Assembly (NCBI RefSeq): GCF_037963835.1
Contig: NZ_CP150145.1
Coordinates: forward strand, 3,596,001 to 3,660,000
From: Paenibacillus sp. FSL H8-0332
Lineage (GTDB): Bacteria; Bacillota; Bacilli; Paenibacillales; Paenibacillaceae
Length of the DNA stretch: 64,000 nucleotides
Reading direction: 5' to 3'
Within the stretch, counting starts at the first letter, position 1. Each line of letters opens with the position of its first letter. A program made the translations under genes and the position numbers. The notes beneath the pieces are model-generated. The model was given only the letters and a program-made list of their open reading frames with translations. It was not told the DNA's origin and ran no database searches. Shown here piece after piece: positions 1-64,000 of the stretch.

Positions 1-345
1 CTTTTATCTATATAATTTGAACTTAAGAAATGATGGTGTATTGACTAAACGGAACCCTTATGGAACAAGGGTTTCGTCAATATAGCAAGTTGGAATCTTA
101 TGTTCACTCTATATAGTATCGAATTTGCCTTGCCTAAAAATGATAAATGTGGGTCTGCTTAAGATTTTAGAGTAAGAGTCCTTGTTACTCAGCTATCACG
201 AATCCCCACTTAAAAGTGCATTTATTGCAAAACCAGTCACTGTCAGTCAATGCGTCATATATACCAACTTGCTAACTATTGAGATTGATTGTTACTGTAC
301 TTAAAACTGGTTCCATTGCAATCAATGACAAAATTAATAATTAAA
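1..345. other. A+T-rich stretch without a recognised gene
   Basis: No convincing reading frame on either strand. The stretch is A+T-rich like the SEFIR gene next to it and unlike the rest of the window. It contains an imperfect hairpin at about 40-80 (arms ending AACCCTT and AAGGGTT). The ten-base word AGCAAGTTGG at about 83 also occurs inverted near 262. I see no function in it; it may be part of an acquired segment that continues beyond the window. Confidence 0.5.
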
Positions 346-373
346 AAAGAGAGTCCGTTTAGATGCTCTCTTT
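346..373 (-). terminator. Rho-independent terminator (distal of two)
   Basis: AAAGAGAG pairs with CTCTCTTT across a 12-base loop. Read on the minus strand the stem is followed by TTTTTTAATTATT, a normal U-tract. It lies downstream of the minus-strand SEFIR gene and is the second of two terminators in series. Confidence 0.7.
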
Positions 374-395
374 GAAATAGTTAACTGATAATAAA

Positions 396-418
396 AAGCC
401 GGCTTCATAGACCGGCTT
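396..418 (-). terminator. Rho-independent terminator (proximal of two)
   Basis: AAGCCGG pairs with CCGGCTT over a 9-base loop, followed on the minus strand by TTTTTATTAT. It is the first terminator met after the stop codon of the SEFIR gene. Confidence 0.7.
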
Positions 419-524
419 ATGCAAAGTTAAAGCAATCAAAATCTTACAATTCCCGCACCTGGTAACCAAAATTGGTTTCATAATATACCACATGTTGATG
501 AAGTATAATTAGTACCAATCTAAT

Positions 525-1964
525 TTAATATTTATTTATTTCGTTAGGAACAAGAACAGCCGCTAATCTATGTATACCTGATCTAGAATGATTTCTATAA
601 TTTTTATTGGTATATTCTATTAAAGCGTTCATTTTTTCACTCATCTGAGTAGCATTTTCCACACCAAAAAGTTCTTGTACATCATTAAAGTGACTCTTCT
701 TCCGTAATTTCCTGAAAAAAGGCACTGTATTCTCTCTAATATATGGGCCCATATAAAGATCCCACTGAAAATACTCATCACTGAGATTGTAGAAATACAA
801 TAATACATAAATTAATAAATCTGCTTGTATTATTTGTGCATTAGAATACTTTGGTATAGTAGTTCGCTTTGTTAATAATTCCCCTATTGGAGAAATCCAT
901 TCATTTTGTCTCCGCATATAATTAGAAAGAGTATCAGGATGAAATTGAAAAATGCACACGGGTCCATGAATTTCTCTCGAAGATCTGTCTATAACAAAAT
1001 AATGATTCTTAAGGAGAGTTTCTAATTCCTTATATCGCTCATATTCTATTAAAACTGCTACAGTATATAGTATTATTTCCATAACAAAGAGCTTCATATG
1101 ATCAAACTGTGATTCAAAAAAAGAACTTTGTGTCTCATCTCTTGTATAAATTAAAGGATATATATCTTCTAATAAATTTATTATGTATTTTACTTTAATC
1201 TCATCAGCATAATTAAAATAGGTCTCTATACCCTCAACATATATATCTCTCAACTCAATCATTGATTCGAAACACTCAAATGCTATTCTATCTAATTCTG
1301 TATTTGATTCAAATCTTGTAGAATATGATTTATAATCGTTAAGAAATGCTGAGAGAAATTGATTGAATGCATTGTCTAATTTATTTGGTCTTGAATCAGC
1401 AATCTTTTTTAGTATATTTAAATGGGTACTACTGTTACTTAGGTTTTTTTTTTCATCATGCATAAGCCATTTAGGAGCCGTCCCCCTTTCTGGTCTAGGA
1501 TTTTCTGGCTTATGATATAAATTTCTTATAAGTTTTCTATATCCTTCTTCAAAATTTTGTGGAGAGGACATATCTATGTATTTTTTTCCTTTCAAATAAG
1601 TAGGTAAATATGCATTTCCATTATCATCAACTTCTGCGATAAGAGCGATGAATTTACTCTGGTCTGAATCTTTGTATACTTCTATAGAAGCAATTGTTGT
1701 TTCTGTACCAACCCCACCATATCTGCCGTCTGCTTTCTCAGCATAAATTTTATCACTAATTACCAACACCCTTTTTATGTCAGAATCATTTACCATCTTC
1801 TCCATAAATTTATTGAGATCTTGCCCTTCCGTTGTATCCCAATCATCCAAAATAACTTCTATCCCATCTCTTTCTAAGTTTGTTGCTAGTTCAATCACCC
1901 AAGCTTTGTGTTCTGGTGAACTCCAGGAGTATGAAATAAATACTTTGTCTGGTACTGTCGACAT
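525..1964 (-). CDS. SEFIR/TIR-domain protein, probable defence or signalling effector
   Basis: 479 residues. The N-terminal ~130 residues match the SEFIR (TIR-like) fold: strand and box 1 KVFISYSW at residues 7-14, an HKAWV...DGIEVILDDWD segment, FMEKMV, KRVLVIS, and the GGVGTE loop at about 83-88 typical of bacterial SEFIR proteins. The remaining ~340 residues are probably helical, rich in Tyr, Phe and Asn, and match nothing I recognise; in this architecture such a tail is usually the sensor or oligomerisation part. Bacterial SEFIR/TIR proteins act in conflict systems, often through NAD+ cleavage; that activity is not shown here. The gene is a single unit with tandem terminators and no partner visible. 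It is clearly more A+T-rich than the genes from 3.5 kb on, suggesting transfer. ATG start with GGAGG about 6 bases upstream. Confidence 0.85.
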   Translation of the reverse strand: MSTVPDKVFISYSWSSPEHKAWVIELATNLERDGIEVILDDWDTTEGQDLNKFMEKMVNDSDIKRVLVISDKIYAEKADGRYGGVGTETTIASIEVYKDSDQSKFIALIAEVDDNGNAYLPTYLKGKKYIDMSSPQNFEEGYRKLIRNLYHKPENPRPERGTAPKWLMHDEKKNLSNSSTHLNILKKIADSRPNKLDNAFNQFLSAFLNDYKSYSTRFESNTELDRIAFECFESMIELRDIYVEGIETYFNYADEIKVKYIINLLEDIYPLIYTRDETQSSFFESQFDHMKLFVMEIILYTVAVLIEYERYKELETLLKNHYFVIDRSSREIHGPVCIFQFHPDTLSNYMRRQNEWISPIGELLTKRTTIPKYSNAQIIQADLLIYVLLYFYNLSDEYFQWDLYMGPYIRENTVPFFRKLRKKSHFNDVQELFGVENATQMSEKMNALIEYTNKNYRNHSRSGIHRLAAVLVPNEINKY

Positions 1965-2237
1965 GGCTTTGCCTCCTTATAGAAACAATATTATTTACAT
2001 TATATTACACGATGCAATCTATTTATATATAAACAAGAGTAAATTCATCAAATATATTTTTTACATATAAGAGTATTTAATTCTATAAAGTAAAGGTTAG
2101 AATTTGAATTTAATAATAAGTGACACAATATATATAATTACTTTAAAATATGATGAAATATTGATTAATTATATATTAAAAGAAATACGGGTTTTGTGAA
2201 GAAGTTATAAGATAACTTTATAGTTGACTACAAAAAT
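1965..2237. other. A+T-rich intergenic region upstream of the SEFIR gene
   Basis: About 270 bases with no credible gene. It must hold the promoter of the minus-strand SEFIR gene. Several TATA-rich words are present, but base composition is too skewed to choose a -35/-10 pair with confidence. Confidence 0.4.
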
Positions 2238-2265
2238 AACTACCGCTGCATCATCAGCGGTAGTT
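2238..2265 (-). terminator. Rho-independent terminator after the beta-propeller gene
   Basis: AACTACCGCTG pairs perfectly with CAGCGGTAGTT over a 6-base loop, followed on the minus strand by ATTTTTG. It lies about 50 bases past the stop codon of the gene at 2319-3506. Confidence 0.8.
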
Positions 2266-2318
2266 TCATTAATGGCTATTAATATTAACTTTTAACGATA
2301 AAAATGCTCTCCATTTAG

Positions 2319-3506
2319 CTACTTTGAATTTGTTACCTTGTCTAATTTAAACTGAAATAATTGGTAACTATTTCTTAATAAATAAAGATATCCATCTCCG
2401 GCATAATAATACGTCATTTGTTTCTCATCATACGGAATATGATACATAATATTAAGTGTAATTGGATCAAGAATGTCCATCCAATTTTCAGAGTGAATTC
2501 TAATCTTATTATCTGTAGTTTTTAAGACCACATTCATAGGATCACCTAATTGAATTGGCTTTTTTACAATGAGTCCTTTTGCTCCAAAAACACTTAACTC
2601 ATTATTCTCATATACTGCATAATTCTCGCCTATGGATTGAACCGAAGCGTCTCCAGCTATATTTTTTCCCCACAACGTCTTGCCTTTTGAATCTATTGCG
2701 ATTAACCGGTTTCCTGTTTTTGGTAAGTTCATTCGCAGAAGAATATCACTTTTATTTATGCGCCAGGACATTTCGTCAACGTATAACACTGCTCCTGCAG
2801 GAGGCGTATAAGTAAACAATCGATTTAACGTTGGGCCAAACACTTCAAGTTTGGATTTTCCAAATGGCCCGGTTTGCGTGACAAGATATTGTCCGTCTAT
2901 AACCGAGTACATTTGTGTTAGTGATTTCTCCCCCATCTTTTTTCCGTTTTGACTATATGCATAAGCCCATGGTGTGCGGTTACCTTTTGAATCTACATTA
3001 TCGGAGTTTATTAACAACACTGTACCATTGTTCATTGCGTATAGGTCCTGGGCATCCGGAACGTTTATCACCCAATTCTGCTTCCCGGAGGAGTTAACAG
3101 AATATAATCTTGACCCACCCCCGTCTTTCACCAAGGCATAGATAGAACCGCTTTGACTATAAGCGAAGTCAGAAGTAGTCCATGGATAAGGCATCCCTTT
3201 TTTATAAAACTCAAATGACCATTTTTTCTTACCTGTAGTCTTATCTACCGCTGAAACTACACTAACCATCCAGCTTTTTGTCTCAGAATTCACAAAGGTA
3301 TTGGTATGAATATAAACTGTATTGGTATTAGGCACATGGTACGGTGCTTGTAGGAACATATCCAGTTCAGATTCATTTGAGATGTTCCATAATGGTTTGA
3401 AGTCACTACTTGGTGAGATGCTGTTAGCAGCCGATACTCCACTAAATAAATAGAATACTGCAAAAATAGTGATTAAAAAGGTGCTGGTTACTCTCCGTTT
3501 ACGCAA
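2319..3506 (-). CDS. Secreted PQQ-like beta-propeller protein
   Basis: About 395 residues. A basic start (RKRR) leads into a hydrophobic segment (FLITIFAVFYLFSGVSA), a Sec signal peptide, so the protein is exported or surface-held. The mature part has repeats of the PQQ/Trp-docking type (DKTTGKKKWSFEF, SGKQNWVI, IDSKGKTLWGKNI), each closing a propeller blade; such proteins are binding scaffolds and need not be enzymes. No catalytic motif seen. I prefer the TTG at 3506 because GGGGGA sits seven bases upstream; a longer frame begins at 3521 without a ribosome site. Composition is more A+T-rich than the genes that follow. Single-gene unit with its own terminator. The real ligand is unknown. Confidence 0.75.
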   Translation of the reverse strand: MRKRRVTSTFLITIFAVFYLFSGVSAANSISPSSDFKPLWNISNESELDMFLQAPYHVPNTNTVYIHTNTFVNSETKSWMVSVVSAVDKTTGKKKWSFEFYKKGMPYPWTTSDFAYSQSGSIYALVKDGGGSRLYSVNSSGKQNWVINVPDAQDLYAMNNGTVLLINSDNVDSKGNRTPWAYAYSQNGKKMGEKSLTQMYSVIDGQYLVTQTGPFGKSKLEVFGPTLNRLFTYTPPAGAVLYVDEMSWRINKSDILLRMNLPKTGNRLIAIDSKGKTLWGKNIAGDASVQSIGENYAVYENNELSVFGAKGLIVKKPIQLGDPMNVVLKTTDNKIRIHSENWMDILDPITLNIMYHIPYDEKQMTYYYAGDGYLYLLRNSYQLFQFKLDKVTNSK

Positions 3507-3583
3507 TTGCTTTTCCCCCAATTAATTTGATAAAGTTAACTTTCTCATTATTATCCATCTTTTCTCTTGTTTCAATCTTTTAT

Positions 3584-4471
3584 TTAAAATGTACTATCCA
3601 GCTTAACCAATCTCTCCACGAACACCTCATTTGCTCTGCTGGGAATATGACCGGTGAGCCGCACAATCGAGAAGTCTCTTTCCAGGCTCAGGCCCGGCAC
3701 CGAAATCTCCATGAGCTGACCGGTCTCAATCTCCCTGCGGACCACCCACTTCGAAAGAATTGCAATGCCCAGTCCGGCAGCCACAGCCTCCTTCACCCCC
3801 TGACTGCTGTTGATCTCATAAGAGCGCTTAATCCTTAACTCTGCATGTTCAAAAAAGCGGTTGCTGAACGAACGTGTTCCTGAACCCCCTTCCCGCAGCA
3901 CCCATATCTGATCCTGGAGTAAGGCAATCTCCGTGCCCCCCGATCTCACGAGCGGGTGACTCTCTGCAGCGACAATGATTAACTCATCTCTCATAAAAGG
4001 GACAACCTGAAGATCCGGCCCCTCGATACTCCCTTCGATCAGCCCCACTTCAATCTTATTCTCCCGTAAGGCCGCAACAATCTCCGTGGAATTGGCAATC
4101 GTCATACCCATGTCCACGTCAGGATATTGCTTGGCGAAGGATGAGAACAGCCGGGGCAACACATATTCGCCAATCGTAAAGCTTGCCCCGATATGTAAGC
4201 TTCCGCTGACGGTATCATGCAGCCGGGCCAGATCCAGCTTCACGGACTCATAGAGATTCAGCATTTCCTTCGCCCGTCTATAGAAGAGTTCTCCCGCTTC
4301 CGTCAACTTCACCCATTTGGGCGAACGGTTCATGAGCTTTACGCCGAGTTCCTTCTCCAGATTACGGATCTGCAGACTGACTCCAGGCTGTGACAGATGC
4401 AGAAGCTCTGCCGCCCTGGAAAAGTTCCGCTGCTCCACAACCGTTACATAGACTACCAAGGATTCAAGCAT
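3584..4471 (-). CDS. LysR-family regulator (CysL/YeiE-like)
   Basis: 295 residues. N-terminal winged helix-turn-helix of LysR type at about residues 1-60 (SLVVYVTVVEQRNFSRAAE, then LSQPGVSLQIRNLEKELG), followed by a periplasmic-binding-like effector domain from about residue 88. It is divergent from a YeiH-type transporter, the arrangement of E. coli yeiE/yeiH, and similar regulators in Bacillus (CysL) control sulfite/sulfur genes. A role sensing a sulfur anion and activating the exporter is inferred from this pairing only. An ATAA/TTAT palindrome of the T-N11-A class lies 25 bases before its start. Confidence 0.88.
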   Translation of the reverse strand: MLESLVVYVTVVEQRNFSRAAELLHLSQPGVSLQIRNLEKELGVKLMNRSPKWVKLTEAGELFYRRAKEMLNLYESVKLDLARLHDTVSGSLHIGASFTIGEYVLPRLFSSFAKQYPDVDMGMTIANSTEIVAALRENKIEVGLIEGSIEGPDLQVVPFMRDELIIVAAESHPLVRSGGTEIALLQDQIWVLREGGSGTRSFSNRFFEHAELRIKRSYEINSSQGVKEAVAAGLGIAILSKWVVRREIETGQLMEISVPGLSLERDFSIVRLTGHIPSRANEVFVERLVKLDSTF

Positions 4472-4495
4472 GATCGACCGCGCACCACCTTTAAG

Positions 4496-4510
4496 ATAAC
4501 AATTTATTAT
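4496..4510. promoter_or_regulatory. LysR-type box (T-N11-A)
   Basis: The 15-base sequence has arms ATAA and TTAT with a 7-base centre and fits the T-N11-A palindrome used by LysR regulators. It lies in the 130-base divergent region between the LysR gene and the YeiH-type exporter, where such a regulator would bind to control both. Confidence 0.5.
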
Positions 4511-4601
4511 GATATAGATTTAAAATCCGTATTTCCCTAATCAATCATAACTGAATATAGTGTTTAAAGGAACTAAATCCAACCTATTGGACGTGACTTC
4601 G

Positions 4602-5642
4602 ATGAATCCACAACTCGCGGTACACATGGAGGAAAAGAAAAAACTGGGGTTTGCGCTCGGTATCGCTTTGCCTCTAATGCTGGCCCTGTTCGCCAAATAC
4701 GTATCTATCTTCCCCTTCTTGAGCATTATGGGGCAATTAGTAATAGCCATCCTGCTCGGAATGATCTGGAGAGCAACGCTAGGCGTTCCAAGTTATTTAA
4801 CACCCGGCATCTCCTTTACCTCCAAAAAGCTCCTGCGGTATGGCATCATTTTGCTGGGCATGCGGCTTAGCCTGAAGGATATCCTTCAGGCTGGCCCCAA
4901 GGTGCTGCTGATCGCCTTGGTTTGTATTGGGTTCACAATCTGTACGGTGCTTGTGCTTGCGAGACTGTTCAAGGTAGAAAACAGACTGGGACTGCTGACG
5001 GCCTGCGGCACGGCGATCTGCGGAGCGGCAGCGGTAGTAGCCATCGCTCCGCAGCTCAAAGCAAGTGACGAGGAGACGGCGATCAGCGCGGCAACCGTTG
5101 CGATTTTAGGCACCCTTTTTACACTGGCGTATACCCTGCTCTACCCTTTCCTTAACTTGACTCCACTGGGCTACGGCATCTTCTCAGGGGCCACCCTCCA
5201 TGAAATTGCTCATGTCATTGCAGCAACCGGGCCAGCCGGCAAGCAGGCGGTTGATCTGGCAGTCATCGTCAAATTAACGCGTGTCACCATGCTGGTGCCG
5301 ATTGCTATACTCATCGGAATCTGGGCCAACCGCAAGGAGCGGCAGGCGAACCCGGAGACCGGACCATCCAATTGGAGATCTGTACCGGTTCCTTGGTTCA
5401 TCCTGGGGTTCCTGCTAATGAGCACCGTCAATACTCTGCAGATCATCCCTGAAGAATTCACGGATAAGCTTGTACTCGTTGCGTACTTCCTCATGGCAAT
5501 GGCTATGGCGGGACTCGGCCTGAACGTAGATTTGGCTGCTTTTAGACGCATGGGCCTCAAGGCCTTCGGAGCCGGCTTGATCGGATCAATACTTCTGTCC
5601 GGGTTAGGCTTCCTGCTGGTGAAGGTTTTGAACTTGGGTTGA
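4602..5642 (+). CDS. YeiH/UPF0324 family putative sulfate exporter
   Basis: About 346 residues from ATG 4602. Polytopic inner-membrane protein with about ten hydrophobic segments, a conserved family pattern (YGIILLGMRLSLKDI; CGTAICGAAAVVAIAP; GATLHEIAHVIAA; MAMAGLGLNVD) and the usual family length. Members are annotated as putative sulfate exporters; transport of sulfate or a related sulfur anion is not proven for most. The frame is open back to a GTG at 4560, but no ribosome site supports it and the site before 4602 is also weak, so the start is uncertain. The LysR gene immediately upstream and divergent is its likely regulator. Confidence 0.85.
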   Translation: MNPQLAVHMEEKKKLGFALGIALPLMLALFAKYVSIFPFLSIMGQLVIAILLGMIWRATLGVPSYLTPGISFTSKKLLRYGIILLGMRLSLKDILQAGPKVLLIALVCIGFTICTVLVLARLFKVENRLGLLTACGTAICGAAAVVAIAPQLKASDEETAISAATVAILGTLFTLAYTLLYPFLNLTPLGYGIFSGATLHEIAHVIAATGPAGKQAVDLAVIVKLTRVTMLVPIAILIGIWANRKERQANPETGPSNWRSVPVPWFILGFLLMSTVNTLQIIPEEFTDKLVLVAYFLMAMAMAGLGLNVDLAAFRRMGLKAFGAGLIGSILLSGLGFLLVKVLNLG

Positions 5643-5647
5643 TGTAC

Positions 5648-7465
5648 TCAATCCCATTCAAACGCTCCTGTATACAGCTGATAGTAAATGCCTTTCCGTA
5701 AGATCAACTCTCCGTGATCCCCGCGCTCCATGATCTGGCCCTTGTCCATCACCATGATGGCATCGGAATTCCTTACGGTGGACAGGCGGTGGGCGATGAC
5801 GAACACGGTTCTGTGATCCATTAGATTATCCATCCCCTTCTGTACCAGCGCTTCCGTCCGGGTATCGATGGATGAGGTTGCTTCATCGAGAATCATCACC
5901 GGCGGATTGGCAATGGCTGACCTGGCAATCGCCAGCAGCTGGCTTTGGCCCTGTGACAGCCCATTCCCGTTCCCATCCAGCTGAGTCTGGTATCCGTCCG
6001 GCAAGCGTTCGATGAAGCTCGAGGCATAGGACAGCTTGGCGGCCTGCATAACCTCCTCGTCAGTGGCTTCCAGCCGTCCATAGCGGATATTATCGGCCAC
6101 CGTGCCGGAGAACAGATGCGTGTCTTGCAGAACGATACCAAGCGACCGGCGCAGGTCCGCTTTGCGGATACGCTGTATATTGATGCCGTCATAGATGATC
6201 TCGCCTTGCGTGATATCGTAGAAGCGGTTCAGCAGGTTGGCCACGGTCGTTTTTCCGGCCCCTGTAGCGCCTACAAAAGCAAGCTTTTGCCCAGGCTTCG
6301 CATATAAAGTAATCTCCTGCAGCACCTGCTTCTTCCCGTCATACGTGAAGCACACATCCTTCAACTCCACCTTCCCGGCAAGCCTTACGGCAGAGCCGTC
6401 CTCCAGCCTCCATGCCCATCCTGAGCCCTGCTTATCTTGCTCCAGGGTCACACGTCCCTCGTCCTCTTCCGGCTGTTCATCCATCAGGTTGAAGATCCGC
6501 TGTGCGCCCGCAAGCGCCACCACGAACATATTGATCTGGGAGGAGATTTCAGCAATCGGCATCGTGAAGTTACGGGACAGGCTCAGGAACGCCGCAATAC
6601 TTCCCAGCGTCAAGCCTTCATTCCAGCCGGATATCGACATGGCCCCACCCGCTATTGCCACCAGCACATAGATTAAGGTAGCCAGATTGGCATTCACCGG
6701 CATCAGAATGTTGGAATACTTGTTGGCTGTCGTGGAATTCTCAAATAGTTCATGATTCAGCTGTGCGAACTGCTCGATGGATCGCTCTTCACGGCCGAAT
6801 ACCTGCACTACCTTTTGCCCGTGAATCATTTCTTCGATATATCCGTCTAGTGCGCCGATAGATTCCTGCTGCTCGAAAAAGTGGTGTGTCGCTTTTCCCC
6901 CTACTTTCTTGGTAATCCATAGCATCACCAATGCGCCTAATACCACTACAATCGTCAGCGGGACATCCAGATACAGCATCGTGCCCAGCACCACTATGAC
7001 CGTCACAACCGTAGACAGCAATTGCGGCAATCCGTCTGTAAGCATCATATTCAGTGTATCTACGTCATTCGTGTAGTGACTCATAATGTCACCGTGCTCC
7101 TTGCGGTCGAAGTACTTAATCGGCAGCTTCTGCATATGAGCAAACAGATGGTCACGGATTCTTTTCATAATGAGCTGTGAGATTGTAATCATCAGCCGCT
7201 TGGAGATAAATGTGCTGAGGACACCGGCGGCATAAATGACAGCTAGAATGGCTAGTGCCTGGAACAAGGCGTCGAATACCGGATGCTGATCGCCAAGCAG
7301 CGGCGTGATGAAGTCATCGATGAGCAGTCTCAGGAACGTAGCGGAAGCTACAGATACCGCAGAACTTACCAGCACCAGCAGGAGGGCTAGCGCGGTTCTG
7401 AACTTGAAGAGCTTGAAGTAGGCCAGAAGCCGCTTAATCGTTCTGCCATAATTAATGTTGTTCAT
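5648..7465 (-). CDS. ABC exporter half-transporter, second subunit (YfiC-like)
   Basis: 605 residues. Six-helix ABC exporter membrane domain (about 1-310) followed by a nucleotide-binding domain: Walker A FVGATGAGKTT, Q-loop LQDTHLF, signature-like LSQGQSQLLAIARS (LSQGQ), Walker B VMILDEATSS and a switch histidine in VIAHRLSTV. Pairs with the upstream subunit, whose stop overlaps this start by 14 bases, so translation is coupled. Heterodimers of this kind (YfiB/YfiC, BmrC/BmrD types) export drugs or peptides. The start ATG at 7465 has GGGAGAGG upstream. Expression should follow the MerR-controlled promoter at 9249-9279. Confidence 0.92.
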   Translation of the reverse strand: MNNINYGRTIKRLLAYFKLFKFRTALALLLVLVSSAVSVASATFLRLLIDDFITPLLGDQHPVFDALFQALAILAVIYAAGVLSTFISKRLMITISQLIMKRIRDHLFAHMQKLPIKYFDRKEHGDIMSHYTNDVDTLNMMLTDGLPQLLSTVVTVIVVLGTMLYLDVPLTIVVVLGALVMLWITKKVGGKATHHFFEQQESIGALDGYIEEMIHGQKVVQVFGREERSIEQFAQLNHELFENSTTANKYSNILMPVNANLATLIYVLVAIAGGAMSISGWNEGLTLGSIAAFLSLSRNFTMPIAEISSQINMFVVALAGAQRIFNLMDEQPEEDEGRVTLEQDKQGSGWAWRLEDGSAVRLAGKVELKDVCFTYDGKKQVLQEITLYAKPGQKLAFVGATGAGKTTVANLLNRFYDITQGEIIYDGINIQRIRKADLRRSLGIVLQDTHLFSGTVADNIRYGRLEATDEEVMQAAKLSYASSFIERLPDGYQTQLDGNGNGLSQGQSQLLAIARSAIANPPVMILDEATSSIDTRTEALVQKGMDNLMDHRTVFVIAHRLSTVRNSDAIMVMDKGQIMERGDHGELILRKGIYYQLYTGAFEWD

Positions 7466-9194
7466 GCTGCGCTTCCTCTCCCTTCGTCTGTGTGTTGTAA
7501 GCTTCCTGATAGATCGTACTCCGGCTCAAAAGCTCCTGATGCGTCCCGATATCCGCCAGCTCCCCGTCATCCAGCACAATAATCTGATCTGCATCTTCCA
7601 CAGACGCGATCCGCTGGGCAATAATGATCTTGGTCGTATCCGGAATACTCTCCTTGAACACGGTCCGGATTAGTGCATCTGTGCGTGTATCCACTGCGCT
7701 GGTCGAATCATCCAGAATCAGGATTTTGGGCTTCTTCAGCAAAGCTCTGGCAATACATAACCGCTGCTTCTGCCCGCCGGATACATTCGTCCCCCCTTGA
7801 TCCAGCCGGGTATCATATCTGTCAGGGAAGGCCGTGATGAACTCATGGGCCTGTGCAGCCTTGCAGGCGTCGATCAGCTCTTCGTCGGTAGCCGCTTCAT
7901 TCCCCCAGCGCAGATTGTCCTTGATGGAGCCGCCGAACAGTACATTTTTCTGCAGCACCATAGCGACCTGACTCCGCAGCATATGCAGATCATAGTCCTT
8001 CACATTCGTTCCGCTAACGAGCACCTCGCCTTCGGTGACATCATAGAGACGCGGAATGAGCTGCACCAATGTGGACTTGGCACTGCCCGACCCGCCGATA
8101 ATGCCAATCGTCTGTCCCGAGCGAATATGCAGGTTGATCCCGGATAATGCATCCTTCTTGGCCTTACTGGAGTAACGGAAGGACACGTTACGGAACTCCA
8201 CCTCGCCTGTATGCAGTTCAGTTACCGGGGAACCCGGACTTGTGATGTCCGGCTGTTCATCCAGCAGGTCATGGATACGTCCGGCAGAAGCGCGGGCAAT
8301 CGCCACCATCACGATCACGATCCCCAGCGTCATCAGGCTCATCAGAATTTGCATGGAGTAAGCGAATACGCCTGTCAGCTCTCCGGTCGTCATGTTGCCG
8401 CCCACCACGAGCTTGGCTCCGATCCAGGAGATGATCAGCATCACGCTATACAGAACCACCTGCATAAGAGGCAGCTCATAGGCCAAGATACGTTCTGCTT
8501 TTGCCATCTGCGCAAAAATCCTCTGCGATACTTCCTGAAACTTGGATACCTCATGCTCCTCCCGCACATAGGATTTGACCACCCGAATTCCTCGGACATT
8601 CTCCTGAACAACCTTGTTCAGAGCGTCGTAGCTGTCGAAGGCACGTTCAAAGACCGGGAAGGCAAACTTCAAAATAAGCATCATCCCTGCCGCAAGCAAA
8701 GGAATAACGATTACAAACCACCCCGCGATGGTAGGACTGATCCTGTAGGTCATAATCGTTGCAAAAATAATCATCACCGGGCTGCGGAACGCAATGCGAA
8801 TAATCATAAGAAATGCATTCTGCACATGCGTTATATCCGTGGTCAGCCGGGTGACAATTCCTGAGGTCGAGAATTTATCCATATTGGAAAAAGACAGCCG
8901 CTGCACATGACGGAACAGGTCTTCCCGCAGATTTCGTCCGAAGCCAGACATCGCGGTGGCCGAGTGTTTACCGGCAAGTGCGCCGAATACCATGGAGACC
9001 AGAGCGAACAGGATCAGGATCAGTCCATACTTCACGATCTGGTTCATCTGTCCCCCGGTAATACCCTGATCAATTAATTCAGCCATGAGCAAGGGAATCA
9101 GCACCTCCATGGCAACCTCTCCAAGCAAAAATATAGGGGTCAGCCATGTATCCTTCTTATACTCCCGCACACTTTGCAATAACTTCCTGATCAT
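7452..9194 (-). CDS. ABC exporter half-transporter, first subunit (YfiB-like)
   Basis: About 580 residues. ABC exporter membrane domain then nucleotide-binding domain: Walker A IIGGSGSAKSTL (Ala where Gly is usual before KST), signature [16 protein letters not shown], Walker B ILILDDSTSAVD. The Walker B ends in Asp instead of the catalytic Glu, and the switch position is Gln (IIAQRIASV) where His is usual. Those changes mark the degenerate-site subunit of a heterodimeric exporter, as the partner at 5648-7465 keeps Glu and His. ATG 9194 is chosen because GAAGGAG lies eight bases upstream; another ATG at 9200 is too close to it. Confidence 0.92.
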   Translation of the reverse strand: MIRKLLQSVREYKKDTWLTPIFLLGEVAMEVLIPLLMAELIDQGITGGQMNQIVKYGLILILFALVSMVFGALAGKHSATAMSGFGRNLREDLFRHVQRLSFSNMDKFSTSGIVTRLTTDITHVQNAFLMIIRIAFRSPVMIIFATIMTYRISPTIAGWFVIVIPLLAAGMMLILKFAFPVFERAFDSYDALNKVVQENVRGIRVVKSYVREEHEVSKFQEVSQRIFAQMAKAERILAYELPLMQVVLYSVMLIISWIGAKLVVGGNMTTGELTGVFAYSMQILMSLMTLGIVIVMVAIARASAGRIHDLLDEQPDITSPGSPVTELHTGEVEFRNVSFRYSSKAKKDALSGINLHIRSGQTIGIIGGSGSAKSTLVQLIPRLYDVTEGEVLVSGTNVKDYDLHMLRSQVAMVLQKNVLFGGSIKDNLRWGNEAATDEELIDACKAAQAHEFITAFPDRYDTRLDQGGTNVSGGQKQRLCIARALLKKPKILILDDSTSAVDTRTDALIRTVFKESIPDTTKIIIAQRIASVEDADQIIVLDDGELADIGTHQELLSRSTIYQEAYNTQTKGEEAQHEQH

Positions 9195-9248
9195 AAGCAT
9201 TCTCCTTCTTTGTTGTGAACAAGTTGATTAACCGTAAGAACAGAGGTT

Positions 9249-9279
9249 ATTATAAACTGTATAGTAACTATACAGTCAA
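9249..9279 (-). promoter_or_regulatory. MerR-type promoter and operator of the ABC exporter
   Basis: On the minus strand -35 TTGACT (9279-9274) and -10 TATAAT (9254-9249) are separated by exactly 19 bases. Between and overlapping them is a perfect inverted repeat at 9256-9276 with arms ACTGTATAGT and ACTATACAGT around one base. A 19-base spacer filled by a palindrome is the hallmark of promoters that MerR proteins activate by DNA distortion. It drives the exporter genes, and the MerR gene starts 25 bases away on the other strand. Confidence 0.92.
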
Positions 9280-9303
9280 CCCGTTATTTCGAAGGAGATT
9301 AAG

Positions 9304-10134
9304 ATGGCTATGCTTAAGAATGATTTGATGTCCATTAGCGCCTTTTCCAAGCTGTCCCGTGTTCCGCGCAAAACGCTCATTTTCTATGATCAGATTGATC
9401 TATTCAAGCCCGCCTTCGTAGCTGACAACGGCTACCGGTATTACATCCGCAGCCAGCTCGATACGATTGGCGTGATCTATATTTTCAAGGAGCTGGGTAT
9501 GTCGCTGGAGGATATCCGGGCGTATCTGGAGCACCGTTCTCCTCTTAGTACCCTGGAGCTTCTGCGAAAGCAGGAGGAGGTAGTTCAGCAGCAGATCGCG
9601 AAGCTCAACCTGGCCAAGGAAATGATGCTCCAGCGCGCGGAGAATATCGAGCATTCTCTGAATGTGGATACCAGCCGGATGGTTGTCGTCCACCAAGAAC
9701 GGAAGCCGATCCTGCGCAGCTGCCGTGTTCACGAATCCAGGCGGGAATTAAACGAGGAGCTGTGGGATGATTTCCAGGAACGTCTGCATAAGGAGAATGC
9801 ACCTGCCGGATATCCGGGCGGGGCCATTATATGTAAGGAGGACCTGCTGAGGCGGGACGGGGATATGATCTCCTATATGTTCAGCTTCATCACTACACAG
9901 CATCACGAACAAGAATATATGCCGGAAGGCTACTATCTTGTGTCTTACACCCGGGCTGATTATGAGGATACCGAGAAGATTTATCCGCAGATTTTTGATT
10001 ACATTGACAAGAATCATTATGTTATTAAAGGAGATGCTTACGAGGAATTCCTGTTGGATGAGATCGTTATGAAGCGTCCTGAGGACTATCTGGTGCGGGT
10101 GATGGTGCATATCGAGGAGCCAGCCAAGTCATAA
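9304..10134 (+). CDS. MerR-family multidrug-type regulator (BmrR/TipA class)
   Basis: 276 residues. N-terminal MerR winged helix-turn-helix (about 11-80: SISAFSKLSRVPRKTLIFYD ... LGMSLEDIRAYL), a long dimerisation helix (about 85-115) and a C-terminal ~150-residue GyrI-like effector-binding domain, as in BmrR. It therefore probably binds a bulky hydrophobic or cationic compound and switches on the divergent exporter. Start ATG 9304 follows GAAGGAG by a normal gap. The palindromic operator with 19-base spacer lies between the two transcription units. Confidence 0.93.
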   Translation: MAMLKNDLMSISAFSKLSRVPRKTLIFYDQIDLFKPAFVADNGYRYYIRSQLDTIGVIYIFKELGMSLEDIRAYLEHRSPLSTLELLRKQEEVVQQQIAKLNLAKEMMLQRAENIEHSLNVDTSRMVVVHQERKPILRSCRVHESRRELNEELWDDFQERLHKENAPAGYPGGAIICKEDLLRRDGDMISYMFSFITTQHHEQEYMPEGYYLVSYTRADYEDTEKIYPQIFDYIDKNHYVIKGDAYEEFLLDEIVMKRPEDYLVRVMVHIEEPAKS

Positions 10135-10145
10135 ACCTCTACCAA

Positions 10146-10189
10146 AAACGGCGACCCGCCCCGGTAGATCCAGGGCAGCGTCGCCGTTT
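10146..10189. terminator. Bidirectional terminator between convergent genes
   Basis: AAACGGCGAC pairs with GTCGCCGTTT over a 24-base loop, with A-rich sequence before and T-rich sequence after. It sits between the converging MerR and NlpC/P60 genes and can serve both. Confidence 0.8.
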
Positions 10190-10217
10190 GTTTATAATAT
10201 AAGGATTAGTGATCGAA

Positions 10218-10691
10218 TTAATTGCCAGTTATCTTCTGATACGTGCTCTCAGAAATGGTTCTTCTGGCGGTAACATAACGTTCTTTATAGTAACCTGATG
10301 ACAAGCTGGTGATCGTAACGCCCTTATTGCTTGAGGAATGTGCAAATTTGTTGTCGCCCACATAGATGCCTGCATGCGAGATGCCGTTGCCCCCGGTTTC
10401 GAAAAAGACAAGATCTCCAGGACGTAAATCGGACTTGGCTACATATTCGCCTGCACTTGCCTGCGACTTGGATGTTCTCGGAAGATCTAAGTTGAACTTG
10501 CCAAATATGTATATTATAAATCCGGAACAGTCAAACCCTTCAGATGCCTTGGTGCCCCCCCATTTATATGGAGTTCCCATAACCTCATTAACCTCTTGGT
10601 CAAGCCTGGAGCTGTCATCCGCAGATGCTCTTTCAGATCCAAACGATAGCAATAGTACAATACTCAGTAGCCACACGATTCCTTTTTTCAA
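10218..10691 (-). CDS. Secreted NlpC/P60 cell-wall peptidase
   Basis: 157 residues. Signal peptide (KKGIVWLLSIVLLLSFGSERASA) followed directly by one NlpC/P60 domain. Catalytic Cys in GFDCSGF, His in ISHAGIYVG and third-position His in KFAHSS are all present, and GTPYKWGG and RPGDLVFF are conserved family blocks. Such enzymes cleave D-Glu to diaminopimelate links in peptidoglycan stem peptides outside the cell. No SH3 or LysM targeting domain, so it is a minimal single-domain form. Single-gene unit. Confidence 0.92.
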   Translation of the reverse strand: MKKGIVWLLSIVLLLSFGSERASADDSSRLDQEVNEVMGTPYKWGGTKASEGFDCSGFIIYIFGKFNLDLPRTSKSQASAGEYVAKSDLRPGDLVFFETGGNGISHAGIYVGDNKFAHSSSNKGVTITSLSSGYYKERYVTARRTISESTYQKITGN

Positions 10692-10815
10692 AAAGAACTC
10701 AGTCTCCTTTCTTGCCGGCTAATGCTGCCTGACAAATATTAATTTTTTGTAACTATTATGAATGATAGTGTAATAATCTCCGTTCGTCAACCCCTTCGGT
10801 GCTTTTTGAAAGAGT

Positions 10816-12660
10816 TTACATCCCCAGGCGCAGGTTAATCTCCCTAATCCGTGCAAGCGGCACCTTCGGATCGCGCTGTGCAGTCATTAAGCCGTTGACC
10901 TCATCCTGAACGTCCGTAACCTGTGTATAACAGTACCCGGAGATGAACGGAATGGCCTGAATCGCACGGGTCAAACTGCCGAACCGCTCCAGAAAAGCTT
11001 CCTCGCTATCCACCTGATGCCCATAACCCCAGCCGTGCTCACTCTGGAAGGCAATCCCCCCATACTCGCTGATGATGACCGGCTGCCCCTTATAGCTGTA
11101 ACCTTCTGCAAAAGCAAACTTCCATTCGTTATACGTGCCGCCGCTGCCTGTAATAGAGTCTTTATCCTTGTATGTTGCATATAGCGCCTCTCCCCGCTCT
11201 ACATAATCATGCAGCGTCAGAATGTCGGACACCGTATGCTCCCAGCCGTCATTCGTAATCACCGGACGATAGGGATCGATAGATTTGGTCAAGTGATAGA
11301 TCCCCTCCGTGAATGTCTGCTGCCGGACTTCGTGAAGAATATTCTGCACCCCCCAGGATTCGTTAAAAGGCACCCAGGTGATGATACACGGATGATTATA
11401 CTGCTGCTGCACGACCTCCAGCCATTCCTTGGTGAACCGCTCCAGAGCCTCGTCGTTATATTCATAGGCGGCTGCCATCTCTGACCAGACCAATAGGCCT
11501 TTGACATCGCACCAGTACAGGAACCGGGCGTCCTCCACCTTCATATGCTTGCGCAGACCGTTGTAGCCCATCTCCATAATCGCTTCAATATCTTGAATCA
11601 GCGCTTCTTCCGACGGCGGGGTCAGATGGCTATCGGTCCAGTAGCCCTGGTCCAGGATCAGTCTTTGGTACAGGGGGATATTATTCAGCAGGATCTGGCC
11701 GTCCTTGATCGAGATGCTGCGCATTCCGACATACGAGCCGACCCGGTCAATCTCCTGTTCCCCCGCATACAGCACGAACTCTACGTCAAAAAGGTTCGGA
11801 TTCCCCGGTGACCACAGGTTCTGCAGCCAAGGCCCGTTAATGCCGCCCATCATGCTGACTTCCACGGTCATCCATGCTCTGTCCACCGACAGGCTAAGCT
11901 TATTTATTCGTTGGCCTTGAAACGTAATTTCGGTCTCCAGCCTAAGCTCCTGAGCTTCTGTCAGGCCATGCATGCGGTAATCCAGCCGGATCATTTGGCG
12001 ATCGATGTCGGGCGTCATTTTCACCGTCCCCAGCCGGGTAGCGTGGACATGCTCCAGCCAGACACTTTTCCAGATGCCTGTCGTCTGCATATAGAAAGAA
12101 TCGTGGTTCCGGCCCGCCCAGCGCTGCTTGCCCCGGGGCTGTAGACAGCTATCGCTGTCGGTCACCAGCAGCACAATTTCGTTCACGCCATCCTGCCCGA
12201 GCAGATCGGTAATATCGAAGGAGAACCGGGCATACGCCCCCTCATGCTCCCCTGCGAAGCCGCCGTTCACCCAGCAGACCGCTTTATAATCTACGCCTTC
12301 GAAATGCAGCACAGTCCGTTTCCCTTCCGCTTCCCGTGACAGGACGAGTTGTTTGCGGTACCAGATCCGTGGGTGGAAGGTCTCCTCACCAATGCCGCTG
12401 GCCGCTGTCTCGTAGGTGAATGGAACATTAATGGTGTGTGTCGCCGGAAAATGGTCCATCCAGCGCGCCGCAACGCCAACATGATCATCGTCGAAGCTGA
12501 AGTCCCACTCTCCGTTCAGATCCAGCCACTGGCTGCGGACAAATTGGGGTCTCGGGTAGTTAGGGGTATAGAATTTCGTACCTGCTTTCGTCGCTGTTCC
12601 AGTCATACTAGAATTAACCCTCTTTCTCGTTACTGAAGTATTCTCCATATTCACTATCAC
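10816..12660 (-). CDS. Glycoside hydrolase family 2 enzyme (beta-galactosidase/glucuronidase type)
   Basis: 614 residues. Order: N-terminal jelly-roll sugar-binding domain (YPRPQFVRSQWLDLNGEWDFSFDD), immunoglobulin-like middle domain, TIM barrel with the GH2 acid/base Glu in WVPFNESWG (about residue 433) and nucleophile Glu in ISEYGG (about 530). It is shorter than LacZ and in the range of beta-glucuronidases and short GH2 enzymes. No signal peptide, so it acts in the cytoplasm on an imported glycoside; the exact sugar cannot be read. GTG start at 12660 with GGGAG six bases upstream. The AraC-type gene transcribed divergently is its likely regulator. Confidence 0.9.
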   Translation of the reverse strand: MIVNMENTSVTRKRVNSSMTGTATKAGTKFYTPNYPRPQFVRSQWLDLNGEWDFSFDDDHVGVAARWMDHFPATHTINVPFTYETAASGIGEETFHPRIWYRKQLVLSREAEGKRTVLHFEGVDYKAVCWVNGGFAGEHEGAYARFSFDITDLLGQDGVNEIVLLVTDSDSCLQPRGKQRWAGRNHDSFYMQTTGIWKSVWLEHVHATRLGTVKMTPDIDRQMIRLDYRMHGLTEAQELRLETEITFQGQRINKLSLSVDRAWMTVEVSMMGGINGPWLQNLWSPGNPNLFDVEFVLYAGEQEIDRVGSYVGMRSISIKDGQILLNNIPLYQRLILDQGYWTDSHLTPPSEEALIQDIEAIMEMGYNGLRKHMKVEDARFLYWCDVKGLLVWSEMAAAYEYNDEALERFTKEWLEVVQQQYNHPCIITWVPFNESWGVQNILHEVRQQTFTEGIYHLTKSIDPYRPVITNDGWEHTVSDILTLHDYVERGEALYATYKDKDSITGSGGTYNEWKFAFAEGYSYKGQPVIISEYGGIAFQSEHGWGYGHQVDSEEAFLERFGSLTRAIQAIPFISGYCYTQVTDVQDEVNGLMTAQRDPKVPLARIREINLRLGM

Positions 12661-12741
12661 AGAGTACTCCCTTGTCCCGCGAAAGAAAATGATTTATCCT
12701 ATCTATTGACTGATCTATTATCTAAAAAGGTGGAAATGTAT

Positions 12742-13521
12742 ATGTTCACCCTGAAGCGGTGCGGTTCGAATGTAATTCATCCAGAGGGCATAACGATTGA
12801 CCGCCCGGAGGGCTCCGGCGATTACGTCTTTGTATTCTTTCGGAGCAGGATGGAGCTGAGGCTTCAGACGCGGAGCGTGTATGCTGAACCGAATACTTAC
12901 ATCATCTATAACAGAGACAGCCACTATTACTACAAGGATGCCGAGCTGCCGCTGGTGCATGACTGGTTCCATTTTGAGCTGGAGGGGGCAGATGCTTGGT
13001 TTGACCGCTTGAAGCTGCCGCTGGATACCTTAATGAAGGCCCATGACCCGCTCTATATCACCAGAAAAGTAAATGAGCTGCACTGGGAGAATCTGCAGAA
13101 CGGCAGCTTCCGCCATGAGATTATCGACTCCATTGTTCGTTGCCTGTTCATGAAGCTTAGCGATATGCGGCATCACGTAGAGGCCAGCCAGCCGGTCAGC
13201 AAATACTATGACGCGTTCCTGAATCTGAGAAATGAAGTGCTCAGCTCCCCCTCCACCTGGTATTCTGTCGAACAACTGGCGGAGCGGATGAACATGAGCC
13301 CGTCCTATTTTCAGCAGATCTATAAGCAGATCTTCGGCATTCCGGCCGTCAGCGACATCATCCTTAATCGTGTGGGCCATGCCTCCTATTTACTGAAGAA
13401 CACCACCTATACCGTCTGCCAGATCTCTGCGAGTTGCGGTTATGAGAACGATGTCCATTTCATGCGGCAGTTCAAGAAGTTCACCGGCCAAACGCCGAGT
13501 GAATATCGAGGGAAGGGCTGA
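12742..13521 (+). CDS. AraC-family transcriptional regulator
   Basis: About 259 residues. N-terminal cupin-like ligand pocket (about 1-140) and C-terminal double helix-turn-helix of AraC type (EQLAERMNMSPSYFQQIYKQ; CQISASCGYENDVHFMRQFKKFTGQTPSEYR). ATG 12742 is chosen because AAGGTGG lies eight bases upstream; earlier in-frame TTG and ATG codons lack a site. Divergent from the GH2 glycosidase gene across less than 100 bases, so it most likely senses a sugar and controls that gene. Confidence 0.88.
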   Translation: MFTLKRCGSNVIHPEGITIDRPEGSGDYVFVFFRSRMELRLQTRSVYAEPNTYIIYNRDSHYYYKDAELPLVHDWFHFELEGADAWFDRLKLPLDTLMKAHDPLYITRKVNELHWENLQNGSFRHEIIDSIVRCLFMKLSDMRHHVEASQPVSKYYDAFLNLRNEVLSSPSTWYSVEQLAERMNMSPSYFQQIYKQIFGIPAVSDIILNRVGHASYLLKNTTYTVCQISASCGYENDVHFMRQFKKFTGQTPSEYRGKG

Positions 13522-13604
13522 TGGCGAAGGAAGAGCGGATCGGGGTTATTGGCTTGGAGTTGTTATATAAGACGCACTAAAGAAATTAACAAAAAAAGCA
13601 AAAG

Positions 13605-13746
13605 AAGTGGAGGAGAATTTTGGAACTGTAGGAGCGGTAGCGTCCGCCTTTGTATTTGGATTTCTACCGCGAAAAGCGGTTCTAATCAGGAAATCCAAAT
13701 ACAACAGCGGCCGGAGGGCCAAATGTTCACCGCAACGACGACCATG
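13605..13746 (+). repeat. Dispersed modular repeat, long copy with internal hairpin
   Basis: This stretch shares two blocks with 33009-33094 (inverted there): TTTGGAACTGTAGGAGC and CCAAATGTTCACCGCA, plus GGCCGG between them. This copy has in addition a central module: arms TGTATTTGGATTTC (13651-13664) and GAAATCCAAATACA (13690-13703), a perfect 14-bp stem, with a second small stem ACCGC/GCGGT inside. It begins about 80 bases after the AraC-type gene in the same direction. No protein is encoded. It looks like an intergenic repeat or structured RNA element. Confidence 0.75.
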
Positions 13747-13783
13747 CTTAAAGTTATAATCTTAAGTGCATCTTTTTTTATAA

Positions 13784-13987
13784 TCAAAAAATCCACATGA
13801 TCACACCAACAATCAAAGCAATAACACCTACCGCAATTACCATATCAGAGATCTGCCGCCATAATCCCAAAGGCCCTTCACGATGAAGCTTCTGTTCATT
13901 AACGTCATGGTTGGCTTTGTGCCCGCCGGGGTCATTCGAATAAATAGGGGGTCCAGGGGGTCCACCGCCATTAGAGAATTCAGTCAT
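13784..13987 (-). CDS. Small single-span membrane protein, unknown function
   Basis: 67 residues. A hydrophilic Gly/Pro/Asn-rich N-terminal half (GGGPPGPPIYSNDPGG) is followed by one membrane helix at the C-terminus (MVIAVGVIALIVGVIMWIF). A clear GGGAGG ribosome site sits about seven bases before the ATG, which is the main reason to accept it as a gene. Not recognised. The topology suggests a tail-anchored protein with its N-terminus in the cytoplasm, or a small regulator of a membrane complex. Single gene, divergent from the TetR gene. Confidence 0.7.
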   Translation of the reverse strand: MTEFSNGGGPPGPPIYSNDPGGHKANHDVNEQKLHREGPLGLWRQISDMVIAVGVIALIVGVIMWIF

Positions 13988-14140
13988 TACACTCGCCTCC
14001 CTTTCCCCAATTATACACCATTTAATCTCATTTATGGTAAACGGAAAGACTTTGGCATAGCTTACATTTGAATTTTGGCTTTAAATATCCTATTTTAAAA
14101 AGATAGAGTTTCAGCAGTTAACGGAAGAGGCGAACACAGT

Positions 14141-14743
14141 ATGGGCGATATACATGAGAGGATGTCAGCGGGAACCCGGGCTTTAATCGAGGATAACTTC
14201 CTCCAGCTCATGGAGCAGGAAGGATTTCACAAGGTGAGCGTACGCCAGCTGGCGCTTAGAACACATATTAACAGGGGAACGTTCTATCTGCATTTTACGG
14301 ATAAATACGATCTGCTGGAGCAGCTGCAGCGGGAAATACTGACAGGTCTGGAGCAGGTGATGGTTGTCAAAATCGTACGTGAAGAGATGTCCGGGCATTA
14401 TCTGAAGGGTTTGCCCTATCCGCCCCTGGTGCAGATCCTTGAGTATCTGCACCAGCACGGCGAGCGAATCCGCTTATTTCTCGGGGCTAAAGGGGAGGCG
14501 GGATTTCCGGGGCAATTCAAGGAGGTCATCAAGCGCAGCTTCTACCGGAAGCTGGAGATGAATGGCGTATTTGCCGACCACCCGGCGGTTCCTCCAGAGT
14601 ATCTCGCTGCGCATTCCGCGTCTATTTTTCTCGGAATTACGGAAGAATGGCTGCACAGCGGGATGCCTTATACTCCGGAGGAGCTGGCGGTGATCTATAA
14701 TGAGGTCTTATTCATGCAGTCGACTCTGATCGCTAAGGCTTAA
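14141..14743 (+). CDS. TetR/AcrR-family transcriptional regulator
   Basis: 200 residues. N-terminal TetR helix-turn-helix at about 10-58 (ALIEDNFLQLMEQEGFHKVSV, then INRGTFYLHFTDKYDLLEQL). The C-terminal ligand domain has a pattern common in Bacilli regulators (GEAGFPGQFKEVIKRSFYRKL, EYLAAHSASIFLGITEEWL). It converges with the quinone oxidoreductase gene and overlaps its 3' end by four bases, so control of that neighbour is possible but not shown. The inducer is unknown. Confidence 0.9.
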   Translation: MGDIHERMSAGTRALIEDNFLQLMEQEGFHKVSVRQLALRTHINRGTFYLHFTDKYDLLEQLQREILTGLEQVMVVKIVREEMSGHYLKGLPYPPLVQILEYLHQHGERIRLFLGAKGEAGFPGQFKEVIKRSFYRKLEMNGVFADHPAVPPEYLAAHSASIFLGITEEWLHSGMPYTPEELAVIYNEVLFMQSTLIAKA

Positions 14744-15693
14744 ATCGTAATCAATACCTTACCACGGAGCTTGCCGGCTTCGCTCATAGCATGGGAGGCA
14801 GCCAGCTCGGTAAGCGGCAGACGGTCAGTAATCCAGAGCTTCAGCTTGCCCGCATCCACCAGCTCCGCAACCCGCGTCAGCAGCGTACGATCCTCTTGTG
14901 CAAACAGCTGATGTACCTTAACGCCAAGCTGCGCCGCCAGCGCTTCGTCCGCAGGATTCACCGCCGAGATCAGCGCTCCTCCCTCTTTTAGCAGAGGCAG
15001 CCATGTGTTGAGCACCTCGGTACTCTCAGGGGACAGATTGAGGATCAGATCCACCTTGTCCTTAAGCTTGTCCGTGACGCTCTCCTTGGTGTAATCAATA
15101 ATCTCGTCAATCCCCAGCTCACGAAGCTTTGGCATACTGGCCGCAGAGGAAGTCCCTATGACATACGCTCCATGCTGCTTGGCGAATTGCACCGCATAGC
15201 TGCCTACCCCGCCAGCGGCTCCGGCAATCAGCACACGCCCACCCTGCGGCAGGTTACCATGATCGAATAACCCCTGCCATGCGGTTAAGACTCCTAATGG
15301 CAGCGCAGCTGCATCGGATAGCTCCAGGGAGACTGGCGCCAGCGCAGCATACTGCGTTTTGGTGACTACATACTCTGCGGCAGCGCCGTCACGGGACATA
15401 TCGAGCGCAGCATAGACTCTGTCCCCCGGCTGAAAGTCCGTAACCTCTGCTCCTGCTGCCTCCACCGTACCCGACACCTCAATGTTAGGAATGTAAGGAA
15501 ATTCATGCGGGAAAAAGGCTTGCAGGTAGCCCTTGCGGATTTTGACATCTGCTGCATTGAACGCAGTCCCTGCCACCTTAATCAGAATCTCGTCCGCTGC
15601 GGGAGAGGGGATCGGCGCATCCTCATACCTTAGCTCTTCTAGCCCTCCAAATTGATGTATCCGAATCGCCTTCATATGTGTAGCTTCGTCCAT
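14740..15693 (-). CDS. NADP-dependent quinone oxidoreductase-like protein (MDR superfamily)
   Basis: About 317 residues. Zinc-free medium-chain dehydrogenase of the QOR type: GroES-like N-terminal domain (about 1-120) and Rossmann domain with the nucleotide motif AGAAGGVGSYAVQFAKQHGA. The catalytic-zinc Cys/His ligands of alcohol dehydrogenases are missing, which fits an NADPH-dependent quinone or enone reductase. Start ATG 15693 has AGGAG eight bases upstream; a GTG at 15702 would overlap that site. Converges on the TetR gene with a 4-base overlap. Confidence 0.9.
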   Translation of the reverse strand: MDEATHMKAIRIHQFGGLEELRYEDAPIPSPAADEILIKVAGTAFNAADVKIRKGYLQAFFPHEFPYIPNIEVSGTVEAAGAEVTDFQPGDRVYAALDMSRDGAAAEYVVTKTQYAALAPVSLELSDAAALPLGVLTAWQGLFDHGNLPQGGRVLIAGAAGGVGSYAVQFAKQHGAYVIGTSSAASMPKLRELGIDEIIDYTKESVTDKLKDKVDLILNLSPESTEVLNTWLPLLKEGGALISAVNPADEALAAQLGVKVHQLFAQEDRTLLTRVAELVDAGKLKLWITDRLPLTELAASHAMSEAGKLRGKVLITI

Positions 15694-15866
15694 TGCGATC
15701 ACTCCTATAGATGAATTGGGAATCCGAGTACCGTTGAAGCAATAGGTGTACTGTTCCTGTAACTCATTGTAGGCTCCCGCTTAAGGGGATACAATCAACA
15801 ATCAGGTCTGAAGTGTTCATTCTTTCTTCTTACGGGTAGTAGATAATTAAGGAAGGAGTAATGCCT

Positions 15867-16229
15867 ATGGAACATATGGATACGATTGATCTTATCGCCA
15901 TTCTGGCTCTGGTGCTGGCGCTATTGCTTATGCTGAGTGTGTTCAGTCTGAAAAGGCGTGTGAACGAGCTAGAGTCCCGGTTAGCGCAAAGAGACGCTTA
16001 TGGCGGAATGTACTCTCCCCCAGCTAGCGGCAGAGCTGCTGACATCCCGGCTCCCCTGTTCGTACAGAACCCGGAGCTGGCACCGGATCTCGAGCGGAGA
16101 ATCCGCCTGCTGATGGCCGAAGGCAAGAAGATCCAGGCGATCAAGGTCATGCGCGAAGCGCGGAATCTGGGCCTGAAGGAAGCCAAGGACTTCGTCGATA
16201 ACCTGGAACAAGGCGGAAACTTCCGCTAA
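15867..16229 (+). CDS. Membrane-anchored protein with ribosomal L7/L12 C-terminal-like domain
   Basis: About 120 residues. One N-terminal membrane helix (TIDLIAILALVLALLLMLSVF), a short coiled stretch (RRVNELESRLAQ), a Pro/Ala linker, then a C-terminal segment KKIQAIKVMREARNLGLKEAKDFVD that matches the helix-turn-helix core of L7/L12, the part that recruits translation GTPases. It is not the ribosomal stalk protein, as it lacks the N-terminal dimerisation domain. ATG 15867 fits the AAGGAG site better than ATG 15861. Single-gene unit ending in a strong terminator. The function is unknown. Confidence 0.8.
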   Translation: MEHMDTIDLIAILALVLALLLMLSVFSLKRRVNELESRLAQRDAYGGMYSPPASGRAADIPAPLFVQNPELAPDLERRIRLLMAEGKKIQAIKVMREARNLGLKEAKDFVDNLEQGGNFR

Positions 16230-16249
16230 GTGAACCATAAGTGTATGAT

Positions 16250-16300
16250 CAAGAATGACCTCAGACTGCCACTGGAGTGTGGAAGCTGAGGTCATTCTTG
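16250..16300. terminator. Very strong bidirectional hairpin terminator
   Basis: CAAGAATGACCTCAG pairs perfectly with CTGAGGTCATTCTTG (15 bp) over a 21-base loop. It lies between the converging L7/L12-like gene and the ABC-2 permease gene. The T-tract is short on both strands, so efficiency rests on the stem. Confidence 0.75.
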
Positions 16301-16326
16301 TGATGAAGCTTATACCGGCAATAAAG

Positions 16327-16965
16327 CTAGATATCTTTGTGCATATAAATCCGGGACGAAATCAGATAAGAGCTATAGATAATAACGAGGTATGCCAGCA
16401 CGCCGATGGCAATAAGCAAGACATTATCCAATCTGCCAGTGCTAATCCATTCGGCAAGTGCCGGAAACCGTTTAGACAAGCTGGTAATTGCCGTGAAATT
16501 CAGCATGATCACCATTATAAAGATGAAGTTGACGATCTGCATCCCTTTTTGTCCCAGCCAGTAATACAGCGGCAGATAAATTGAGGCCAATAAAGGGAAC
16601 GCGGCAGTAGCTATTCCCAGCTCTCTCCAGCGCAGCGGTTCATCCAGCTTGCCCATCGTAAAAGCAACCAGATACAGCAGAATCGTACAGGTCAGGCTGA
16701 ACAAGGAGAATGGAATCAGCGTCATATATTTAGCCTGAATCAGCCGCTGTCTCGGGACCGGGAGCGTAACCAGAAACTTCTGATTGTTATGCTGCATATC
16801 GATGGTACAGGAGTTAATGAGCAGCAGCATAGCCGGAAACAGAGAGAACACCGTATAGGCTTCAGCGTTCATATAACCCATAATCAGATAATAGGGAATC
16901 AGCAGGAGGATGAACTTCCGGGTAAGCATGAAGTCTTTACGGATCAGAGCTATGGAGTTATACAT
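16327..16965 (-). CDS. ABC-2 type permease subunit
   Basis: About 212 residues with six predicted membrane segments of ABC-2 permease type (FILLLIPYYLIMGYMNAEAYTVFSLFPAMLLL; FTCTILLYLVAF region; IVNFIFIMVIMLNF). Third gene of a GntR-ATPase-permease operon; its start overlaps the end of the ATPase gene by eight bases. ATG 16965 is used since AAGGAAG lies eight bases before it; a GTG at 16974 overlaps that site. With the ATPase it forms an exporter of the YtrB/YhcI class, usually tied to cell-envelope stress. The substrate is unknown. Confidence 0.85.
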   Translation of the reverse strand: MYNSIALIRKDFMLTRKFILLLIPYYLIMGYMNAEAYTVFSLFPAMLLLINSCTIDMQHNNQKFLVTLPVPRQRLIQAKYMTLIPFSLFSLTCTILLYLVAFTMGKLDEPLRWRELGIATAAFPLLASIYLPLYYWLGQKGMQIVNFIFIMVIMLNFTAITSLSKRFPALAEWISTGRLDNVLLIAIGVLAYLVIIYSSYLISSRIYMHKDI

Positions 16966-17827
16966 GTGCTTCACTTCCTTTTACCGTATAGTACATAATC
17001 TCTTCCAGCGTAGGCATCTCGCAGACTGCGGTGTCCCTGAAATAACGTTCCCCCTCAGCACGGTTGCTGATCAGCCCTTCGAAGCCCAGCCCGTTCTCCC
17101 GCAGCCCCACGAACCACCGCCGGACATCCCGGTCCAGCAGTTCCTTCCCGCCTTTGACCAGCAGATAGCGTTCGCCCAGACTCTCCTTCATCTCATTGAA
17201 AATAATCCGTCCTTCGTTAATGAATGCAATATAGTCGGCAATCCGGTCCAGATCGGTAGTGTTATGAGTCGAGAACAGAATCGACTTCTTCTCATCCTGG
17301 ATATGTTCACTAAGCAGTTCCAGCATCTCCCGGCGAAAAATCGGATCAAGTCCTGAGGTCGGCTCATCCATAATCAGCAGATCGGCACCATGGGACAGGG
17401 CGATAGCGAGGGAGAATTTGATCTTCATCCCCTTGGACAGATCCTTGATCTTCTTACCCGGTGGAAGCTTGAACAGCTCCTGAAACTTCACATATGTATC
17501 ATTATTCCACCCGGGATAGAACGGGGCGATAATACTCTTCATCTGCTTAACGGTCATATTCTCATAATAGAAGCTCTCATCCGAGACGTAACCGATACGC
17601 GCCTTAACAACCGCCTGGTCCTGCTGGTTGTTCTGGCCGAACATCAGAATGTTGCCTTGGTCCGGGTAGATTAACCCCATCATCAACTTGATCAGCGAGG
17701 TCTTGCCTGCGCCATTCGGGCCGATCAGCCCTGTAATGTAGCCCTCCTTGATCGGTAGCGAAATATCCCGCAGCTCAAAACGGTCGTAGCGCTTGGTCAC
17801 ATGGTCTAGCTCAATTACATTACTCAT
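16958..17827 (-). CDS. ABC transporter ATP-binding protein (YtrB-like)
   Basis: 289 residues. Walker A GLIGPNGAGKTSLI, Q-loop region YVSDESFYYEN, signature LSKGMKIKFSLAIAL, Walker B LLIMDEPTSGLDP and switch His in FSTHNTTDLDR. A C-terminal extension of about 70 residues follows the ATPase core, as in ATPases of GntR-controlled exporters. The start overlaps the GntR stop (ATGA). Partner of the permease at 16327-16965. Confidence 0.93.
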   Translation of the reverse strand: MSNVIELDHVTKRYDRFELRDISLPIKEGYITGLIGPNGAGKTSLIKLMMGLIYPDQGNILMFGQNNQQDQAVVKARIGYVSDESFYYENMTVKQMKSIIAPFYPGWNNDTYVKFQELFKLPPGKKIKDLSKGMKIKFSLAIALSHGADLLIMDEPTSGLDPIFRREMLELLSEHIQDEKKSILFSTHNTTDLDRIADYIAFINEGRIIFNEMKESLGERYLLVKGGKELLDRDVRRWFVGLRENGLGFEGLISNRAEGERYFRDTAVCEMPTLEEIMYYTVKGSEAHV

Positions 17828-18204
17828 TCCTGTTCCTCCTCATAGAGCAGCTTCAGCATCTCCGCGAGTTCAGCGTATTCCATGCCGAGCTGCCTGCTCT
17901 CGTCAATAATCTCCTTCAGCTTGCCCTCCACCATCCGCAGCCGCTGTTCCCGGATATATTCCTGATCGGCCCCGGAGACAAAAGAGCCCTTGCCCACAAT
18001 CGAATTGATCAGCCCCTCCCGCTCCAGCTCCTCATAAGCCCGCTTCGTGGTAATGACGCTAATCTGCAGCTCCTTCGCTAGTAAGCGGATCGACGGCAGC
18101 GGCGTACCCGAGACCAGCTCGCCTTGGAGAATCATCTGGCGGACCTGTCCCACAATCTGGGCGTAGATCGGTTCGCCAGATGTACTTGATATCAAGATAT
18201 TCAT
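17824..18204 (-). CDS. GntR-family regulator, YtrA subfamily
   Basis: 126 residues. GntR winged helix (about 10-75: PIYAQIVGQVRQMILQGELVSGTPLPSIRLLAKELQIS, then TTKRAYEELEREGLI) and only a short helical C-terminal tail of about 45 residues, which defines the YtrA subfamily. These repress their own ABC operon and respond to cell-wall-active antibiotics in Bacillus relatives. First gene of the operon. A perfect 25-base inverted repeat lies 37 bases before the start. Confidence 0.92.
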   Translation of the reverse strand: MNILISSTSGEPIYAQIVGQVRQMILQGELVSGTPLPSIRLLAKELQISVITTKRAYEELEREGLINSIVGKGSFVSGADQEYIREQRLRMVEGKLKEIIDESRQLGMEYAELAEMLKLLYEEEQE

Positions 18205-18240
18205 GCAGCAGCATCAGCTTCCTTTGTGTATTATGTATTT

Positions 18241-18265
18241 AGTGTATATATGTAATATATACACT
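18241..18265. promoter_or_regulatory. Candidate GntR/YtrA operator
   Basis: Perfect inverted repeat with arms AGTGTATATA and TATATACACT around TGTAA. It sits in the divergent region between the YtrA-like gene (start 18204) and the membrane protein gene (start 18392). Position and symmetry fit the operator of the adjacent GntR regulator. Confidence 0.75.
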
Positions 18266-18391
18266 ATGCGCAGTTGTGTCAATCCCGAATTTCCCTGCTT
18301 ACGCAGCAAGGTATTGAGCTGCTCCCTTATGGGAAATGGTATTACTATATTAGGGATGGTTACAGATCGTGGATACAGAAGGAGAATGAAT

Positions 18392-19858
18392 ATGCTTAAA
18401 AAAATTGCCGCACATCCGCTCGCCTGCATCCTGCTGGTAGCCGCTGCTATTGTGCTCATGCGGCCTATGTATTCCTATAACGACCCGGACACATTCTGGC
18501 ATTTGGAGGTCGGGCGCTATATGCTGGAGCACGGGAAGATCCTCTATTATGCCATTCATACCTTTTATGGAGATCGGCTGCCGTATATCCCGCATGAAGC
18601 CGGGTTTCAGCTTCTGATTGCACCACTCTATCAAGGGTTCGGCTGGCCAGGGATTTATCTGCTGACTGCCCTATGCCTGTTCGCCTTAGTGATGGGGCTA
18701 CTGCGCCTTGGACAAGTATCGCGCAGAGAGCTGGGGCTGGATCAGAACCATATTCTGCTGCTGCCCTTCGTCCTGCTCATCTCCTGCTGGATCTTCTATA
18801 ACTACTTCAAAGGAAGACCACAAATGGTCTCCTCCCCGTTAATCGTCTGGTTCTTTGTCTGCCTGCGGGAATATCAAATGAAGCCCCGCGTCAAAGTTGC
18901 GGCTGCAATGATAATCTTCTCCTGCGTCATTGCCAATGTCCATACCGGAGTATGGCTCGTGATAGCCGTATTCACCGGAATGGCTGTGCTCGAGTCATTG
19001 ATCGCCCGCAATCTCAGCCGCAAGCGTGCTGCCGTCTTCGGGCTTGTCCTACTGGCAGGACTGCCGAATCCGGGCGGGTTCAAAGGTCTGCTGTTTATTC
19101 TCACAGTCACTAGAAATCACTTCAATCTGCTGATTAATGAATGGCAGCCTCTGTCCTTCAGCCGGTTCGATCAATTGCCCATTCTGTTGCTGCTGCTCTT
19201 CTTCGCAATCACGTTACCGTTCTCCTTGCAGCAGAAGCCCTTCCGCTTCTTCCTGATGACCGGCATCCTCTACCTGGGAGTCTCGAATTTCAAGCAAAAT
19301 CTGTTCATGTGGCTGTTCATTCCCTATTTTGCGGCTGTTTTCTTCGAGGTCTTGCCGCTTCCCGGTACCTTCAAAGGGCGTGAAAACACAAGATCCATCG
19401 CTATTGGACTCGCTGCCGGACTACTAATCAACACAGTCTCCATCTTCGTAGCTCCGCCAAGTGTTGCAAGTGCAGATTATCCGGTGAATGAGATGAATTA
19501 TGTACTGGAGCATACACCGGCAGGTACACGGCCCAGGGTGCTGTCCAGCTATGGAACGTCGGGTTATGTGATGTTTCGCGGCGGGGATATCCTCTGTGAC
19601 GGGCGCCAGGACCCTTTTATCACCAAAGCTTCGGCGGGAGCCCTCGGGTGGACGGCCTTTGAACGCTCCATGTATGGCTTCTCGGAGTATTTGCCCGATA
19701 TTGTGAAGTATGATAAGCCGGATTATGTGATTGTCCCTAAGGGCAGCTCGGGGAGGCTCTATGCGGACTGGGTAAAAGCGTTCGGCACACCGGTCTACAA
19801 AGGCAGCTGCGGAAGTGTATTCGATCTCCGCAAGCCTTCCTCAGCGGGCAGCAGCTAA
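18392..19858 (+). CDS. Multi-pass membrane protein, possible GT-C-like glycosyltransferase relative
   Basis: About 488 residues with ten or more hydrophobic segments. An N-terminal loop motif YNDPDTFWHLEVGRYMLEHG after the first membrane helix, with PHEAGFQ further on, resembles the acidic first extracytoplasmic loop of GT-C-fold membrane glycosyltransferases and related uncharacterised proteins. The C-terminal ~100 residues form a soluble domain (RPRVLSSYGTSGYVMFRGGD; VIVPKGSSGRLYADWV), like the tail seen in that group. ATG 18392 has AAGGAG seven bases upstream; the frame continues upstream to 18203 without support. Substrate unknown. Confidence 0.75.
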   Translation: MLKKIAAHPLACILLVAAAIVLMRPMYSYNDPDTFWHLEVGRYMLEHGKILYYAIHTFYGDRLPYIPHEAGFQLLIAPLYQGFGWPGIYLLTALCLFALVMGLLRLGQVSRRELGLDQNHILLLPFVLLISCWIFYNYFKGRPQMVSSPLIVWFFVCLREYQMKPRVKVAAAMIIFSCVIANVHTGVWLVIAVFTGMAVLESLIARNLSRKRAAVFGLVLLAGLPNPGGFKGLLFILTVTRNHFNLLINEWQPLSFSRFDQLPILLLLLFFAITLPFSLQQKPFRFFLMTGILYLGVSNFKQNLFMWLFIPYFAAVFFEVLPLPGTFKGRENTRSIAIGLAAGLLINTVSIFVAPPSVASADYPVNEMNYVLEHTPAGTRPRVLSSYGTSGYVMFRGGDILCDGRQDPFITKASAGALGWTAFERSMYGFSEYLPDIVKYDKPDYVIVPKGSSGRLYADWVKAFGTPVYKGSCGSVFDLRKPSSAGSS

Positions 19859-19863
19859 TGGGA

Positions 19864-20544
19864 TTAGCCAATCATCCCCTGCGACCGCAGAAAGTGGTAG
19901 ACGATCTCGCTCTGCAGCCTTACTCTTAAGGCATAATCCAGGCTCCAGCAGGTCTCTACGGTCACCGCCCGGGCACCGAGCAGGCGCTGGAAGGCCATCC
20001 GTGAAGTTCCCGCGCGCTCCCTATGCCGTATGTTGAAGCGGTAAGCTCTATTCGTGATGGTCTGATTCATCCGCATCACAATTTGCTTCGCCAGTCCATG
20101 CGCACGGCTGACCGGGCTGATGATCAGAGTCTGGCCGACCCGCTTCGGATTCAGCTCGGACAGCCCGTTCGCCTCATGCAGATCCAGCACCCAGGAGGGG
20201 CGGTAGCGCAAGGCAAGCTGCCATACGGCTGCCGATAACGGATGTCGGGCCGGGGCGCCTTGTCCGCGCGGGAAGGTACGGTTCAGGTCGGGCTTCCCGC
20301 GAATCCCCTTGCGCCGTGCGATTTGGTTCACCAGCGGAACGATAATCAGCTTCCCTGAGCGCAGCATCAGATCTCCCCGGCTGAGCCGGCTGGCAATGCC
20401 CTGCGCTGCGCGGCTGCTCGCCGGCTCATTGCCGTGAACACCGGAGATGATCATGAATACAGGTCCGGGGACGCCGCTGCTAATGACATAATATGGTGTG
20501 GCATAAGGCGTTCCCGCTGCCAGCATGTGCTTCTCGACAGACAC
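19864..20544 (-). CDS. Succinylglutamate desuccinylase/aspartoacylase-like zinc hydrolase
   Basis: 226 residues. Zinc carboxypeptidase fold of the AstE/AspA group: first zinc ligands in SGVHGNEPAS (His and Glu), an Arg/Asn pair in KPDLNRTFP, third ligand in VLDLHEANG. Members remove acyl groups from amino acids or peptides; the precise substrate is unclear. The protein is shorter than typical AspA (~300), lacking most of the C-terminal beta domain. GTG start with GAGGTGA six bases upstream. The upstream region carries a structured element (20670-20718) and a terminator-like hairpin in the same direction. Confidence 0.82.
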   Translation of the reverse strand: MSVEKHMLAAGTPYATPYYVISSGVPGPVFMIISGVHGNEPASSRAAQGIASRLSRGDLMLRSGKLIIVPLVNQIARRKGIRGKPDLNRTFPRGQGAPARHPLSAAVWQLALRYRPSWVLDLHEANGLSELNPKRVGQTLIISPVSRAHGLAKQIVMRMNQTITNRAYRFNIRHRERAGTSRMAFQRLLGARAVTVETCWSLDYALRVRLQSEIVYHFLRSQGMIG

Positions 20545-20659
20545 TGTGGTTCACCTCGCTCTGGATGATGTGGATGATGGTATACAAGATTCTGGACAGC
20601 ACCAACGGTTACTCTGTAATGTATGCGGATTACCTGCGGAGGATTGGACGAATAGGACA

Positions 20660-20724
20660 GCAAAATAATCCCACAAAGTGGTGCTTTAGCTTCGATGATG
20701 ACTCAGGTACTTTGCGGGGGCCCC
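20660..20724 (-). other. Structured element upstream of the aspartoacylase-like gene
   Basis: On the minus strand CCCGCAAAGT (20718-20709) pairs with ACTTTGTGGG (20679-20670), ten pairs including one G-U, over a 29-base loop. GGGGCCCC precedes it. As RNA it pairs fully only on the minus strand, the direction of the gene starting at 20544. It may be a leader element or a dispersed intergenic repeat; I found no second copy in this window. Confidence 0.45.
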
Positions 20725-20749
20725 AAAACATATAAATTCTTTCTAAAAA

Positions 20750-20782
20750 AGCCGGACAAGTCCAATATGGACTCATCCGGCT
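20750..20782 (-). terminator. Orphan terminator hairpin
   Basis: AGCCGGA pairs with TCCGGCT, with a second stem GTCC/GGAC inside. On the minus strand it is followed by TTTTTTAGAAAG, a good U-tract. No minus-strand gene lies just upstream, so it either ends an untranslated RNA or acts as an attenuator in the leader of the gene starting at 20544. Confidence 0.65.
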
Positions 20783-20920
20783 TCTTCTCTGGATACACGC
20801 GGGTGCTAATAGAATAATAGCAGCGGCTCCTGTGTATAATGGAATAATTATGTATAATATGGATAGATCAAGCATAACCTTTGATGGCCTAATCCATTCC
20901 TATACTCCGAGGTGACCGTA

Positions 20921-21043
20921 ATGCGGCGAACTAAACGTTCCGGCAGAGACCTTGTGTCTTTTCTGCTCAGCGCCTTCTCCATACTGATCATTGCGTTCTT
21001 CGTGATCCGCTATGTGCTTCAGACCGTTTCATTCGCACCTTAA
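20921..21043 (+). CDS. Small membrane protein, 40 residues
   Basis: A basic start (MRRTKRSGRDL) is followed by one membrane helix (SFLLSAFSILIIAFFVIRYVL) and a short tail. CGAGGTGA sits six bases before the ATG, TATAAT words lie at 20835 and 20853, and a terminator follows at 21062. That set of signals supports a real one-gene unit. Not recognised; likely a single-pass protein with N-terminus in the cytoplasm. Confidence 0.6.
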   Translation: MRRTKRSGRDLVSFLLSAFSILIIAFFVIRYVLQTVSFAP

Positions 21044-21061
21044 CATCTGCGCAACGCAAAA

Positions 21062-21086
21062 AGGAGCATTTGGGGGAAATGCTCCT
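21062..21086 (+). terminator. Terminator after the 40-residue membrane protein gene
   Basis: AGGAGCATTT pairs perfectly with AAATGCTCCT over GGGGG, followed by CTTC. It lies 18 bases after the stop codon of the small gene at 20921-21043. Confidence 0.7.
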
Positions 21087-21225
21087 CTTCGGCTTGCATA
21101 TACCATGTATTAGGTTGCACTTCCGGAAGAATTGTAATCCGAAAGTCTTACCAATAATTTACCTTAAAAATCACGATAATACAAGTATTTCCTTCTATTC
21201 CAGTGAAAATGTGACTAATTTATGA

Positions 21226-21330
21226 CTGGGCTTCGCCGCTTGGCTGCACATCCGGGGATTTGAGGCGGAACCGGCTTTGCCGCCTGATCTGTACGCCCGT
21301 TATAATGAACCTACTCTGCGCAGAGAATAA
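21226..21330 (+). pseudogene. Possible C-terminal gene remnant
   Basis: A frame of 34 codons, directly preceded by a stop and lacking a start codon or ribosome site. It reads like the end of a real protein (LGFAAWLHIRGFEAEPALPP, then LYARYNEPTLRRE) and has neighbour-like codon use, unlike the random frames around it. I do not recognise the parent. The upstream 130 bases are A+T-rich and non-coding. Low confidence. Confidence 0.25.
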
Positions 21331-21351
21331 CGAAAAAGAAGGAGCATTCAC

Positions 21352-22509
21352 ATGGATGCTAATCCCCTGTTACAGCGCAAGACCGTACAATTTTCACATC
21401 TCGTTACCGAAGGCACTCATTATGAGGTCGGACGCGCCTTGGGCGCTTATTACAAGCATAACTCCCCTATGCTCTCCTTCCTGTCCTCACCCTTCATGGG
21501 AGCCTCCCCGCTGACACCGTATGCTGCGGACAAAGCCATGGAGAGCTTCGAGCGCTACTGCCCCGGCTTGAACGAAGAAATTCAGGGCTTCGCCGATGAG
21601 ACCGGTATTGAAGCAACCCATGTCGTATTCTATTACTCCTACTTTCAGGCACCGGGCCACTGCACACAGGCAGCCTATCGAACCGGAGCAAGTGCAGATC
21701 AGAGCGGACATATCTGTCATATGCGGAATTATGATTTTGGGTGGGAGGATGAGCCGTATAATCAGCTGCTGCTCAGCACAACCCGGGTGAAGGGCAAACC
21801 GGCACATACCGGCTTTGCGCTGCAGCTGTTCGGGCGTTATGACGGGATGAATGAGGCAGGTCTTACCGTAACCACCACCTCGGGGAGAATCCGGCCGGAG
21901 ATGACCGGGGAGGGCTTTGTTTTTCCAGGCGTAGTCCGGGCCTTGCTGGATCAATGTACTACTGCGGAAGAAGCAGCTCAGCTCATGCGCAGCATGCCGG
22001 TGGCCGACTACAGAAACTTCCTGATCTCTGACGCCCAAGGGAACATCGCCCTCGTGGAGACGGCTGGTACCGAGAAAGCAATTCAGTACCATCCGGCTGC
22101 TGCCAGCTTAAGTGCAAGCCAGCTTGTGCTCTCGGCGAACCATTACACCCTGCCCACCATGCAGCTACATAATCAGCAAGTTATGGAGAACTCATGGACA
22201 AGATATGACGCGTTGCGGGCAGCACTTATGGACGACAGCACCGCTATCCATCCTGTAGCAGCCATGAAAGCTGCCGCAGGACGCGAATATCCCGAAGGGA
22301 TCTGCTGTCACCATTACAGCGAAGGCTTAGGCACCTTATGGTCCGTGGTCTGTGACAATACAGCCCGCGAGCTGCATATCTGCTTCGGTTCCCCGCAGCT
22401 GAACGGCTGGAGAACATTCGGGTTCCATGACCCGGCTGGAATGCGTGTATACGAGGCAGTGCTGCCGGATAAGCCGTCCGCTGAGGGATTCTGGACCAGT
22501 CCCAGGTAA
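21352..22509 (+). CDS. C45-type acyltransferase/peptidase (Ntn hydrolase)
   Basis: 385 residues. Family of acyl-CoA:6-aminopenicillanate acyltransferase: the self-processing nucleophile is Cys104 in APGHCTQAA, which becomes the new N-terminus after cleavage; HMRNYDFGWED supplies the following conserved Asn-Tyr-Asp block, and NEAGLTVTTT and LVETAG are further family blocks. Bacterial members are amidases or acyltransferases of unknown natural substrate and need not act on penicillin. No signal peptide. ATG start with AAGAAGGAG upstream. Single gene. Confidence 0.85.
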   Translation: MDANPLLQRKTVQFSHLVTEGTHYEVGRALGAYYKHNSPMLSFLSSPFMGASPLTPYAADKAMESFERYCPGLNEEIQGFADETGIEATHVVFYYSYFQAPGHCTQAAYRTGASADQSGHICHMRNYDFGWEDEPYNQLLLSTTRVKGKPAHTGFALQLFGRYDGMNEAGLTVTTTSGRIRPEMTGEGFVFPGVVRALLDQCTTAEEAAQLMRSMPVADYRNFLISDAQGNIALVETAGTEKAIQYHPAAASLSASQLVLSANHYTLPTMQLHNQQVMENSWTRYDALRAALMDDSTAIHPVAAMKAAAGREYPEGICCHHYSEGLGTLWSVVCDNTARELHICFGSPQLNGWRTFGFHDPAGMRVYEAVLPDKPSAEGFWTSPR

Positions 22510-22526
22510 GCAAACCACTATTTTTT

Positions 22527-23045
22527 CTACTGTGACACCTTCTGCAAAATAGACTGTACAAATGCTGTCTTCCCGTCACAATACGCATCACTGTCATAAC
22601 GGTATTTCTCAGCCAGCCGCTGCTTGACCGCCTGATATTCCTCCTGGGCAGCGGGATGGCTGCGCAGATAATCACGGAAGAGGATATGTTCTACATAACC
22701 CTGGCCGTCCTTAGGACATACATAGAGATGGTATTTCATGAATCCATCATCCTGGTTGCTCTTGAAGGCTTCCCGGCCCTCAATGCCCATATTGCCCTGA
22801 TGCTCATAACCGAACGCCTGCAGTCTGCGGATGATCTCCGGCAGCTGGTCATAGCTCTCCATCACCAGATCGATATCAATTACAGGCTTAGCCCACAGCC
22901 CTTCAATCGAAGTGCTGCCCACATGCTCAGACCGGATAATCAGATCTCCCGCGATCTCCAGCATCCGCGCCTCAATTCTGCTGTATTCCGCCTTCCAGGC
23001 CGGATCATACGGAACCACTTCTACAACCTTGGTCTTCTCAGCCAT
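22527..23045 (-). CDS. GrpB/UPF0157 family protein (nucleotidyltransferase-like)
   Basis: About 172 residues. Typical GrpB sequence: VVEVVPYDPAWKAEYSRIEARM, HVGSTSIEGLWAKPVIDIDL and VEHILFRDYLRSHP. The GSTS...DIDL pattern places it in the nucleotidyltransferase fold; the biological role is not established. Start ATG 23045 is set by AGGAGGAGAGGG upstream; a longer frame to 23099 would add a basic, non-conserved tail. It converges with the C45 hydrolase gene. Confidence 0.9.
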   Translation of the reverse strand: MAEKTKVVEVVPYDPAWKAEYSRIEARMLEIAGDLIIRSEHVGSTSIEGLWAKPVIDIDLVMESYDQLPEIIRRLQAFGYEHQGNMGIEGREAFKSNQDDGFMKYHLYVCPKDGQGYVEHILFRDYLRSHPAAQEEYQAVKQRLAEKYRYDSDAYCDGKTAFVQSILQKVSQ

Positions 23046-23141
23046 AATCCCTCTCCTCCTTCGGCTATAACCTGTACCCGCCAATGGCATAAAATACAAA
23101 CCGTAATCTCATACTAACCCACAGAGACGGAGGTGAACAGT

Positions 23142-23310
23142 ATGCCCAAGAATAGTGCAGATCCGAAGCATGACCGTACAGATAACCGCCGACAGTAAGA
23201 ACAATCAGCAGAATCACGCCAGTATCAGCGAAATTCCCCAGATGGTGACTCCTAATAAAGCGGCAGATGTGGTGCCGAGTCTTAACGGTGTGACCAAGAA
23301 CGAGAGCTGA
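23142..23310 (+). pseudogene. Frameshifted microprotein gene
   Basis: An ATG at 23142 with GGAGGTGA five bases upstream opens a frame that stops after 18 codons at 23196-23198. From 23200 another frame runs 36 codons to TGA at 23308-23310. Removing one T at 23196 would join them into a single hydrophilic ~55-residue protein rich in Asn, Gln, Lys and Asp (MPKNSADPKH... ending VVPSLNGVTKNES). A 13-bp terminator follows. So the unit looks like an intact small gene apart from one base; sequencing error, decay, or recoding are all possible. Confidence 0.45.
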
Positions 23311-23331
23311 TTTCCGCTTTGTTATGCTTAT

Positions 23332-23375
23332 AGACCAGGCTTCCCTCTCCGGCAAAAAAAGCGGAAGTCTGGTCT
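23332..23375 (+). terminator. Rho-independent terminator after the microprotein gene
   Basis: AGACCAGGCTTCC pairs with GGAAGTCTGGTCT (13 pairs, one G-U) over an A-rich 18-base loop and is followed by TTTGTCC. It lies 22 bases past the last stop of the frameshifted small gene. Confidence 0.75.
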
Positions 23376-23457
23376 TTTGTCCATGCTCTATAGTTATACA
23401 ATAAGTCTAATGATAGAATAGTAGCATCCTTTTAATAATGACGGAAAGAGTGGAAGT

Positions 23458-24273
23458 ATGCGAATTGGATTTTTTGACTCTGGAATTGGCGGATTAACCG
23501 TGCTTCATCAGGCGCTTAAGCTCTTGCCGCAAGAGGACTACCTCTTCTATGCAGATACCGACCATGTGCCCTATGGGGAGAAGACGAAGGACGAAGTCAG
23601 GGAATACATACTGCAAGCGGTGGATTTCATGGCCCGGCAGCATATAAAAGCGTTGGTTGTCGCTTGTAACACAGCCACCAGCATCGTGATTGAAGAGCTG
23701 CGGCAGCGGTATGACTTTCCGGTGCTCGGGATCGAGCCGGCTGTGAAGCCTGCGGTTGAACAATCGGAGGGTAAGCAGAAGAAGGTGCTGGTACTCGCCA
23801 CCCGCTTAACACTGCAGGAGAAGAAGTATCATGATTTGGTGCACCGTATCGATCACGGGGAAATTGTAGACAGTCTGCCGCTGCCCGGGCTGGTTGAGTT
23901 TGCGGAGCGCTTTGATTTTGACGAAGAGAGAATCATTCCCTATCTGAAAAGTGCGCTGGCACATTTGGACCTTAAGCGGTACAGCACGGTGGTCCTTGGT
24001 TGTACCCATTTCCCCTACTTCGAGGGAAGCCTGCGGAAGATATTCCCGGATACGGTTGACTTCATCTCGGGCAGTCTCGGAACCGCCAGACACCTGAAGC
24101 AGATTCTTCAAGCGGGGGGACGGATTAATGAGGGGACGGGTGATATCCTTTTTTACAGATCCAGTGTCCAGGTAGAAGATCCCGCAATGTTATCCAAGTA
24201 TGAGCGTCTGTTCAAACGTCTGGATGAAATGGAACAATCTATTAATCGGAGCAAAGGGAGTGATCTTACTTGA
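23458..24273 (+). CDS. murI: Glutamate racemase
   Basis: 271 residues. Converts L-glutamate to D-glutamate for peptidoglycan, in the cytoplasm and without cofactor. Both catalytic cysteines are present: VVACNTATS near the middle of the N-terminal domain and LGCTHFPY in the C-terminal domain, with the start motif GFFDSGIGGLTVL and YADTDHVPYG. Length is normal for the family. The GNAT gene that follows overlaps its stop codon, so the two are translationally coupled. Bacillus relatives carry two racemases (RacE, YrpC); which one this is cannot be decided here. Confidence 0.95.
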   Translation: MRIGFFDSGIGGLTVLHQALKLLPQEDYLFYADTDHVPYGEKTKDEVREYILQAVDFMARQHIKALVVACNTATSIVIEELRQRYDFPVLGIEPAVKPAVEQSEGKQKKVLVLATRLTLQEKKYHDLVHRIDHGEIVDSLPLPGLVEFAERFDFDEERIIPYLKSALAHLDLKRYSTVVLGCTHFPYFEGSLRKIFPDTVDFISGSLGTARHLKQILQAGGRINEGTGDILFYRSSVQVEDPAMLSKYERLFKRLDEMEQSINRSKGSDLT

Positions 24274-25043
24274 GTCACTATGCAACCATAATGGAAAGAT
24301 TACGCCGGAATCCGCTGAAGAATGTAACGCTGCTCAAAATGATGACGGCTTATCATACTCAGATTGATTGCGTGCTGATTGAACAAAAGGAAGAGTGGGG
24401 CGTGCTGCTGCTTATGCCTGCCACCACCTTCGGCTATGATCACCGGACCTACCCGGAGGCTGACACCATTGTGCTGATGGACTACAGCAGCCCCGAGGTC
24501 TTCCCTGCCCTGCTCAAGCGGTTGCCGAAGGACGCCAACCTGGTCTTCAAGCTTCAGGAGGATGCTTACCGCCAAGCGCTGGAACCGTATTTCACGCTGC
24601 GGCGGGTACGCAGTCTCTACTCTTATTCTTCGGCCGAAGGCCAGAGGTTCAGCGCAGATGAAGCCTGCACGGTCAGTGAATCGATCGACGAACGGCTGCT
24701 GCCGCTGTGGATGGCGAATGATTATTCGTTAGAGGAGATCACGCAGTATTTTGAAGACGGGGCGTTCGCTGTGACGTTATTTGATGGGGATACACCACTC
24801 AGTACATGTATGGTGTACCGCAATGAGGAGCGAATCTGGGAGATCGGCGGCGTACGTACCATAGAAGCTGCCAGACAGCGTGGATTGGCACAGCGCGTAG
24901 TGCGCACAGCAGTCTTCCACACCCAGAAGCGGGGCTATATTCCCAGGTATCAGGTGCTGGAGAACAATCTCGCGTCCATCCGCCTCGCCGAATCCATTGG
25001 CCTTACCCGCGCTGTCACGCTGGAGCACTGGCTTAATTATTGA
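24270..25043 (+). CDS. GNAT-family N-acetyltransferase
   Basis: 257 residues. The C-terminal half (about 130-257) is a GNAT fold with the acetyl-CoA loop EAARQRGLAQRVVRTA and the following helix-strand pattern ASIRLAESIGL. The N-terminal ~120 residues are a separate alpha/beta region found in several Bacilli GNAT proteins. TTG start overlapping the murI stop, with GGGAG eight bases upstream. Substrate unknown; co-expression with glutamate racemase might point to a cell-wall amino sugar or amino acid, but that is only inference. Confidence 0.85.
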   Translation: MSHYATIMERLRRNPLKNVTLLKMMTAYHTQIDCVLIEQKEEWGVLLLMPATTFGYDHRTYPEADTIVLMDYSSPEVFPALLKRLPKDANLVFKLQEDAYRQALEPYFTLRRVRSLYSYSSAEGQRFSADEACTVSESIDERLLPLWMANDYSLEEITQYFEDGAFAVTLFDGDTPLSTCMVYRNEERIWEIGGVRTIEAARQRGLAQRVVRTAVFHTQKRGYIPRYQVLENNLASIRLAESIGLTRAVTLEHWLNY

Positions 25044-25090
25044 TGGATTGAATAGGAGCATTCGCTCACTACTTATGAAGGAGTTAGATG

Positions 25091-25459
25091 ATGAATAATC
25101 CCCCTCCACCCTATGGAGAACAGAATTATTACCAGCAGTACCCGAAGCCTCCGCAGGAGCGGACGAACAGCAAAGCGGTTGCAGCACTGGTGCTGGGTAT
25201 TCTCTCCATTGTAATACCTTACGTCGGCATCTTATTCGGGATTACCGCAATCGTTCTGGCTACACTTGCCTTTAAGGAGATCCGTCACACCTATGAGCAA
25301 GGCCGGGGACTCGCGATCGCCGGGCTGGTCTGCGGAATAGCCTCCACCTTTATTTACACCATTCTCATCATCATGTTTGTTTTAGCTATTCTGTTATTCA
25401 ATAGTGCACACACTATGACGGGTTATGGGTTATTGAATGCATACAGGTTCTTAGTGTAA
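25091..25459 (+). CDS. DUF4190-domain membrane protein
   Basis: About 122 residues. Pro/Tyr/Gln-rich N-terminus ([20 protein letters not shown]) followed by two membrane helices flanking the DUF4190 core ([14 protein letters not shown] ... [16 protein letters not shown]). Proteins of this layout are common small membrane proteins in Gram-positives with unknown role. ATG 25091 has AAGGAG seven bases upstream; ATG 25088 is equally possible. A short gap separates it from the DUF2441 gene, so both may share a transcript. Confidence 0.85.
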
Positions 25460-25485
25460 TCACTCATATGTACAGGAGGCAGACT

Positions 25486-26082
25486 ATGCAAGCCAGCGAA
25501 AGATACGTTTACCACATTGTAACCCGAAAGAAGATGGCCCTGAATCAAATCATTAACTTTGACAACCAGCAAAAAAACACCTTATACCGTTTCTTTTTTG
25601 AGCAAGAACAGCTGAATTCCAAAGGTGAAGACGTTATTCAAATCCTGCACCGTAATTATACTGATGACGGATTGAAATTGGATAAAGAGGATACGGAGGT
25701 TACGGTTAAGTATGCGGAGCAGACCGTCCGAGCGGTTCGAGAGGTTATCGTTGAAATGGTTAGGCTACAGGAACATCCTGAATATCCTTCACGTTTGTCT
25801 TGCTTATACGCAGCGAAGAGCTATGAAGACGCCCAGATGTGGAAAAGCATATTCGATTCGCACCAACGGAAAGTGCTGCAGATTGTGAGACTTAAGGTTA
25901 CTGGAGCTATTTTTGAAGGTGACGGCAGTCTGTTGCCCAAGGAAGACGCGACTCCATTCTCCCGTAAAATCGAACAAGCCAGAGAATACTGGAAAGGTAA
26001 TCTCTCTAACGCGCTTCCAGAGCTGTTGATTAACGGGAGAATCGAAGTAGCAGACATCATCACAGAGTACCCTTGCTCCTAA
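25486..26082 (+). CDS. DUF2441-domain protein
   Basis: About 198 residues. Start [20 protein letters not shown] matches the DUF2441 pattern (YHIV followed by L-G/N-Q-I), and ends with the [15 protein letters not shown]-type segment of the family. The family has been compared with the ADP-ribosyltransferase fold (YHI in place of a core His), but no activity is shown. ATG 25486 is set by AGGAGG six bases upstream. Its last 23 bases overlap the 3' end of the convergent YesN-like gene; no terminator separates the two. Confidence 0.7.
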
Positions 26083-27262
26083 GAATGCTAATGCTCTCCG
26101 CTTGGCGGTATTCTGTGGGGGTGAGCTGGTATTTCTTGCGGAACATCTGGGTAAAATGGCGCATGTCCTGGTATCCTACCCGTTCCGCGATATCGGCCAG
26201 CTTCAGCCCCGGATTCAGCAGTAATAGCTTCGCCTGTTCCAGCCGCAGCGAGGTGACATATTCCTTGTACCCCTGCCCTGTCTTCTGCTTGAACAGCTGG
26301 CTGAAATATGCCGGATTCAGGAACACCACCGAAGCGATTCTCTCCAGTGACAGCTCCTCATAGAAATGCTCCTTAATATATTGCAGCGCCACTTCAATCG
26401 CCTTCTCTCCACTCCCCTTGAGCGGCTCAAGCGGCGGCCCCTGGAAGGCCGAAGCCTCCTGCATCCGCTTCACGATCTGAGGCACCGTATGGAAGTCACA
26501 GCTCAGCCCGGAGTGGATAATCTGAAAAGGGATTTTCAAATAATGCGTCAGATGCGTCTTCACCTCCTCCTGGAACTGCTCTACCCGCACACTCTCGCCC
26601 GGTGTGATCAGGCCCAGCAGGTGCTGGCGGTCATAGCTCACCACGAAGCCCCGCCCATACCGCTCGATCAGCTCGGAGAGAACATTCTCGACAATGAAAT
26701 GCTCCAGACGGGCGCTCTGATCCCCCGGCTCCAGCTGAATCATGACCAGATAGAAGGAGTGATAATCTTCAATGAACGCGTCGATGTCCAGATTCCCGAT
26801 ATCCAGCCCGGAGGCCAGCCGCTGAAAAACCCCCTCGCGTAGGAACCGCAGACTGGCCTTCAGCCGCTCGCCTTGCCGCGAGATCTGGTTATCCTGCTGG
26901 ATTTCAGTCGTCAGGCTGTCGATCAGCTCGGTCAGCTTATGCTTGCCGATCGGCTTCAGCAGATAGTCGCGCGCACCCAGCCGGACCGCTTCCTGGGCGT
27001 AGGAGAATTCGCTGTGGGCAGAGATGACAATCCATTTCACATACGGATACCGGCGCTTCGAGATTTTCATGAATTCCAGCCCGTTCATGCCCGGCATCAG
27101 AATATCGGTCAGCACGATATGGATATGCTGCTCCTCCAGGATCTTCACCGCTTCCTCCGCCCGCCCGGCCACGAATACCTGATGCTCTGCACTGATCTGC
27201 TTGATCGTGCGTTTGATGCCTTCACGGATGGCCCGTTCATCATCGGCTATAAGAATATTCAT
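26060..27262 (-). CDS. YesN-type response regulator (receiver + AraC)
   Basis: 400 residues. CheY-like receiver at 1-120 with acidic pocket DDE (7-9), phospho-acceptor Asp53 in VLTDILMPG and Lys in LLKPIGK. A middle region of ~150 residues has no motif. The C-terminal AraC double helix-turn-helix occupies about 295-392 ([52 protein letters not shown]). Its ATG overlaps the kinase stop (ATGA). Last gene of a sugar-uptake operon; it most likely activates the binding protein gene at 31040-32416 when the kinase senses sugar. Confidence 0.95.
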
Positions 27263-29046
27263 CTCGGCAGCTCTCCTTCCACTGGAATAGGCAGCACGAT
27301 CGCCACCTGCGTCCCCTCACCGGGGAAGCTCTGAATCTGTAGACCATACCCCTCCCCGAACATGAACCGCAGACGGCGGTGCAGGTTCTGGAGTCCGATC
27401 CCGTTTTTGCCGCCTTCTCTGCCACTAGCGCCAGAATGATCGGGACCCTCCACATTCAACGATTCTTGTAGCCTTGCCAGCTGCTCCCCGTTCATTCCGT
27501 CCCCGTTATCCTCCACAATTAGCTCAAGATGATCGCCCTCTTGCCGGGTATAGACCTTGAGAATCCCCTGACGCGCGAGCGGCTCCAGTCCATGCTTAAC
27601 CGCATTCTCAATGACCGGCTGCACCGCCATCTTCGGGACCCTTATGTTCAGCCAGCGTTCATCGATATCTGTCACGATCACGAGGCGGCCCTCCAGCCGG
27701 ATCGAGATGATCTTCAGGTAATGCCCGATCTGCTCCAGCTCCTCGCTCAGACTCACATCGGCCCCGTCTTCCCACTGGCTGCTGTAGCGGAACATCGAAG
27801 ACAGAGAGAGCACCAGCTCGCCAAGCTGTTCATTGCCCTCCTCATCCAGCATCCAGTAGATCATATCCAGCGTATTGTAGAGAAAATGCGGGTTCACCTG
27901 GGATTGCAGGGCATGCAGCTCCGCATTCTTTTCGCTGACCGAGGACAGCTTGACCCGCTCAATCAGCTCCTCGATCCGCCGGACCATCCGGTTGAAGGAA
28001 GCGACCAGAATGTTAATCTCCTGATACGAAGAGACCTTGACCATGCCGCCGAAATTCCCCACCTCCACCTGACGCATCTCGCGGATCAGCTTCTTCAGCG
28101 GCGAAGAGATGGTCTGCGATACGATCGACGCAATCAGCGTGGAGACCAGGATCAGCGCCGAGATCACAATCAAGAGATAACGCTTCATCTCCACCAGCTC
28201 CACATTCAGATCCTTGTCCGGAGTAATACTCATCACCCACCAGCCTGAGAAAGACAGCTTAGACGCCACAACCAGTTGGCCGCGCTCCTGCTGCACCATC
28301 ACATGCTCCGAGGCCGGGAGCTTAGGCAGACGGGCAGCGTCCGGCTGCGGATCTGTGGCCGAGGTGACAAACCGTCCATCCGGGGACATCAGGTAGACCT
28401 GACTGTGTGTGCCCAGCTTCAGATTCTCCAGCGCCTCCAGCACCGGCTGCGGGTCCGTCTCATACAGCACGATGCCGATCGGCTTATGCTCATTGAGGTC
28501 ATAGAGCTGCCGCCCGAAGGCGAAGACAGGGCTGTCCTCCACCTGGTCGATCAGGGAGTGCGGGTACACCCCGAGCCAGACCATTTTCCCCGAGGATGCC
28601 TGCAATTGCCGGTACCAGTCCTCCTGCCTATAATTCGGATCGACCACATTCATATAGTTGCCATAGTTGTAGATCTTGCCGCGGTCAGTGATCACATGGA
28701 TACCCACCAGATCGTCCCGCGAATAAAAAATCGAGCCGATGATATTCGTCACCGTCTGCTCATTGATATAGGCCACCGCCGGCCCGTCCGTCTTCTCATT
28801 AATCAAGCGGATCATCTCGAAGTTATTGCTGAGCGACTTGGACAATGCGTCATACCCCTTATAGAGAAGCGTGAATAAGCCTGCGCTCTGGGCGACGTTT
28901 TTTTGCGACAAATCACCGATCTTCTCATGCAATTGGTCTGTAGTCCGGTTATAGTACAGCAGGCTGACAATAAGCAGAATACTGGACATGCAAAAAAGAA
29001 ACAGCAAGAACAACCGATGATGAATGGAATGAAAGCCGAGCTTCAT
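27259..29046 (-). CDS. YesM-type sensor histidine kinase
   Basis: About 595 residues. Membrane helix at about 11-32, extracellular dCache-like sensor, second membrane helix near 295-315, HAMP (SSPLKKLIREMRQVEVGNF), His_kinase block with phospho-acceptor His in QVNPHFLYNTLDMIYWM, and ATPase boxes ENAVKHGLEP, VEDNGDGM and GIGLQNLHRRL. ATG 29046 is set by AAAGGGGAGAGG upstream; the frame runs to 29067 without support. Pairs with the YesN-like regulator and lies downstream of two permease genes, the usual layout for Paenibacillus glycan uptake. Confidence 0.95.
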   Translation of the reverse strand: MKLGFHSIHHRLFLLFLFCMSSILLIVSLLYYNRTTDQLHEKIGDLSQKNVAQSAGLFTLLYKGYDALSKSLSNNFEMIRLINEKTDGPAVAYINEQTVTNIIGSIFYSRDDLVGIHVITDRGKIYNYGNYMNVVDPNYRQEDWYRQLQASSGKMVWLGVYPHSLIDQVEDSPVFAFGRQLYDLNEHKPIGIVLYETDPQPVLEALENLKLGTHSQVYLMSPDGRFVTSATDPQPDAARLPKLPASEHVMVQQERGQLVVASKLSFSGWWVMSITPDKDLNVELVEMKRYLLIVISALILVSTLIASIVSQTISSPLKKLIREMRQVEVGNFGGMVKVSSYQEINILVASFNRMVRRIEELIERVKLSSVSEKNAELHALQSQVNPHFLYNTLDMIYWMLDEEGNEQLGELVLSLSSMFRYSSQWEDGADVSLSEELEQIGHYLKIISIRLEGRLVIVTDIDERWLNIRVPKMAVQPVIENAVKHGLEPLARQGILKVYTRQEGDHLELIVEDNGDGMNGEQLARLQESLNVEGPDHSGASGREGGKNGIGLQNLHRRLRFMFGEGYGLQIQSFPGEGTQVAIVLPIPVEGELPR

Positions 29047-29137
29047 AAGCCTCTCCCCTTTACGCACCCAGTTCTGCCGTTTCCTATTATAAAACTATTC
29101 CATTTTTATGCAATGAGGGAATTCAGCACGCCTTACC

Positions 29138-29962
29138 CTACCCCTTAACCGCTCCGGCCACCATCCCTTTGGTAATCTGATTCGACAGGAAGAAGTAGAT
29201 CAGAATCACCGGCAGCGCGCCCATCACCAGGAAGGCCCCGATATTCCCGTAGTTGACCGAATACTGGCTCACGAAGGTGTAGACCCCGAATGGAAGGGTT
29301 TTGAGCTTCTCTGAGGAGATGAACGTGGCGGCCAGGATGTATTCGTTCCAGATGTTGATGAAGGTTAAGATACATACGGTCATGACAGGCGGAATGGACA
29401 CCGGCAGAATAATCCTGCGGAAGATCCGGTACACGCTCGCCCCGTCGATGAACGCCGATTCTTCGATCTCATGTGGAATAGCTCTCATGAAGCCGCTCAA
29501 TATGAACACGGCGATGGGAGTCGAGAACGCGATGTACGGCAGAATCAGCGACCAGTGGGTGTTGAGAATATGCATGTTTTTGAAAATAATCATCAGCGGC
29601 AGCAGCGTGGCCTGCATCGGAATCATCATCCCCATCAGGAAAATGGTCATCACGACATTGCCGTATTTCCACCGGAACCGGGAGATCGCATAGGCCGCCA
29701 TCGAAGCCAGCAGAATGACACAAATCATCGTAAGACCGGTAACGAACACACTGTTCGACAGGTACTTCAGATAGCTGCCCGAGGTGTAAGCCTCGTAGTA
29801 GTTATGCCACTGGAATTTTCGCGGAAAAGAAAAGAAGCTCCCGTCCAGAATCTCCTCATTCGTCTTCAGGGAGTATAACAGCAGCCACAGCAGCGGGTAG
29901 AGCTGGGTAATCACAGGAATGGCAAAAAGAAGATACACGATTCCTTTTTTAAACATACGCAT
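29138..29962 (-). CDS. CUT1 sugar ABC permease, MalG/AraQ type
   Basis: 274 residues, six membrane helices, with the ATPase-coupling EAA motif EIEESAFIDGASVYRIFRRI in the fourth cytoplasmic loop. The C-terminus ITKGMVAGAVKG is the canonical end of MalG-type subunits. Together with the MalF-type permease upstream it forms the channel of a carbohydrate importer. No ATPase gene is in the operon, so it probably uses a shared MsmX-type ATPase encoded elsewhere. Confidence 0.95.
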   Translation of the reverse strand: MRMFKKGIVYLLFAIPVITQLYPLLWLLLYSLKTNEEILDGSFFSFPRKFQWHNYYEAYTSGSYLKYLSNSVFVTGLTMICVILLASMAAYAISRFRWKYGNVVMTIFLMGMMIPMQATLLPLMIIFKNMHILNTHWSLILPYIAFSTPIAVFILSGFMRAIPHEIEESAFIDGASVYRIFRRIILPVSIPPVMTVCILTFINIWNEYILAATFISSEKLKTLPFGVYTFVSQYSVNYGNIGAFLVMGALPVILIYFFLSNQITKGMVAGAVKG

Positions 29963-29980
29963 GGTCCGCGCACTCCTTTC

Positions 29981-30871
29981 CTATTCGAATTTTCGCTCAA
30001 GCCGGTTGAAGATCGTGTTGATGATGCCGGTGAAAATGAGACAGACCACCACGAGGAACGTCGCAATCGCGCTGCCGTAGCCATACTTGAAGGACAAGAA
30101 GGAGCTGTTGTACATATGGGTGGAGATTACATCCGTTGCATGCGCCGGACCGCCGCCTGTCATGACCATGACCAGGTCGAAGGCTTGCAGGGACCCGATA
30201 AACGCCAGGATAATCGAGATTTTGAAAATCGGGATGATCAGCGGAAGTGTAATGTAACGATCCGCTTTGAAGCCGTCAGCCCCGTCAATTCTGGCCGCTT
30301 CGTACAGCTCGTCGGGAATGTTCTGCACCCCCGTATACTGGATTAGCAGATGGTAGCCGAAATACTGCCACAGGGACACCAGATACAGAGAAAACATGGC
30401 GATATTAGGCTCAGTCAGCCAGTTATGCGTCCAGCTCTCCAGCCCCAGGGACACCAGCACACCGTTCAGCATGCCCCCCATCGAAGTAGGGTTATAGATG
30501 GTCTTCCAGAGTTGTCCAATAATAACGACTGATAAGATGACCGGCGTGAAGTAGATCGACACCAGCGTGTTGGCTCTGCGCAGATAGCGGTTAAGCAGGA
30601 TCGCCATTCCCAGACAGAGCGGGATTTCCAGCATGGAAGCCACGGCGTACAGCAGCGTTCTCCGAACAGAGGGCCAGAACACCGGGTCATGCCAGAACAT
30701 ATTCTTGAAGTTGCCGAAGCCGACGAACTGAGAGGTTGTCAGACCATCCCACTTCAATAAGCCCGTGTATAATGAGACCAGTATGGGAACGAATACCAGG
30801 CACACATAGAGCAGCAGACATGGCAGTATGAAGACGGCGATTGTGCGTGCCGGCACCTTAAGGACTTTCAT
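29981..30871 (-). CDS. CUT1 sugar ABC permease, MalF/LplB type
   Basis: 296 residues, six membrane helices, EAA loop PDELYEAARIDGADGFKADR. The start MKVLKVPARTIAVFILPCLLLY has AGGAGGCGGG seven bases upstream. Eighteen bases separate it from the MalG-type gene downstream; a 168-base gap with a strong hairpin separates it from the binding protein gene upstream, consistent with less permease than binding protein. Confidence 0.95.
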   Translation of the reverse strand: MKVLKVPARTIAVFILPCLLLYVCLVFVPILVSLYTGLLKWDGLTTSQFVGFGNFKNMFWHDPVFWPSVRRTLLYAVASMLEIPLCLGMAILLNRYLRRANTLVSIYFTPVILSVVIIGQLWKTIYNPTSMGGMLNGVLVSLGLESWTHNWLTEPNIAMFSLYLVSLWQYFGYHLLIQYTGVQNIPDELYEAARIDGADGFKADRYITLPLIIPIFKISIILAFIGSLQAFDLVMVMTGGGPAHATDVISTHMYNSSFLSFKYGYGSAIATFLVVVCLIFTGIINTIFNRLERKFE

Positions 30872-30965
30872 CTTTCCCGCCTCCTATCAAGCAGATTCTT
30901 CTTTGTCTAATGATTTATACAGTTAATAATTAATGCAATTAACTTTAAAAAGTGCATGATAAACC

Positions 30966-31002
30966 CGATGCGAAGCGTCCTGAATCAGCTGGCTTCGCAT
31001 CG
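30966..31002 (-). terminator. Intra-operon hairpin (attenuator or mRNA stabiliser)
   Basis: CGATGCGAAGC pairs perfectly with GCTTCGCATCG (11 bp) over a 15-base loop, between the binding protein stop codon and the first permease gene. On the minus strand the sequence after it is GGGTTTATCATG, a weak U-tract. That fits partial termination or 3'-end protection so that binding protein is made in excess over permeases. Confidence 0.65.
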
Positions 31003-31039
31003 AGTAGGACAGTTGTACGGTTACTAGGTGACTTGCTGG

Positions 31040-32416
31040 TTATTTGTTGGCTTCAAAAGCAGCCTGATGTTCTTTGGCTACCGCCTTGGAATCCATCTTC
31101 TGGACGAACAGGTTCTGAATGCTGCTGAGGTGGACCTGTGCGGTTGCAGGGTTCATGGTGTTATCGAACGCCAGGTCGCCGCCCTTCACTTGGTTGAACA
31201 GTCCGGCAATGTTCACTGCCAGATCGGAATACCCGGCAGCCTTGAGGTCGCCATCTACCTTTTGGCCGATCCCCACAGCGTTCTTCAGCTCAAATTGCTT
31301 CTTGGGATACTGGGTGCCGAAGTAGTTCAGGAAGTCCTTGGTTTCCTTCAGATGCTCGCTGTTGGCCGATACGGCGAAGGCGCTGCCGGGGGCCAGCATG
31401 AATTCGTTGGGATCTCCTTTGCCGTTCACTGTCGGGAACTGGAAGGCTCCCACTTTACCGGCTACCGGGGAAGCGTCAATCGCGCCAGTCTCCCAGGAAC
31501 CGATGGACCACATGGCAGCTTTACCTGTCTTGAAAATATTACCGCCAGCATTGGCATCAATGGAGGTGGCACCGTCAGGGAAGGCACCCGCTTGAACCAG
31601 GGCCTGGAAGGCGTCAACCGCTTCGATGAACGCAGGATCTTCAAAGGTCTTTTTACCGTCCAGCACATCTTGCAGGAAGCCGGGGCCGCCGTTAGTGCGC
31701 AGCAGAATGTTCATGAACAGGAACGAGCCGGTCCAGGAATCTTTTTCGCCGATGGCCAGCGGGGTGATGCCCTTATCCTTCAGAATCTTCACATCCTTCA
31801 GCATTTCCTCGAAGGTAGTTGGAGGGGCAGCGATGCCGGCTTGGGCGAACAGGTCTTTATTGTAGTAGACGACTTCAATGTTGTTACCGTCGGGGATGGC
31901 ATACACATTATTGTCGAAGCTGTAGTAGTCGAGGAGGCCCTTCTGGTACGTGTCCTTCAGGCCATTCTGATCGAGCATGTCGTTCAGCGGAGCAAACAAT
32001 CCTGCATCGACGAACGGTTTCATTTGGGCCGCCGGGTTCACGATGGTGATGTCCGGCACTTCTTTGGAGGCAGCCTGTGTCTTCAGCTTCACCTTCTGCT
32101 GGTCCGTGTTCAGCGTGTCGAGTTCAATTTTCACATTGGGATGCTCTTTCATGTACGCGTCGGTCAGCTCACGGATCATTTTGTAATTGGGCGTTGCGGG
32201 ATCGGGGTAGATGTTCTGGAAGGTAAGCGTTACCTTTTTATCGCTCGGTGCATCTGTAGCTGCGGCATTGCCGCTGCCTGTGGCGGCGTTCGGTGCGGCG
32301 GTGTCCTTATCCTTGGAATTGGCGTTGTTGTTCGAGTTCCCGCATGCGGCAAGGCTTACTGCCATTAGCGCGGCGAACGCGACGGTGGCGGTTTGCTTCA
32401 TTTTTCTATTGACCAT
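31040..32416 (-). CDS. Sugar-binding lipoprotein of ABC importer (CUT1)
   Basis: 458 residues. Lipoprotein signal: basic start, hydrophobic stretch, lipobox SLAAC with Cys27, then an Asn/Ser-rich linker. The remainder is a family 1 extracellular solute-binding protein (VTLTFQNIYPDPATPNYKM...; DIEVVYYNKDLFAQAG-like block NNIEVVYYNKDLFAQAGI; GKAAMWSIGSW). It captures an oligosaccharide outside the membrane for the permeases downstream. GAGGGGGC lies eight bases before the ATG, and a cre-like site lies 43 bases upstream. First gene of the operon. Confidence 0.95.
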   Translation of the reverse strand: MVNRKMKQTATVAFAALMAVSLAACGNSNNNANSKDKDTAAPNAATGSGNAAATDAPSDKKVTLTFQNIYPDPATPNYKMIRELTDAYMKEHPNVKIELDTLNTDQQKVKLKTQAASKEVPDITIVNPAAQMKPFVDAGLFAPLNDMLDQNGLKDTYQKGLLDYYSFDNNVYAIPDGNNIEVVYYNKDLFAQAGIAAPPTTFEEMLKDVKILKDKGITPLAIGEKDSWTGSFLFMNILLRTNGGPGFLQDVLDGKKTFEDPAFIEAVDAFQALVQAGAFPDGATSIDANAGGNIFKTGKAAMWSIGSWETGAIDASPVAGKVGAFQFPTVNGKGDPNEFMLAPGSAFAVSANSEHLKETKDFLNYFGTQYPKKQFELKNAVGIGQKVDGDLKAAGYSDLAVNIAGLFNQVKGGDLAFDNTMNPATAQVHLSSIQNLFVQKMDSKAVAKEHQAAFEANK

Positions 32417-32458
32417 TAATTAAAGCCCCCTCTGTCGTGATAAGCTAATTATCATCAC

Positions 32459-32472
32459 AGAGAGCGCTTACA
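32459..32472 (-). promoter_or_regulatory. cre-like site (CcpA) before the binding lipoprotein gene
   Basis: Reads TGTAAGCGCTCTCT on the minus strand, matching the cre consensus TGWAANCGNTNWCA at all defined positions except the last. It lies 43-56 bases before the start codon, where CcpA would block initiation or elongation, so the operon is probably under glucose repression. Confidence 0.6.
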
Positions 32473-32508
32473 ACAAGGTGGGAACTGCAGAAATGAGGTT
32501 TGTTTTTT

Positions 32509-32946
32509 CTAGGTAAGCTGTTTCACTAACAGCTGTTCATCGTCTTTCACATAGCTGCACTGTTCATAGGTTCTAATGGCCGCAATGTTGCTACTGCCTG
32601 TCAGTACCTTTATACTATTCACTCCGCGTTGTCTAAAATTTTCTTCCAGGCAAGCAATAAGGGCCATGGCCATTCCTTGTCTTCGGGCGGCTTCTTCTAC
32701 GTAGAGTTCGGTAATTTCTCCATAGGGCTCATCATAACAAAAGGAAGAGTAGCATTGACCACAGCCGAAACCAACGATTCTACCGTTCATCTCTGCTACG
32801 GCAATCAGTTCATTACGGTTTATATTCAAATGTTCCCTGATCTTAGCTGCGGGTCTTGGTACCCCGCCGTTAAATTCCTGATTGAGTCTGGAAAGTTCTT
32901 CAGCATCGGCTGAGGATGCAAGCCTTACTTTTGCCGTAGAATCCAT
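32509..32946 (-). CDS. GNAT-family N-acetyltransferase (aminoglycoside/ribosomal type)
   Basis: 145 residues, a single GNAT domain: N-terminal RLASSADAEELSRLNQEF, central strand EPYGEITELYVEEAARRQGMAMALI containing the acetyl-CoA loop RRQGMA, and a late strand NSIKVLTGSSNIAAIRTYEQCSY. No other domain. ACGAGGTGA lies about seven bases before the ATG. The substrate cannot be told from the sequence. Confidence 0.88.
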   Translation of the reverse strand: MDSTAKVRLASSADAEELSRLNQEFNGGVPRPAAKIREHLNINRNELIAVAEMNGRIVGFGCGQCYSSFCYDEPYGEITELYVEEAARRQGMAMALIACLEENFRQRGVNSIKVLTGSSNIAAIRTYEQCSYVKDDEQLLVKQLT

Positions 32947-33008
32947 CTTGGGTCACCTCGTATATTGTATGTATATAAGCTATAAGACACACTTAAGTTT
33001 CGAACTTG

Positions 33009-33094
33009 AAGCTTCGTCGGCACTGCGGTGAACATTTGGACTTCCGGCCGGTTGCTACTGCTCCTACAGTTCCAAATTTCCCCTCCGCTGCTTC
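33009..33094 (-). repeat. Dispersed modular repeat, short copy without the internal hairpin
   Basis: Inverted copy of the element at 13605-13746. On the minus strand it carries TTTGGAACTGTAGGAGC, then GTAGCAACCGGCCGGAAG, then CCAAATGTTCACCGCA. It lacks the central ~55-base stem-loop of the other copy. It begins directly at the stop codon of the gene at 33093-33722 and has the same direction as that gene, as the long copy does relative to the AraC-type gene. Confidence 0.75.
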
Positions 33095-33722
33095 ATAATA
33101 ACGCTAATTCTTGAAGAACTTCCTTAACATCACAGCTTGAATTCAAGATATGGATCATCTCTTCCGTAATGGGGACATCATCGTAGATTTTTGCAACAAC
33201 CTCTAAGGATAGGGGTAAATCAAAATAATCTGATGCAAATTCCTCAAAATCCTCTGGTGTATGGAATATACAGCCGAGTAAAAAATCAGAACCATCGCTT
33301 GTACCTGCTGGAATCTCAACGTTTCCCTTGTGCCAGTTCGTGTCACTGTTTTTACGCCAAATACAAAAAGTCACATCGTCTTTTTCAATGGCATCATCAT
33401 CAAGTAAAGATAATAATTCCATTGGGACATCATCATAAATCCCTTGCCATACTTTATGTTCATCTTGCGCATATGGGCTTAATCCGGATTCATGATCGAA
33501 GCCTTTTATGATGGAGCCTTCAGGGGAGAACAAAATAAACAGATGATCCCCTGACCCATTATCTATTTTCGCCATAGTAACACCCTCATTCCAATCTTGA
33601 ACATAGCTATGGTAACGAAGCCATTCCTCCGGACAAAGAATAATATTCAGTGATGCTTGGATTTTCATTAGCTTTTGTAACATTGCTGGATCTGGTAGGC
33701 GCTCTAACACATTTGCTTCCAT
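33093..33722 (-). CDS. Uncharacterised acidic protein, possible immunity-type protein
   Basis: 209 residues, acidic, no signal peptide or membrane segment. Regions such as GDHLFILFSPEGSIIKGFDHESG and MELLSLLDDDAIEKDDVTFCIWRK recall SUKH/SMI1-like or other small contact-inhibition immunity proteins, but no defining motif is visible. The composition is a little more A+T-rich than its neighbours, and its 3' end carries a dispersed repeat. ATG 33722 with GAAAGGGTGAG upstream. Function unknown. Confidence 0.7.
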   Translation of the reverse strand: MEANVLERLPDPAMLQKLMKIQASLNIILCPEEWLRYHSYVQDWNEGVTMAKIDNGSGDHLFILFSPEGSIIKGFDHESGLSPYAQDEHKVWQGIYDDVPMELLSLLDDDAIEKDDVTFCIWRKNSDTNWHKGNVEIPAGTSDGSDFLLGCIFHTPEDFEEFASDYFDLPLSLEVVAKIYDDVPITEEMIHILNSSCDVKEVLQELALL

Positions 33723-33898
33723 GAATTCTCACCCTTTCTTCTTTCATTGCACAACTAGAGTAACCATTCGTCTGAGCTTACTTTTTCGAATAATTCTCTA
33801 TAAAGAGTTCAAGAGCGAAGCTCCGCTGGTTTATTAACGCAAGCCGGAGATTCCGCTTTAGAAAATGCCTGCAACGATCCAGAATTTTGGAAGCTTAT

Positions 33899-34225
33899 TC
33901 AAGCCTTCTCAAATCCATAATCCCGTTCAACCTTGCATACCCTAGTTTTATAAGCGAGATACCAATCAGATATCCCTTTGCTCTGGGCTACTAAATGTCG
34001 TTCGTTTTGTTTCCATTGGTGTATAGCTTCGAGAGAATCCCAATAAGACACAGTAATACCTACACCTTCTCTGGCACTTTCTACTCCGAGAAATCCAGGT
34101 TGGACGGATGCAAGTTTCTCCATTTCATCTGCCATTTCCGCATATTGGCTATCCCCATCTGTTCGTTCCGATGTAAAAATCACTGCGTAATAAGGTGTTT
34201 GTGGTGTTGTAGCAATCTCGCTCAT
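33899..34225 (-). CDS. Antibiotic biosynthesis monooxygenase (ABM) domain protein
   Basis: 108 residues. Dimeric ferredoxin-like ABM fold: YYAVIFTSERTDGDSQYAEMADEM, QPGFLGVESAREG and ITVSYWDSLEAIHQWKQNERH are the family blocks. Members include monooxygenases, heme-degrading enzymes and many of unknown role; no heme-degrading IsdG Asn/Trp/His set can be confirmed. GGAGGTGA lies five bases before the ATG. Single gene just downstream of the helicase operon on the same strand. Confidence 0.88.
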   Translation of the reverse strand: MSEIATTPQTPYYAVIFTSERTDGDSQYAEMADEMEKLASVQPGFLGVESAREGVGITVSYWDSLEAIHQWKQNERHLVAQSKGISDWYLAYKTRVCKVERDYGFEKA

Positions 34226-34261
34226 GATTTCACCTCCGTTATTTGGGTATCGCTATATCTA

Positions 34262-36463
34262 TTATGCCGTAGGCAACTTCCACTGTTTGATCACGCTGAC
34301 CAGTCCAGGTACATCAAGGCCGTCGAGCGAAAAGGCTTTGCGCAGCAGGTCATGCGGGATGAACTCGTCGTATTTGCCGAGGTAAGGGGCTTCATCCGGC
34401 TTCAGGAGCGTGAGTGCATCCGTAGCGGCAGCGGTCTCGGCGATAATCTCATCCTCCAGCTTCTCTGCATCCACTTTACCGGCGACCACCATATAATACG
34501 GTTCCATCGGCACGACCGAGCGCAAGCCCAGCGGCTCCTTCAGATTGTTCTTCAGCAGGCGCTCCAGGGTACGGAACTGGCGGCTACCAGCCCACGGAAG
34601 GATGAACATGGAGTCTCCTCCCGCAGGCAGAACTGAACGCGTCAGCAATCCGCTCTCTTTGGCGAGCCTGCGGGCCCGTTCCAGTCTGGCGGCCGCGCTT
34701 GGCGCAAGGTAAGGGTACAGGGCGGTAGATCCTAATACTTCGCGGATCTTCGTCATAATCCGGGTATGGACATCTCCGCCAGCGCCGAGCCATAACGTGT
34801 CTACTTTGCCGCGTGAGCCTTTGACATAGACGGCCTTATGGCGGTTGTCCACCTCTTCGACCTTCCATAGCTTGCCTGCCAATGTGAAGCAGTAGCCTGG
34901 AGGCGGCACAGTGGTAATGGACCCGATCTCCTCCGTCCCGTTATAGACGACATGCTCTTCATCGTCTTTAAATACCGCATAGAAGCGGAAGTTGTTAACG
35001 ATCTTCTCACCCGCCATCCCGATCAGCAGGCTGCCCTCATCCATCTTCTCGATATGGCCCATGCCCAGCATGTACTCCATGAAGTCATCATAATCAGCGG
35101 GATCAATACTGCGGAAGGACGGCAGGCTCAGCACAGCCTCCTTCAGCTCCTCCGGCTCTGCTTCACCCATGCTCTTCAGGATGCTCATCGTCTGATGATA
35201 CAGGAGACCGACTGGCAGCTGGCGCACGACCAGCGGCTCTACCCATTTCTCGCGTACGTACAGCTCGATTACGGCAATGGCCCGCAGCAGCGTCCACGGC
35301 ATGCGCGCCGGGAGCTGCGCCTCCTCGTCCTCCTCCTCGGGCGTGACGAAGATCATCTCGGAGGCGGCGTCCCCGCGCCTGCCCGAGCGGCCCAGCCGCT
35401 GCACGAAGCTCGCGCAGCTATAAGGCGCGCCGAGCTGCAGCACCCGCTCCAGCTCGCCCAGATCAATTCCCAGCTCCAGCGTCAGCGTCGCTGCAGCAAC
35501 CGCCGGCCCCGCACCCTCACGGAGCGTGGCCTCCGTCTCTTCGCGCAGCATCGCGGAGATGCTTCCATGATGCACATGGAAGACATCCCGCTCGCCGCGC
35601 TTGGCGGCAATGCGCCGCATCTCCAGGATGGCCTCTTCGGCATCGGTGCGGCTGTTCGTGAAGATCAACGCTTTCTTGACATGCGTGTGATCATAGATGA
35701 AGCCATAATAAGCCTGGCGCGCCCGCTCCAGGTGTTCGGCCTCCACCTCGTCCCGCGCATCCGGGAACGAATAATGCTCCACGCTCAGCCGCAGCTTGCG
35801 CCCGCCCTGCGGCGCACTGACCTCCACGCTCTCGCGCGTGCCCGCTGCCAGCCACTCCGTGACGGAGGCGTAGTCGCTTAAGGTCGCAGAGAGGCCAACC
35901 CGCCGCGGATGACAGCCCGCCATCCGCGAGATCCGCGCCAGCTGGCTCAGCACCTGAATGCCGCGGTCCGCACCCATGAAGGCATGAACTTCATCGATGA
36001 CGATGAAGCGCAGATCATGGAACAGGGCCGGGATCGCATTCGGGCGGTTCATCAGCAGGCCCTCCAGCGATTCGGGGGTAATCTGCAGCACCCCCGAAGG
36101 GTTCTGCATCAGCTTGGTCTTGTCCGCCTGCGGCACATCGCCATGCCAGTGCCAGACCGGAATGTTCCCTTCACGCAGCAGATCGTTCAGCCGCGTGAAC
36201 TGGTCATTAATCAGCGCCTTCAGCGGCGCGATATACAGAATGCCTACAGATGCAGACGGACGCTCATATAGCTCCGTGAGCGCCGGGAAGAAGGCCGCTT
36301 CTGTCTTGCCTGAGGCCGTCCCTGAGGCGATCAGCAGATGATGAGGCGTGTCAAACAGCACCCGGCAGGCATCAACCTGCGCCTCGCGCAGCGTATCCCA
36401 GCGGTTCTTGTAGATGAATTCCTTGATGAACGGGGCCAGCCGGTAGAACGGGTTATCACTCAT
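34262..36463 (-). CDS. Lhr-like DEAD/DEAH-box helicase (BrxHI-like)
   Basis: 733 residues. Superfamily 2 helicase: Q-motif-like RWDTLREAQ, motif I ASGTASGKTEA (about 46-56), motif Ib TPESLEG, motif II VIDEVHAF (DEVH), motif III LSATLSD, motif V LELGIDLGELE and motif VI LGRSGRRGD, followed by a ~350-residue C-terminal region of Lhr-like type. DNA or RNA unwinding driven by ATP is expected. Start overlaps the ATPase stop (ATGA) so the pair is coupled. Lhr-like helicases next to BrxD-type ATPases are known from BREX type 2 and from Ter-linked DNA-processing loci; here they follow a TerB protein. Confidence 0.9.
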   Translation of the reverse strand: MSDNPFYRLAPFIKEFIYKNRWDTLREAQVDACRVLFDTPHHLLIASGTASGKTEAAFFPALTELYERPSASVGILYIAPLKALINDQFTRLNDLLREGNIPVWHWHGDVPQADKTKLMQNPSGVLQITPESLEGLLMNRPNAIPALFHDLRFIVIDEVHAFMGADRGIQVLSQLARISRMAGCHPRRVGLSATLSDYASVTEWLAAGTRESVEVSAPQGGRKLRLSVEHYSFPDARDEVEAEHLERARQAYYGFIYDHTHVKKALIFTNSRTDAEEAILEMRRIAAKRGERDVFHVHHGSISAMLREETEATLREGAGPAVAAATLTLELGIDLGELERVLQLGAPYSCASFVQRLGRSGRRGDAASEMIFVTPEEEDEEAQLPARMPWTLLRAIAVIELYVREKWVEPLVVRQLPVGLLYHQTMSILKSMGEAEPEELKEAVLSLPSFRSIDPADYDDFMEYMLGMGHIEKMDEGSLLIGMAGEKIVNNFRFYAVFKDDEEHVVYNGTEEIGSITTVPPPGYCFTLAGKLWKVEEVDNRHKAVYVKGSRGKVDTLWLGAGGDVHTRIMTKIREVLGSTALYPYLAPSAAARLERARRLAKESGLLTRSVLPAGGDSMFILPWAGSRQFRTLERLLKNNLKEPLGLRSVVPMEPYYMVVAGKVDAEKLEDEIIAETAAATDALTLLKPDEAPYLGKYDEFIPHDLLRKAFSLDGLDVPGLVSVIKQWKLPTA

Positions 36464-37779
36464 AGGTCGAACTCCGCCAGGAAGCCGTCCAACTCATTCT
36501 GCTCCGTCTCGGCAGGCCGCGAAGTCCGCTCTCCGACCAGCTTCTCGAATGAAATCTCCGGGTGCTGGTGCAGGGTATGCAGCAGATCCATGAAGTCCCG
36601 CACCACCTCACGTGCGGTGAGCAGTTCATCAGCCCCCAGCCGGTTGACCGCCTCTTCCATGAAATGCACCAGCTGCTCCTGCGTCAGTCTTGCTTCATAT
36701 CCGTAATGCAGCGCATGAATGTCCCGCAGCTTCTGGAGCAGGATCAGAATCTCTTCGTGGGAGAGCATATCCAGTGCAATAATCGGTCCTGTGTAATTGT
36801 TCAGCCCGCTGCCTGCATACCGTCCGGCCACCAGCCGGGAGCGCAAGGCCTCATAGCTGAACAGTCCGCGCCGGTGGTCCTCCACGAATTGTGGCGTACC
36901 GCCAACGAAGATGCCCAGCCGCTCTGCTTTGCCTTGCATCGTATCATTGAACATGGTCAGCAGCTTCTCGTAATTGCTCTGCCGCGAGATGCTGTTCGTA
37001 ATCTTGTAGAGGTTCACCCCTTCATCGATGAACAGCAGCAAACCCTTATAACCGATGGCTCCGGTGAATTCCGCCCACAGCTTCATGTAATCATACCAGT
37101 TGTCATCATCGATGATGACACCAACGCCGAGCGCCTTCCGCGCTTCCGTACGGGTCGGGAATTCTCCCCGCAACCAGCGCAAGGAATCCTGCTTCAGTCC
37201 GTCATCCGCCAGCTTGTGCCCGTTCCAGTAGGAGGCCAGCACCTTGGCGAAGTCGAAGCCATGCACCAGCCCGCGCATCTCGGAAGCTACCGAATAGATA
37301 CGCTGCCCGACCTCATCGCCCAGCTCCGGCGCGTCAGGGCCGTAGCCCTTCTCCTGCATCACCGCCTGCTGCAGCGTCATGATCCACTTCTGCAGCATGA
37401 TCTCCAGCGCCCCTCCATCCGGGCGGGTACGGGTCGAGAGATGGCTCATCAGCTCGCGGTAGGTGGCGAGCCCCTGGCCCTTCGTGCCGACCAGCCGCCG
37501 CTCCGGCGACAGATCAGCATCGGCAACCACAAAGTCGCGGTCCATCGCATAGTTGCGGATGATCTGGAGCAGGAAGCTTTTACCGCTGCCGAACTTGCCT
37601 GTAATCAGCTTGAAGGCGGCTCCGCCATCGGCGATGTTCTCCATATCGCGGAGAATCGCCTCCACCTCCGGCCGGCGGCCGACGGCGATATGTTCAAGAC
37701 CGATACGCGGTACAACTCCCGCTGTCAGCGAATTGACGAGCGCGGTGGTCATCCGCTTCGGTATTTTGAGTGGGTTCAT
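36460..37779 (-). CDS. BrxD-like P-loop ATPase (DUF2791)
   Basis: 439 residues. AAA+/STAND-like ATPase: Walker A ITGKFGSGKSFLLQ (about 58-71), Walker B YKGLLLFIDEGVNLY, and an arginine-rich region near 290-300 (EALRSRLVAGRY). The start VPRIGLEHIAVGRRPEVEAIL and the pattern RRLVGTKGQGLATYREL are those of BREX BrxD-type proteins (DUF2791). It should couple ATP hydrolysis to DNA or partner remodelling and probably works with the helicase whose start overlaps its stop. Located ten bases after the TerB-domain gene, so all three genes form one transcript. Confidence 0.88.
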   Translation of the reverse strand: MNPLKIPKRMTTALVNSLTAGVVPRIGLEHIAVGRRPEVEAILRDMENIADGGAAFKLITGKFGSGKSFLLQIIRNYAMDRDFVVADADLSPERRLVGTKGQGLATYRELMSHLSTRTRPDGGALEIMLQKWIMTLQQAVMQEKGYGPDAPELGDEVGQRIYSVASEMRGLVHGFDFAKVLASYWNGHKLADDGLKQDSLRWLRGEFPTRTEARKALGVGVIIDDDNWYDYMKLWAEFTGAIGYKGLLLFIDEGVNLYKITNSISRQSNYEKLLTMFNDTMQGKAERLGIFVGGTPQFVEDHRRGLFSYEALRSRLVAGRYAGSGLNNYTGPIIALDMLSHEEILILLQKLRDIHALHYGYEARLTQEQLVHFMEEAVNRLGADELLTAREVVRDFMDLLHTLHQHPEISFEKLVGERTSRPAETEQNELDGFLAEFDL

Positions 37780-37788
37780 TTACGAATT

Positions 37789-39504
37789 TCACCTCTTTAT
37801 ATAGTCCAGCATGGTTAGACATTCTTCGGTCAGCTCTTCCCCGTCAATGATGAGGTCTCCCAGACTGTCCATTGCCAGCTCATTAATCTCATCGTACAGC
37901 AGCTCTGCCATCGTTCCTGCTCCCGCAGCCAGCCGCTGCACCTTCGCAGAACCGTCCTCCTCTGCCAGCGCCAGCACGGTCTCCCGTTGCAGCGGAGTCA
38001 GCTCCGAAGCAAACAGTGTCCAGCGGTCCGCTTCGCTATCAGAGGTTGGCGGATGGGAAGCGGTAAGCTTCTGTCCGGCGGACAGGGAATCACCGGGAGG
38101 CTCTTCGCGGTGCACTACTACGTGCTCACCACCGGTGATCTGGCCCGCTTGCTCTTCAGGTTTTGAAGAGCAAGCGGAAACACTTTCCTCGCCCGCTGAT
38201 TCAGCTCTCCCAAACGCATCCACAGCATTTCCGATACCAGCCAATCCGGCTTCTCCATGTGCTTCTTCAGACTCAATTCCCCAATCCGCATCATCTTCAT
38301 GACCCGGCTCCCCTGTGTCTTCCACCGTAAGCAGGGAACGCACCACCTCGGAGTCGCTTGCCAGCTGCTCCAGCTTCTGCTGGTCAATGACCACCGCCGG
38401 TCCCTTCTCTTCCTGCTCCGCCTTGCGGAATTCACGCTCCAGAAAACGGGTGACGAGATCATCCATATCGGCATCGACCCGTACATCCTTCAGTCTTCCC
38501 CGGTAGCCCATCAGCGCCCGCAGCTTATTCTCGGTCAGCCGGAAGAGGCGGGTAATCAGGCTGCGCAGCGGTGGGGACTTGCTAACACGGATAACAGGCA
38601 CAAGAACAGAATAACCATACAGGGAGATATCGTATACCGCACTGCGGAACAAATACCGTTCACGGACGATTGGCGGGCTAGGCGGGAACATCGTGATCAG
38701 ATTCGAGCCGTGCTTCCGCGCGACATAAGCATCAATTAGGGCTACTACCTGGGGGATGTAACGATCCGCAGCGATTTTACCCTCGCCGGTATAAAATTTC
38801 GACTTGCTGATATCATAGTCCGACATCACACTAAGCACCTCAATGCTAAGCTGCTCCGGGGCAGCCGACAGGCAGCGGACCAGCTCAAGCTCAGCCAGAT
38901 CCCCCGCCAGCCCACGCGAACGGGCCACGATCTCCGAGAGCGGAATATCCAGCTTATGGACAAAAGAGAAATCCGCAATCCACCCGCCAAGGTACTGATC
39001 CAGACGTTTGTAATTATCGCGGTAGGCCTCCCACAGCAGGCTGAGCTGACGGCAGCCCTCCTGAGGCTCATCCCAGCCCACGCCGTTAATCAGCTCATAG
39101 ATATGCAGGAAGATATATGAAAGATCGGTCTTCGGGTATCTCCCCTGCCGGACTTCATCCCGCCAGAAAAAATACCATCTGCTCTGTGCGCCGGTCATAT
39201 GCCCGTAGGTAGGCCAGTAGCTTTTGAACGGGACGAAAAGCGCCGCAGGCTCCTTGTGCTCTACAAGCTCACGGGCACGCTGAACGAACTCACTCTCTGT
39301 AGTGGTTACCGGCTCCGCACTCTCTTCCATATCCCATAACTGGAGCTGGACTGTATCGTAACCGGACGTTGTTTTCTTAACCGGCGCTGACTTAGGCTTC
39401 CGGCTGCCTTCATCTACAACACCGCGCGGCGGAATCGCCACATTCTGCTCCGTACTCTCCCAGACCAGCTCCGAGAAATGCAGCCCCTGCCTGTCTTTAG
39501 CCAT
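37789..39504 (-). CDS. TerB-N/TerB-C domain protein, first gene of the helicase module
   Basis: 571 residues. The N-terminal third has the TerB-N pattern (MTGAQSRWYFFWRDEVRQG, YPKTDLSYIFLHIYELIN), the region around 250-400 is helical and basic, a Ser/Glu-rich linker follows at about 400-490, and the last ~80 residues match TerB-C (LTPLQRETVLALAEED, then LMLYDEINELAMDSLGDL-like LLYDEINELAMDSLGD). TerB-N/TerB-C proteins were linked by comparative genomics to metal or stress sensing and DNA processing. In this operon it is probably the sensor or adaptor for the ATPase and helicase. No signal peptide. Base composition is like its neighbours. Confidence 0.85.
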   Translation of the reverse strand: MAKDRQGLHFSELVWESTEQNVAIPPRGVVDEGSRKPKSAPVKKTTSGYDTVQLQLWDMEESAEPVTTTESEFVQRARELVEHKEPAALFVPFKSYWPTYGHMTGAQSRWYFFWRDEVRQGRYPKTDLSYIFLHIYELINGVGWDEPQEGCRQLSLLWEAYRDNYKRLDQYLGGWIADFSFVHKLDIPLSEIVARSRGLAGDLAELELVRCLSAAPEQLSIEVLSVMSDYDISKSKFYTGEGKIAADRYIPQVVALIDAYVARKHGSNLITMFPPSPPIVRERYLFRSAVYDISLYGYSVLVPVIRVSKSPPLRSLITRLFRLTENKLRALMGYRGRLKDVRVDADMDDLVTRFLEREFRKAEQEEKGPAVVIDQQKLEQLASDSEVVRSLLTVEDTGEPGHEDDADWGIESEEAHGEAGLAGIGNAVDAFGRAESAGEESVSACSSKPEEQAGQITGGEHVVVHREEPPGDSLSAGQKLTASHPPTSDSEADRWTLFASELTPLQRETVLALAEEDGSAKVQRLAAGAGTMAELLYDEINELAMDSLGDLIIDGEELTEECLTMLDYIKR

Positions 39505-39581
39505 GCTTCATCGCCCCACCCGTATGTCTTGGTAATTCTCACATTATATCATATAGCCTATGCAGCAGATGCAGCCGTTCC

Positions 39582-39809
39582 AGTCATGTATTGGAGTAGT
39601 CCGCATCACCGCTAAAATATTCGAGATACCCGTCTATGTAGTCGCACATTCGCACAGCAGGAATACGCCCGCCCTCCAGCATCCCGCCATAAATCAATAA
39701 AAAGACCTTGAGAGACTAACTTCTCAAGATCTTGGATGAGAGCGTCTGTCACCGCACCGCAACTTGATGTAACCTGCCGGGCAATGAGAACGTTCGTTTG
39801 TGTCTCCAT
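39582..39809 (-). pseudogene. Degraded short gene, frameshifted
   Basis: ATG 39809 opens a 65-codon frame (METQTNVLIARQV..., to TAG 39612), of which only the first ~40 residues look protein-like. In the next frame, from about 39708 to TGA 39582, the sequence reads KVFLLIYGGMLEGGRIPAVR then MCDYIDGYLEYFSGD. Joined, they would give a plausible ~75-residue protein. No ribosome site is seen before 39809. I do not recognise the family. A decayed gene is the simplest reading. Confidence 0.35.
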
Positions 39810-39860
39810 AAGAATATACTATACTCACCCTGCGGGCTGCAATAGCGGAGATCGGGAAAA

Positions 39861-41480
39861 TCACCCCTTCAAATAATCACTAGGGCTGCGCCCGGTAATC
39901 ATCTTGAACACCTGGCTGAAATAGGCAGGGTTGTTGAAGCCGACCATTTCACTGATCTCATACACCATATGCTGGCCGGATTGCAGGAATTCGATGGCCC
40001 GGTCCACCCGGTACTGGTTCAGGTAGCTGACGAAATTCTCACCGCTGATCCGTTTGAACAGCTGGCTTAGATATTTCGGATGCACATGCAGCTCCTGCGC
40101 GAGGCCCATGAAGCTGATCTCCTGGGTATAGTGGGCTTCCACATAGCTTTTGACGCTCTCCACCAGCCGGTTCTTCTTGACGTTCATCTCGGTAAAAGCT
40201 GCGGTCAGGAAGGCCGGGATCATCTGGCCCATCCACTCCGTCAAGCTTCTCCAGGTATAGTAGCCCGTCACCGCCTGCAGGAATTCGGACATGCTCATAG
40301 GAGGAGTGCGGCCTGGGCAGCAGGCATTCCAATAGTACATCAGCGTAGTGAACAGCCCGACACACACAGTCTGAATATCCTGAATGTTATTCTGGTCATC
40401 CTGCCGGAGCCTGCCGAAGATGATCTCCCAGGTCTCCCATACTTTTGAGGAATCCCGGCACAGCAGCACCTCATTCCACTCTTGAAGCAGCCGGGAATAG
40501 TCCTCCAGCGTCCAGGGGTTGGTGCTTCCGCACGGCTCATAGGCGTAGATGGGACTGGTCTCCTGAAACTCTGCGGAAGCAAGCGCCTCTCTGCTCTCCA
40601 GATACGAATCGATCAGTTCATGGATAGCAGATTTGACCGAACCAATGCCGGCATAGGCCTGAAGCTGAATGTAATTCCGGATTTTATCCATCGTCTCCTG
40701 AACCACTTCCTTCAGAACGGGAATCGGCTCTCCCGCCTCACGGTCCAGCAGCAGCACCACCAGCAGATCGTCGGAATAGTCGAGCACATGTCCCTGCACA
40801 GAGGGATGTCCGGCAAGCTTGTGCTGCAGCGTCTCCCGGCAGATATTACCGGCTCCGAAGCGAAGCAGCTGCCATTCGCGCTCCTTCAGCTTGTGCAGCG
40901 GCGAAGGGCGGTTCAGCTGGATACTGGCCGCCGCCAGCCGCTGCGGACGGGTAATCTGCAGATATCCAAGCCGTTCCTCAGAGCATTCCTCCGCGCTGTA
41001 GCGGGTAGTCAGCAGTTCCATAAGCAGGCGTTCCCGCAAAAAAGGAAGCGTGCGGCCGAATTCCTGCTGATAACGCTCCTCCAGCCGCTTCTTCTGCTCT
41101 CCGGCATTCAGAGCCAGCAGCACAACGCGGAGCACAGCTTCGATCTCATCTACCCGGGCCGGCTTCAGCAGGAAATGGCTGACGCCCCAGCGCATCGCCT
41201 GCCGGGCATTCTCGAATTCCTCGTAGCCGCTCAGGATAATAACCGGCAGCTCCGGGGCCAGCTCCCTCAGGGCCTCTGTAAGTTCCAACCCGCCCATGCC
41301 CGGCATATAGACATCGGTCATCACCAGATCGGGGGAGAGCCTGCGGAACAGCTCCAGCGCTTCATGGCCGTTGACCGCTGTTCCAGCCAGGGTCAGGCCC
41401 AGCTTCTCCCAGTCCACATGTCTCGTAAGGGCTTTCAGAATATGCGGGTCGTCATCCACCAGCAGGATAGAGCGGCTCAT
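39861..41480 (-). CDS. YesN-type response regulator (receiver + AraC), second system
   Basis: 539 residues. Receiver at 1-120 with DDD at 9-11, phospho-acceptor Asp56 in VMTDVYMPG and Lys in LLKPARV. A ~290-residue middle region and a C-terminal AraC domain (LAQELHVHPKYLSQLFKRIS; VYEISEMVGFNNPAYFSQVFKMITGRSPSDYL). Start overlaps the kinase stop by four bases (ATGA). It is the last gene of the second sugar-uptake operon and probably controls the binding protein gene at its head. Confidence 0.95.
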   Translation of the reverse strand: MSRSILLVDDDPHILKALTRHVDWEKLGLTLAGTAVNGHEALELFRRLSPDLVMTDVYMPGMGGLELTEALRELAPELPVIILSGYEEFENARQAMRWGVSHFLLKPARVDEIEAVLRVVLLALNAGEQKKRLEERYQQEFGRTLPFLRERLLMELLTTRYSAEECSEERLGYLQITRPQRLAAASIQLNRPSPLHKLKEREWQLLRFGAGNICRETLQHKLAGHPSVQGHVLDYSDDLLVVLLLDREAGEPIPVLKEVVQETMDKIRNYIQLQAYAGIGSVKSAIHELIDSYLESREALASAEFQETSPIYAYEPCGSTNPWTLEDYSRLLQEWNEVLLCRDSSKVWETWEIIFGRLRQDDQNNIQDIQTVCVGLFTTLMYYWNACCPGRTPPMSMSEFLQAVTGYYTWRSLTEWMGQMIPAFLTAAFTEMNVKKNRLVESVKSYVEAHYTQEISFMGLAQELHVHPKYLSQLFKRISGENFVSYLNQYRVDRAIEFLQSGQHMVYEISEMVGFNNPAYFSQVFKMITGRSPSDYLKG

Positions 41481-43300
41481 AGCTGATCGCGCAGCAGCCG
41501 CTCCAGCTGCTCCTCCGTCTCAATGACTGGCAGCGTAATCATAGCCGCAACCCCTTTCTCCGGCCGGTTGGCCAAGTATAGTCCGTACGGTTCCCCGCAA
41601 TACAGCTGAATCCGGCTCATCACATTCCGGGTGCCGATGCCGCTCACCTGCTCCATCGACCAGCCTTCCGCCAAGCCCCGGCCGTTATCCAGCAGTGTGA
41701 TTTGCAAGTAAGGCTGGCTTCCCGGCGTTTTGACCTCCCTGACCTCCAGGTGAATTTGCAAAGGGCCGGAGCCAGGCTCCCGGCTGCCATGAATAATTGA
41801 ATTCTCAATCAGCGGCTGGATTATGACCTTTGGAATGAAATAACTCCTCACCGCCGGGTCCGCAATCGACTCCGTATACTCGATGGCAATCGGCAGCCGT
41901 TCCTGCTGGATGCTCACATAACACCGCGCATGCTCCAGCTCGTCGCGCAGACGAATGAGCATTCTGCCGCCGCTGAGGCCGATGCGCAGCATTTTCCCAA
42001 GCTGGGTGATCATGTAGCTGATATCCTGGGCGTCGTAATCCATAGCCTTCCAGTGAATCATATCCAGTGTGTTGTACAGGAAATGCGGCTTGATCTGGGC
42101 CTCCAGCAGCCCTGCCTGAGCCTCCCGCTTCGCGGCGCTTGCTTCCCGCTCGCTCTGCACCAGCTCCTGCAGCCGGTTCACCATGTGGTTGAAGCCGTAA
42201 GACATCTGCGTGTATTCCTCCGTCAGCGACTCACTCATACTGGCCCGGAAATCTCCGCGCTCCAGCTTCCGCATCTCCTGAATCAGCCTGCGCACCGGAC
42301 GGATCATATTACGGATGAAGAAATACGCCAGCAGCGCCGACAGGAGCAGACAGAGCAGTCCGATCCCGATCACCTGCCTGTCCGCCTTACGAACCTCCTG
42401 CAGCAGCTCACGCGTCGGGATCACCTGGACCAGCCGCCAGGAGATGGTGCTCGGTCTGGAGAACAGGACGAGATAGGACTGCCCGTCTTTTTTCAGCAGC
42501 TCATAGCCTTCATTGCCTTCATACGTATGCTGGTAGAGCCAGTCTGCCTCCAGTACAGCCTTACCGGCAGAGCCATTCTCCTTGTTCACGAGCAGCAGGA
42601 GATTGCCGCTTGTATCCACCAGATGAATCTGGCCGTCCAGCACAGCAGGAATATCCTTGAACTGCTTGAGGATATCGTCTGCGGACAGCCGGATATAGAG
42701 GTAGCCAATCGTTTTGCCTTCATTTCCGAACAGATGCTGGATATGGCCGATCAGATAAGGCTCGTCTTCGCCGCCGCTGCCCTCCAGGGGAACCCAGAGC
42801 GAATCCGCCTGCTTCAGCTTGGGGTACCAGCTCTCGTTCCTAATTGAAGAGACCGGAAAGACAAGATCCGTCGAGCTTTGCGGCACCCCGCTGAACAAAT
42901 CGCTGTAAATCTCAATCGAGCTTACCCCTTCGTTCAGCACCAGCGAATGCTGGAGTATCTCCGTAATCTCCCGCCTTCTGGAGATCATCTGATACTTGGA
43001 GGCAGGCGTAGTCTCCAGCCCCTCAATAACGTTCTTGTTCGCTGCAATGGAGTAGGCGGTGCCCGACACATTGGTCATGAAGTCGAAGCCACGCTTCGTG
43101 CTCTCATTCAGCAGGGCAAGCCTGGTGGTACTGATCTCACTGAAGGTTACGTCCGAGAAAGTCCGGTACGCCAGCAGAACAATGAACCCGAGAAAGATCA
43201 GATTGAACGTAATAATACTGGCCGCCATCAGCGTGGAGAGCTTGCTCCGCCTGATCCGCAGCAGCCAGGTGCCGAGCATTCTTTTTTGCATCTGCCCCAT
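41477..43300 (-). CDS. YesM-type sensor histidine kinase, second system
   Basis: 607 residues. Membrane helix at about 25-45, dCache-like extracellular sensor, second helix near 305-325, HAMP (IRPVRRLIQEMRKLERGDF), phospho-acceptor His in QIKPHFLYNTLDMIHWK, ATPase boxes ENSIIHGSREP, LLDNGRGLAEG and GIGTRNVMSRI. Genes upstream are its likely partners for sugar transport. The ribosome site before 43300 is weak; ATG 43291 is an alternative start. Confidence 0.94.
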   Translation of the reverse strand: MGQMQKRMLGTWLLRIRRSKLSTLMAASIITFNLIFLGFIVLLAYRTFSDVTFSEISTTRLALLNESTKRGFDFMTNVSGTAYSIAANKNVIEGLETTPASKYQMISRRREITEILQHSLVLNEGVSSIEIYSDLFSGVPQSSTDLVFPVSSIRNESWYPKLKQADSLWVPLEGSGGEDEPYLIGHIQHLFGNEGKTIGYLYIRLSADDILKQFKDIPAVLDGQIHLVDTSGNLLLLVNKENGSAGKAVLEADWLYQHTYEGNEGYELLKKDGQSYLVLFSRPSTISWRLVQVIPTRELLQEVRKADRQVIGIGLLCLLLSALLAYFFIRNMIRPVRRLIQEMRKLERGDFRASMSESLTEEYTQMSYGFNHMVNRLQELVQSEREASAAKREAQAGLLEAQIKPHFLYNTLDMIHWKAMDYDAQDISYMITQLGKMLRIGLSGGRMLIRLRDELEHARCYVSIQQERLPIAIEYTESIADPAVRSYFIPKVIIQPLIENSIIHGSREPGSGPLQIHLEVREVKTPGSQPYLQITLLDNGRGLAEGWSMEQVSGIGTRNVMSRIQLYCGEPYGLYLANRPEKGVAAMITLPVIETEEQLERLLRDQL

Positions 43301-43321
43301 CCCTATGCTTTTCCCCAGATT

Positions 43322-44170
43322 CTATCCTTTCAGGCCGGATGTCGCAATTCCTTCCACGAAATACTTTTGCAGCGTGATGAAGAGAATGAAGCACGGCACC
43401 AGCGACAATACCGACATGGCGAACATCGGGCCCCAATCCGACTGTGAGCTGGAGTCCAGGAACAGCCTTAGCCCGAGCGGTACTGTGTATTTCCCGATAT
43501 CGCTAAGGAAGATGAGCTGGCTGAAGAAATCATCCCAGGTCCACATAAAGGTGAAAATCATCGTCGTGATCAGCGCAGGCAGCGCCAGCGGAATAATAAT
43601 CCGGCTGAAGATTTGAACCGGCCCGCAGCCGTCGATCGTTGCCGCTTCGTCCAGCTCCTTCGGCAAGCCGCGGATGAACTGTACCGTCAGGAAGATAAAG
43701 AAGCCGTCCGTCGCCATCCACTTGGGCAGAATCAGCGGCGCGAAGGTGTTCACCCAGCCCAGGCTGTTAAAAAGGATGTAACGCGGGATAAGGGTCACAT
43801 GCAGCGGCAGCATAATCGTCATCAGCATCAGTGCAAAGCCCAGTGCCTTGAACCGGAAATTCAGCCGCGCGAACGCATAAGCCGCCATGGAGCAGGTGAT
43901 CACATTGCCGAGCACGGCCCCCAGAGAGACCAGTGCCGAGTTTTGCAGGAACCGGGCGAAGGAGCTGCCCTGGAAGCCGAACCAGCCGCTGACATAATTA
44001 TGGAAATTCCACTGCCGGGGCCAGAACCAGATTTCCGAGAAAATCATATTCGCCGGCTTAAACGAGCTGCCCACCAGCCACAGCACCGGGTACAGCATGA
44101 CAAAGGCGATCAGACAGATGATAAAGTGTTTAAGCATAGCGGCACTTTTCGATGCACTGCCTGTATTCAT
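43322..44170 (-). CDS. CUT1 sugar ABC permease, MalG type, second system
   Basis: 282 residues with six membrane helices. EAA loop LPKELDEAATIDGCGPVQIFSRI is present, and the C-terminus VEGIATSGLKG is the normal MalG-type end. With the MalF-type subunit it forms the importer channel. Three bases separate it from the upstream permease gene and 21 bases from the kinase gene, so they are co-transcribed. Confidence 0.95.
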   Translation of the reverse strand: MNTGSASKSAAMLKHFIICLIAFVMLYPVLWLVGSSFKPANMIFSEIWFWPRQWNFHNYVSGWFGFQGSSFARFLQNSALVSLGAVLGNVITCSMAAYAFARLNFRFKALGFALMLMTIMLPLHVTLIPRYILFNSLGWVNTFAPLILPKWMATDGFFIFLTVQFIRGLPKELDEAATIDGCGPVQIFSRIIIPLALPALITTMIFTFMWTWDDFFSQLIFLSDIGKYTVPLGLRLFLDSSSQSDWGPMFAMSVLSLVPCFILFITLQKYFVEGIATSGLKG

Positions 44171-44173
44171 AGC

Positions 44174-45121
44174 TTATTTCCCCCCATCTTCATAATGCAC
44201 CCACAGCTTGCTGCTGCCGAATAGCAGGAGTGTGAATATCCCGATCAGCAGCACCAGCACCCAGGCCATCGCCGAGGCGTAGCCCATCTGGAAGAAGGAG
44301 AAGCCCTTCTTGTACAGGTAGAGGGAATACATCAGGGTGGAGTTCACGGGTCCCCCGCTGCCGTTACTGATAATGAACGCTTGGGTGAATGACTGGAAGG
44401 CGGTGATCGTCTGCATGATAACATTGAAAAAGATAACCGGAGACAGCACCGGCAGCGTAATATGCAGGAATTGCCCCACCTTGCCTGCACCGTCCACTGA
44501 AGAGGCGTCATAATATTCCGGCGGCACCTGCTTCAGCCCGGACAGGAAGATGATCATCGACGAGCCGAATTGCCATACTGACAGCAGGATAAGCGAATAC
44601 AACGAGTATTTGGGATTCGATACCCAGTCAGGCGCCTGTATCCCCACCATGGCCAATAGCTGATTCACAAGGCCTCCGCCGCCCAGCATCTTGCGCCACA
44701 GCATGGCAATAGCGACACTGCCTCCAAGCAGTGTAGGGATGTAGTAGACCGTCCGGTAGATGCCCAGGCCCCGTATTCCTTTGTTAAGGAGCAGGGCGAC
44801 CGCCAGGGCGAACATCAGCTTCAGCGGCACCGACACGAATACGAAGATAAACGTCACCTTAAGCGATTGGATAAATAACGGATCTGCGGTGAGCATTGTG
44901 GTGAAATTATCCAATCCGATCCATCTGGAGCTCTCCAGAATACTGTAATCTGTAAAAGAAAAATAGAGCGAGGCCGCCATCGGCCCCAGGGTCAGGCACA
45001 CCAGCCCCAGCAGCCAGGGCGACAGGAACAGGAGGGCGATCCCGTTCTGGTTGTAGCGCAGCTTTGGTTTACGCCGCTTCATGCCTGCTGGTCTATCTAC
45101 TGTAATCAGATCTGCACTCAA
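44174..45121 (-). CDS. CUT1 sugar ABC permease, MalF type, second system
   Basis: 315 residues, six membrane helices after a ~30-residue basic N-terminus (GMKRRKPKLRYNQ), with EAA loop PPEYYDASSVDGAGKVGQFL. TTG start with GGAGGGAAGAGAG upstream. It follows the binding protein gene after 23 bases. No ATPase gene in the operon. Confidence 0.94.
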   Translation of the reverse strand: MSADLITVDRPAGMKRRKPKLRYNQNGIALLFLSPWLLGLVCLTLGPMAASLYFSFTDYSILESSRWIGLDNFTTMLTADPLFIQSLKVTFIFVFVSVPLKLMFALAVALLLNKGIRGLGIYRTVYYIPTLLGGSVAIAMLWRKMLGGGGLVNQLLAMVGIQAPDWVSNPKYSLYSLILLSVWQFGSSMIIFLSGLKQVPPEYYDASSVDGAGKVGQFLHITLPVLSPVIFFNVIMQTITAFQSFTQAFIISNGSGGPVNSTLMYSLYLYKKGFSFFQMGYASAMAWVLVLLIGIFTLLLFGSSKLWVHYEDGGK

Positions 45122-45144
45122 TGGCTCTCTTCCCTCCTCTATAT

Positions 45145-46488
45145 TTATTTGGCCTTGTCCAGTATGGCGTTAGCACCGGAGATGAACTGTTCGCTTACCT
45201 GCGGAATGCCGGCCTGACCGAAGGAGATCTGCTCGCTGGCGCTCTTGAAGTTCTTATCAATCTCCGAGAAGCCCTGCGGGTAAGGCGGGTCAATATCACT
45301 GGAATGCTTGGAGACCACATCGATAAAATCAAAGATTAACTGCTCCTCGGCGGTAAGCGACGGCTTCAGCTGCTCCCGCACTGCGGAATTGACCGGCACT
45401 CCCCGTTCAGCCCCCAGAATAGCGGTGCCTTCCGGGTCATTGACCATGAAGTCGATCAGCTTCGCCACCTCCTTGGGATGCTTGGTCTTGGCATTCCCGG
45501 AGACGAACTGGCCGGGCTTCAGATATTCGCCGATCTTCTGCTCCCCTTCCATATGAGGGATTACCTGCATCTTCAGCTTCTGGCTCTGATCCTTCAGCAC
45601 ATTCTGATAGGTAATCAACTGGTTGGACCAGGCAAAATCAAGGGCGGACTGGCCAACGGACAGCGGCCGGGTCTCCAGAGCATTCGTCATCGCGGCAGTC
45701 ACCTCTGCCGTTGTAGCGCCGCCGCTGTCCCGCAGGCCCTGCCAGTAATTGAACCATTCATCGATGACCTCCTGGGAGACACCGAGCTTGTTCCCGGCGA
45801 ACAGGCCGCTCCCGTTCTGGCGCACGAATACCTCGAAGATGTTCGTCGTGCCCGAAATATCCGGCGTCCCATAGTAGCCGTCACCTTTCTTCTTAGCAAT
45901 CGCATTCGCCATCTCCGCAAAGTCCTTCCAGGTCCACGACTCCTGCGGCTCCGCAATCCCCAGCTCCTGAAGCACGGAAGCATTATAGACCACGCCGGGA
46001 GCGTTCACTCCAAGAGTAACGGCGTACAATTTGCCGTCAATACTTCCTGCCGAGAGCATGCTGCTGTCATGGTCCTCCGTCCGCAGCGATCCATCCTGGG
46101 TATAAGGCGTCAGGTCAAGCAAGGTGCCGCGCTTGGCATAATCGGACAGGAACGCATAGTCCATCTGAATGATATCTGGAGCATTCGAGCCTGCTACCTG
46201 AGTAGACAGCTTATCGAAATAACCGTCCCAGCCGGAATATTCCGGCTTAATCGTGATCCCCGGATTCTTCTCCTCGAAGCGCTTGATCATCTTGGTGGTC
46301 AGATCGTGGCGTGTCTGCGAGCCCCACCAGGTCATGCGCAGCTCAATTGCAGGCGCCGAACCCTCTGTCTTGGAAGAAGCCTTGGCTTCGTCCGGTGCAT
46401 TCGATCCGCCGGATGAGCACGCAGCCGTAGTCATCAGCAATATGGAGCTTAGAAGCAGTACAAGTCCTTTGGTCCCCTTGATTGTCAT
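45145..46488 (-). CDS. Sugar-binding lipoprotein of ABC importer, second system
   Basis: About 447 residues. Lipoprotein signal with lipobox TTAACSSGGS (Cys at about residue 23), then a family 1 solute-binding domain (IELRMTWWGSQTRHDLTTKMIKRFEE; DIIQMDYAFLSDYAKRG; AVTLGVNAPGVVYNASVL). ATG 46488 has AGGAGGCAAC directly before it; a longer frame runs to 46599. A cre-like site lies 24 bases upstream. First gene of the second sugar operon. Its sequence is only distantly like that of the first system, so the sugars probably differ. Confidence 0.95.
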   Translation of the reverse strand: MTIKGTKGLVLLLSSILLMTTAACSSGGSNAPDEAKASSKTEGSAPAIELRMTWWGSQTRHDLTTKMIKRFEEKNPGITIKPEYSGWDGYFDKLSTQVAGSNAPDIIQMDYAFLSDYAKRGTLLDLTPYTQDGSLRTEDHDSSMLSAGSIDGKLYAVTLGVNAPGVVYNASVLQELGIAEPQESWTWKDFAEMANAIAKKKGDGYYGTPDISGTTNIFEVFVRQNGSGLFAGNKLGVSQEVIDEWFNYWQGLRDSGGATTAEVTAAMTNALETRPLSVGQSALDFAWSNQLITYQNVLKDQSQKLKMQVIPHMEGEQKIGEYLKPGQFVSGNAKTKHPKEVAKLIDFMVNDPEGTAILGAERGVPVNSAVREQLKPSLTAEEQLIFDFIDVVSKHSSDIDPPYPQGFSEIDKNFKSASEQISFGQAGIPQVSEQFISGANAILDKAK

Positions 46489-46511
46489 CTGTTGCCTCCT
46501 CAAATTTGTGA

Positions 46512-46525
46512 AGTAAGCGGTTACA
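46512..46525 (-). promoter_or_regulatory. cre-like site (CcpA) before the second binding lipoprotein gene
   Basis: Reads TGTAACCGCTTACT on the minus strand, matching TGWAANCGNTNWCA except at the last position. It lies 24-37 bases before the ATG at 46488, so it would overlap the transcript leader or promoter. Confidence 0.6.
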
Positions 46526-46600
46526 TAAATGATTATACGGAACGCCCTGCATAGGGTAAATCCAGAAAAGTAAGGGGTTATATCAAATAAGTAAGACAAA

Positions 46601-46626
46601 AGCCAGCCGGAATCTTCCGGCTGGCC
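46601..46626 (-). terminator. Terminator after the MFS transporter gene
   Basis: GCCAGCCGGAA pairs with TTCCGGCTGGC across a tight turn; on the minus strand TTTTGTCTTACTT follows. It is 50 bases past the stop codon of the transporter gene. Confidence 0.75.
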
Positions 46627-46675
46627 TGTTAGTCCTGTTAAGTTCTGCTAAGTATGAATCTATTCCACCAGAAGT

Positions 46676-47893
46676 CTACTCAAGCTCCAGTCCCTTCGTT
46701 TCTTTCCCCAGGAACAGCACCGCCAGGGCGCCGATTACAATCGTAACGAAGAAGATCATGAAGATGGAGCCGATCCCGACCGCCTTGCCGACCATCAGGC
46801 CAACCAATGTTGGGGCAATAATGCCGCCAATCCGTCCAAAGGAGGTGGCGAGTCCCACACCTGTGGAACGGATCTTAGTCGGATACAACTCAGGCGTGTA
46901 CGCGTACATCCCGCCCCAGGCCCCCAGGTTGAAGAACGACAGACAGATCCCGGCAGCCATCAGCATGCCCTCGGTCGTTGAGTTCCCGAACCAGGCAGCG
47001 CTGACGGCTGTCAGCAGCAGATAGATGACCAGTACGAATTTGCGGCCGTATTTCTCGATGAAATAGGCGGCGGTGAAGTATCCCGGCAACTGGGCGAGTG
47101 TCATGATCAGCACATACTCGAAGCTTTTGACCAGACTGAAGCCCTTAAGCACCATCACCGTCGGCAGCCACAGGAACATTCCATAATAAGAGAAGACCAC
47201 GGTGAACCACAGAATCCACAGCATGATGGTCGAGCGGCGGTACTCTGCCGACCAGACTGCCGCCACACGCTTACGCAGGGGCACTGGAGGAGCTTTCTTG
47301 ATCTCCGCGAACTTCGGTGAGTCATCGATTGCCCTGCGCAGATAGAGCGCATATAACGCCGGTACCGCCCCGATGGCGAAGGCGATCCGCCAGCCGTAAT
47401 CCGGAATGACGAAATAAGCGATCAGCGCCGACAGAATCCAGCCTAACGCCCAGAAGCTCTCGAGCAGCACAACAGCACGGCCTCTTTCCTTAACCGGCAT
47501 GCTCTCGGATACCAGAGTCGAAGCCACCGGCAGCTCTCCGCCCAGCCCGAAGCCGGCAATGAAGCGCAGCACACATAATACTGCATAACCTGCGGCGAAG
47601 GCCGACAGTCCGCTTGCAATTGAGAAGATCAGCAGCGTCCAGAGCAGCACCGATTTGCGGCCGAAGCGGTCCGCCAGAATTCCGGCGGCAGCTGCACCGA
47701 CCGCCATCCCCACCGAGTTAATGCTGGTTAAATAGCCGATCTTTTCCGGTCCCAGCGACCATTCCTTGGCTAGTGCAGCCACGACGAACGAGATCATCCC
47801 TACATCCATCGCGTCGAACATCCAGCTTAGACCTGCACTGAAGAGCAGCTTCCGCTGCTTCGGATTTTGCAGCAGCGACATTTGATTCCACAT
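46676..47893 (-). CDS. MFS transporter (NiaP/metabolite:H+ symporter type)
   Basis: 405 residues, twelve predicted membrane helices. MFS signature loop ILADRFGRKSVLLW between helices 2 and 3 and IEKYGRKFVLVI in the second half; late motif ELYPTKIRSTGVGLATSFGRIGG is typical of the sugar-porter-like group that includes NiaP niacin transporters and aromatic acid transporters. The substrate is not certain. Single gene with its own terminator, downstream of the DUF1836 gene on the same strand. Confidence 0.88.
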   Translation of the reverse strand: MWNQMSLLQNPKQRKLLFSAGLSWMFDAMDVGMISFVVAALAKEWSLGPEKIGYLTSINSVGMAVGAAAAGILADRFGRKSVLLWTLLIFSIASGLSAFAAGYAVLCVLRFIAGFGLGGELPVASTLVSESMPVKERGRAVVLLESFWALGWILSALIAYFVIPDYGWRIAFAIGAVPALYALYLRRAIDDSPKFAEIKKAPPVPLRKRVAAVWSAEYRRSTIMLWILWFTVVFSYYGMFLWLPTVMVLKGFSLVKSFEYVLIMTLAQLPGYFTAAYFIEKYGRKFVLVIYLLLTAVSAAWFGNSTTEGMLMAAGICLSFFNLGAWGGMYAYTPELYPTKIRSTGVGLATSFGRIGGIIAPTLVGLMVGKAVGIGSIFMIFFVTIVIGALAVLFLGKETKGLELE

Positions 47894-47972
47894 GACTTAA
47901 GGCCCCTCTCCCCTGATTCCCGTTACAATAATTCCTGACTAGTATCACTTACACATTCTAGAAGCGGATGAT

Positions 47973-48740
47973 TCAAAAATCAAGGAATAACACCGCATTG
48001 AAATATTGCCGGGCCATCGCCTGAAAATAACAGGTCTGCACCGAGATCGCAGCGATCAGCAGCATATTCTGCACCGCATCCCGCTGCCCTCTGCTCAGAT
48101 GGCTGAGCCGCTTCATCATTCCGTCCATGGCCGACTTGATTCCGCTGTCCGATTTCCACGGATATTCCTTGGGATTACCGGTTAGAGCCTGCCCCCCAGC
48201 CGGCACCGGGGAACGGGTCTTAATCTCCTCGAACAGCTCGGCATACCCATGATACAGCTGTGCCGGTTCCACCAGATCATCGTCATCACGTTCAGGCGCC
48301 AGGAACAGCATACGAAAGAGCTGCCTGATGCTCTCGAAATCAAGCGCAGCCTTAAGATCATCTATTATAAATAGAATGGCCGCCTGATTAATGGAGTACT
48401 TCTTCCCTTCACGCGGGGACCCGAGATATTCCTTGAAATCGCGCTTCACCCAGTTCTGCATAGCAGAGACGGATAACGTGGAATACTCAATCAGACCGCC
48501 AAGCGAAGCAATTTCACCCAGGGACAGCCCTTTGACGCCGCCGCCTTTGATCAGCTTTTGCAGAATCGGGGGGATATCCGTAGACAGAAAAGCGGGCAGG
48601 CTTGTCCCCTCCCGCACCTCGTCACGGTGGAATTTGGTCCAGGCTTCCTGCAGAATATGGAGCGGCTTCCGCTCCGAGTTAGGCCCTAGAGACAGTAATA
48701 GTCCGGACATCTCTATCCGGCTAAGTGTAAAAGCTTCCAT
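47973..48740 (-). CDS. DUF1836-domain protein
   Basis: About 255 residues. The DUF1836 block is at about 85-165 (LSLGEIASLGGLIEYSTLSV, NWVKRDFKEYLGSPREGKKY, QAAILFIIDDLK). This family resembles MerR-like winged-helix regulators and may bind DNA, but its function is not established. ATG 48740 is supported by GGAGGG nine bases upstream; a longer frame to 48788 lacks a site. Divergent from the CorC-like gene. Confidence 0.8.
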   Translation of the reverse strand: MEAFTLSRIEMSGLLLSLGPNSERKPLHILQEAWTKFHRDEVREGTSLPAFLSTDIPPILQKLIKGGGVKGLSLGEIASLGGLIEYSTLSVSAMQNWVKRDFKEYLGSPREGKKYSINQAAILFIIDDLKAALDFESIRQLFRMLFLAPERDDDDLVEPAQLYHGYAELFEEIKTRSPVPAGGQALTGNPKEYPWKSDSGIKSAMDGMMKRLSHLSRGQRDAVQNMLLIAAISVQTCYFQAMARQYFNAVLFLDF

Positions 48741-48855
48741 AGCTGGCAACCCTCCACCATTTGATATTTCATCGAAAAGTTCGTACAATAGGTTCTTAAG
48801 AACTCATAATATGAGTATAACCTATTTTAGGGACGAAAGGGATGGTAAAGATTAT

Positions 48856-50178
48856 ATGGGTATAGGACTTAGTTTGACGCTCGTGGCAATTTTGATTATT
48901 TTAACCGCATTTTTTGTAGCGACGGAGTTTGCAGTAGTGAGATTACGGGGAAGCCAGGTCAGCCAAATGGTGCTGGACGGCAAGAAGAACGCACTGGCAG
49001 TACAGCGGGTAGCCGCTAACCTGGACGGATATTTGTCCGCCTGCCAGCTCGGTATCACGATTACTGCACTCGGGATCGGGGCATTGGCAGAGCCTGCTTT
49101 TGAGCAGCTGCTTATTCCACTGTTTGATCTGGCTGGTGTGAGTCACAACGTTAGTAAGCCCATTGCGTTTGCATTGGCCTTCATTATCGCCACCTTCCTC
49201 CATGTCGTGGTCGGAGAGCTTGCACCGAAGACCGCCGCTATTAATATTCCGGAGAAAATTGGTCAGATTACCGCACCGCTGATTATTTGGTTCTACAGAA
49301 TATTGTACCCTTTGATTTGGATCATGAACGGTTCCGCCAACCTGCTCGTCCGTATGTTCGGTATGAAGCCTGCCAGTGAACACGGCGATGCGCACAGTGA
49401 AGACGAGATCCGCCTGATCCTGTCCGAGAGCTATGAGAGCGGAAAAATCAACAAAGCGGAATATGGTTATGTTAACCGGATTTTCACCTTTGATGAGATG
49501 CTCGCCAAAGAAATTATGGTTCCCCGGACAGATATGGTATGCCTGTTCACCGATCATTCGCTGCAAGAGAACTTTGATATTATCCGCAAGGAGCAGTACA
49601 CCCGCTTCCCTGTAGCTGACGGCAGCAAAGACAATATCATTGGTATGATCAATACCAAGCAGCTCTACCTGCAATATGACAATAATCCTGATTTCGATTT
49701 CAAAAGCCTGATCCTGCCGCTGGTGACCGTATCGGAAGTTACGCCAGTGAAGACTCTGCTGACCCGTATGCAGAAGGAGCGCGTGCATATCGCCCTGCTG
49801 CTGGATGAATACGGCGGCACCTCCGGCCTGATTACAATTGAGGACATCCTGGAAGAGATTGTCGGCGAGATCCGTGATGAGTTCGACGGGGATGAACGCA
49901 GAAATGTGGAGAAGCTGAGCGAGACCCATTATCTGTTCGACGGCAATGTCTCCCTGCTGGAGGTCAAGGATCTTACCGGACTTGATTTCCACGATGAGGA
50001 AGTCACCACCATCGGCGGATGGCTCTACAGTCACCTGGAAGAGCCGGTGGTCGGCAAAAGCCATCAATACGAGCATGTCACCTTGACCGTCCGTGAGATG
50101 AACCGCCACCGTATCCGCAGTGTCGAGATCCTGATCGATCTGTCGGTCACCGAGGATTCTGCTCCAGGCAACGAATAA
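48856..50178 (+). CDS. CorC/HlyC-family CBS-domain membrane protein (CNNM/UPF0053)
   Basis: About 440 residues. DUF21 transmembrane domain (about 1-190, starting LTLVAILIILTAFFVATEFAVVRLRGSQV), two CBS domains (about 205-330; VPRTDMVCLF, DEYGGTSGLITIEDILEEIVGEI) and a C-terminal CorC_HlyC domain. Relatives extrude Mg2+ or other divalent ions; many are misnamed hemolysins. Start ATG 48856 with AAAGGGATGG about eleven bases upstream; the frame is open far upstream, antisense to the DUF1836 gene. Confidence 0.9.
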   Translation: MGIGLSLTLVAILIILTAFFVATEFAVVRLRGSQVSQMVLDGKKNALAVQRVAANLDGYLSACQLGITITALGIGALAEPAFEQLLIPLFDLAGVSHNVSKPIAFALAFIIATFLHVVVGELAPKTAAINIPEKIGQITAPLIIWFYRILYPLIWIMNGSANLLVRMFGMKPASEHGDAHSEDEIRLILSESYESGKINKAEYGYVNRIFTFDEMLAKEIMVPRTDMVCLFTDHSLQENFDIIRKEQYTRFPVADGSKDNIIGMINTKQLYLQYDNNPDFDFKSLILPLVTVSEVTPVKTLLTRMQKERVHIALLLDEYGGTSGLITIEDILEEIVGEIRDEFDGDERRNVEKLSETHYLFDGNVSLLEVKDLTGLDFHDEEVTTIGGWLYSHLEEPVVGKSHQYEHVTLTVREMNRHRIRSVEILIDLSVTEDSAPGNE

Positions 50179-50200
50179 GGCGTATAGATAAGCCGCAACG

Positions 50201-50240
50201 AATAAGGCGCTCCCCTTGAGTTACTGGGGAGCGCCTTATT
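50201..50240 (+). terminator. Terminator after the CorC-like gene
   Basis: AATAAGGCGCTCCCC pairs perfectly with GGGGAGCGCCTTATT (15 bp) over a 10-base loop and is followed by TATGTTTTATTCTT. Both strands are T-rich past the stem, so it may also serve the convergent VOC gene. Confidence 0.85.
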
Positions 50241-50295
50241 TATGTTTTATTCTTGTATAATTAATGTAATTAACAAATATAATTAACCCGATTAA

Positions 50296-50655
50296 CTAAC
50301 TGACGAATCGGCAGATCATTAACACGTTTCCGTCCGGGTCCTTGAAGTTAAACCAGTGGTCATTCTCAATATCGGTAAGGATCTCAGCTCCGCTGGCTTT
50401 GACATAATCATAAGCGGCATCAATATCGTCGGTAAGCAGATGGAAGGACGGCACCTTCAGCACGGCTTCGGCTGTGAATATTTTGCTGTCCAGTACGATC
50501 CCCGGCCCCTGCATCGGCACCTCATACAGATGCCCGAATAATACTTCGCCATCAAGCGGCAGTCCGAGCAGACTGCAATACCAGCTCTTGGACCTTTCGA
50601 TATCACTAACCGGGATGAAGACAGCGCCAATCTGATTGCGTATCGGACTTGTCAC
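50296..50655 (-). CDS. VOC/glyoxalase-superfamily protein
   Basis: 119 residues, one vicinal-oxygen-chelate module: IGAVFIPVSDIERSKSWYCSLLGLP, FHLLTDDIDAAYDYVKASGAE and FKDPDGNVLMICRF are the usual blocks. Proteins of this size act as dimers and may be dioxygenases, lyases or resistance binding proteins; the metal ligands are not conserved enough to choose. GTG start, with AGGAGG ten bases upstream. Confidence 0.9.
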   Translation of the reverse strand: MTSPIRNQIGAVFIPVSDIERSKSWYCSLLGLPLDGEVLFGHLYEVPMQGPGIVLDSKIFTAEAVLKVPSFHLLTDDIDAAYDYVKASGAEILTDIENDHWFNFKDPDGNVLMICRFVS

Positions 50656-50763
50656 AGCAGTATAGCCTCCTCATAGAGTGTAAGTTATTGAATCCTACAG
50701 CCTTTAATGATTTCGATAAAATATGTCAATTTCCTGCCTGTTTAGGGATGAGAATATAAGTTA

Positions 50764-50772
50764 TGCTATAAT
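50764..50772 (+). promoter_or_regulatory. Extended -10 promoter of the potassium channel gene
   Basis: TGCTATAAT is a perfect extended -10 box located 38 bases before the preferred start codon. With a start point near 50780 the longer upstream reading frame would not be transcribed. Confidence 0.6.
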
Positions 50773-50809
50773 CTTGTCAGATCCTATCCCTATTGTCAGG
50801 AGAATGAAC

Positions 50810-52156
50810 TTGGCTAACCTTTTCTTTGGGCATTTGAAGCTAACGCCGCCCAAAATATTATCCCTCGGCTTCGTGATCCTGATCGCTGCCGGAACCCTGC
50901 TGTTATCGCTGCCCGCTGCTTCTACCGGCGGAAGAATCTCATTCATTGATGCGCTGTTCATGGCAACCTCGGCGACCTGCGTAACCGGTCTTGCCGTTAT
51001 CGACACCGGAACAGAGCTATCGACCTTCGGACAAGTTGTACTGCTGGTGCTCTTCCAGTTCGGTGGTCTCGGCTTCGTAACGATGGCTACGCTGATCACC
51101 CTGGTGCTGAACAAACGGATCTCGTTGAAGGAGCGCCTCTTGCTGCAGGAATCTATGAACCAGAATTCCATGCAGGGGATCGTGAAGCTGATCCGCCGGG
51201 TGCTTATCTATTCACTGGTGATCCAGTTGACCGGGGCCATTCTGCTGGCTGCCAGATTTATAGTAGATATGCCGATAGGCAAAGCAGCCTATTATGGATT
51301 ATTCCATAGCATCTCGATCTTCAACAATGCGGGCTTCGACTTGTTCGGCGATGTTCACGGGCCCTTCAGCGGATTAACCCGGTACGTGGAAGATCCCGTT
51401 GTGAATATTACCTCCATGCTGCTGATCTTCCTTGGCGGTATCGGCTTCATCGTCTTATCCGATTTAATCGATTATCCCAAGCGCAAGCGGCTCATGCTGC
51501 ACTCGAAGGTCGTGCTGGCGACTTCAGCTGTGCTGATTCTGGTCGGTGCGATTATCTTCTTCTGGCTTGAATGGAACGCTACACTGAAGCCGCTGCATGC
51601 CGGAGGCAAGATTATGGCCTCCTTCCTGCAAGCTATTACGCCGCGTTCCGGCGGCGTGACTACTATTGAGATTCCGCTGCTGCGGGAATCCACCCAATTC
51701 CTGATGATTCTGCTGATGTTCATCGGGGCGGCTCCCGGCTCCACCGGCGGCGGAATCAAGATTACCACCTTTGCCATTCTGGCCAGCACCGCTTACGCCA
51801 AGCTCCGGGGCAAAGAGGATATCGTGATGTTCCGCCACCGGATCTCGAAGGAGAATGTCTACAGGGCCATTACCATGACACTGCTCTCACTGATGCTGGT
51901 AGTCATCTCTACCATGCTCTTGTCCATAACAGAACGCGCAGATTTCCTCAGTGTATTATTCGAAGCGGTGTCCGCCTTCGGCACCTCAGGCATCACCATG
52001 GGACTGACCACAGAGCTGACCACGATCGGCAAGGTGCTGGTGATCATTCTCATGTTCGTGGGCCGGACCGGACCGCTTACCCTGGCCTATGCGCTCAAGC
52101 CGAAGAACAGCAAGGAGCTGTACCGTTACCCGGAAGGCAATATTACTATCGGCTAA
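50810..52156 (+). CDS. ktrB: TrkH/KtrB-family potassium uptake channel subunit
   Basis: About 448 residues. Four-repeat potassium channel: pore loops TSATCVTGLAV, FNNAGFDLFG, TPRSGGVTT and FGTSGITMG each carry the selectivity glycine. Ten or more hydrophobic segments including M1-P-M2 repeats. It partners a cytosolic RCK protein KtrA, not found here, to take up K+ with Na+. TTG 50810 has AGGAGA six bases upstream; ATG 50804 is too close to that site, and the promoter sequence lies inside the longer frame. Confidence 0.92.
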   Translation: MANLFFGHLKLTPPKILSLGFVILIAAGTLLLSLPAASTGGRISFIDALFMATSATCVTGLAVIDTGTELSTFGQVVLLVLFQFGGLGFVTMATLITLVLNKRISLKERLLLQESMNQNSMQGIVKLIRRVLIYSLVIQLTGAILLAARFIVDMPIGKAAYYGLFHSISIFNNAGFDLFGDVHGPFSGLTRYVEDPVVNITSMLLIFLGGIGFIVLSDLIDYPKRKRLMLHSKVVLATSAVLILVGAIIFFWLEWNATLKPLHAGGKIMASFLQAITPRSGGVTTIEIPLLRESTQFLMILLMFIGAAPGSTGGGIKITTFAILASTAYAKLRGKEDIVMFRHRISKENVYRAITMTLLSLMLVVISTMLLSITERADFLSVLFEAVSAFGTSGITMGLTTELTTIGKVLVIILMFVGRTGPLTLAYALKPKNSKELYRYPEGNITIG

Positions 52157-52174
52157 GGGCCGGTAACTATTAAA

Positions 52175-52222
52175 AATGCGACCCTGCTCGTCCAAGGCAA
52201 TCAGACGGGTCGGGGTCGCATT
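52175..52222. terminator. Bidirectional terminator
   Basis: AATGCGACCC pairs with GGGTCGCATT across a 28-base loop, flanked by A-rich and T-rich ends (AAAAATGCG...CATTGTTAT). It separates the converging potassium channel gene and the small acidic protein gene. Confidence 0.7.
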
Positions 52223-52241
52223 GTTATATCCGGAATAAGCC

Positions 52242-52523
52242 TTAAGCTTCCTCTTCCGGGATCTCCTGGGTATCCAGCGCTGCATCCAGCAGCTGATTGT
52301 ACAGATCATCATCATTCTCCAGCAGCGCATCCACTTCCAGGAACTGCTCCTCACTCCCCGGCTCACCGGCGAAGCTCAGGCTGTAATCCCATTCGGTTCC
52401 ACGGGAGCTGAAGAATGTAATCTCATACGGGGAATGGTGATTCTCTAATGTAAATACCGTTCTCCCCACAAAACTTCTATCCTCTACGCGTTTCATTTCT
52501 GCTTTGGTGATTTCCAGGTTCAT
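52242..52523 (-). CDS. Small acidic conserved protein of unknown function
   Basis: 93 residues, acidic with a C-terminal run of Asp/Glu (ENDDDLYNQLLDAALDTQEIPEEE). No motif recognised; no membrane segment. GGAAGGAAAGA lies about five bases before the ATG. Codon use agrees with the neighbours, so I accept it as a gene. Confidence 0.7.
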   Translation of the reverse strand: MNLEITKAEMKRVEDRSFVGRTVFTLENHHSPYEITFFSSRGTEWDYSLSFAGEPGSEEQFLEVDALLENDDDLYNQLLDAALDTQEIPEEEA

Positions 52524-52610
52524 TCTCTTTCCTTCCTTTCATCTGATCATACCCACGATATTCAGTATAACATTGATATGTCAGCATTTCTCTTTCCTTT
52601 TGCGCTGTAA

Positions 52611-52639
52611 TTGACTTTTTTCATCCGGCGGTTAATAAT
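52611..52639 (+). promoter_or_regulatory. Sigma-A-type promoter of the aminopeptidase pair
   Basis: TTGACT (52611-52616), 17-base spacer, AATAAT (52634-52639). A start point near 52647 gives a leader of about 45 bases before the ATG at 52692. Confidence 0.65.
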
Positions 52640-52691
52640 TTAGTACAATGCTTATACAGAGCTAAAAATTATGGTAATGGAGGAAATGTCA

Positions 52692-53930
52692 ATGACTGAA
52701 ACAGAGCTTCAGGACAAGCTAAGTAAATATGCTGATTTAGCAGTACAAATCGGTGTGAATGTTCAGCCGGGACAAATCCTGGTCGTGAACGCCCCGATCA
52801 CTGCGGCCGAGTTCGTCCGCCTGATAACGGCCAAGGCGTATGCCATCGGCGCCAGCCAAGTGAAGGTGAACTGGAGTGACGAGTTCATCACCCGCCAGCA
52901 GTTCGAGCATGCGTCGCCCGAAGTATTTACCAAGGCCCCAACCTGGTTTGCCGGTGAAATGACTGAGCTTGCCGAGAACGGTGCCGCCTTCCTGTCGGTC
53001 ATTGCCGAGAACCCGGATGCCCTCAAAGGCATTGATCCTGAGCGGATTGCGAACTTCCAGAAGACACGGGGCGCAGCGCTTACGAAATACCGTGAATTGC
53101 AGATGTCCGACAAGGTTAGCTGGAGCATTGTAGCGATTCCTTCCCAGCCTTGGGCAGACAAAGTCTTCCCTGAGGTCCCTGCTGACCAGCGTGTAGACAA
53201 GCTGTGGGAGGCTATCTTCCATACCGTCCGTCTGGACCGTGAGGACCCTGTTGCCGCCTGGCAGGAGCATCTCGACACCCTTGAGTCGAAGGCTAATGTT
53301 CTTAACGCAAAAAAGTACGCCAGCCTGCATTACATAGCACCTGGAACTGACCTTAGCATCGAGCTGCCTGAAGGCCATTTATGGGCGCAGGGGGATAGCA
53401 TCAATGCCAAAGGTCATTCTTTTGTCGCCAACATGCCAACCGAAGAAGTATTCACAGCTCCGCTGAAAACCGGTGTTAACGGTACAGTCCGCAGCACGAA
53501 GCCACTCAGCTACGGCGGGAATGTGATTGACGGCTTCTCGATCACTTTTGAACAGGGCCGGATTACCAATGTGAGCGCCGAGCAGGGTCAAGAAGCCCTC
53601 GAATATCTGATTAGCCTGGATGAAGGCGCCAAGTATCTGGGTGAAGTCGCACTTGTGCCGCATAAGTCGCCGATCTCGGAATCAGGGATTCTGTACTTCA
53701 ATACTTTGTTCGACGAGAATGCCTCCAACCATCTGGCGATTGGTACTGCCTATGCCTTCTGTCTGGAAGGCGGCAAAGAAATGAACCAGGATGAACTGAC
53801 CGCCCGCGGCCTCAACAACAGTGTGACCCACGTTGACTTCATGATCGGCTCCGCCGAGATGGATATCTACGGAATTACCGCTGACGGTACGCGCGAGCCG
53901 GTCTTCCAGAAGGGCAACTGGGCCTTCTAA
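52692..53930 (+). CDS. M29-family aminopeptidase (AmpS/PepS), first of a tandem pair
   Basis: About 412 residues. Two-metal leucyl-type aminopeptidase of clan MQ: ligand and active-site blocks PTEEVFTAPLKTGVNG, SGILYFNTLFDENASNHLAIG and VTHVDFMIGSAEMDIYGI are present. Cytoplasmic, homodimeric in relatives; removes N-terminal residues from peptides. ATG 52692 is set by ATGGAGGA six bases upstream. The paralogue starts about 50 bases later in the same direction. Confidence 0.95.
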   Translation: MTETELQDKLSKYADLAVQIGVNVQPGQILVVNAPITAAEFVRLITAKAYAIGASQVKVNWSDEFITRQQFEHASPEVFTKAPTWFAGEMTELAENGAAFLSVIAENPDALKGIDPERIANFQKTRGAALTKYRELQMSDKVSWSIVAIPSQPWADKVFPEVPADQRVDKLWEAIFHTVRLDREDPVAAWQEHLDTLESKANVLNAKKYASLHYIAPGTDLSIELPEGHLWAQGDSINAKGHSFVANMPTEEVFTAPLKTGVNGTVRSTKPLSYGGNVIDGFSITFEQGRITNVSAEQGQEALEYLISLDEGAKYLGEVALVPHKSPISESGILYFNTLFDENASNHLAIGTAYAFCLEGGKEMNQDELTARGLNNSVTHVDFMIGSAEMDIYGITADGTREPVFQKGNWAF

Positions 53931-53981
53931 AACCCTTATATGCTATTGCATTTCATTAGATAATGAATGGAGCTGAAGCTA

Positions 53982-55211
53982 TTGCTGGATTTCAACCAAA
54001 AGCTGGAGAACTACGCACTGCTCGCTGTAAAGATCGGCGTTAATATTCAACCCGGCCAGACCCTTGTCGTGAATGCGGATATCGTATCGGCTGAGCTGGT
54101 CCGCCTGATTGTACGCCAGGCCTATGAAGCAGGTGCGAAGCTCGTCAAAGTTAACTATTCCGATGAATTCGTCACCCGTACCCGTTATGATCTCGCACCG
54201 TCCGAGAGCTTCCTGGAGCCGCCGAAGTGGCAGGCCGATGAGCTGGAGGATCTGGCACGGGGCGGCGCGGCGTTCCTGACGATCATCTCCGCGAATCCGG
54301 ACTTGCTGAACGGTGTAGAGGCAAGCCGGATTGCAGACCATCAGAAGACCGCCGGTCAAGCTATGGCTCCTTACCGCGAGATGCTGATGGCTAACCAGGT
54401 CAGCTGGACCGGCCTCGCCTTCCCATCCGCCTCTTGGGCCGCGAAGGTGTTCCCGGACGCTGCACCTGAGCAGCAGATTGACCTGCTCTGGGACGCCATC
54501 TTCAAGGCTGTGCGTGCAGACCAGGAGAATCCGGTGCAGGCCTGGAGTGTCCATCTGGCCGGCCTGAAGCAGCGCTGTGAGCTGCTGAACGCGAAGAAAT
54601 ACCGCAAGCTGCACTACACGGCTCCGGGCACTGATCTGACGATCGAATTGCCTGAAGGCCATCTCTGGTGTCAGGCCGGTGCGGTGAACAGCCGCGGAAT
54701 GTCCTTCCTGGCCAACATTCCGACCGAGGAAGTGTTCACCGCTCCGCTGAAGACCGGTGCGAACGGCATGGTCCGCAGCACGAAGCCGCTCAGCTATGGC
54801 GGCAACATCATCGACCGATTCAGTCTGACCCTGGAGAATGGTAAGGTTACTGACTTTACTGCTGAAGTGGGCCAGGAAGCCTTGGCTTCTCTACTGGCCA
54901 TGGATGAAGGTGCCGCCTACTTCGGTGAAGTGGCGCTTGTGCCTTTCCACTCTCCGATCTCGGAGAGCGGCATTCTCTACTACACCACCCTGTATGACGA
55001 GAATGCTTCCTGCCATCTGGCACTTGGCGCTTCCTACGCCTTTACCCTGCAGGACGGCATTAACATGACCAAGGAACAACTGGTGGACAAGGGCATGAAC
55101 CAAAGTCTCACCCATGTTGACTTCATGATGGGCTCCCCGGAGATGAACATCGACGGAATTGCCGATGACGGCTCCACCGATCCGATTTTCCGTAATGGAG
55201 ACTGGGCTTAA
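53982..55211 (+). CDS. M29-family aminopeptidase (AmpS/PepS), second of a tandem pair
   Basis: About 409 residues. Clear paralogue of the previous gene over its whole length, keeping PTEEVFTAPLKTGANG, SGILYYTTLYDENASCHLALG and LTHVDFMMGSPEMNIDGI. Start chosen at TTG 53982 since aligning to the paralogue makes LLDFNQKLENYALL the proper N-terminus and GGAG lies upstream; an ATG at 53967 is the longer option. Different residues around the active cleft suggest split peptide preference. Confidence 0.94.
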   Translation: MLDFNQKLENYALLAVKIGVNIQPGQTLVVNADIVSAELVRLIVRQAYEAGAKLVKVNYSDEFVTRTRYDLAPSESFLEPPKWQADELEDLARGGAAFLTIISANPDLLNGVEASRIADHQKTAGQAMAPYREMLMANQVSWTGLAFPSASWAAKVFPDAAPEQQIDLLWDAIFKAVRADQENPVQAWSVHLAGLKQRCELLNAKKYRKLHYTAPGTDLTIELPEGHLWCQAGAVNSRGMSFLANIPTEEVFTAPLKTGANGMVRSTKPLSYGGNIIDRFSLTLENGKVTDFTAEVGQEALASLLAMDEGAAYFGEVALVPFHSPISESGILYYTTLYDENASCHLALGASYAFTLQDGINMTKEQLVDKGMNQSLTHVDFMMGSPEMNIDGIADDGSTDPIFRNGDWA

Positions 55212-55234
55212 GCTTAATCTTTGTACTATGAATC

Positions 55235-55271
55235 AGACCCCGCTATTTCCTCTTGAGGAATGGCGGGGTCT
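55235..55271 (+). terminator. Terminator after the aminopeptidase pair
   Basis: AGACCCCGC pairs with GCGGGGTCT, with a second inner stem (TTTCCTC/GAGGAA), followed by TTTGTGTTG. It closes the aminopeptidase operon. Confidence 0.8.
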
Positions 55272-55449
55272 TTGTGTTGAACTGAGGTAAAAGCAAGACA
55301 AATAGCCCAAATGTGAACATTCAGTCAAAGAATTTTCACAATATTGTTGAAATTAGTTCACAAATATGTCACAATACAATTATAGATAGTGTTTACAGTG
55401 CCAAAAGAGGAATGTTTTAGTCCATGAATAATCTAAGGAGGGAATTCTG

Positions 55450-55626
55450 ATGAAAGAATCTTTCACTCATGACAACACAGATTCTACGGAAACAGAACGT
55501 CTGGAAGTCCAGGCTCCCAAAGACTTAAGTATCGTTGCCTCCGACGCCATCAAGTACACCGCCTACATCATGCTGCTGTTCGGATTCCTGTACTTCCTGG
55601 TTGCCTACCTTGGCCCTATGCTGTAA
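55450..55626 (+). CDS. Small single-span membrane protein, 58 residues
   Basis: ATG 55450 has AAGGAGGG seven bases upstream and the frame ends at TAA 55624. A polar, acidic N-terminal half (MKESFTHDNTDSTETERLEV) precedes one membrane helix (YTAYIMLLFGFLYFLVAYLGP). The upstream region carries partly symmetrical TTCAC/GTGAA-like words near 55345-55365 that may bind a regulator. Not recognised; probably a tail-anchored membrane protein. Confidence 0.7.
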   Translation: MKESFTHDNTDSTETERLEVQAPKDLSIVASDAIKYTAYIMLLFGFLYFLVAYLGPML

Positions 55627-55749
55627 GGCTGCTTCAATATACACAAGATACGCAGGACAATCACATATTCGTAAGCGCTTACGGCCGGTCTGCTCCTGCG
55701 GGAATGAGATTAGCCGTTTTTATTTGTCCCCCTGGCAAAATGCCAAAAG

Positions 55750-55786
55750 CGGCAGCCCTCTTCAGCTAGAGGACTACCGTTTTTTA
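55750..55786 (+). terminator. Probable terminator after the 58-residue gene
   Basis: CGGCAGCCCTC pairs imperfectly with GAGGACTACCG over an eight-base loop, followed by TTTTTT. The stem has two mismatches. It lies about 125 bases past the stop codon. Confidence 0.5.
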
Positions 55787-55814
55787 AAAGGACGGCAAAG
55801 CCGTTTATGCTTAC

Positions 55815-56507
55815 TTATTTCCAGCCCAGCGCCTTGTTGATCCAGGTAACCGCCTCAGGCGCCCACGCTGCTTCCATACCTGAACGCAGCCAGGCTATCG
55901 CCTCATCTCTCGATCCCTCAAAGGGCGGAATGCCCGCTTCCTGCATCCAGTGCTCCGAGGTTTCAAAAGAGGTGCTGTTCCAGCCATTCGGCTCTCCATC
56001 TGCATTCACCCGCTGCTTCACACCGGAGATTACGATATCCAGAGACCCTTGCAGCTCTGTTACCGCATTGTCAAAAGCCGTCTTCTTCTCCTTGGCCTTC
56101 ATATCCGCCATAGAGCGCAGCTGGCGTGTCTCAATTCCCTCGTTCGCCCGGATAATCTCCAGCAGAGTCAGCGCTTCTCTCGTGGCCAAGCCGCTCTGAT
56201 ACCGCTCTTCCAGAGACTGCTGAGGCCCGGCCGCTGCCAAGTAAGCCGGAAGCCACTCGCGGGATACGAGCACGGCTTTTTTCTTGATGAATTTTCCGTA
56301 GCCGGCTAAGCCTTCTCCGGGAAATCTGACCCGCCAGCGCCAGGGGTCGTGTTCTGTATCGGTATGCCAATTCTCCGCCAGCGTCAGCCCGTTCACGGAC
56401 GGATGCTCCGGGATCAGAGGGGCCAGCGGCACAATCCCCAGCCTGGCAACTACCTCAGCCATCTCTTCAAAGGTGGTTACATTCTCTTGCTTACCTGCTT
56501 CGCCCAC
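55815..56507 (-). CDS. AlkZ-related winged-helix protein
   Basis: 230 residues. Matches the AlkZ-related group (YcaQ-like winged-helix glycosylase relatives): HPWRWRVRFPGEG-like block DPWRWRVRFPGEGLAGYGKF, SREWLPAYL, a helix-turn-helix segment SGLATREALTLLEIIRANEG, and ADMKAKEKKTAFDNAVTELQ. The glycosylase catalytic Gln-x-Gln of AlkZ is not visible, so activity on damaged DNA is unproven. GTG start with AGGAGG upstream. Single gene. Confidence 0.75.
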   Translation of the reverse strand: MGEAGKQENVTTFEEMAEVVARLGIVPLAPLIPEHPSVNGLTLAENWHTDTEHDPWRWRVRFPGEGLAGYGKFIKKKAVLVSREWLPAYLAAAGPQQSLEERYQSGLATREALTLLEIIRANEGIETRQLRSMADMKAKEKKTAFDNAVTELQGSLDIVISGVKQRVNADGEPNGWNSTSFETSEHWMQEAGIPPFEGSRDEAIAWLRSGMEAAWAPEAVTWINKALGWK

Positions 56508-56589
56508 GTCATTCAGCCTCCTAAATCAATCTGGCTTGTACACCAAATTAAGCTTATCACTATAGACGGGAAAATTCACTTCCCGCAGG

Positions 56590-56949
56590 TTAATCACATT
56601 TTTTAACTTCCCCCCGATAGTTAGCCATCCGAAAACTGGCCCCGCATCCACATGAGGCTTTGGCATTAGGGTTATTCATGGTGAATCCGCCTATCATTCC
56701 GCTTTGTTCATAGTCAATTTCAAGACCATCAATATATGAAATACTCTTCGTGTGAACTAATATACGGAATTTATCTTTATTGAATACCATATCCTCCTCC
56801 GTTTGCTGCTCATCCAAGACAAGGGTATAAGATAATCCGCTGCATCCCCCTTCTTCAACGCCTACTCTAAGAAAAGAGTGCCGGGTATCCGCGTTTAACA
56901 AGATTTCGGCGATTTTCTCTGCTGCGATCTCACTGACCTCAATGTTCAT
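56590..56949 (-). CDS. A-type iron-sulfur carrier protein (IscA/ErpA/SufA family)
   Basis: About 119 residues. The three Fe-S ligand cysteines are in EEGGCSGLSY and CGCGASF; the fold block ISYIDGLEIDYEQSG is typical. Carries [2Fe-2S] or [4Fe-4S] clusters to apo-enzymes. ATG 56949 is set by AGGAGGA seven bases upstream. It follows an HxlR-type regulator gene on the same strand and is near a SufR-like regulator, but no other suf gene is present. Confidence 0.93.
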   Translation of the reverse strand: MNIEVSEIAAEKIAEILLNADTRHSFLRVGVEEGGCSGLSYTLVLDEQQTEEDMVFNKDKFRILVHTKSISYIDGLEIDYEQSGMIGGFTMNNPNAKASCGCGASFRMANYRGEVKKCD

Positions 56950-56975
56950 CTTCATTCCTCCTATACAAGCTTAAT

Positions 56976-57308
56976 TTAGTTTTGGGTACCCCAGTCCATT
57001 AAACAAGGTATGAACGTAGCGAGAGCCGCTCCTTTTGGTGTAAGTTCATACATGGTTTTTGTAGGGCGCTGCGGACTGGTTCTCTTGACCAGATTATGAT
57101 GTTGAAGCTCCTTTAGACGCTGGGAAAGGATTCTTTGCGTAATGGAAGGGATACTCCGGGTCATTTCACTAAATTTCTTCGGACCGTAAGAAAGAGTGAA
57201 TAAGATATGGATCGTCCATTTAGACCCGATGATGTCAAAGGCTATAAGAAGTTTCTCCGTATCCTCAGTGGACAATGACCGGTACACCCTCTTTCTTAGG
57301 ATCAGCAT
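56976..57308 (-). CDS. HxlR-family winged-helix regulator
   Basis: About 110 residues. Single MarR-like winged helix: DIIGSKWTIHILFTLSYGPKKFSEMTRSI, SQRLKELQHHNLVKRT and YELTPKGAALA are the HxlR blocks. The N-terminal ligand Cys of HypR is missing (no Cys in the first 20 residues). The start is unclear: the frame overlaps the MFS gene end, and ATG 57308, ATG 57344 or TTG near 57279 are all possible. It could respond to electrophiles and act on the neighbouring MFS or Fe-S genes. Confidence 0.85.
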   Translation of the reverse strand: MLILRKRVYRSLSTEDTEKLLIAFDIIGSKWTIHILFTLSYGPKKFSEMTRSIPSITQRILSQRLKELQHHNLVKRTSPQRPTKTMYELTPKGAALATFIPCLMDWGTQN

Positions 57309-58659
57309 TTCCGATGGATTGCTGCGAGATCCTAGTGCTGGCAATGATACTTATGACGATCAACAAGAGATGGAAGCCCATGGCTACAATTAAGCCGGAT
57401 TGCAGTGACATTCCAGCAGCCTGACAAACGACAAGGATGGAACCCCCAATCCCGATAACTACACCGGGTGTAAAAGAATCCGCAAATTGCAGATTTGCCG
57501 AGGTTTGGCCCGCGCCGCCTTCCCCGGCTTGGGAAAAGGCTACAACACCGCTAACCGGATGCGCCAATCCAATGCCGACCCCGGCGATGATCTGACCCAT
57601 AACTGCAACGGCAACAGACACAACCGGTATCCAAAAGACGATGGCAAGCAGAAATACCCCCAGAATAATTCTCATATGACGTCCACGGCCCTGATCTGCC
57701 GCATCCCAACGTCCTTGCACATACGCAATGATACACCAGCTTAACGCAGCACTCGCTACAATTAAACCAGCCTGAGAAGGTGTAATTCCCTTCACATCAA
57801 TTAGAGCCAATACCAGGAAATTCTGTGTGCTGGCATAGGCCGCGAAGAACAACCCGCGTGTTGCCAGAATCGCCGGCATCCCTCTTCGCAGCGTAAGCGT
57901 TCCCTTCGGCAGCAATTGACGGAGCGGGATTATCATACCTACGAGGCCAATCATGACGAACACAAATCCAATCATACTCGGAAGCATACTTAGACCAACC
58001 AGGAAAAGGCCAGTACCCATCGTTAAGAGTAACGCCATCCAAGTGGATGAAGATCCGCTAGCCTCTCCCGTCTGCTGCACTTTCAATTTCCTGAACGCAG
58101 GTAAACTAAGCACTGCTGAAACAAACAGCACAGGTAAGATCCCCCAGAAAACAAACCGCCAGGACCACTGATCTGCTATAAGACCTGCCACATATGGACC
58201 GAGCATGGACGGAAGAACATAGGCTGTACCAAATGCTCCAAGTATCTTGGCACGTAACTCATCCGGGTAACTTAAGGATATGGCTGTATACACACAAGTC
58301 ATCATAGCTCCGGCACCCAAACCTTGCAGGGCCCGTGATCCAATCATGATATACATATCGCCTGCGGTTGCGGCAGCGACCAGTCCTGCGATAAACAACA
58401 GAAGCGCATATGTGAATGGTGCAGCAGGTCCTCTTTTATCTATAATTCGACCGACGACCAGCGTTCCGATAATCTGTGCAAGCAGATACGTACTGAATAT
58501 CCAGCCGAACAAGCTAAGACCGTTCAAGTCTCCGGCAATCGAAGGAGCAATGGTGGTTACGGATAGACCTTCGAATCCAACGGCCATCACCGACAAGATA
58601 ATTCCTATGGATAGTGCAAAATAACGCGGGCTGAAAATACTTTGATGATTAGACGACAT
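57265..58659 (-). CDS. MFS multidrug-type efflux transporter (DHA family)
   Basis: 464 residues, about fourteen hydrophobic segments. Early motifs GLSVTTIAPSIAGDL and GRIIDKRGPA correspond to DHA2-type exporters; MIGSRALQGLGAGAM is the motif following helix 4. Probably exports drugs or toxic metabolites. Divergent from the SufR-like regulator, with two matching 19-base operators between them, so it is likely that regulator's target. Its 3' end overlaps the likely start of the HxlR gene. Confidence 0.92.
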   Translation of the reverse strand: MSSNHQSIFSPRYFALSIGIILSVMAVGFEGLSVTTIAPSIAGDLNGLSLFGWIFSTYLLAQIIGTLVVGRIIDKRGPAAPFTYALLLFIAGLVAAATAGDMYIMIGSRALQGLGAGAMMTCVYTAISLSYPDELRAKILGAFGTAYVLPSMLGPYVAGLIADQWSWRFVFWGILPVLFVSAVLSLPAFRKLKVQQTGEASGSSSTWMALLLTMGTGLFLVGLSMLPSMIGFVFVMIGLVGMIIPLRQLLPKGTLTLRRGMPAILATRGLFFAAYASTQNFLVLALIDVKGITPSQAGLIVASAALSWCIIAYVQGRWDAADQGRGRHMRIILGVFLLAIVFWIPVVSVAVAVMGQIIAGVGIGLAHPVSGVVAFSQAGEGGAGQTSANLQFADSFTPGVVIGIGGSILVVCQAAGMSLQSGLIVAMGFHLLLIVISIIASTRISQQSIGNADPKKEGVPVIVH

Positions 58660-58716
58660 GAATGGTGACCTCCAAGAAAGTTTGGTATGTATACATCGTA
58701 TCCGGATACTTAGTAA

Positions 58717-58735
58717 ACATTTTTGTTTATAATGT
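58717..58735. promoter_or_regulatory. Operator half-pair O1 in the MFS/SufR-like divergent region
   Basis: ACATTTTTGTTTATAATGT, imperfect palindrome. Its twin lies 49 bases away. The MFS start is 58 bases to its left, so it would cover the MFS promoter. Confidence 0.6.
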
Positions 58736-58765
58736 CTAAGCTACAGTCCGCCTTTGACTTTGTCA

Positions 58766-58784
58766 ACATTTTTATTTAAAATGT
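58766..58784. promoter_or_regulatory. Operator half-pair O2 in the MFS/SufR-like divergent region
   Basis: ACATTTTTATTTAAAATGT, a palindrome with arms ACATTTT and AAAATGT. It differs from O1 at only two positions and lies 44 bases before the regulator gene, so it fits autoregulation. Confidence 0.65.
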
Positions 58785-58827
58785 AGGGAGTGATGTAGCT
58801 TCAATAGCTGCAAAAAGGAGGTGCACC

Positions 58828-59487
58828 ATGAGCCGGAATGAAATCAAAAAAGATGTATCCACCAGTACCCGAAGAGCGATCATTAATCTGTTAAAGGAAC
58901 GCGGGGGCATGGATGTTGTGGCACTCTCCTCTCAATTTTCGCTGTCTGGAATGGCTATTCGCCAACATTTGAATGCGCTGAAGGAAGAAGGATTGGTTAC
59001 AAATGTGGAAGAGGCGCGTCCCATGGGCCGGCCCGCCAAGCTATGGATATTAACGCCCGCGGCTAATCGTTTTTTCCCAACCGGATATTCGGATTTATCC
59101 ATCAGTCTCATTCAGTCGATGAAGGAAGCTTTTGGTAACGAAGGGCTGGACAAGCTGCTGGATGTTCGAAATAAAAAGATGCAGGCCCAATATCTCGAGC
59201 ATCTTGGTGCGGCATCGGAGGTTAGAGAGAAATTAGAGAAACTGGCCGAGATTCGAACGAATGAAGGTTATATGGCCGAGGTTAAGGAGCAGGAGGATGG
59301 AAGTCTCTTATTCATCGAGAAACATTGCCCGATCTGTGAAGCGGCGGCTGTATGTACCGGGTTATGCAAGAATGAGTTGCATTTATTTAAAACAGTTCTA
59401 GGCGATGATGTTCATATTGAACGGGGGGAGTACCTTTTAAAGGGAGGCAGAAACTGCAGCTACACCGTTAGGCCAAATCAGCCGTAA
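58828..59487 (+). CDS. SufR-like winged-helix regulator with cysteine cluster
   Basis: 219 residues. N-terminal helix-turn-helix (STRRAIINLLKERGGMDVVALSSQF, then SLSGMAIRQHLNALKEEGLV) of the ArsR/SufR type and a C-terminal domain with a Cys cluster CPICEAAAVCTGLC near residues 168-181 and a later Cys in GRNCSY. That cluster matches SufR-type repressors, which bind a [4Fe-4S] or [2Fe-2S] cluster and control Fe-S biogenesis genes. Here it faces an MFS pump, with an A-type Fe-S carrier gene close by. Target and signal are inferred. Confidence 0.82.
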   Translation: MSRNEIKKDVSTSTRRAIINLLKERGGMDVVALSSQFSLSGMAIRQHLNALKEEGLVTNVEEARPMGRPAKLWILTPAANRFFPTGYSDLSISLIQSMKEAFGNEGLDKLLDVRNKKMQAQYLEHLGAASEVREKLEKLAEIRTNEGYMAEVKEQEDGSLLFIEKHCPICEAAAVCTGLCKNELHLFKTVLGDDVHIERGEYLLKGGRNCSYTVRPNQP

Positions 59488-59488
59488 C

Positions 59489-59524
59489 AAAAAGAGCAAC
59501 CTCACTTGGAGATTGCTCTTTTTT
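59489..59524. terminator. Bidirectional terminator
   Basis: AAAAAGAGCAA pairs with TTGCTCTTTTT over a 13-base loop and is A-rich on one side and T-rich on the other. It lies between the converging SufR-like and TetR genes. Confidence 0.85.
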
Positions 59525-59525
59525 G

Positions 59526-60110
59526 TCATTTCAGGCTTGCTGCGTCTGATCCCATACAGCCGATTCCGGCAATATAGGTGTTAATCAGCCGGGTAAGAGT
59601 GACATTCAGGTCCAGCGGCATTGCAAATCCGCCTTGATGCTCCAGAGTGGACAATCCGTGCAGGATACTTCTTAGTCCACGGACGGCATGAAGATTGCCT
59701 TCCTCGTCCAAGCCGAACGCGGATATCATTTGGAGGATGAGCGACAGGATCTTTGCACTCGCCGCCTCCAGAGCTGTGTCCCCCTGCTCGGGTGCTTTTA
59801 ACGTCGTCTGGTACAGCCCCGGGTGTGTCCTGGTGAATCCGAGGTAGGCCTGACTCATGGCATGTACCGCTGCTTCTCCGCTGAGCCCCTCCGTTGCCTG
59901 TGATATGATCTCATACAGCTGCTCCAGGCCATATACCGCCATCAGTGTACGCAGCCCCGCAAGTCCGTTAATGTGATTATAGAGTGACGGGGAACGGACA
60001 CCCAGCTTCGCGGCAAGTGCAGCCAGCGTCACTTCTTCCACTCCGTATTCATCCGCCAGCTCTGCGGCAGCCAGCACCAGCGTGTGCGTGTCCAGACCTG
60101 CTCTAGCCAT
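59526..60110 (-). CDS. TetR-family regulator with WHG-type C-terminal domain
   Basis: 194 residues. Helix-turn-helix at about 10-55 (LAAAELADEYGVEEVTLAAL, then LGVRSPSLYNHINGLAGLR) and a WHG-type ligand domain (MSQAYLGFTRTHPGLYQTT; LRSILHGLSTLEHQGGFAMP). Its start overlaps the end of the MBL hydrolase gene upstream by eight bases, forming a two-gene operon. A 19-base inverted repeat before that operon is its likely operator. Confidence 0.9.
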   Translation of the reverse strand: MARAGLDTHTLVLAAAELADEYGVEEVTLAALAAKLGVRSPSLYNHINGLAGLRTLMAVYGLEQLYEIISQATEGLSGEAAVHAMSQAYLGFTRTHPGLYQTTLKAPEQGDTALEAASAKILSLILQMISAFGLDEEGNLHAVRGLRSILHGLSTLEHQGGFAMPLDLNVTLTRLINTYIAGIGCMGSDAASLK

Positions 60111-60831
60111 GTATCCTCTCTCCTCCCTTTACTTGCCCTTCAGCCTCCGCAGCCGCCCGCTTCATCGCCTCTACCGGAGCTATAAGCAGATCACCATGTC
60201 CTACCGCCAGTACAGTTGGGGCAAGATCAATCAGCCTGTAGGCACTGACCAGGGCCTGTTCGGGGCTCCAAGTTGCCATGGCCGGAAAAGGAAACCAGGC
60301 AACCTTCTTGCCGGACACCGCCATGGCCCGGAAGGTCTGGAACGCATCACCGACGATCAGCGCTCCACTGCGCCGGTCCTGAAAAGACATCGATCCCGGC
60401 GTATGCCCGGGAGTGCTGAACGCTGTCAGCGAGCCGATACTATCGCCGTCATGCAGCAGAATGTCGGGCCGGGTGACTATTTTGGCGGGTACACTGCCCT
60501 TAATAGGAGTCCGCAGCTCATCGGCTCTGAGCGAGCGGTCACCAGCCAACAATGCAGCATCCCGCTCCGAGATATAGACCTTAGCCTCCGGCACCTGCTT
60601 CTTCAAAGCATCAAGTGCCCCGACATGATCCATGTGGCCATGGGTCAGGATGATGCGGGTCAGCGGCTTACCGAGCTTGGCGGCCTGACTCAGAATGCCT
60701 TGCAGACTGTAGGACATTCCCGCGTCTATAAGTGTAAGCTCCTGTTCTTCTTCGATCAAATAGCAATTCACTGGAAAAATACGCGGCAGCCACGTCAGCT
60801 GATGCAAATGGCCTTCTCTTGTTACTCTCAT
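60103..60831 (-). CDS. MBL-fold metallo-hydrolase
   Basis: 242 residues. Metallo-beta-lactamase fold with metal motif LTHGHMDHVGALD (HxHxDH), a later His in TPGHTPGSMSF, Asp in GDAFQTF and a last His in AVGHGDLL, so a two-metal site is complete. Members hydrolyse thioesters, lactones or other esters; no signal peptide is seen. ATG 60831 has GAGGAGG seven bases upstream. First gene of an operon with the TetR regulator. Confidence 0.92.
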   Translation of the reverse strand: MRVTREGHLHQLTWLPRIFPVNCYLIEEEQELTLIDAGMSYSLQGILSQAAKLGKPLTRIILTHGHMDHVGALDALKKQVPEAKVYISERDAALLAGDRSLRADELRTPIKGSVPAKIVTRPDILLHDGDSIGSLTAFSTPGHTPGSMSFQDRRSGALIVGDAFQTFRAMAVSGKKVAWFPFPAMATWSPEQALVSAYRLIDLAPTVLAVGHGDLLIAPVEAMKRAAAEAEGQVKGGERIHG

Positions 60832-60872
60832 TGTAACTTCCTCCTCAAAACTAATCTAATTAGTTAAAATAT

Positions 60873-60891
60873 AAACTAAGATGGTTAGTTT
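60873..60891. promoter_or_regulatory. Candidate TetR operator
   Basis: AAACTAA and TTAGTTT separated by five bases form a perfect 19-base inverted repeat 42 bases before the MBL gene start. A further AACTAAT/TAGTT-type word follows at about 60858-60867. Position fits autoregulation by the TetR protein of this operon. Confidence 0.65.
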
Positions 60892-60939
60892 TGCAAGAGT
60901 TAATTAAAAATACCCGCTCCACCTAGGCAAAAATCAAAA

Positions 60940-60962
60940 ACACCACCCGCAATGGATGGTGT
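60940..60962 (-). terminator. Terminator of the pst operon
   Basis: On the minus strand ACACCATCC pairs with GGGTGGTGT (one mismatch) over a five-base loop, followed by TTTTGATTTTT. It lies about 65 bases after the pstB stop codon. No phoU gene precedes it. Confidence 0.8.
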
Positions 60963-61025
60963 CTGAACGACCCGTGTTATCAGTTTTATCGATTTTGTCT
61001 ATACCCGTCTGTACCTGTCTCCCGA

Positions 61026-61802
61026 TCAGCCAAACCGGCCCATAATGTACTCCTGCGTCATCTGGTTCTCGGGGTTCGTGAAGACCTTCTCGGTCTTGTC
61101 GTATTCCACAAGGGAGCCGAGATAGAAGTAGGCGGTGTAGTCCGAGATCCGCGCGGCCTGCTGCATGTTGTGGGTGACAATCACGATGCGCAGCTGCTCC
61201 TTGAGCTCTTTGATCAGCTCTTCCACCTTGCCGGTCGATACCGGGTCAAGTGCCGAAGCCGGCTCATCGAGCAGCAGGATCTGCGGGTTGACCGACAGCG
61301 CCCGGGCGATACACAGACGCTGCTGCTGTCCACCGGAGAGCGCCAGAGCGGAATCCTTCAAGCGGTCTTTGACCTCGTCCCACAAGGCTGCGCGGCGCAG
61401 GCTGCTCTCCACGATTTCATCCAGCGCCTGCTTGCCCTTGATGCCATGATATTTCGGGCCGAAGGCGATATTGTCGTAGATCGATTTATAGAACGGGTTG
61501 GGCTTCTGCCAGACCATGCCGATTTTTTGCCGCAGCTTGATTACATCTGTGCCTGTAGCATTGATATCCACACCGTCAATCCAGATGCTGCCTTTGGTTG
61601 TAGAGCCGGAAATATCGTCATTCATCCGGTTGAGCGACCGCAGGAAGGTAGATTTCCCGCAGCCCGACGGGCCGATCAGCGCGGTTACCGTATTCTGGGC
61701 AAAAGGAAGACTAATCCCCTTCACCGCCTCATACGTGCCATAATAAATACTCAGATCCTCCGTTTGAAATGATTCGCGCACCACTGGTTCCGCTATTCCC
61801 AT
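61026..61802 (-). CDS. pstB: Phosphate ABC transporter ATP-binding protein PstB
   Basis: 258 residues. Walker [20 protein letters not shown] (the LNRMND tail is specific to PstB), Q-loop [14 protein letters not shown], signature [15 protein letters not shown], Walker [13 protein letters not shown], switch His in VTHNMQQA. It hydrolyses ATP to drive high-affinity phosphate uptake with PstA and PstC. Start ATG 61802 has AGGAGGAG upstream. Last gene of the operon. Confidence 0.97.
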
Positions 61803-61899
61803 CTCTTACTCCTCCTAAAAGTTATGATAGCATACTCGCTTCTGACTCTTCTGCGCAAAACTCGCTTCGGAAGCCTATGCCCTCTTGTATCTAACAAGC

Positions 61900-62796
61900 C
61901 TAGCTCATTCTCTTGGATGCAGTAAGCTTGCGGTAGATGAATCTGCCGAAGAAACGGGCAGCCAGATTGAAGATCAATACGGTCAGCACCAGGACGGCTG
62001 AAGCCCCTGCTGCGATCTGCAGCGCATCCGGCGCCAGGCCTTCACTGTTGACCTTCCAGATATGCACCGCCAGCGTCTCCGCCGGACGGAACGGGTTAAG
62101 CGGTGAGGAAGGACTCAGCGGATTCCAGTTGCTGAAGTCCAGGCGCGGGCTGCTCATTCCTGCGGTGAACATCAGCGCGGCCGCTTCACCGAACACGCGG
62201 CCGGCCGACAGGATCGTGCCGGTGATAATAGTCGGCAAGGCTACCGGGAGCAATACCGAGGTAACGATCTTCCACTTGGATAATCCGAGCGCGAAGCCTG
62301 CCTCCTTCTGCTGCTTAGGCACCGTGCGGAAGGCTTGCTCCGTAATACGCACCATCAGCGGAAGGTTGAAGAAGGTTAACGCGAGCGCACCCGAGATCAG
62401 AGAGAACCCGAGATTGAAGGTGTTGACGATCAGCAAGAGACCGAACAGACCCACGATAATCGACGGGAAGGAAGACAATACCTCCACGACCAGACGGATG
62501 AAGTTGGTCAGCTTGCCGGGACGGGCATACTCCGCCATGAAGATTCCGGCACCCAGCCCCAGCGGCACGGTGATGATCAAGGTCAGCACCAGCAGGAACA
62601 AGGAGTTGAATAGCTGCGGCCCGACGCCTCCGCCTGCGCGGATCTTTTGCGGCGCCGAGGTCAGGAAGTCCCAGCTAATATGACTCATGCCGCGGATCAG
62701 GATATACCCGAGTAAGCTAACCAGGATGGCTACAATCAGCAAGGCCAAGGTTACTATAACGGCAGTGGCTACTTTGTCAGCAGTTCTAGGCTTCAA
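61900..62796 (-). CDS. pstA: Phosphate ABC transporter permease PstA
   Basis: 298 residues, six membrane helices. LGLSKWKIVTSVLLPVALPTI is the ATPase-coupling EAA-type loop, with ALTFFNLPLMVRITEQAFRTVPKQQKEAG before it. Overlaps the end of pstC by four bases and is 97 bases upstream of pstB. Partner of PstC in the phosphate channel. Confidence 0.96.
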   Translation of the reverse strand: MKPRTADKVATAVIVTLALLIVAILVSLLGYILIRGMSHISWDFLTSAPQKIRAGGGVGPQLFNSLFLLVLTLIITVPLGLGAGIFMAEYARPGKLTNFIRLVVEVLSSFPSIIVGLFGLLLIVNTFNLGFSLISGALALTFFNLPLMVRITEQAFRTVPKQQKEAGFALGLSKWKIVTSVLLPVALPTIITGTILSAGRVFGEAAALMFTAGMSSPRLDFSNWNPLSPSSPLNPFRPAETLAVHIWKVNSEGLAPDALQIAAGASAVLVLTVLIFNLAARFFGRFIYRKLTASKRMS

Positions 62797-63695
62797 ATTC
62801 TATTTCTCCTTTCGAGCATTCTCACCAGCAGGACGAATACAAAGGTCATCAGCATCAGCACGAGCGCCATACTCCACAGCGCATTGTTCTGCGGTGAACC
62901 CATCGTTGTATTCCCCATACCCAGCGTGATGACACTGGTAAGTGTTGACGCGGACTCGAACAGGGAGTGCGGCACGAACGGCGCGTTACCGATAACCATC
63001 TGCACGGCAAGGGCCTCGCCGAAGGCGCGGGCCATACCAAGCACTACACCCGTCATAATCGCCGGGAAGGTTGTCGGGAGAATGACCCGGGAGATCGTCT
63101 GCCAGCGTGTGGCACCGAGCGCAAAGGATGATTCTTTCAAGTTTTGCGGCAATGAAGCAAGCGCGTCTGCAGCCACGCTGGTAATCGTCGGCAGAATCAT
63201 GACCGACAGCACTAGCGCGCCTGCAGCCACCCCGATGCCCTGTCCGGGCAGCGTATCCCGCAGAAATGGAACAATGACGCTTAAGCCTACGAAGCCGTAG
63301 ACAACGGATGGAATACCTGACAGCAGCTCGATGACCGGCTGCAGCAGTTTTTTACCCCAGCCCGGCACAATCTCTGTCATGAAGAGCGCCGCGCAGATGC
63401 TGAGCGGACTTGCGATAAGTGCAGCCAGCAGGGTGACCAGGAAGGAACCCGAGATGAACGGGAAGGCTCCATAGGATGGCGTGTCTGCTTCAGGCGACCA
63501 CTTCGTGCCGAACAGGAATTCAGAGACCTTGACCTCACCGCTCACGAAGTTGGCAACGCCTTTGGAGGCTACGAAATAGACCATGGATACAATGATGACA
63601 ATGAGCAGCAGCACGCAAAAGGACATATAAATACGTCCGATTAAATTTTCTATATGATGTTTTTCCAGCCGCTTGTTAGTTGGTTGTCCCCTCAA
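62793..63695 (-). CDS. pstC: Phosphate ABC transporter permease PstC
   Basis: 300 residues, six membrane helices. LLSGIPSVVYGFVGL and ALGATRWQTISRVILPTTFPAI are typical PstC/CUT-type loops. TTG start with AGGGAG upstream. A hairpin at 63723-63745 lies between pstS and this gene. Confidence 0.95.
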   Translation of the reverse strand: MRGQPTNKRLEKHHIENLIGRIYMSFCVLLLIVIIVSMVYFVASKGVANFVSGEVKVSEFLFGTKWSPEADTPSYGAFPFISGSFLVTLLAALIASPLSICAALFMTEIVPGWGKKLLQPVIELLSGIPSVVYGFVGLSVIVPFLRDTLPGQGIGVAAGALVLSVMILPTITSVAADALASLPQNLKESSFALGATRWQTISRVILPTTFPAIMTGVVLGMARAFGEALAVQMVIGNAPFVPHSLFESASTLTSVITLGMGNTTMGSPQNNALWSMALVLMLMTFVFVLLVRMLERRNRI

Positions 63696-63722
63696 GATGC
63701 TCCCTCTTTCTAAAGTGAAAAG

Positions 63723-63745
63723 AGAGGCAGAAGATATCCGCCTCT
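63723..63745 (-). terminator. Hairpin between pstS and pstC
   Basis: AGAGGC pairs with GCCTCT, with a short inner pairing, followed on the minus strand by TCTTTTCAC. Such hairpins partly stop transcription so that the binding protein is made in excess over the permeases. Confidence 0.55.
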
Positions 63746-63792
63746 AATCACATTAAAGTTTAAATCCAATCCTCACTGTGAACCGGTGAAGC

Positions 63793-64000
63793 TTATTTAG
63801 GTGTTACTGTACCGGCAACATCACGGGATACCTGCATTTTGGAAGCCGGGATGTAGCCAAGCTCGACCACGTCGCCAGTCTGTACTTCATCCGTCAGGAA
63901 GTAATCCAGGAACGCTTTTACAGTCTCATTAGGTTCACCGTTAGTGTACATGTGCTCGTAAGCCCAAACCGGATATTTACCGGCCACTACGTTGTCAACA
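63793..64000 (-). CDS. pstS: Phosphate-binding protein PstS, 3' end only
   Basis: The visible part is the C-terminal ~68 residues, running off the window end. GKYPVWAYEHMYTNGEPNE and FLDYFLTDEVQTGDVVELGYIPASKMQ are characteristic of PstS C-termini in Gram-positives. The rest, including the expected lipoprotein signal, is outside the window. Confidence 0.9.
   Translation of the reverse strand, partial: VDNVVAGKYPVWAYEHMYTNGEPNETVKAFLDYFLTDEVQTGDVVELGYIPASKMQVSRDVAGTVTPK

What the first reader, a model, noticed from the sequence alone, without database searches (positions are those of the whole stretch)
13605..13746. Modular intergenic repeat: long copy carries an extra nested hairpin
Seen: two blocks (TTTGGAACTGTAGGAGC, CCAAATGTTCACCGCA) shared with 33009-33094. 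Only this copy has a perfect 14-bp stem with a second stem nested inside, placed between the blocks. Both copies follow a gene in the same direction. This could be a mobile intergenic element with an optional cassette, or a 3'-UTR RNA structure.
Basis: seen in the sequence. Interest (0 to 1): 0.6.

Follow-up and report, generated by a model that had tools for sequence, protein, structure and literature searches.

The report
Paenibacillus mobile hairpin with swappable tip
The repeat is one of about a hundred copies per genome of a small mobile DNA element of Paenibacillus that carries a conserved RNA-like hairpin whose tip has been exchanged as a unit between species at the same chromosomal sites, a family not in Rfam and not found in the literature searched.

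Summary
Both window copies belong to a dispersed family: 107 covariance-model matches in this 7.5-Mb genome, and matches in all 36 same-genus relatives searched. The copy at 13566-13777 is a full-length ~212-bp element; 32981-33094 is a derivative that lost one end and the tip hairpin. Mobility is shown: orthologous sites in close relatives are empty or occupied, two clean empty sites show a duplicated TA (CTAG target), and the end repeats resemble those of IS630-family insertion sequences found in relatives but not in this genome. It is thus MITE-like, of IS630 (Tc1/mariner) type. The interior is a long hairpin with very strong covariation (36 of 42 pairs with double changes; 73 distinct tip stems among 172 copies) and far more G-U than A-C, so one strand's fold, probably RNA, is selected. 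Between species the tip and an optional 38-nt second hairpin are exchanged at fixed sites while the arms stay the same, or the reverse: mosaic evolution, probably gene conversion. All three copies of an IS110-family element sit at one position inside the repeat, with guide-like matches to that target. Function is inferred.

The parts
13566..13777 (+). Full-length type-A element (about 212 bp), 5' TIR to 3' TIR; preceded by TA at 13564-13565; right end degenerate (CTTTTTTTATA), so the exact right border and TSD are uncertain
   Evidence: TIR matches at genome 3609566-3609582 and 3609761-3609777; alignment with 11 other full-length copies
13566..13582 (+). 5' terminal inverted repeat TATAAGACGCACTAAAG
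   Evidence: exact match; resembles IS630 TIR TATAAGTTGAACTAAAG of L208
13606..13649 (+). left arm of the conserved core (AGTGGAGGAGAATTTTGGAACTGTAGGAGCGGTAGCGTCCGCCT)
   Evidence: core of model R1, genome 3609606-3609741
13650..13704 (+). tip module: 15-bp stem TTGTATTTGGATTTC/GAAATCCAAATACAA enclosing ACCGC/GCGGT; the unit exchanged between copies
13705..13741 (+). right arm of the conserved core (CAGCGGCCGGAGGGCCAAATGTTCACCGCAACGACGA)
13761..13777 (+). 3' terminal inverted repeat (CTTAAGTGCATCTTTTT, 3 mismatches to consensus)
32981..33094 (-). deletion derivative: 3' TIR and core arms kept, tip module and 5' end lost
   Evidence: genome 3629017-3629089 core match and TIR 3628981-3628997; sequence L018
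12706..13521 (+). upstream AraC-type regulator gene (flank, used as synteny anchor)

Best explanation
A family of non-autonomous, MITE-like elements with IS630-type ends has spread in Paenibacillus genomes and carries a structured hairpin that works on one strand, most likely as RNA within intergenic parts of transcripts. Shown: about 100 dispersed intergenic copies; insertion polymorphism; TA target duplication at CTAG at the two cleanest sites; end repeats shared with IS630-family elements of relatives; one long imperfect hairpin conserved by compensatory changes, including in copies without recognisable TIRs; in-place exchange of the tip module, of the 38-nt second hairpin and of outer arms between orthologous copies. 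Inferred: copies were moved in trans by an IS630 transposase that this genome no longer has; the exchanges are ectopic gene conversion between copies; the hairpin is kept because the transcript folds, probably as an mRNA processing/stability or insulating element (an RNase III-type substrate like neisserial Correia elements) that makes insertions tolerable or useful.
For: 107 model matches in own genome; 43 of 60 relatives incl. all 36 same-genus genomes. Only 2 of 106 hits overlap a predicted gene. Empty and occupied orthologous sites; GGCAAATAC-TA-GGCAG empty versus TA[element]TA occupied, and GAAC-TA-GGAC likewise; type-A site ATGC-TAA-TAGAC. IS630 (PF13358) copies with TIR TATATARNTTGAACTNA in relatives, none in own genome. 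Covariation 0.412 vs 0.163 shuffled and at most 0.108 slid; 485 double-changed cells. 73 distinct tip stems in 172 copies, G-T 134 vs A-C 2; overall G-U:A-C 248:20, also 65:8 in lagging-strand copies. Folding: 81 of 97 own copies z < -3 vs 3 of 60 random segments. Ortholog pairs with near-identical arms: my sum over the eleven closest pairs is arms 41/1119, tip module 75/605 substitutions.
Against: No transcription data were available, so RNA rather than single-stranded DNA is inferred. The orientation bias (75 of 106 on the leading strand) mixes gene and replication effects and does not separate the two. Type C and many diverged copies have no recognisable IS630-type ends, so IS630 mobility is shown only for types A and B. 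Gene conversion was deduced from patterns, not seen. The element's function is unknown.
Confidence: 0.72

Rival explanations
1. A purely selfish MITE: the hairpin is only a by-product of foldback ends, kept palindromic by DNA-level processes (cruciform repair or conversion), without RNA function.
For: TIRs, TA duplication and polymorphism; long near-palindromic architecture to the very ends; exchange between copies.
Against: A strand-symmetric DNA process would tolerate A-C as often as G-T on a given strand; observed 248:20, and 65:8 even in lagging-strand copies. Unpaired positions are A/G rich. Copies without TIRs keep the fold at orthologous sites whose flanks have diverged 20-50%.
Confidence: 0.2
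2. The fold acts as single-stranded DNA exposed on the lagging-strand template during replication (a protein-binding or recombination hairpin, in the manner of attC or REP/RAYT systems).
For: 75 of 106 copies oriented with replication; gaps neutral for gene direction 21 leading: 12 lagging; an IS110-family element uses the hairpin base as target.
Against: The neutral-gap bias is weak; tandem lagging genes 7 same: 5 opposite also allows gene-driven orientation. No dedicated partner gene was identified.
Confidence: 0.12
3. A dedicated trans-acting small RNA family (multicopy, own promoter), dispersed by transposition.
For: Universal centre conserved across arm types A, B, C; matches in other families of the order.
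Against: No conserved promoter or terminator is evident around the core; upstream flanks of type C are unrelated. Copies scattered in all gene contexts.
Confidence: 0.08

Closest known systems
RUP (repeat unit of pneumococcus)
   Same: About 100-bp intergenic repeat in high copy number with TIRs resembling an IS630-family element (PMC3049150)
   Different: RUP is described as a simple 107-bp repeat; the present element is about 212 bp with arm types, exchangeable tip and optional second hairpin, in Paenibacillus
BOX elements (boxA-boxB-boxC) of Streptococcus
   Same: Composite repeat with fixed outer modules and a variable inner module; predicted hairpin if transcribed (PMC3049150)
   Different: boxB varies in copy number as a tandem array; here one tip hairpin is replaced by another of different stem sequence, plus a presence/absence cassette; no BOX sequences were compared
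bcr1-bcr3 of the Bacillus cereus group
   Same: MITE-like intergenic repeats of a Bacilli lineage in similar copy number (bcr1 average 39, up to 130), often within UTRs or operon gaps (PMC6542083, PMC3446304)
   Different: bcr mobility is linked to a TTTAT motif; here TA at CTAG with IS630-type ends; different host family
Correia repeat enclosed elements (NEMIS) of Neisseria
   Same: MITE-like elements whose inverted-repeat transcript binds and can be cut by RNase III (PMC2649163); the proposed working model
   Different: Different lineage; RNase III processing has not been tested here
REP sequences targeted by IS621 (IS110 family, bridge RNA)
   Same: Dispersed intergenic hairpin used as target by an IS110-family element with guide-like non-coding RNA and CT core (PMC11208160)
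   Different: REPs are 20-40 bp and (from general knowledge) tied to RAYT transposases; this element is several times longer and has IS630-type ends

Membership tests
MITE of IS630 (Tc1/mariner) type | short, no transposase gene | tested here: met
   about 212 bp; only short chance ORFs
MITE of IS630 (Tc1/mariner) type | terminal inverted repeats | tested here: met
   types A and B; not seen in type C and many diverged copies
MITE of IS630 (Tc1/mariner) type | TA target duplication | tested here: met
   clean at type-B sites 832501 and 6664851, consistent at type-A site 608867; other sites too diverged to read
MITE of IS630 (Tc1/mariner) type | ends shared with an autonomous IS630 element | tested here: met
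   IS630 copies in G028, G084, G100, G094 carry TATATARNTTGAACTNA-like ends; type A differs in the middle of the TIR (about 13 of 17 letters alike)
MITE of IS630 (Tc1/mariner) type | mobilised in trans by the IS630 transposase | not testable with these tools
   needs a transposition assay; no PF13358 match in the own genome
bcr1 group | TTTAT-associated insertion | tested here: not met
   TA duplication instead
bcr1 group / RUP / BOX / Correia | sequence homology to the family | not tested
   no reference sequences of these families were aligned
any Rfam 15 family | match at gathering score | tested here: not met
   no match in window; only one miRNA match at E 0.013, far below its gathering score
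REP / RAYT | 20-40 bp palindrome with a RAYT gene in the genome | tested here: inconclusive
   length and ends differ; presence of a RAYT gene in the genome was not searched
IS110-family target (IS621-like) | IS110 transposase at one fixed position in the repeat with guide matches | tested here: met
   3 of 3 own copies and L358 at CGC-CT-TTGT; PF01548/PF02371; CGACCGCCT and GACAAAG in its 3' non-coding region

The most novel reading that the evidence does not exclude
The hairpin tip is exchanged by a dedicated mechanism rather than by ordinary gene conversion: the conserved base of the hairpin (CGC-CT-TTGT), which is also the insertion point of the 38-nt cassette and of a bridge-RNA-type IS110 element, acts as a site-specific recombination point, so that the family is a modular, reprogrammable structured RNA system spread over fixed chromosomal sites.
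Probability: 0.1. Interest if true: 0.85.

Novelty: new variant of a known kind. Interest (0 to 1): 0.58.

Why it matters
It adds to Paenibacillus, a large genus of soil, plant and insect bacteria, a structured repeat family that Rfam lacks and that occupies about a hundred intergenic sites per genome. It separates two processes that are usually confounded in such repeats: insertion (IS630-type, readable from empty sites) and later remodelling of the fold at fixed sites (module exchange). The dozens of stems with near-perfect pairing on one strand make a natural experiment for asking whether intergenic MITE hairpins act as RNA. The IS110-family element aimed at the hairpin base is a further candidate bridge-RNA system with a natural multicopy target.

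Tried and rejected
Rfam at gathering and permissive thresholds gave nothing credible. A strict 3'-UTR element was rejected on gene context. Replication-strand mutational skew as cause of the G-U excess was rejected because lagging-strand copies show it too. An own-genome IS630 helper was sought and not found; at three mismatches the type-A TIR pattern is no more frequent than its reversed control, so lone TIRs mean little, and I did not find an autonomous A-type element. A/B arm hybrids were not found in the own genome with the thresholds used but one occurs at the finding's own orthologous site in G115 (L232). A relation of the 38-nt cassette to the ends of the IS110 element was looked for by eye and not seen. 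Literature searches for a Paenibacillus family of this kind returned nothing relevant; subscription papers are not covered. One ortholog alignment (L143/L269) is an unoccupied or unrelated site and was not used; some empty sites (e.g. 2396442, 670739, 3083545) were too diverged to show the duplication.

Full report
Observation. The window is G000:C1:3596001-3660000 of a 7.54-Mb single-contig genome. The right-hand block occurs 31 times exactly in that genome, and a covariance model of the 136-nt core, R1, finds 107 matches. The would-refute condition of the finding (no other copies) is therefore excluded.

Anatomy. Twelve full-length copies align from end to end over about 212 bp: TA - TATAAGACGCACTAAAG (5' TIR) - left arm with GGAGGGGAAATTTGGAACTGTAGGAGCGGTAGCGNCCGCC - tip module - CAGCGGCCGGAAGTCCAAATGTTCACCGCA right arm - CTTAAGTGCGTCTTATA (3' TIR) - TA. 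The complete element can fold into one long imperfect hairpin. The copy at 13566-13777 is full length, with a degenerate right end; 32981-33094 (minus strand) has lost the 5' end and the tip. Copies fall into arm types: A (as here), B (TIR TATATAGATTGAACTT), C (arms GGACGGAACGATTGTGG/GGTCCGTTCGCGGAGCG, no evident TIR) and about 30 with private or diverged arms. All share the centre. Nine own copies seen carry an additional 38-nt hairpin, GAAAGCTTTCCGCAGGAAAGCTCGCTTCGGAAGCAT, inserted at CGCCT just before the tip stem.

Mobility. Using joined flanks of own elements as queries against close relatives, single uninterrupted matches mark empty sites and split matches with a gap of about 200-240 bp mark occupied ones. 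Several sites are polymorphic, e.g. 608867 is empty in G100, G112 and G115 and occupied in G113. Two type-B empty sites read GGCAAATAC-TA-GGCAG and GAAC-TA-GGAC where the own genome reads TA[element]TA; type-A site 608867 reads ATGC-TAA-TAGAC in one relative against TA[element]TA. The target duplication is thus TA, with CTAG at the two clean type-B sites. At site 1771775 the relative has GGCTATATAGATT, four letters more than the expected empty site, which could be an excision footprint; this is a single case. TA duplication is typical of the IS630 (Tc1/mariner) group, which from general knowledge favours CTAG. PF13358 transposases are absent from the own genome but present in seven of ten genomes searched, and several of those IS copies end in TATATARNTTGAACTNA-like repeats, matching type B almost letter for letter and type A at both ends of the TIR.

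Distribution. R1 matches 43 of 60 relatives, including all 36 of the same genus, and a few genomes of other families of the order. In a wider sample of the class, 27 of 299 genomes matched, all of the window's own family; the table does not show family members without a match.

Structure. On 93 own copies (alignment fitted to the model, which leans towards it), 96.7% of cells pair, 36 of 42 pairs have double changes, and the covariation score is 0.412 against 0.163 for shuffles and at most 0.108 for slid partners. An extraction anchored on conserved letters only, not on the structure, gives 172 copies with 73 distinct tip stems, nearly all paired at every position. Cells that depart from Watson-Crick are strongly G-U rather than A-C: 134:2 in the tip, 248:20 overall, 119:20 without pairs where G-U is the commonest, and 65:8 in copies on the lagging strand. 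Cells are not independent, but the direction argues that one strand's fold is selected. 81 of 97 own copies fold with z below -3 (mononucleotide shuffles, eight each, so rough) against 3 of 60 random window segments.

Behaviour at fixed sites. Local comparison of own loci with loci of other species found many orthologous pairs. The element often persists while flanks diverge by 20-50%, and each ortholog tested still folds into a long hairpin even where the arms differ (L324 is weak). Within such pairs the modules evolve independently: arms 5/102 but tip 16/55 different (1588849 vs L251), 6/101 vs 17/54 (404010 vs L327), 0/102 vs 8/55 plus a gained or lost 38-nt hairpin (608867 vs L281), and the opposite, tip 0/55 but right arm switched from type A to B at the finding's own site in G115 (L232). 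Over the eleven pairs with the most similar arms my sum is 41/1119 for arms and 75/605 for the tip. The 38-nt hairpin is present in one and absent in the other ortholog at about eleven sites, most cleanly L380 versus L381. Ectopic gene conversion between the many copies is the simplest account; a site-specific process at CGCC|TTTG is the more novel one.

Context. Of 106 own hits two overlap a predicted gene; 53 lie between two genes of the same direction, 18 in convergent and 15 in divergent gaps, 16 opposite to both neighbours; 75 are on the leading strand (gene calls by a simple hexamer score). Tandem leading genes give 46 same: 11 opposite, tandem lagging genes 7:5, and neutral gaps 21 leading: 12 lagging, so both gene and replication direction may matter and neither is decisive.

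A second system aimed at the repeat. Three copies of a 1,745-bp IS110-family element (PF01548, PF02371) in the own genome all sit at exactly CGC-CT-TTGT inside the repeat, and a related one in L358 does too. Its 3' non-coding region contains CGACCGCCT (identical to the left target up to the core CT) and, 18 letters on, GACAAAG (complement of the right target from the core), the arrangement described for bridge-RNA target loops (PMC11208160). It is the counterpart of IS621 in REP sequences.

Comparison with the known. By anatomy and ends it is a MITE-like element of IS630 type, in the company of RUP (IS630-Spn1-like TIRs) and of the modular BOX elements (PMC3049150), the bcr repeats of B. cereus (PMC6542083, PMC3446304) and Correia elements (PMC2649163). 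It differs in the exchangeable, hypervariable but paired tip, in the optional second hairpin and in host range. It matches no Rfam family, and the searched open literature gave no description from Paenibacillus.

What is shown and what is inferred. Shown: family, ends, TA duplication at the clean sites, insertion polymorphism, conserved fold with strand asymmetry, module exchange at fixed sites, IS110 targeting. Inferred: trans-mobilisation by an IS630 transposase, transcription and RNA-level function, gene conversion as mechanism, bridge-RNA nature of the guide matches.

Noticed in passing
L375, L376, L377 (G000:C1:2517300-2520200, 3738900-3742200, 6302400-6305300) and L358: IS110-family element inserted at one position (CGC-CT-TTGT) of the repeat in all three own copies, with bridge-RNA-like guides CGACCGCCT and GACAAAG in its 3' non-coding region.
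   Followed up: partly
own copies L001, L022, L030, L125, L134, L142, L143, L146, L153; relatives L231, L235, L236, L281, L378, L379, L381: Optional 38-nt hairpin cassette at the same CGCCT position as the IS110 insertion; gained or lost between orthologs; its origin is unknown.
   Followed up: partly
G276:C1:5421630-5422126 and G334:C1:6139140-6139458; L302, L306: Tandem clusters of two or three core matches spaced about 180-340 bp in other genera and species of the family.
   Followed up: no
left flank of own element at 2897813-2897950 (L011/L051): A different repeat of about 110 letters (TGTTCGCAAGCAGGCATATGGCCCGAATGTATG...) hits dozens of places, often in tandem, in G113 and G115.
   Followed up: no
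window 13521-13566 versus L231-L236: Relatives carry a few hundred extra bases, by eye an acetyltransferase-like reading frame, between the AraC-type gene and the element; this genome lacks them, so the left border here may involve a deletion.
   Followed up: no
L384 (G100:C1:6648613-6648835): Site 1771775 in G100 reads GGCTATATAGATT, four letters longer than the expected empty site: possible excision footprint.
   Followed up: no
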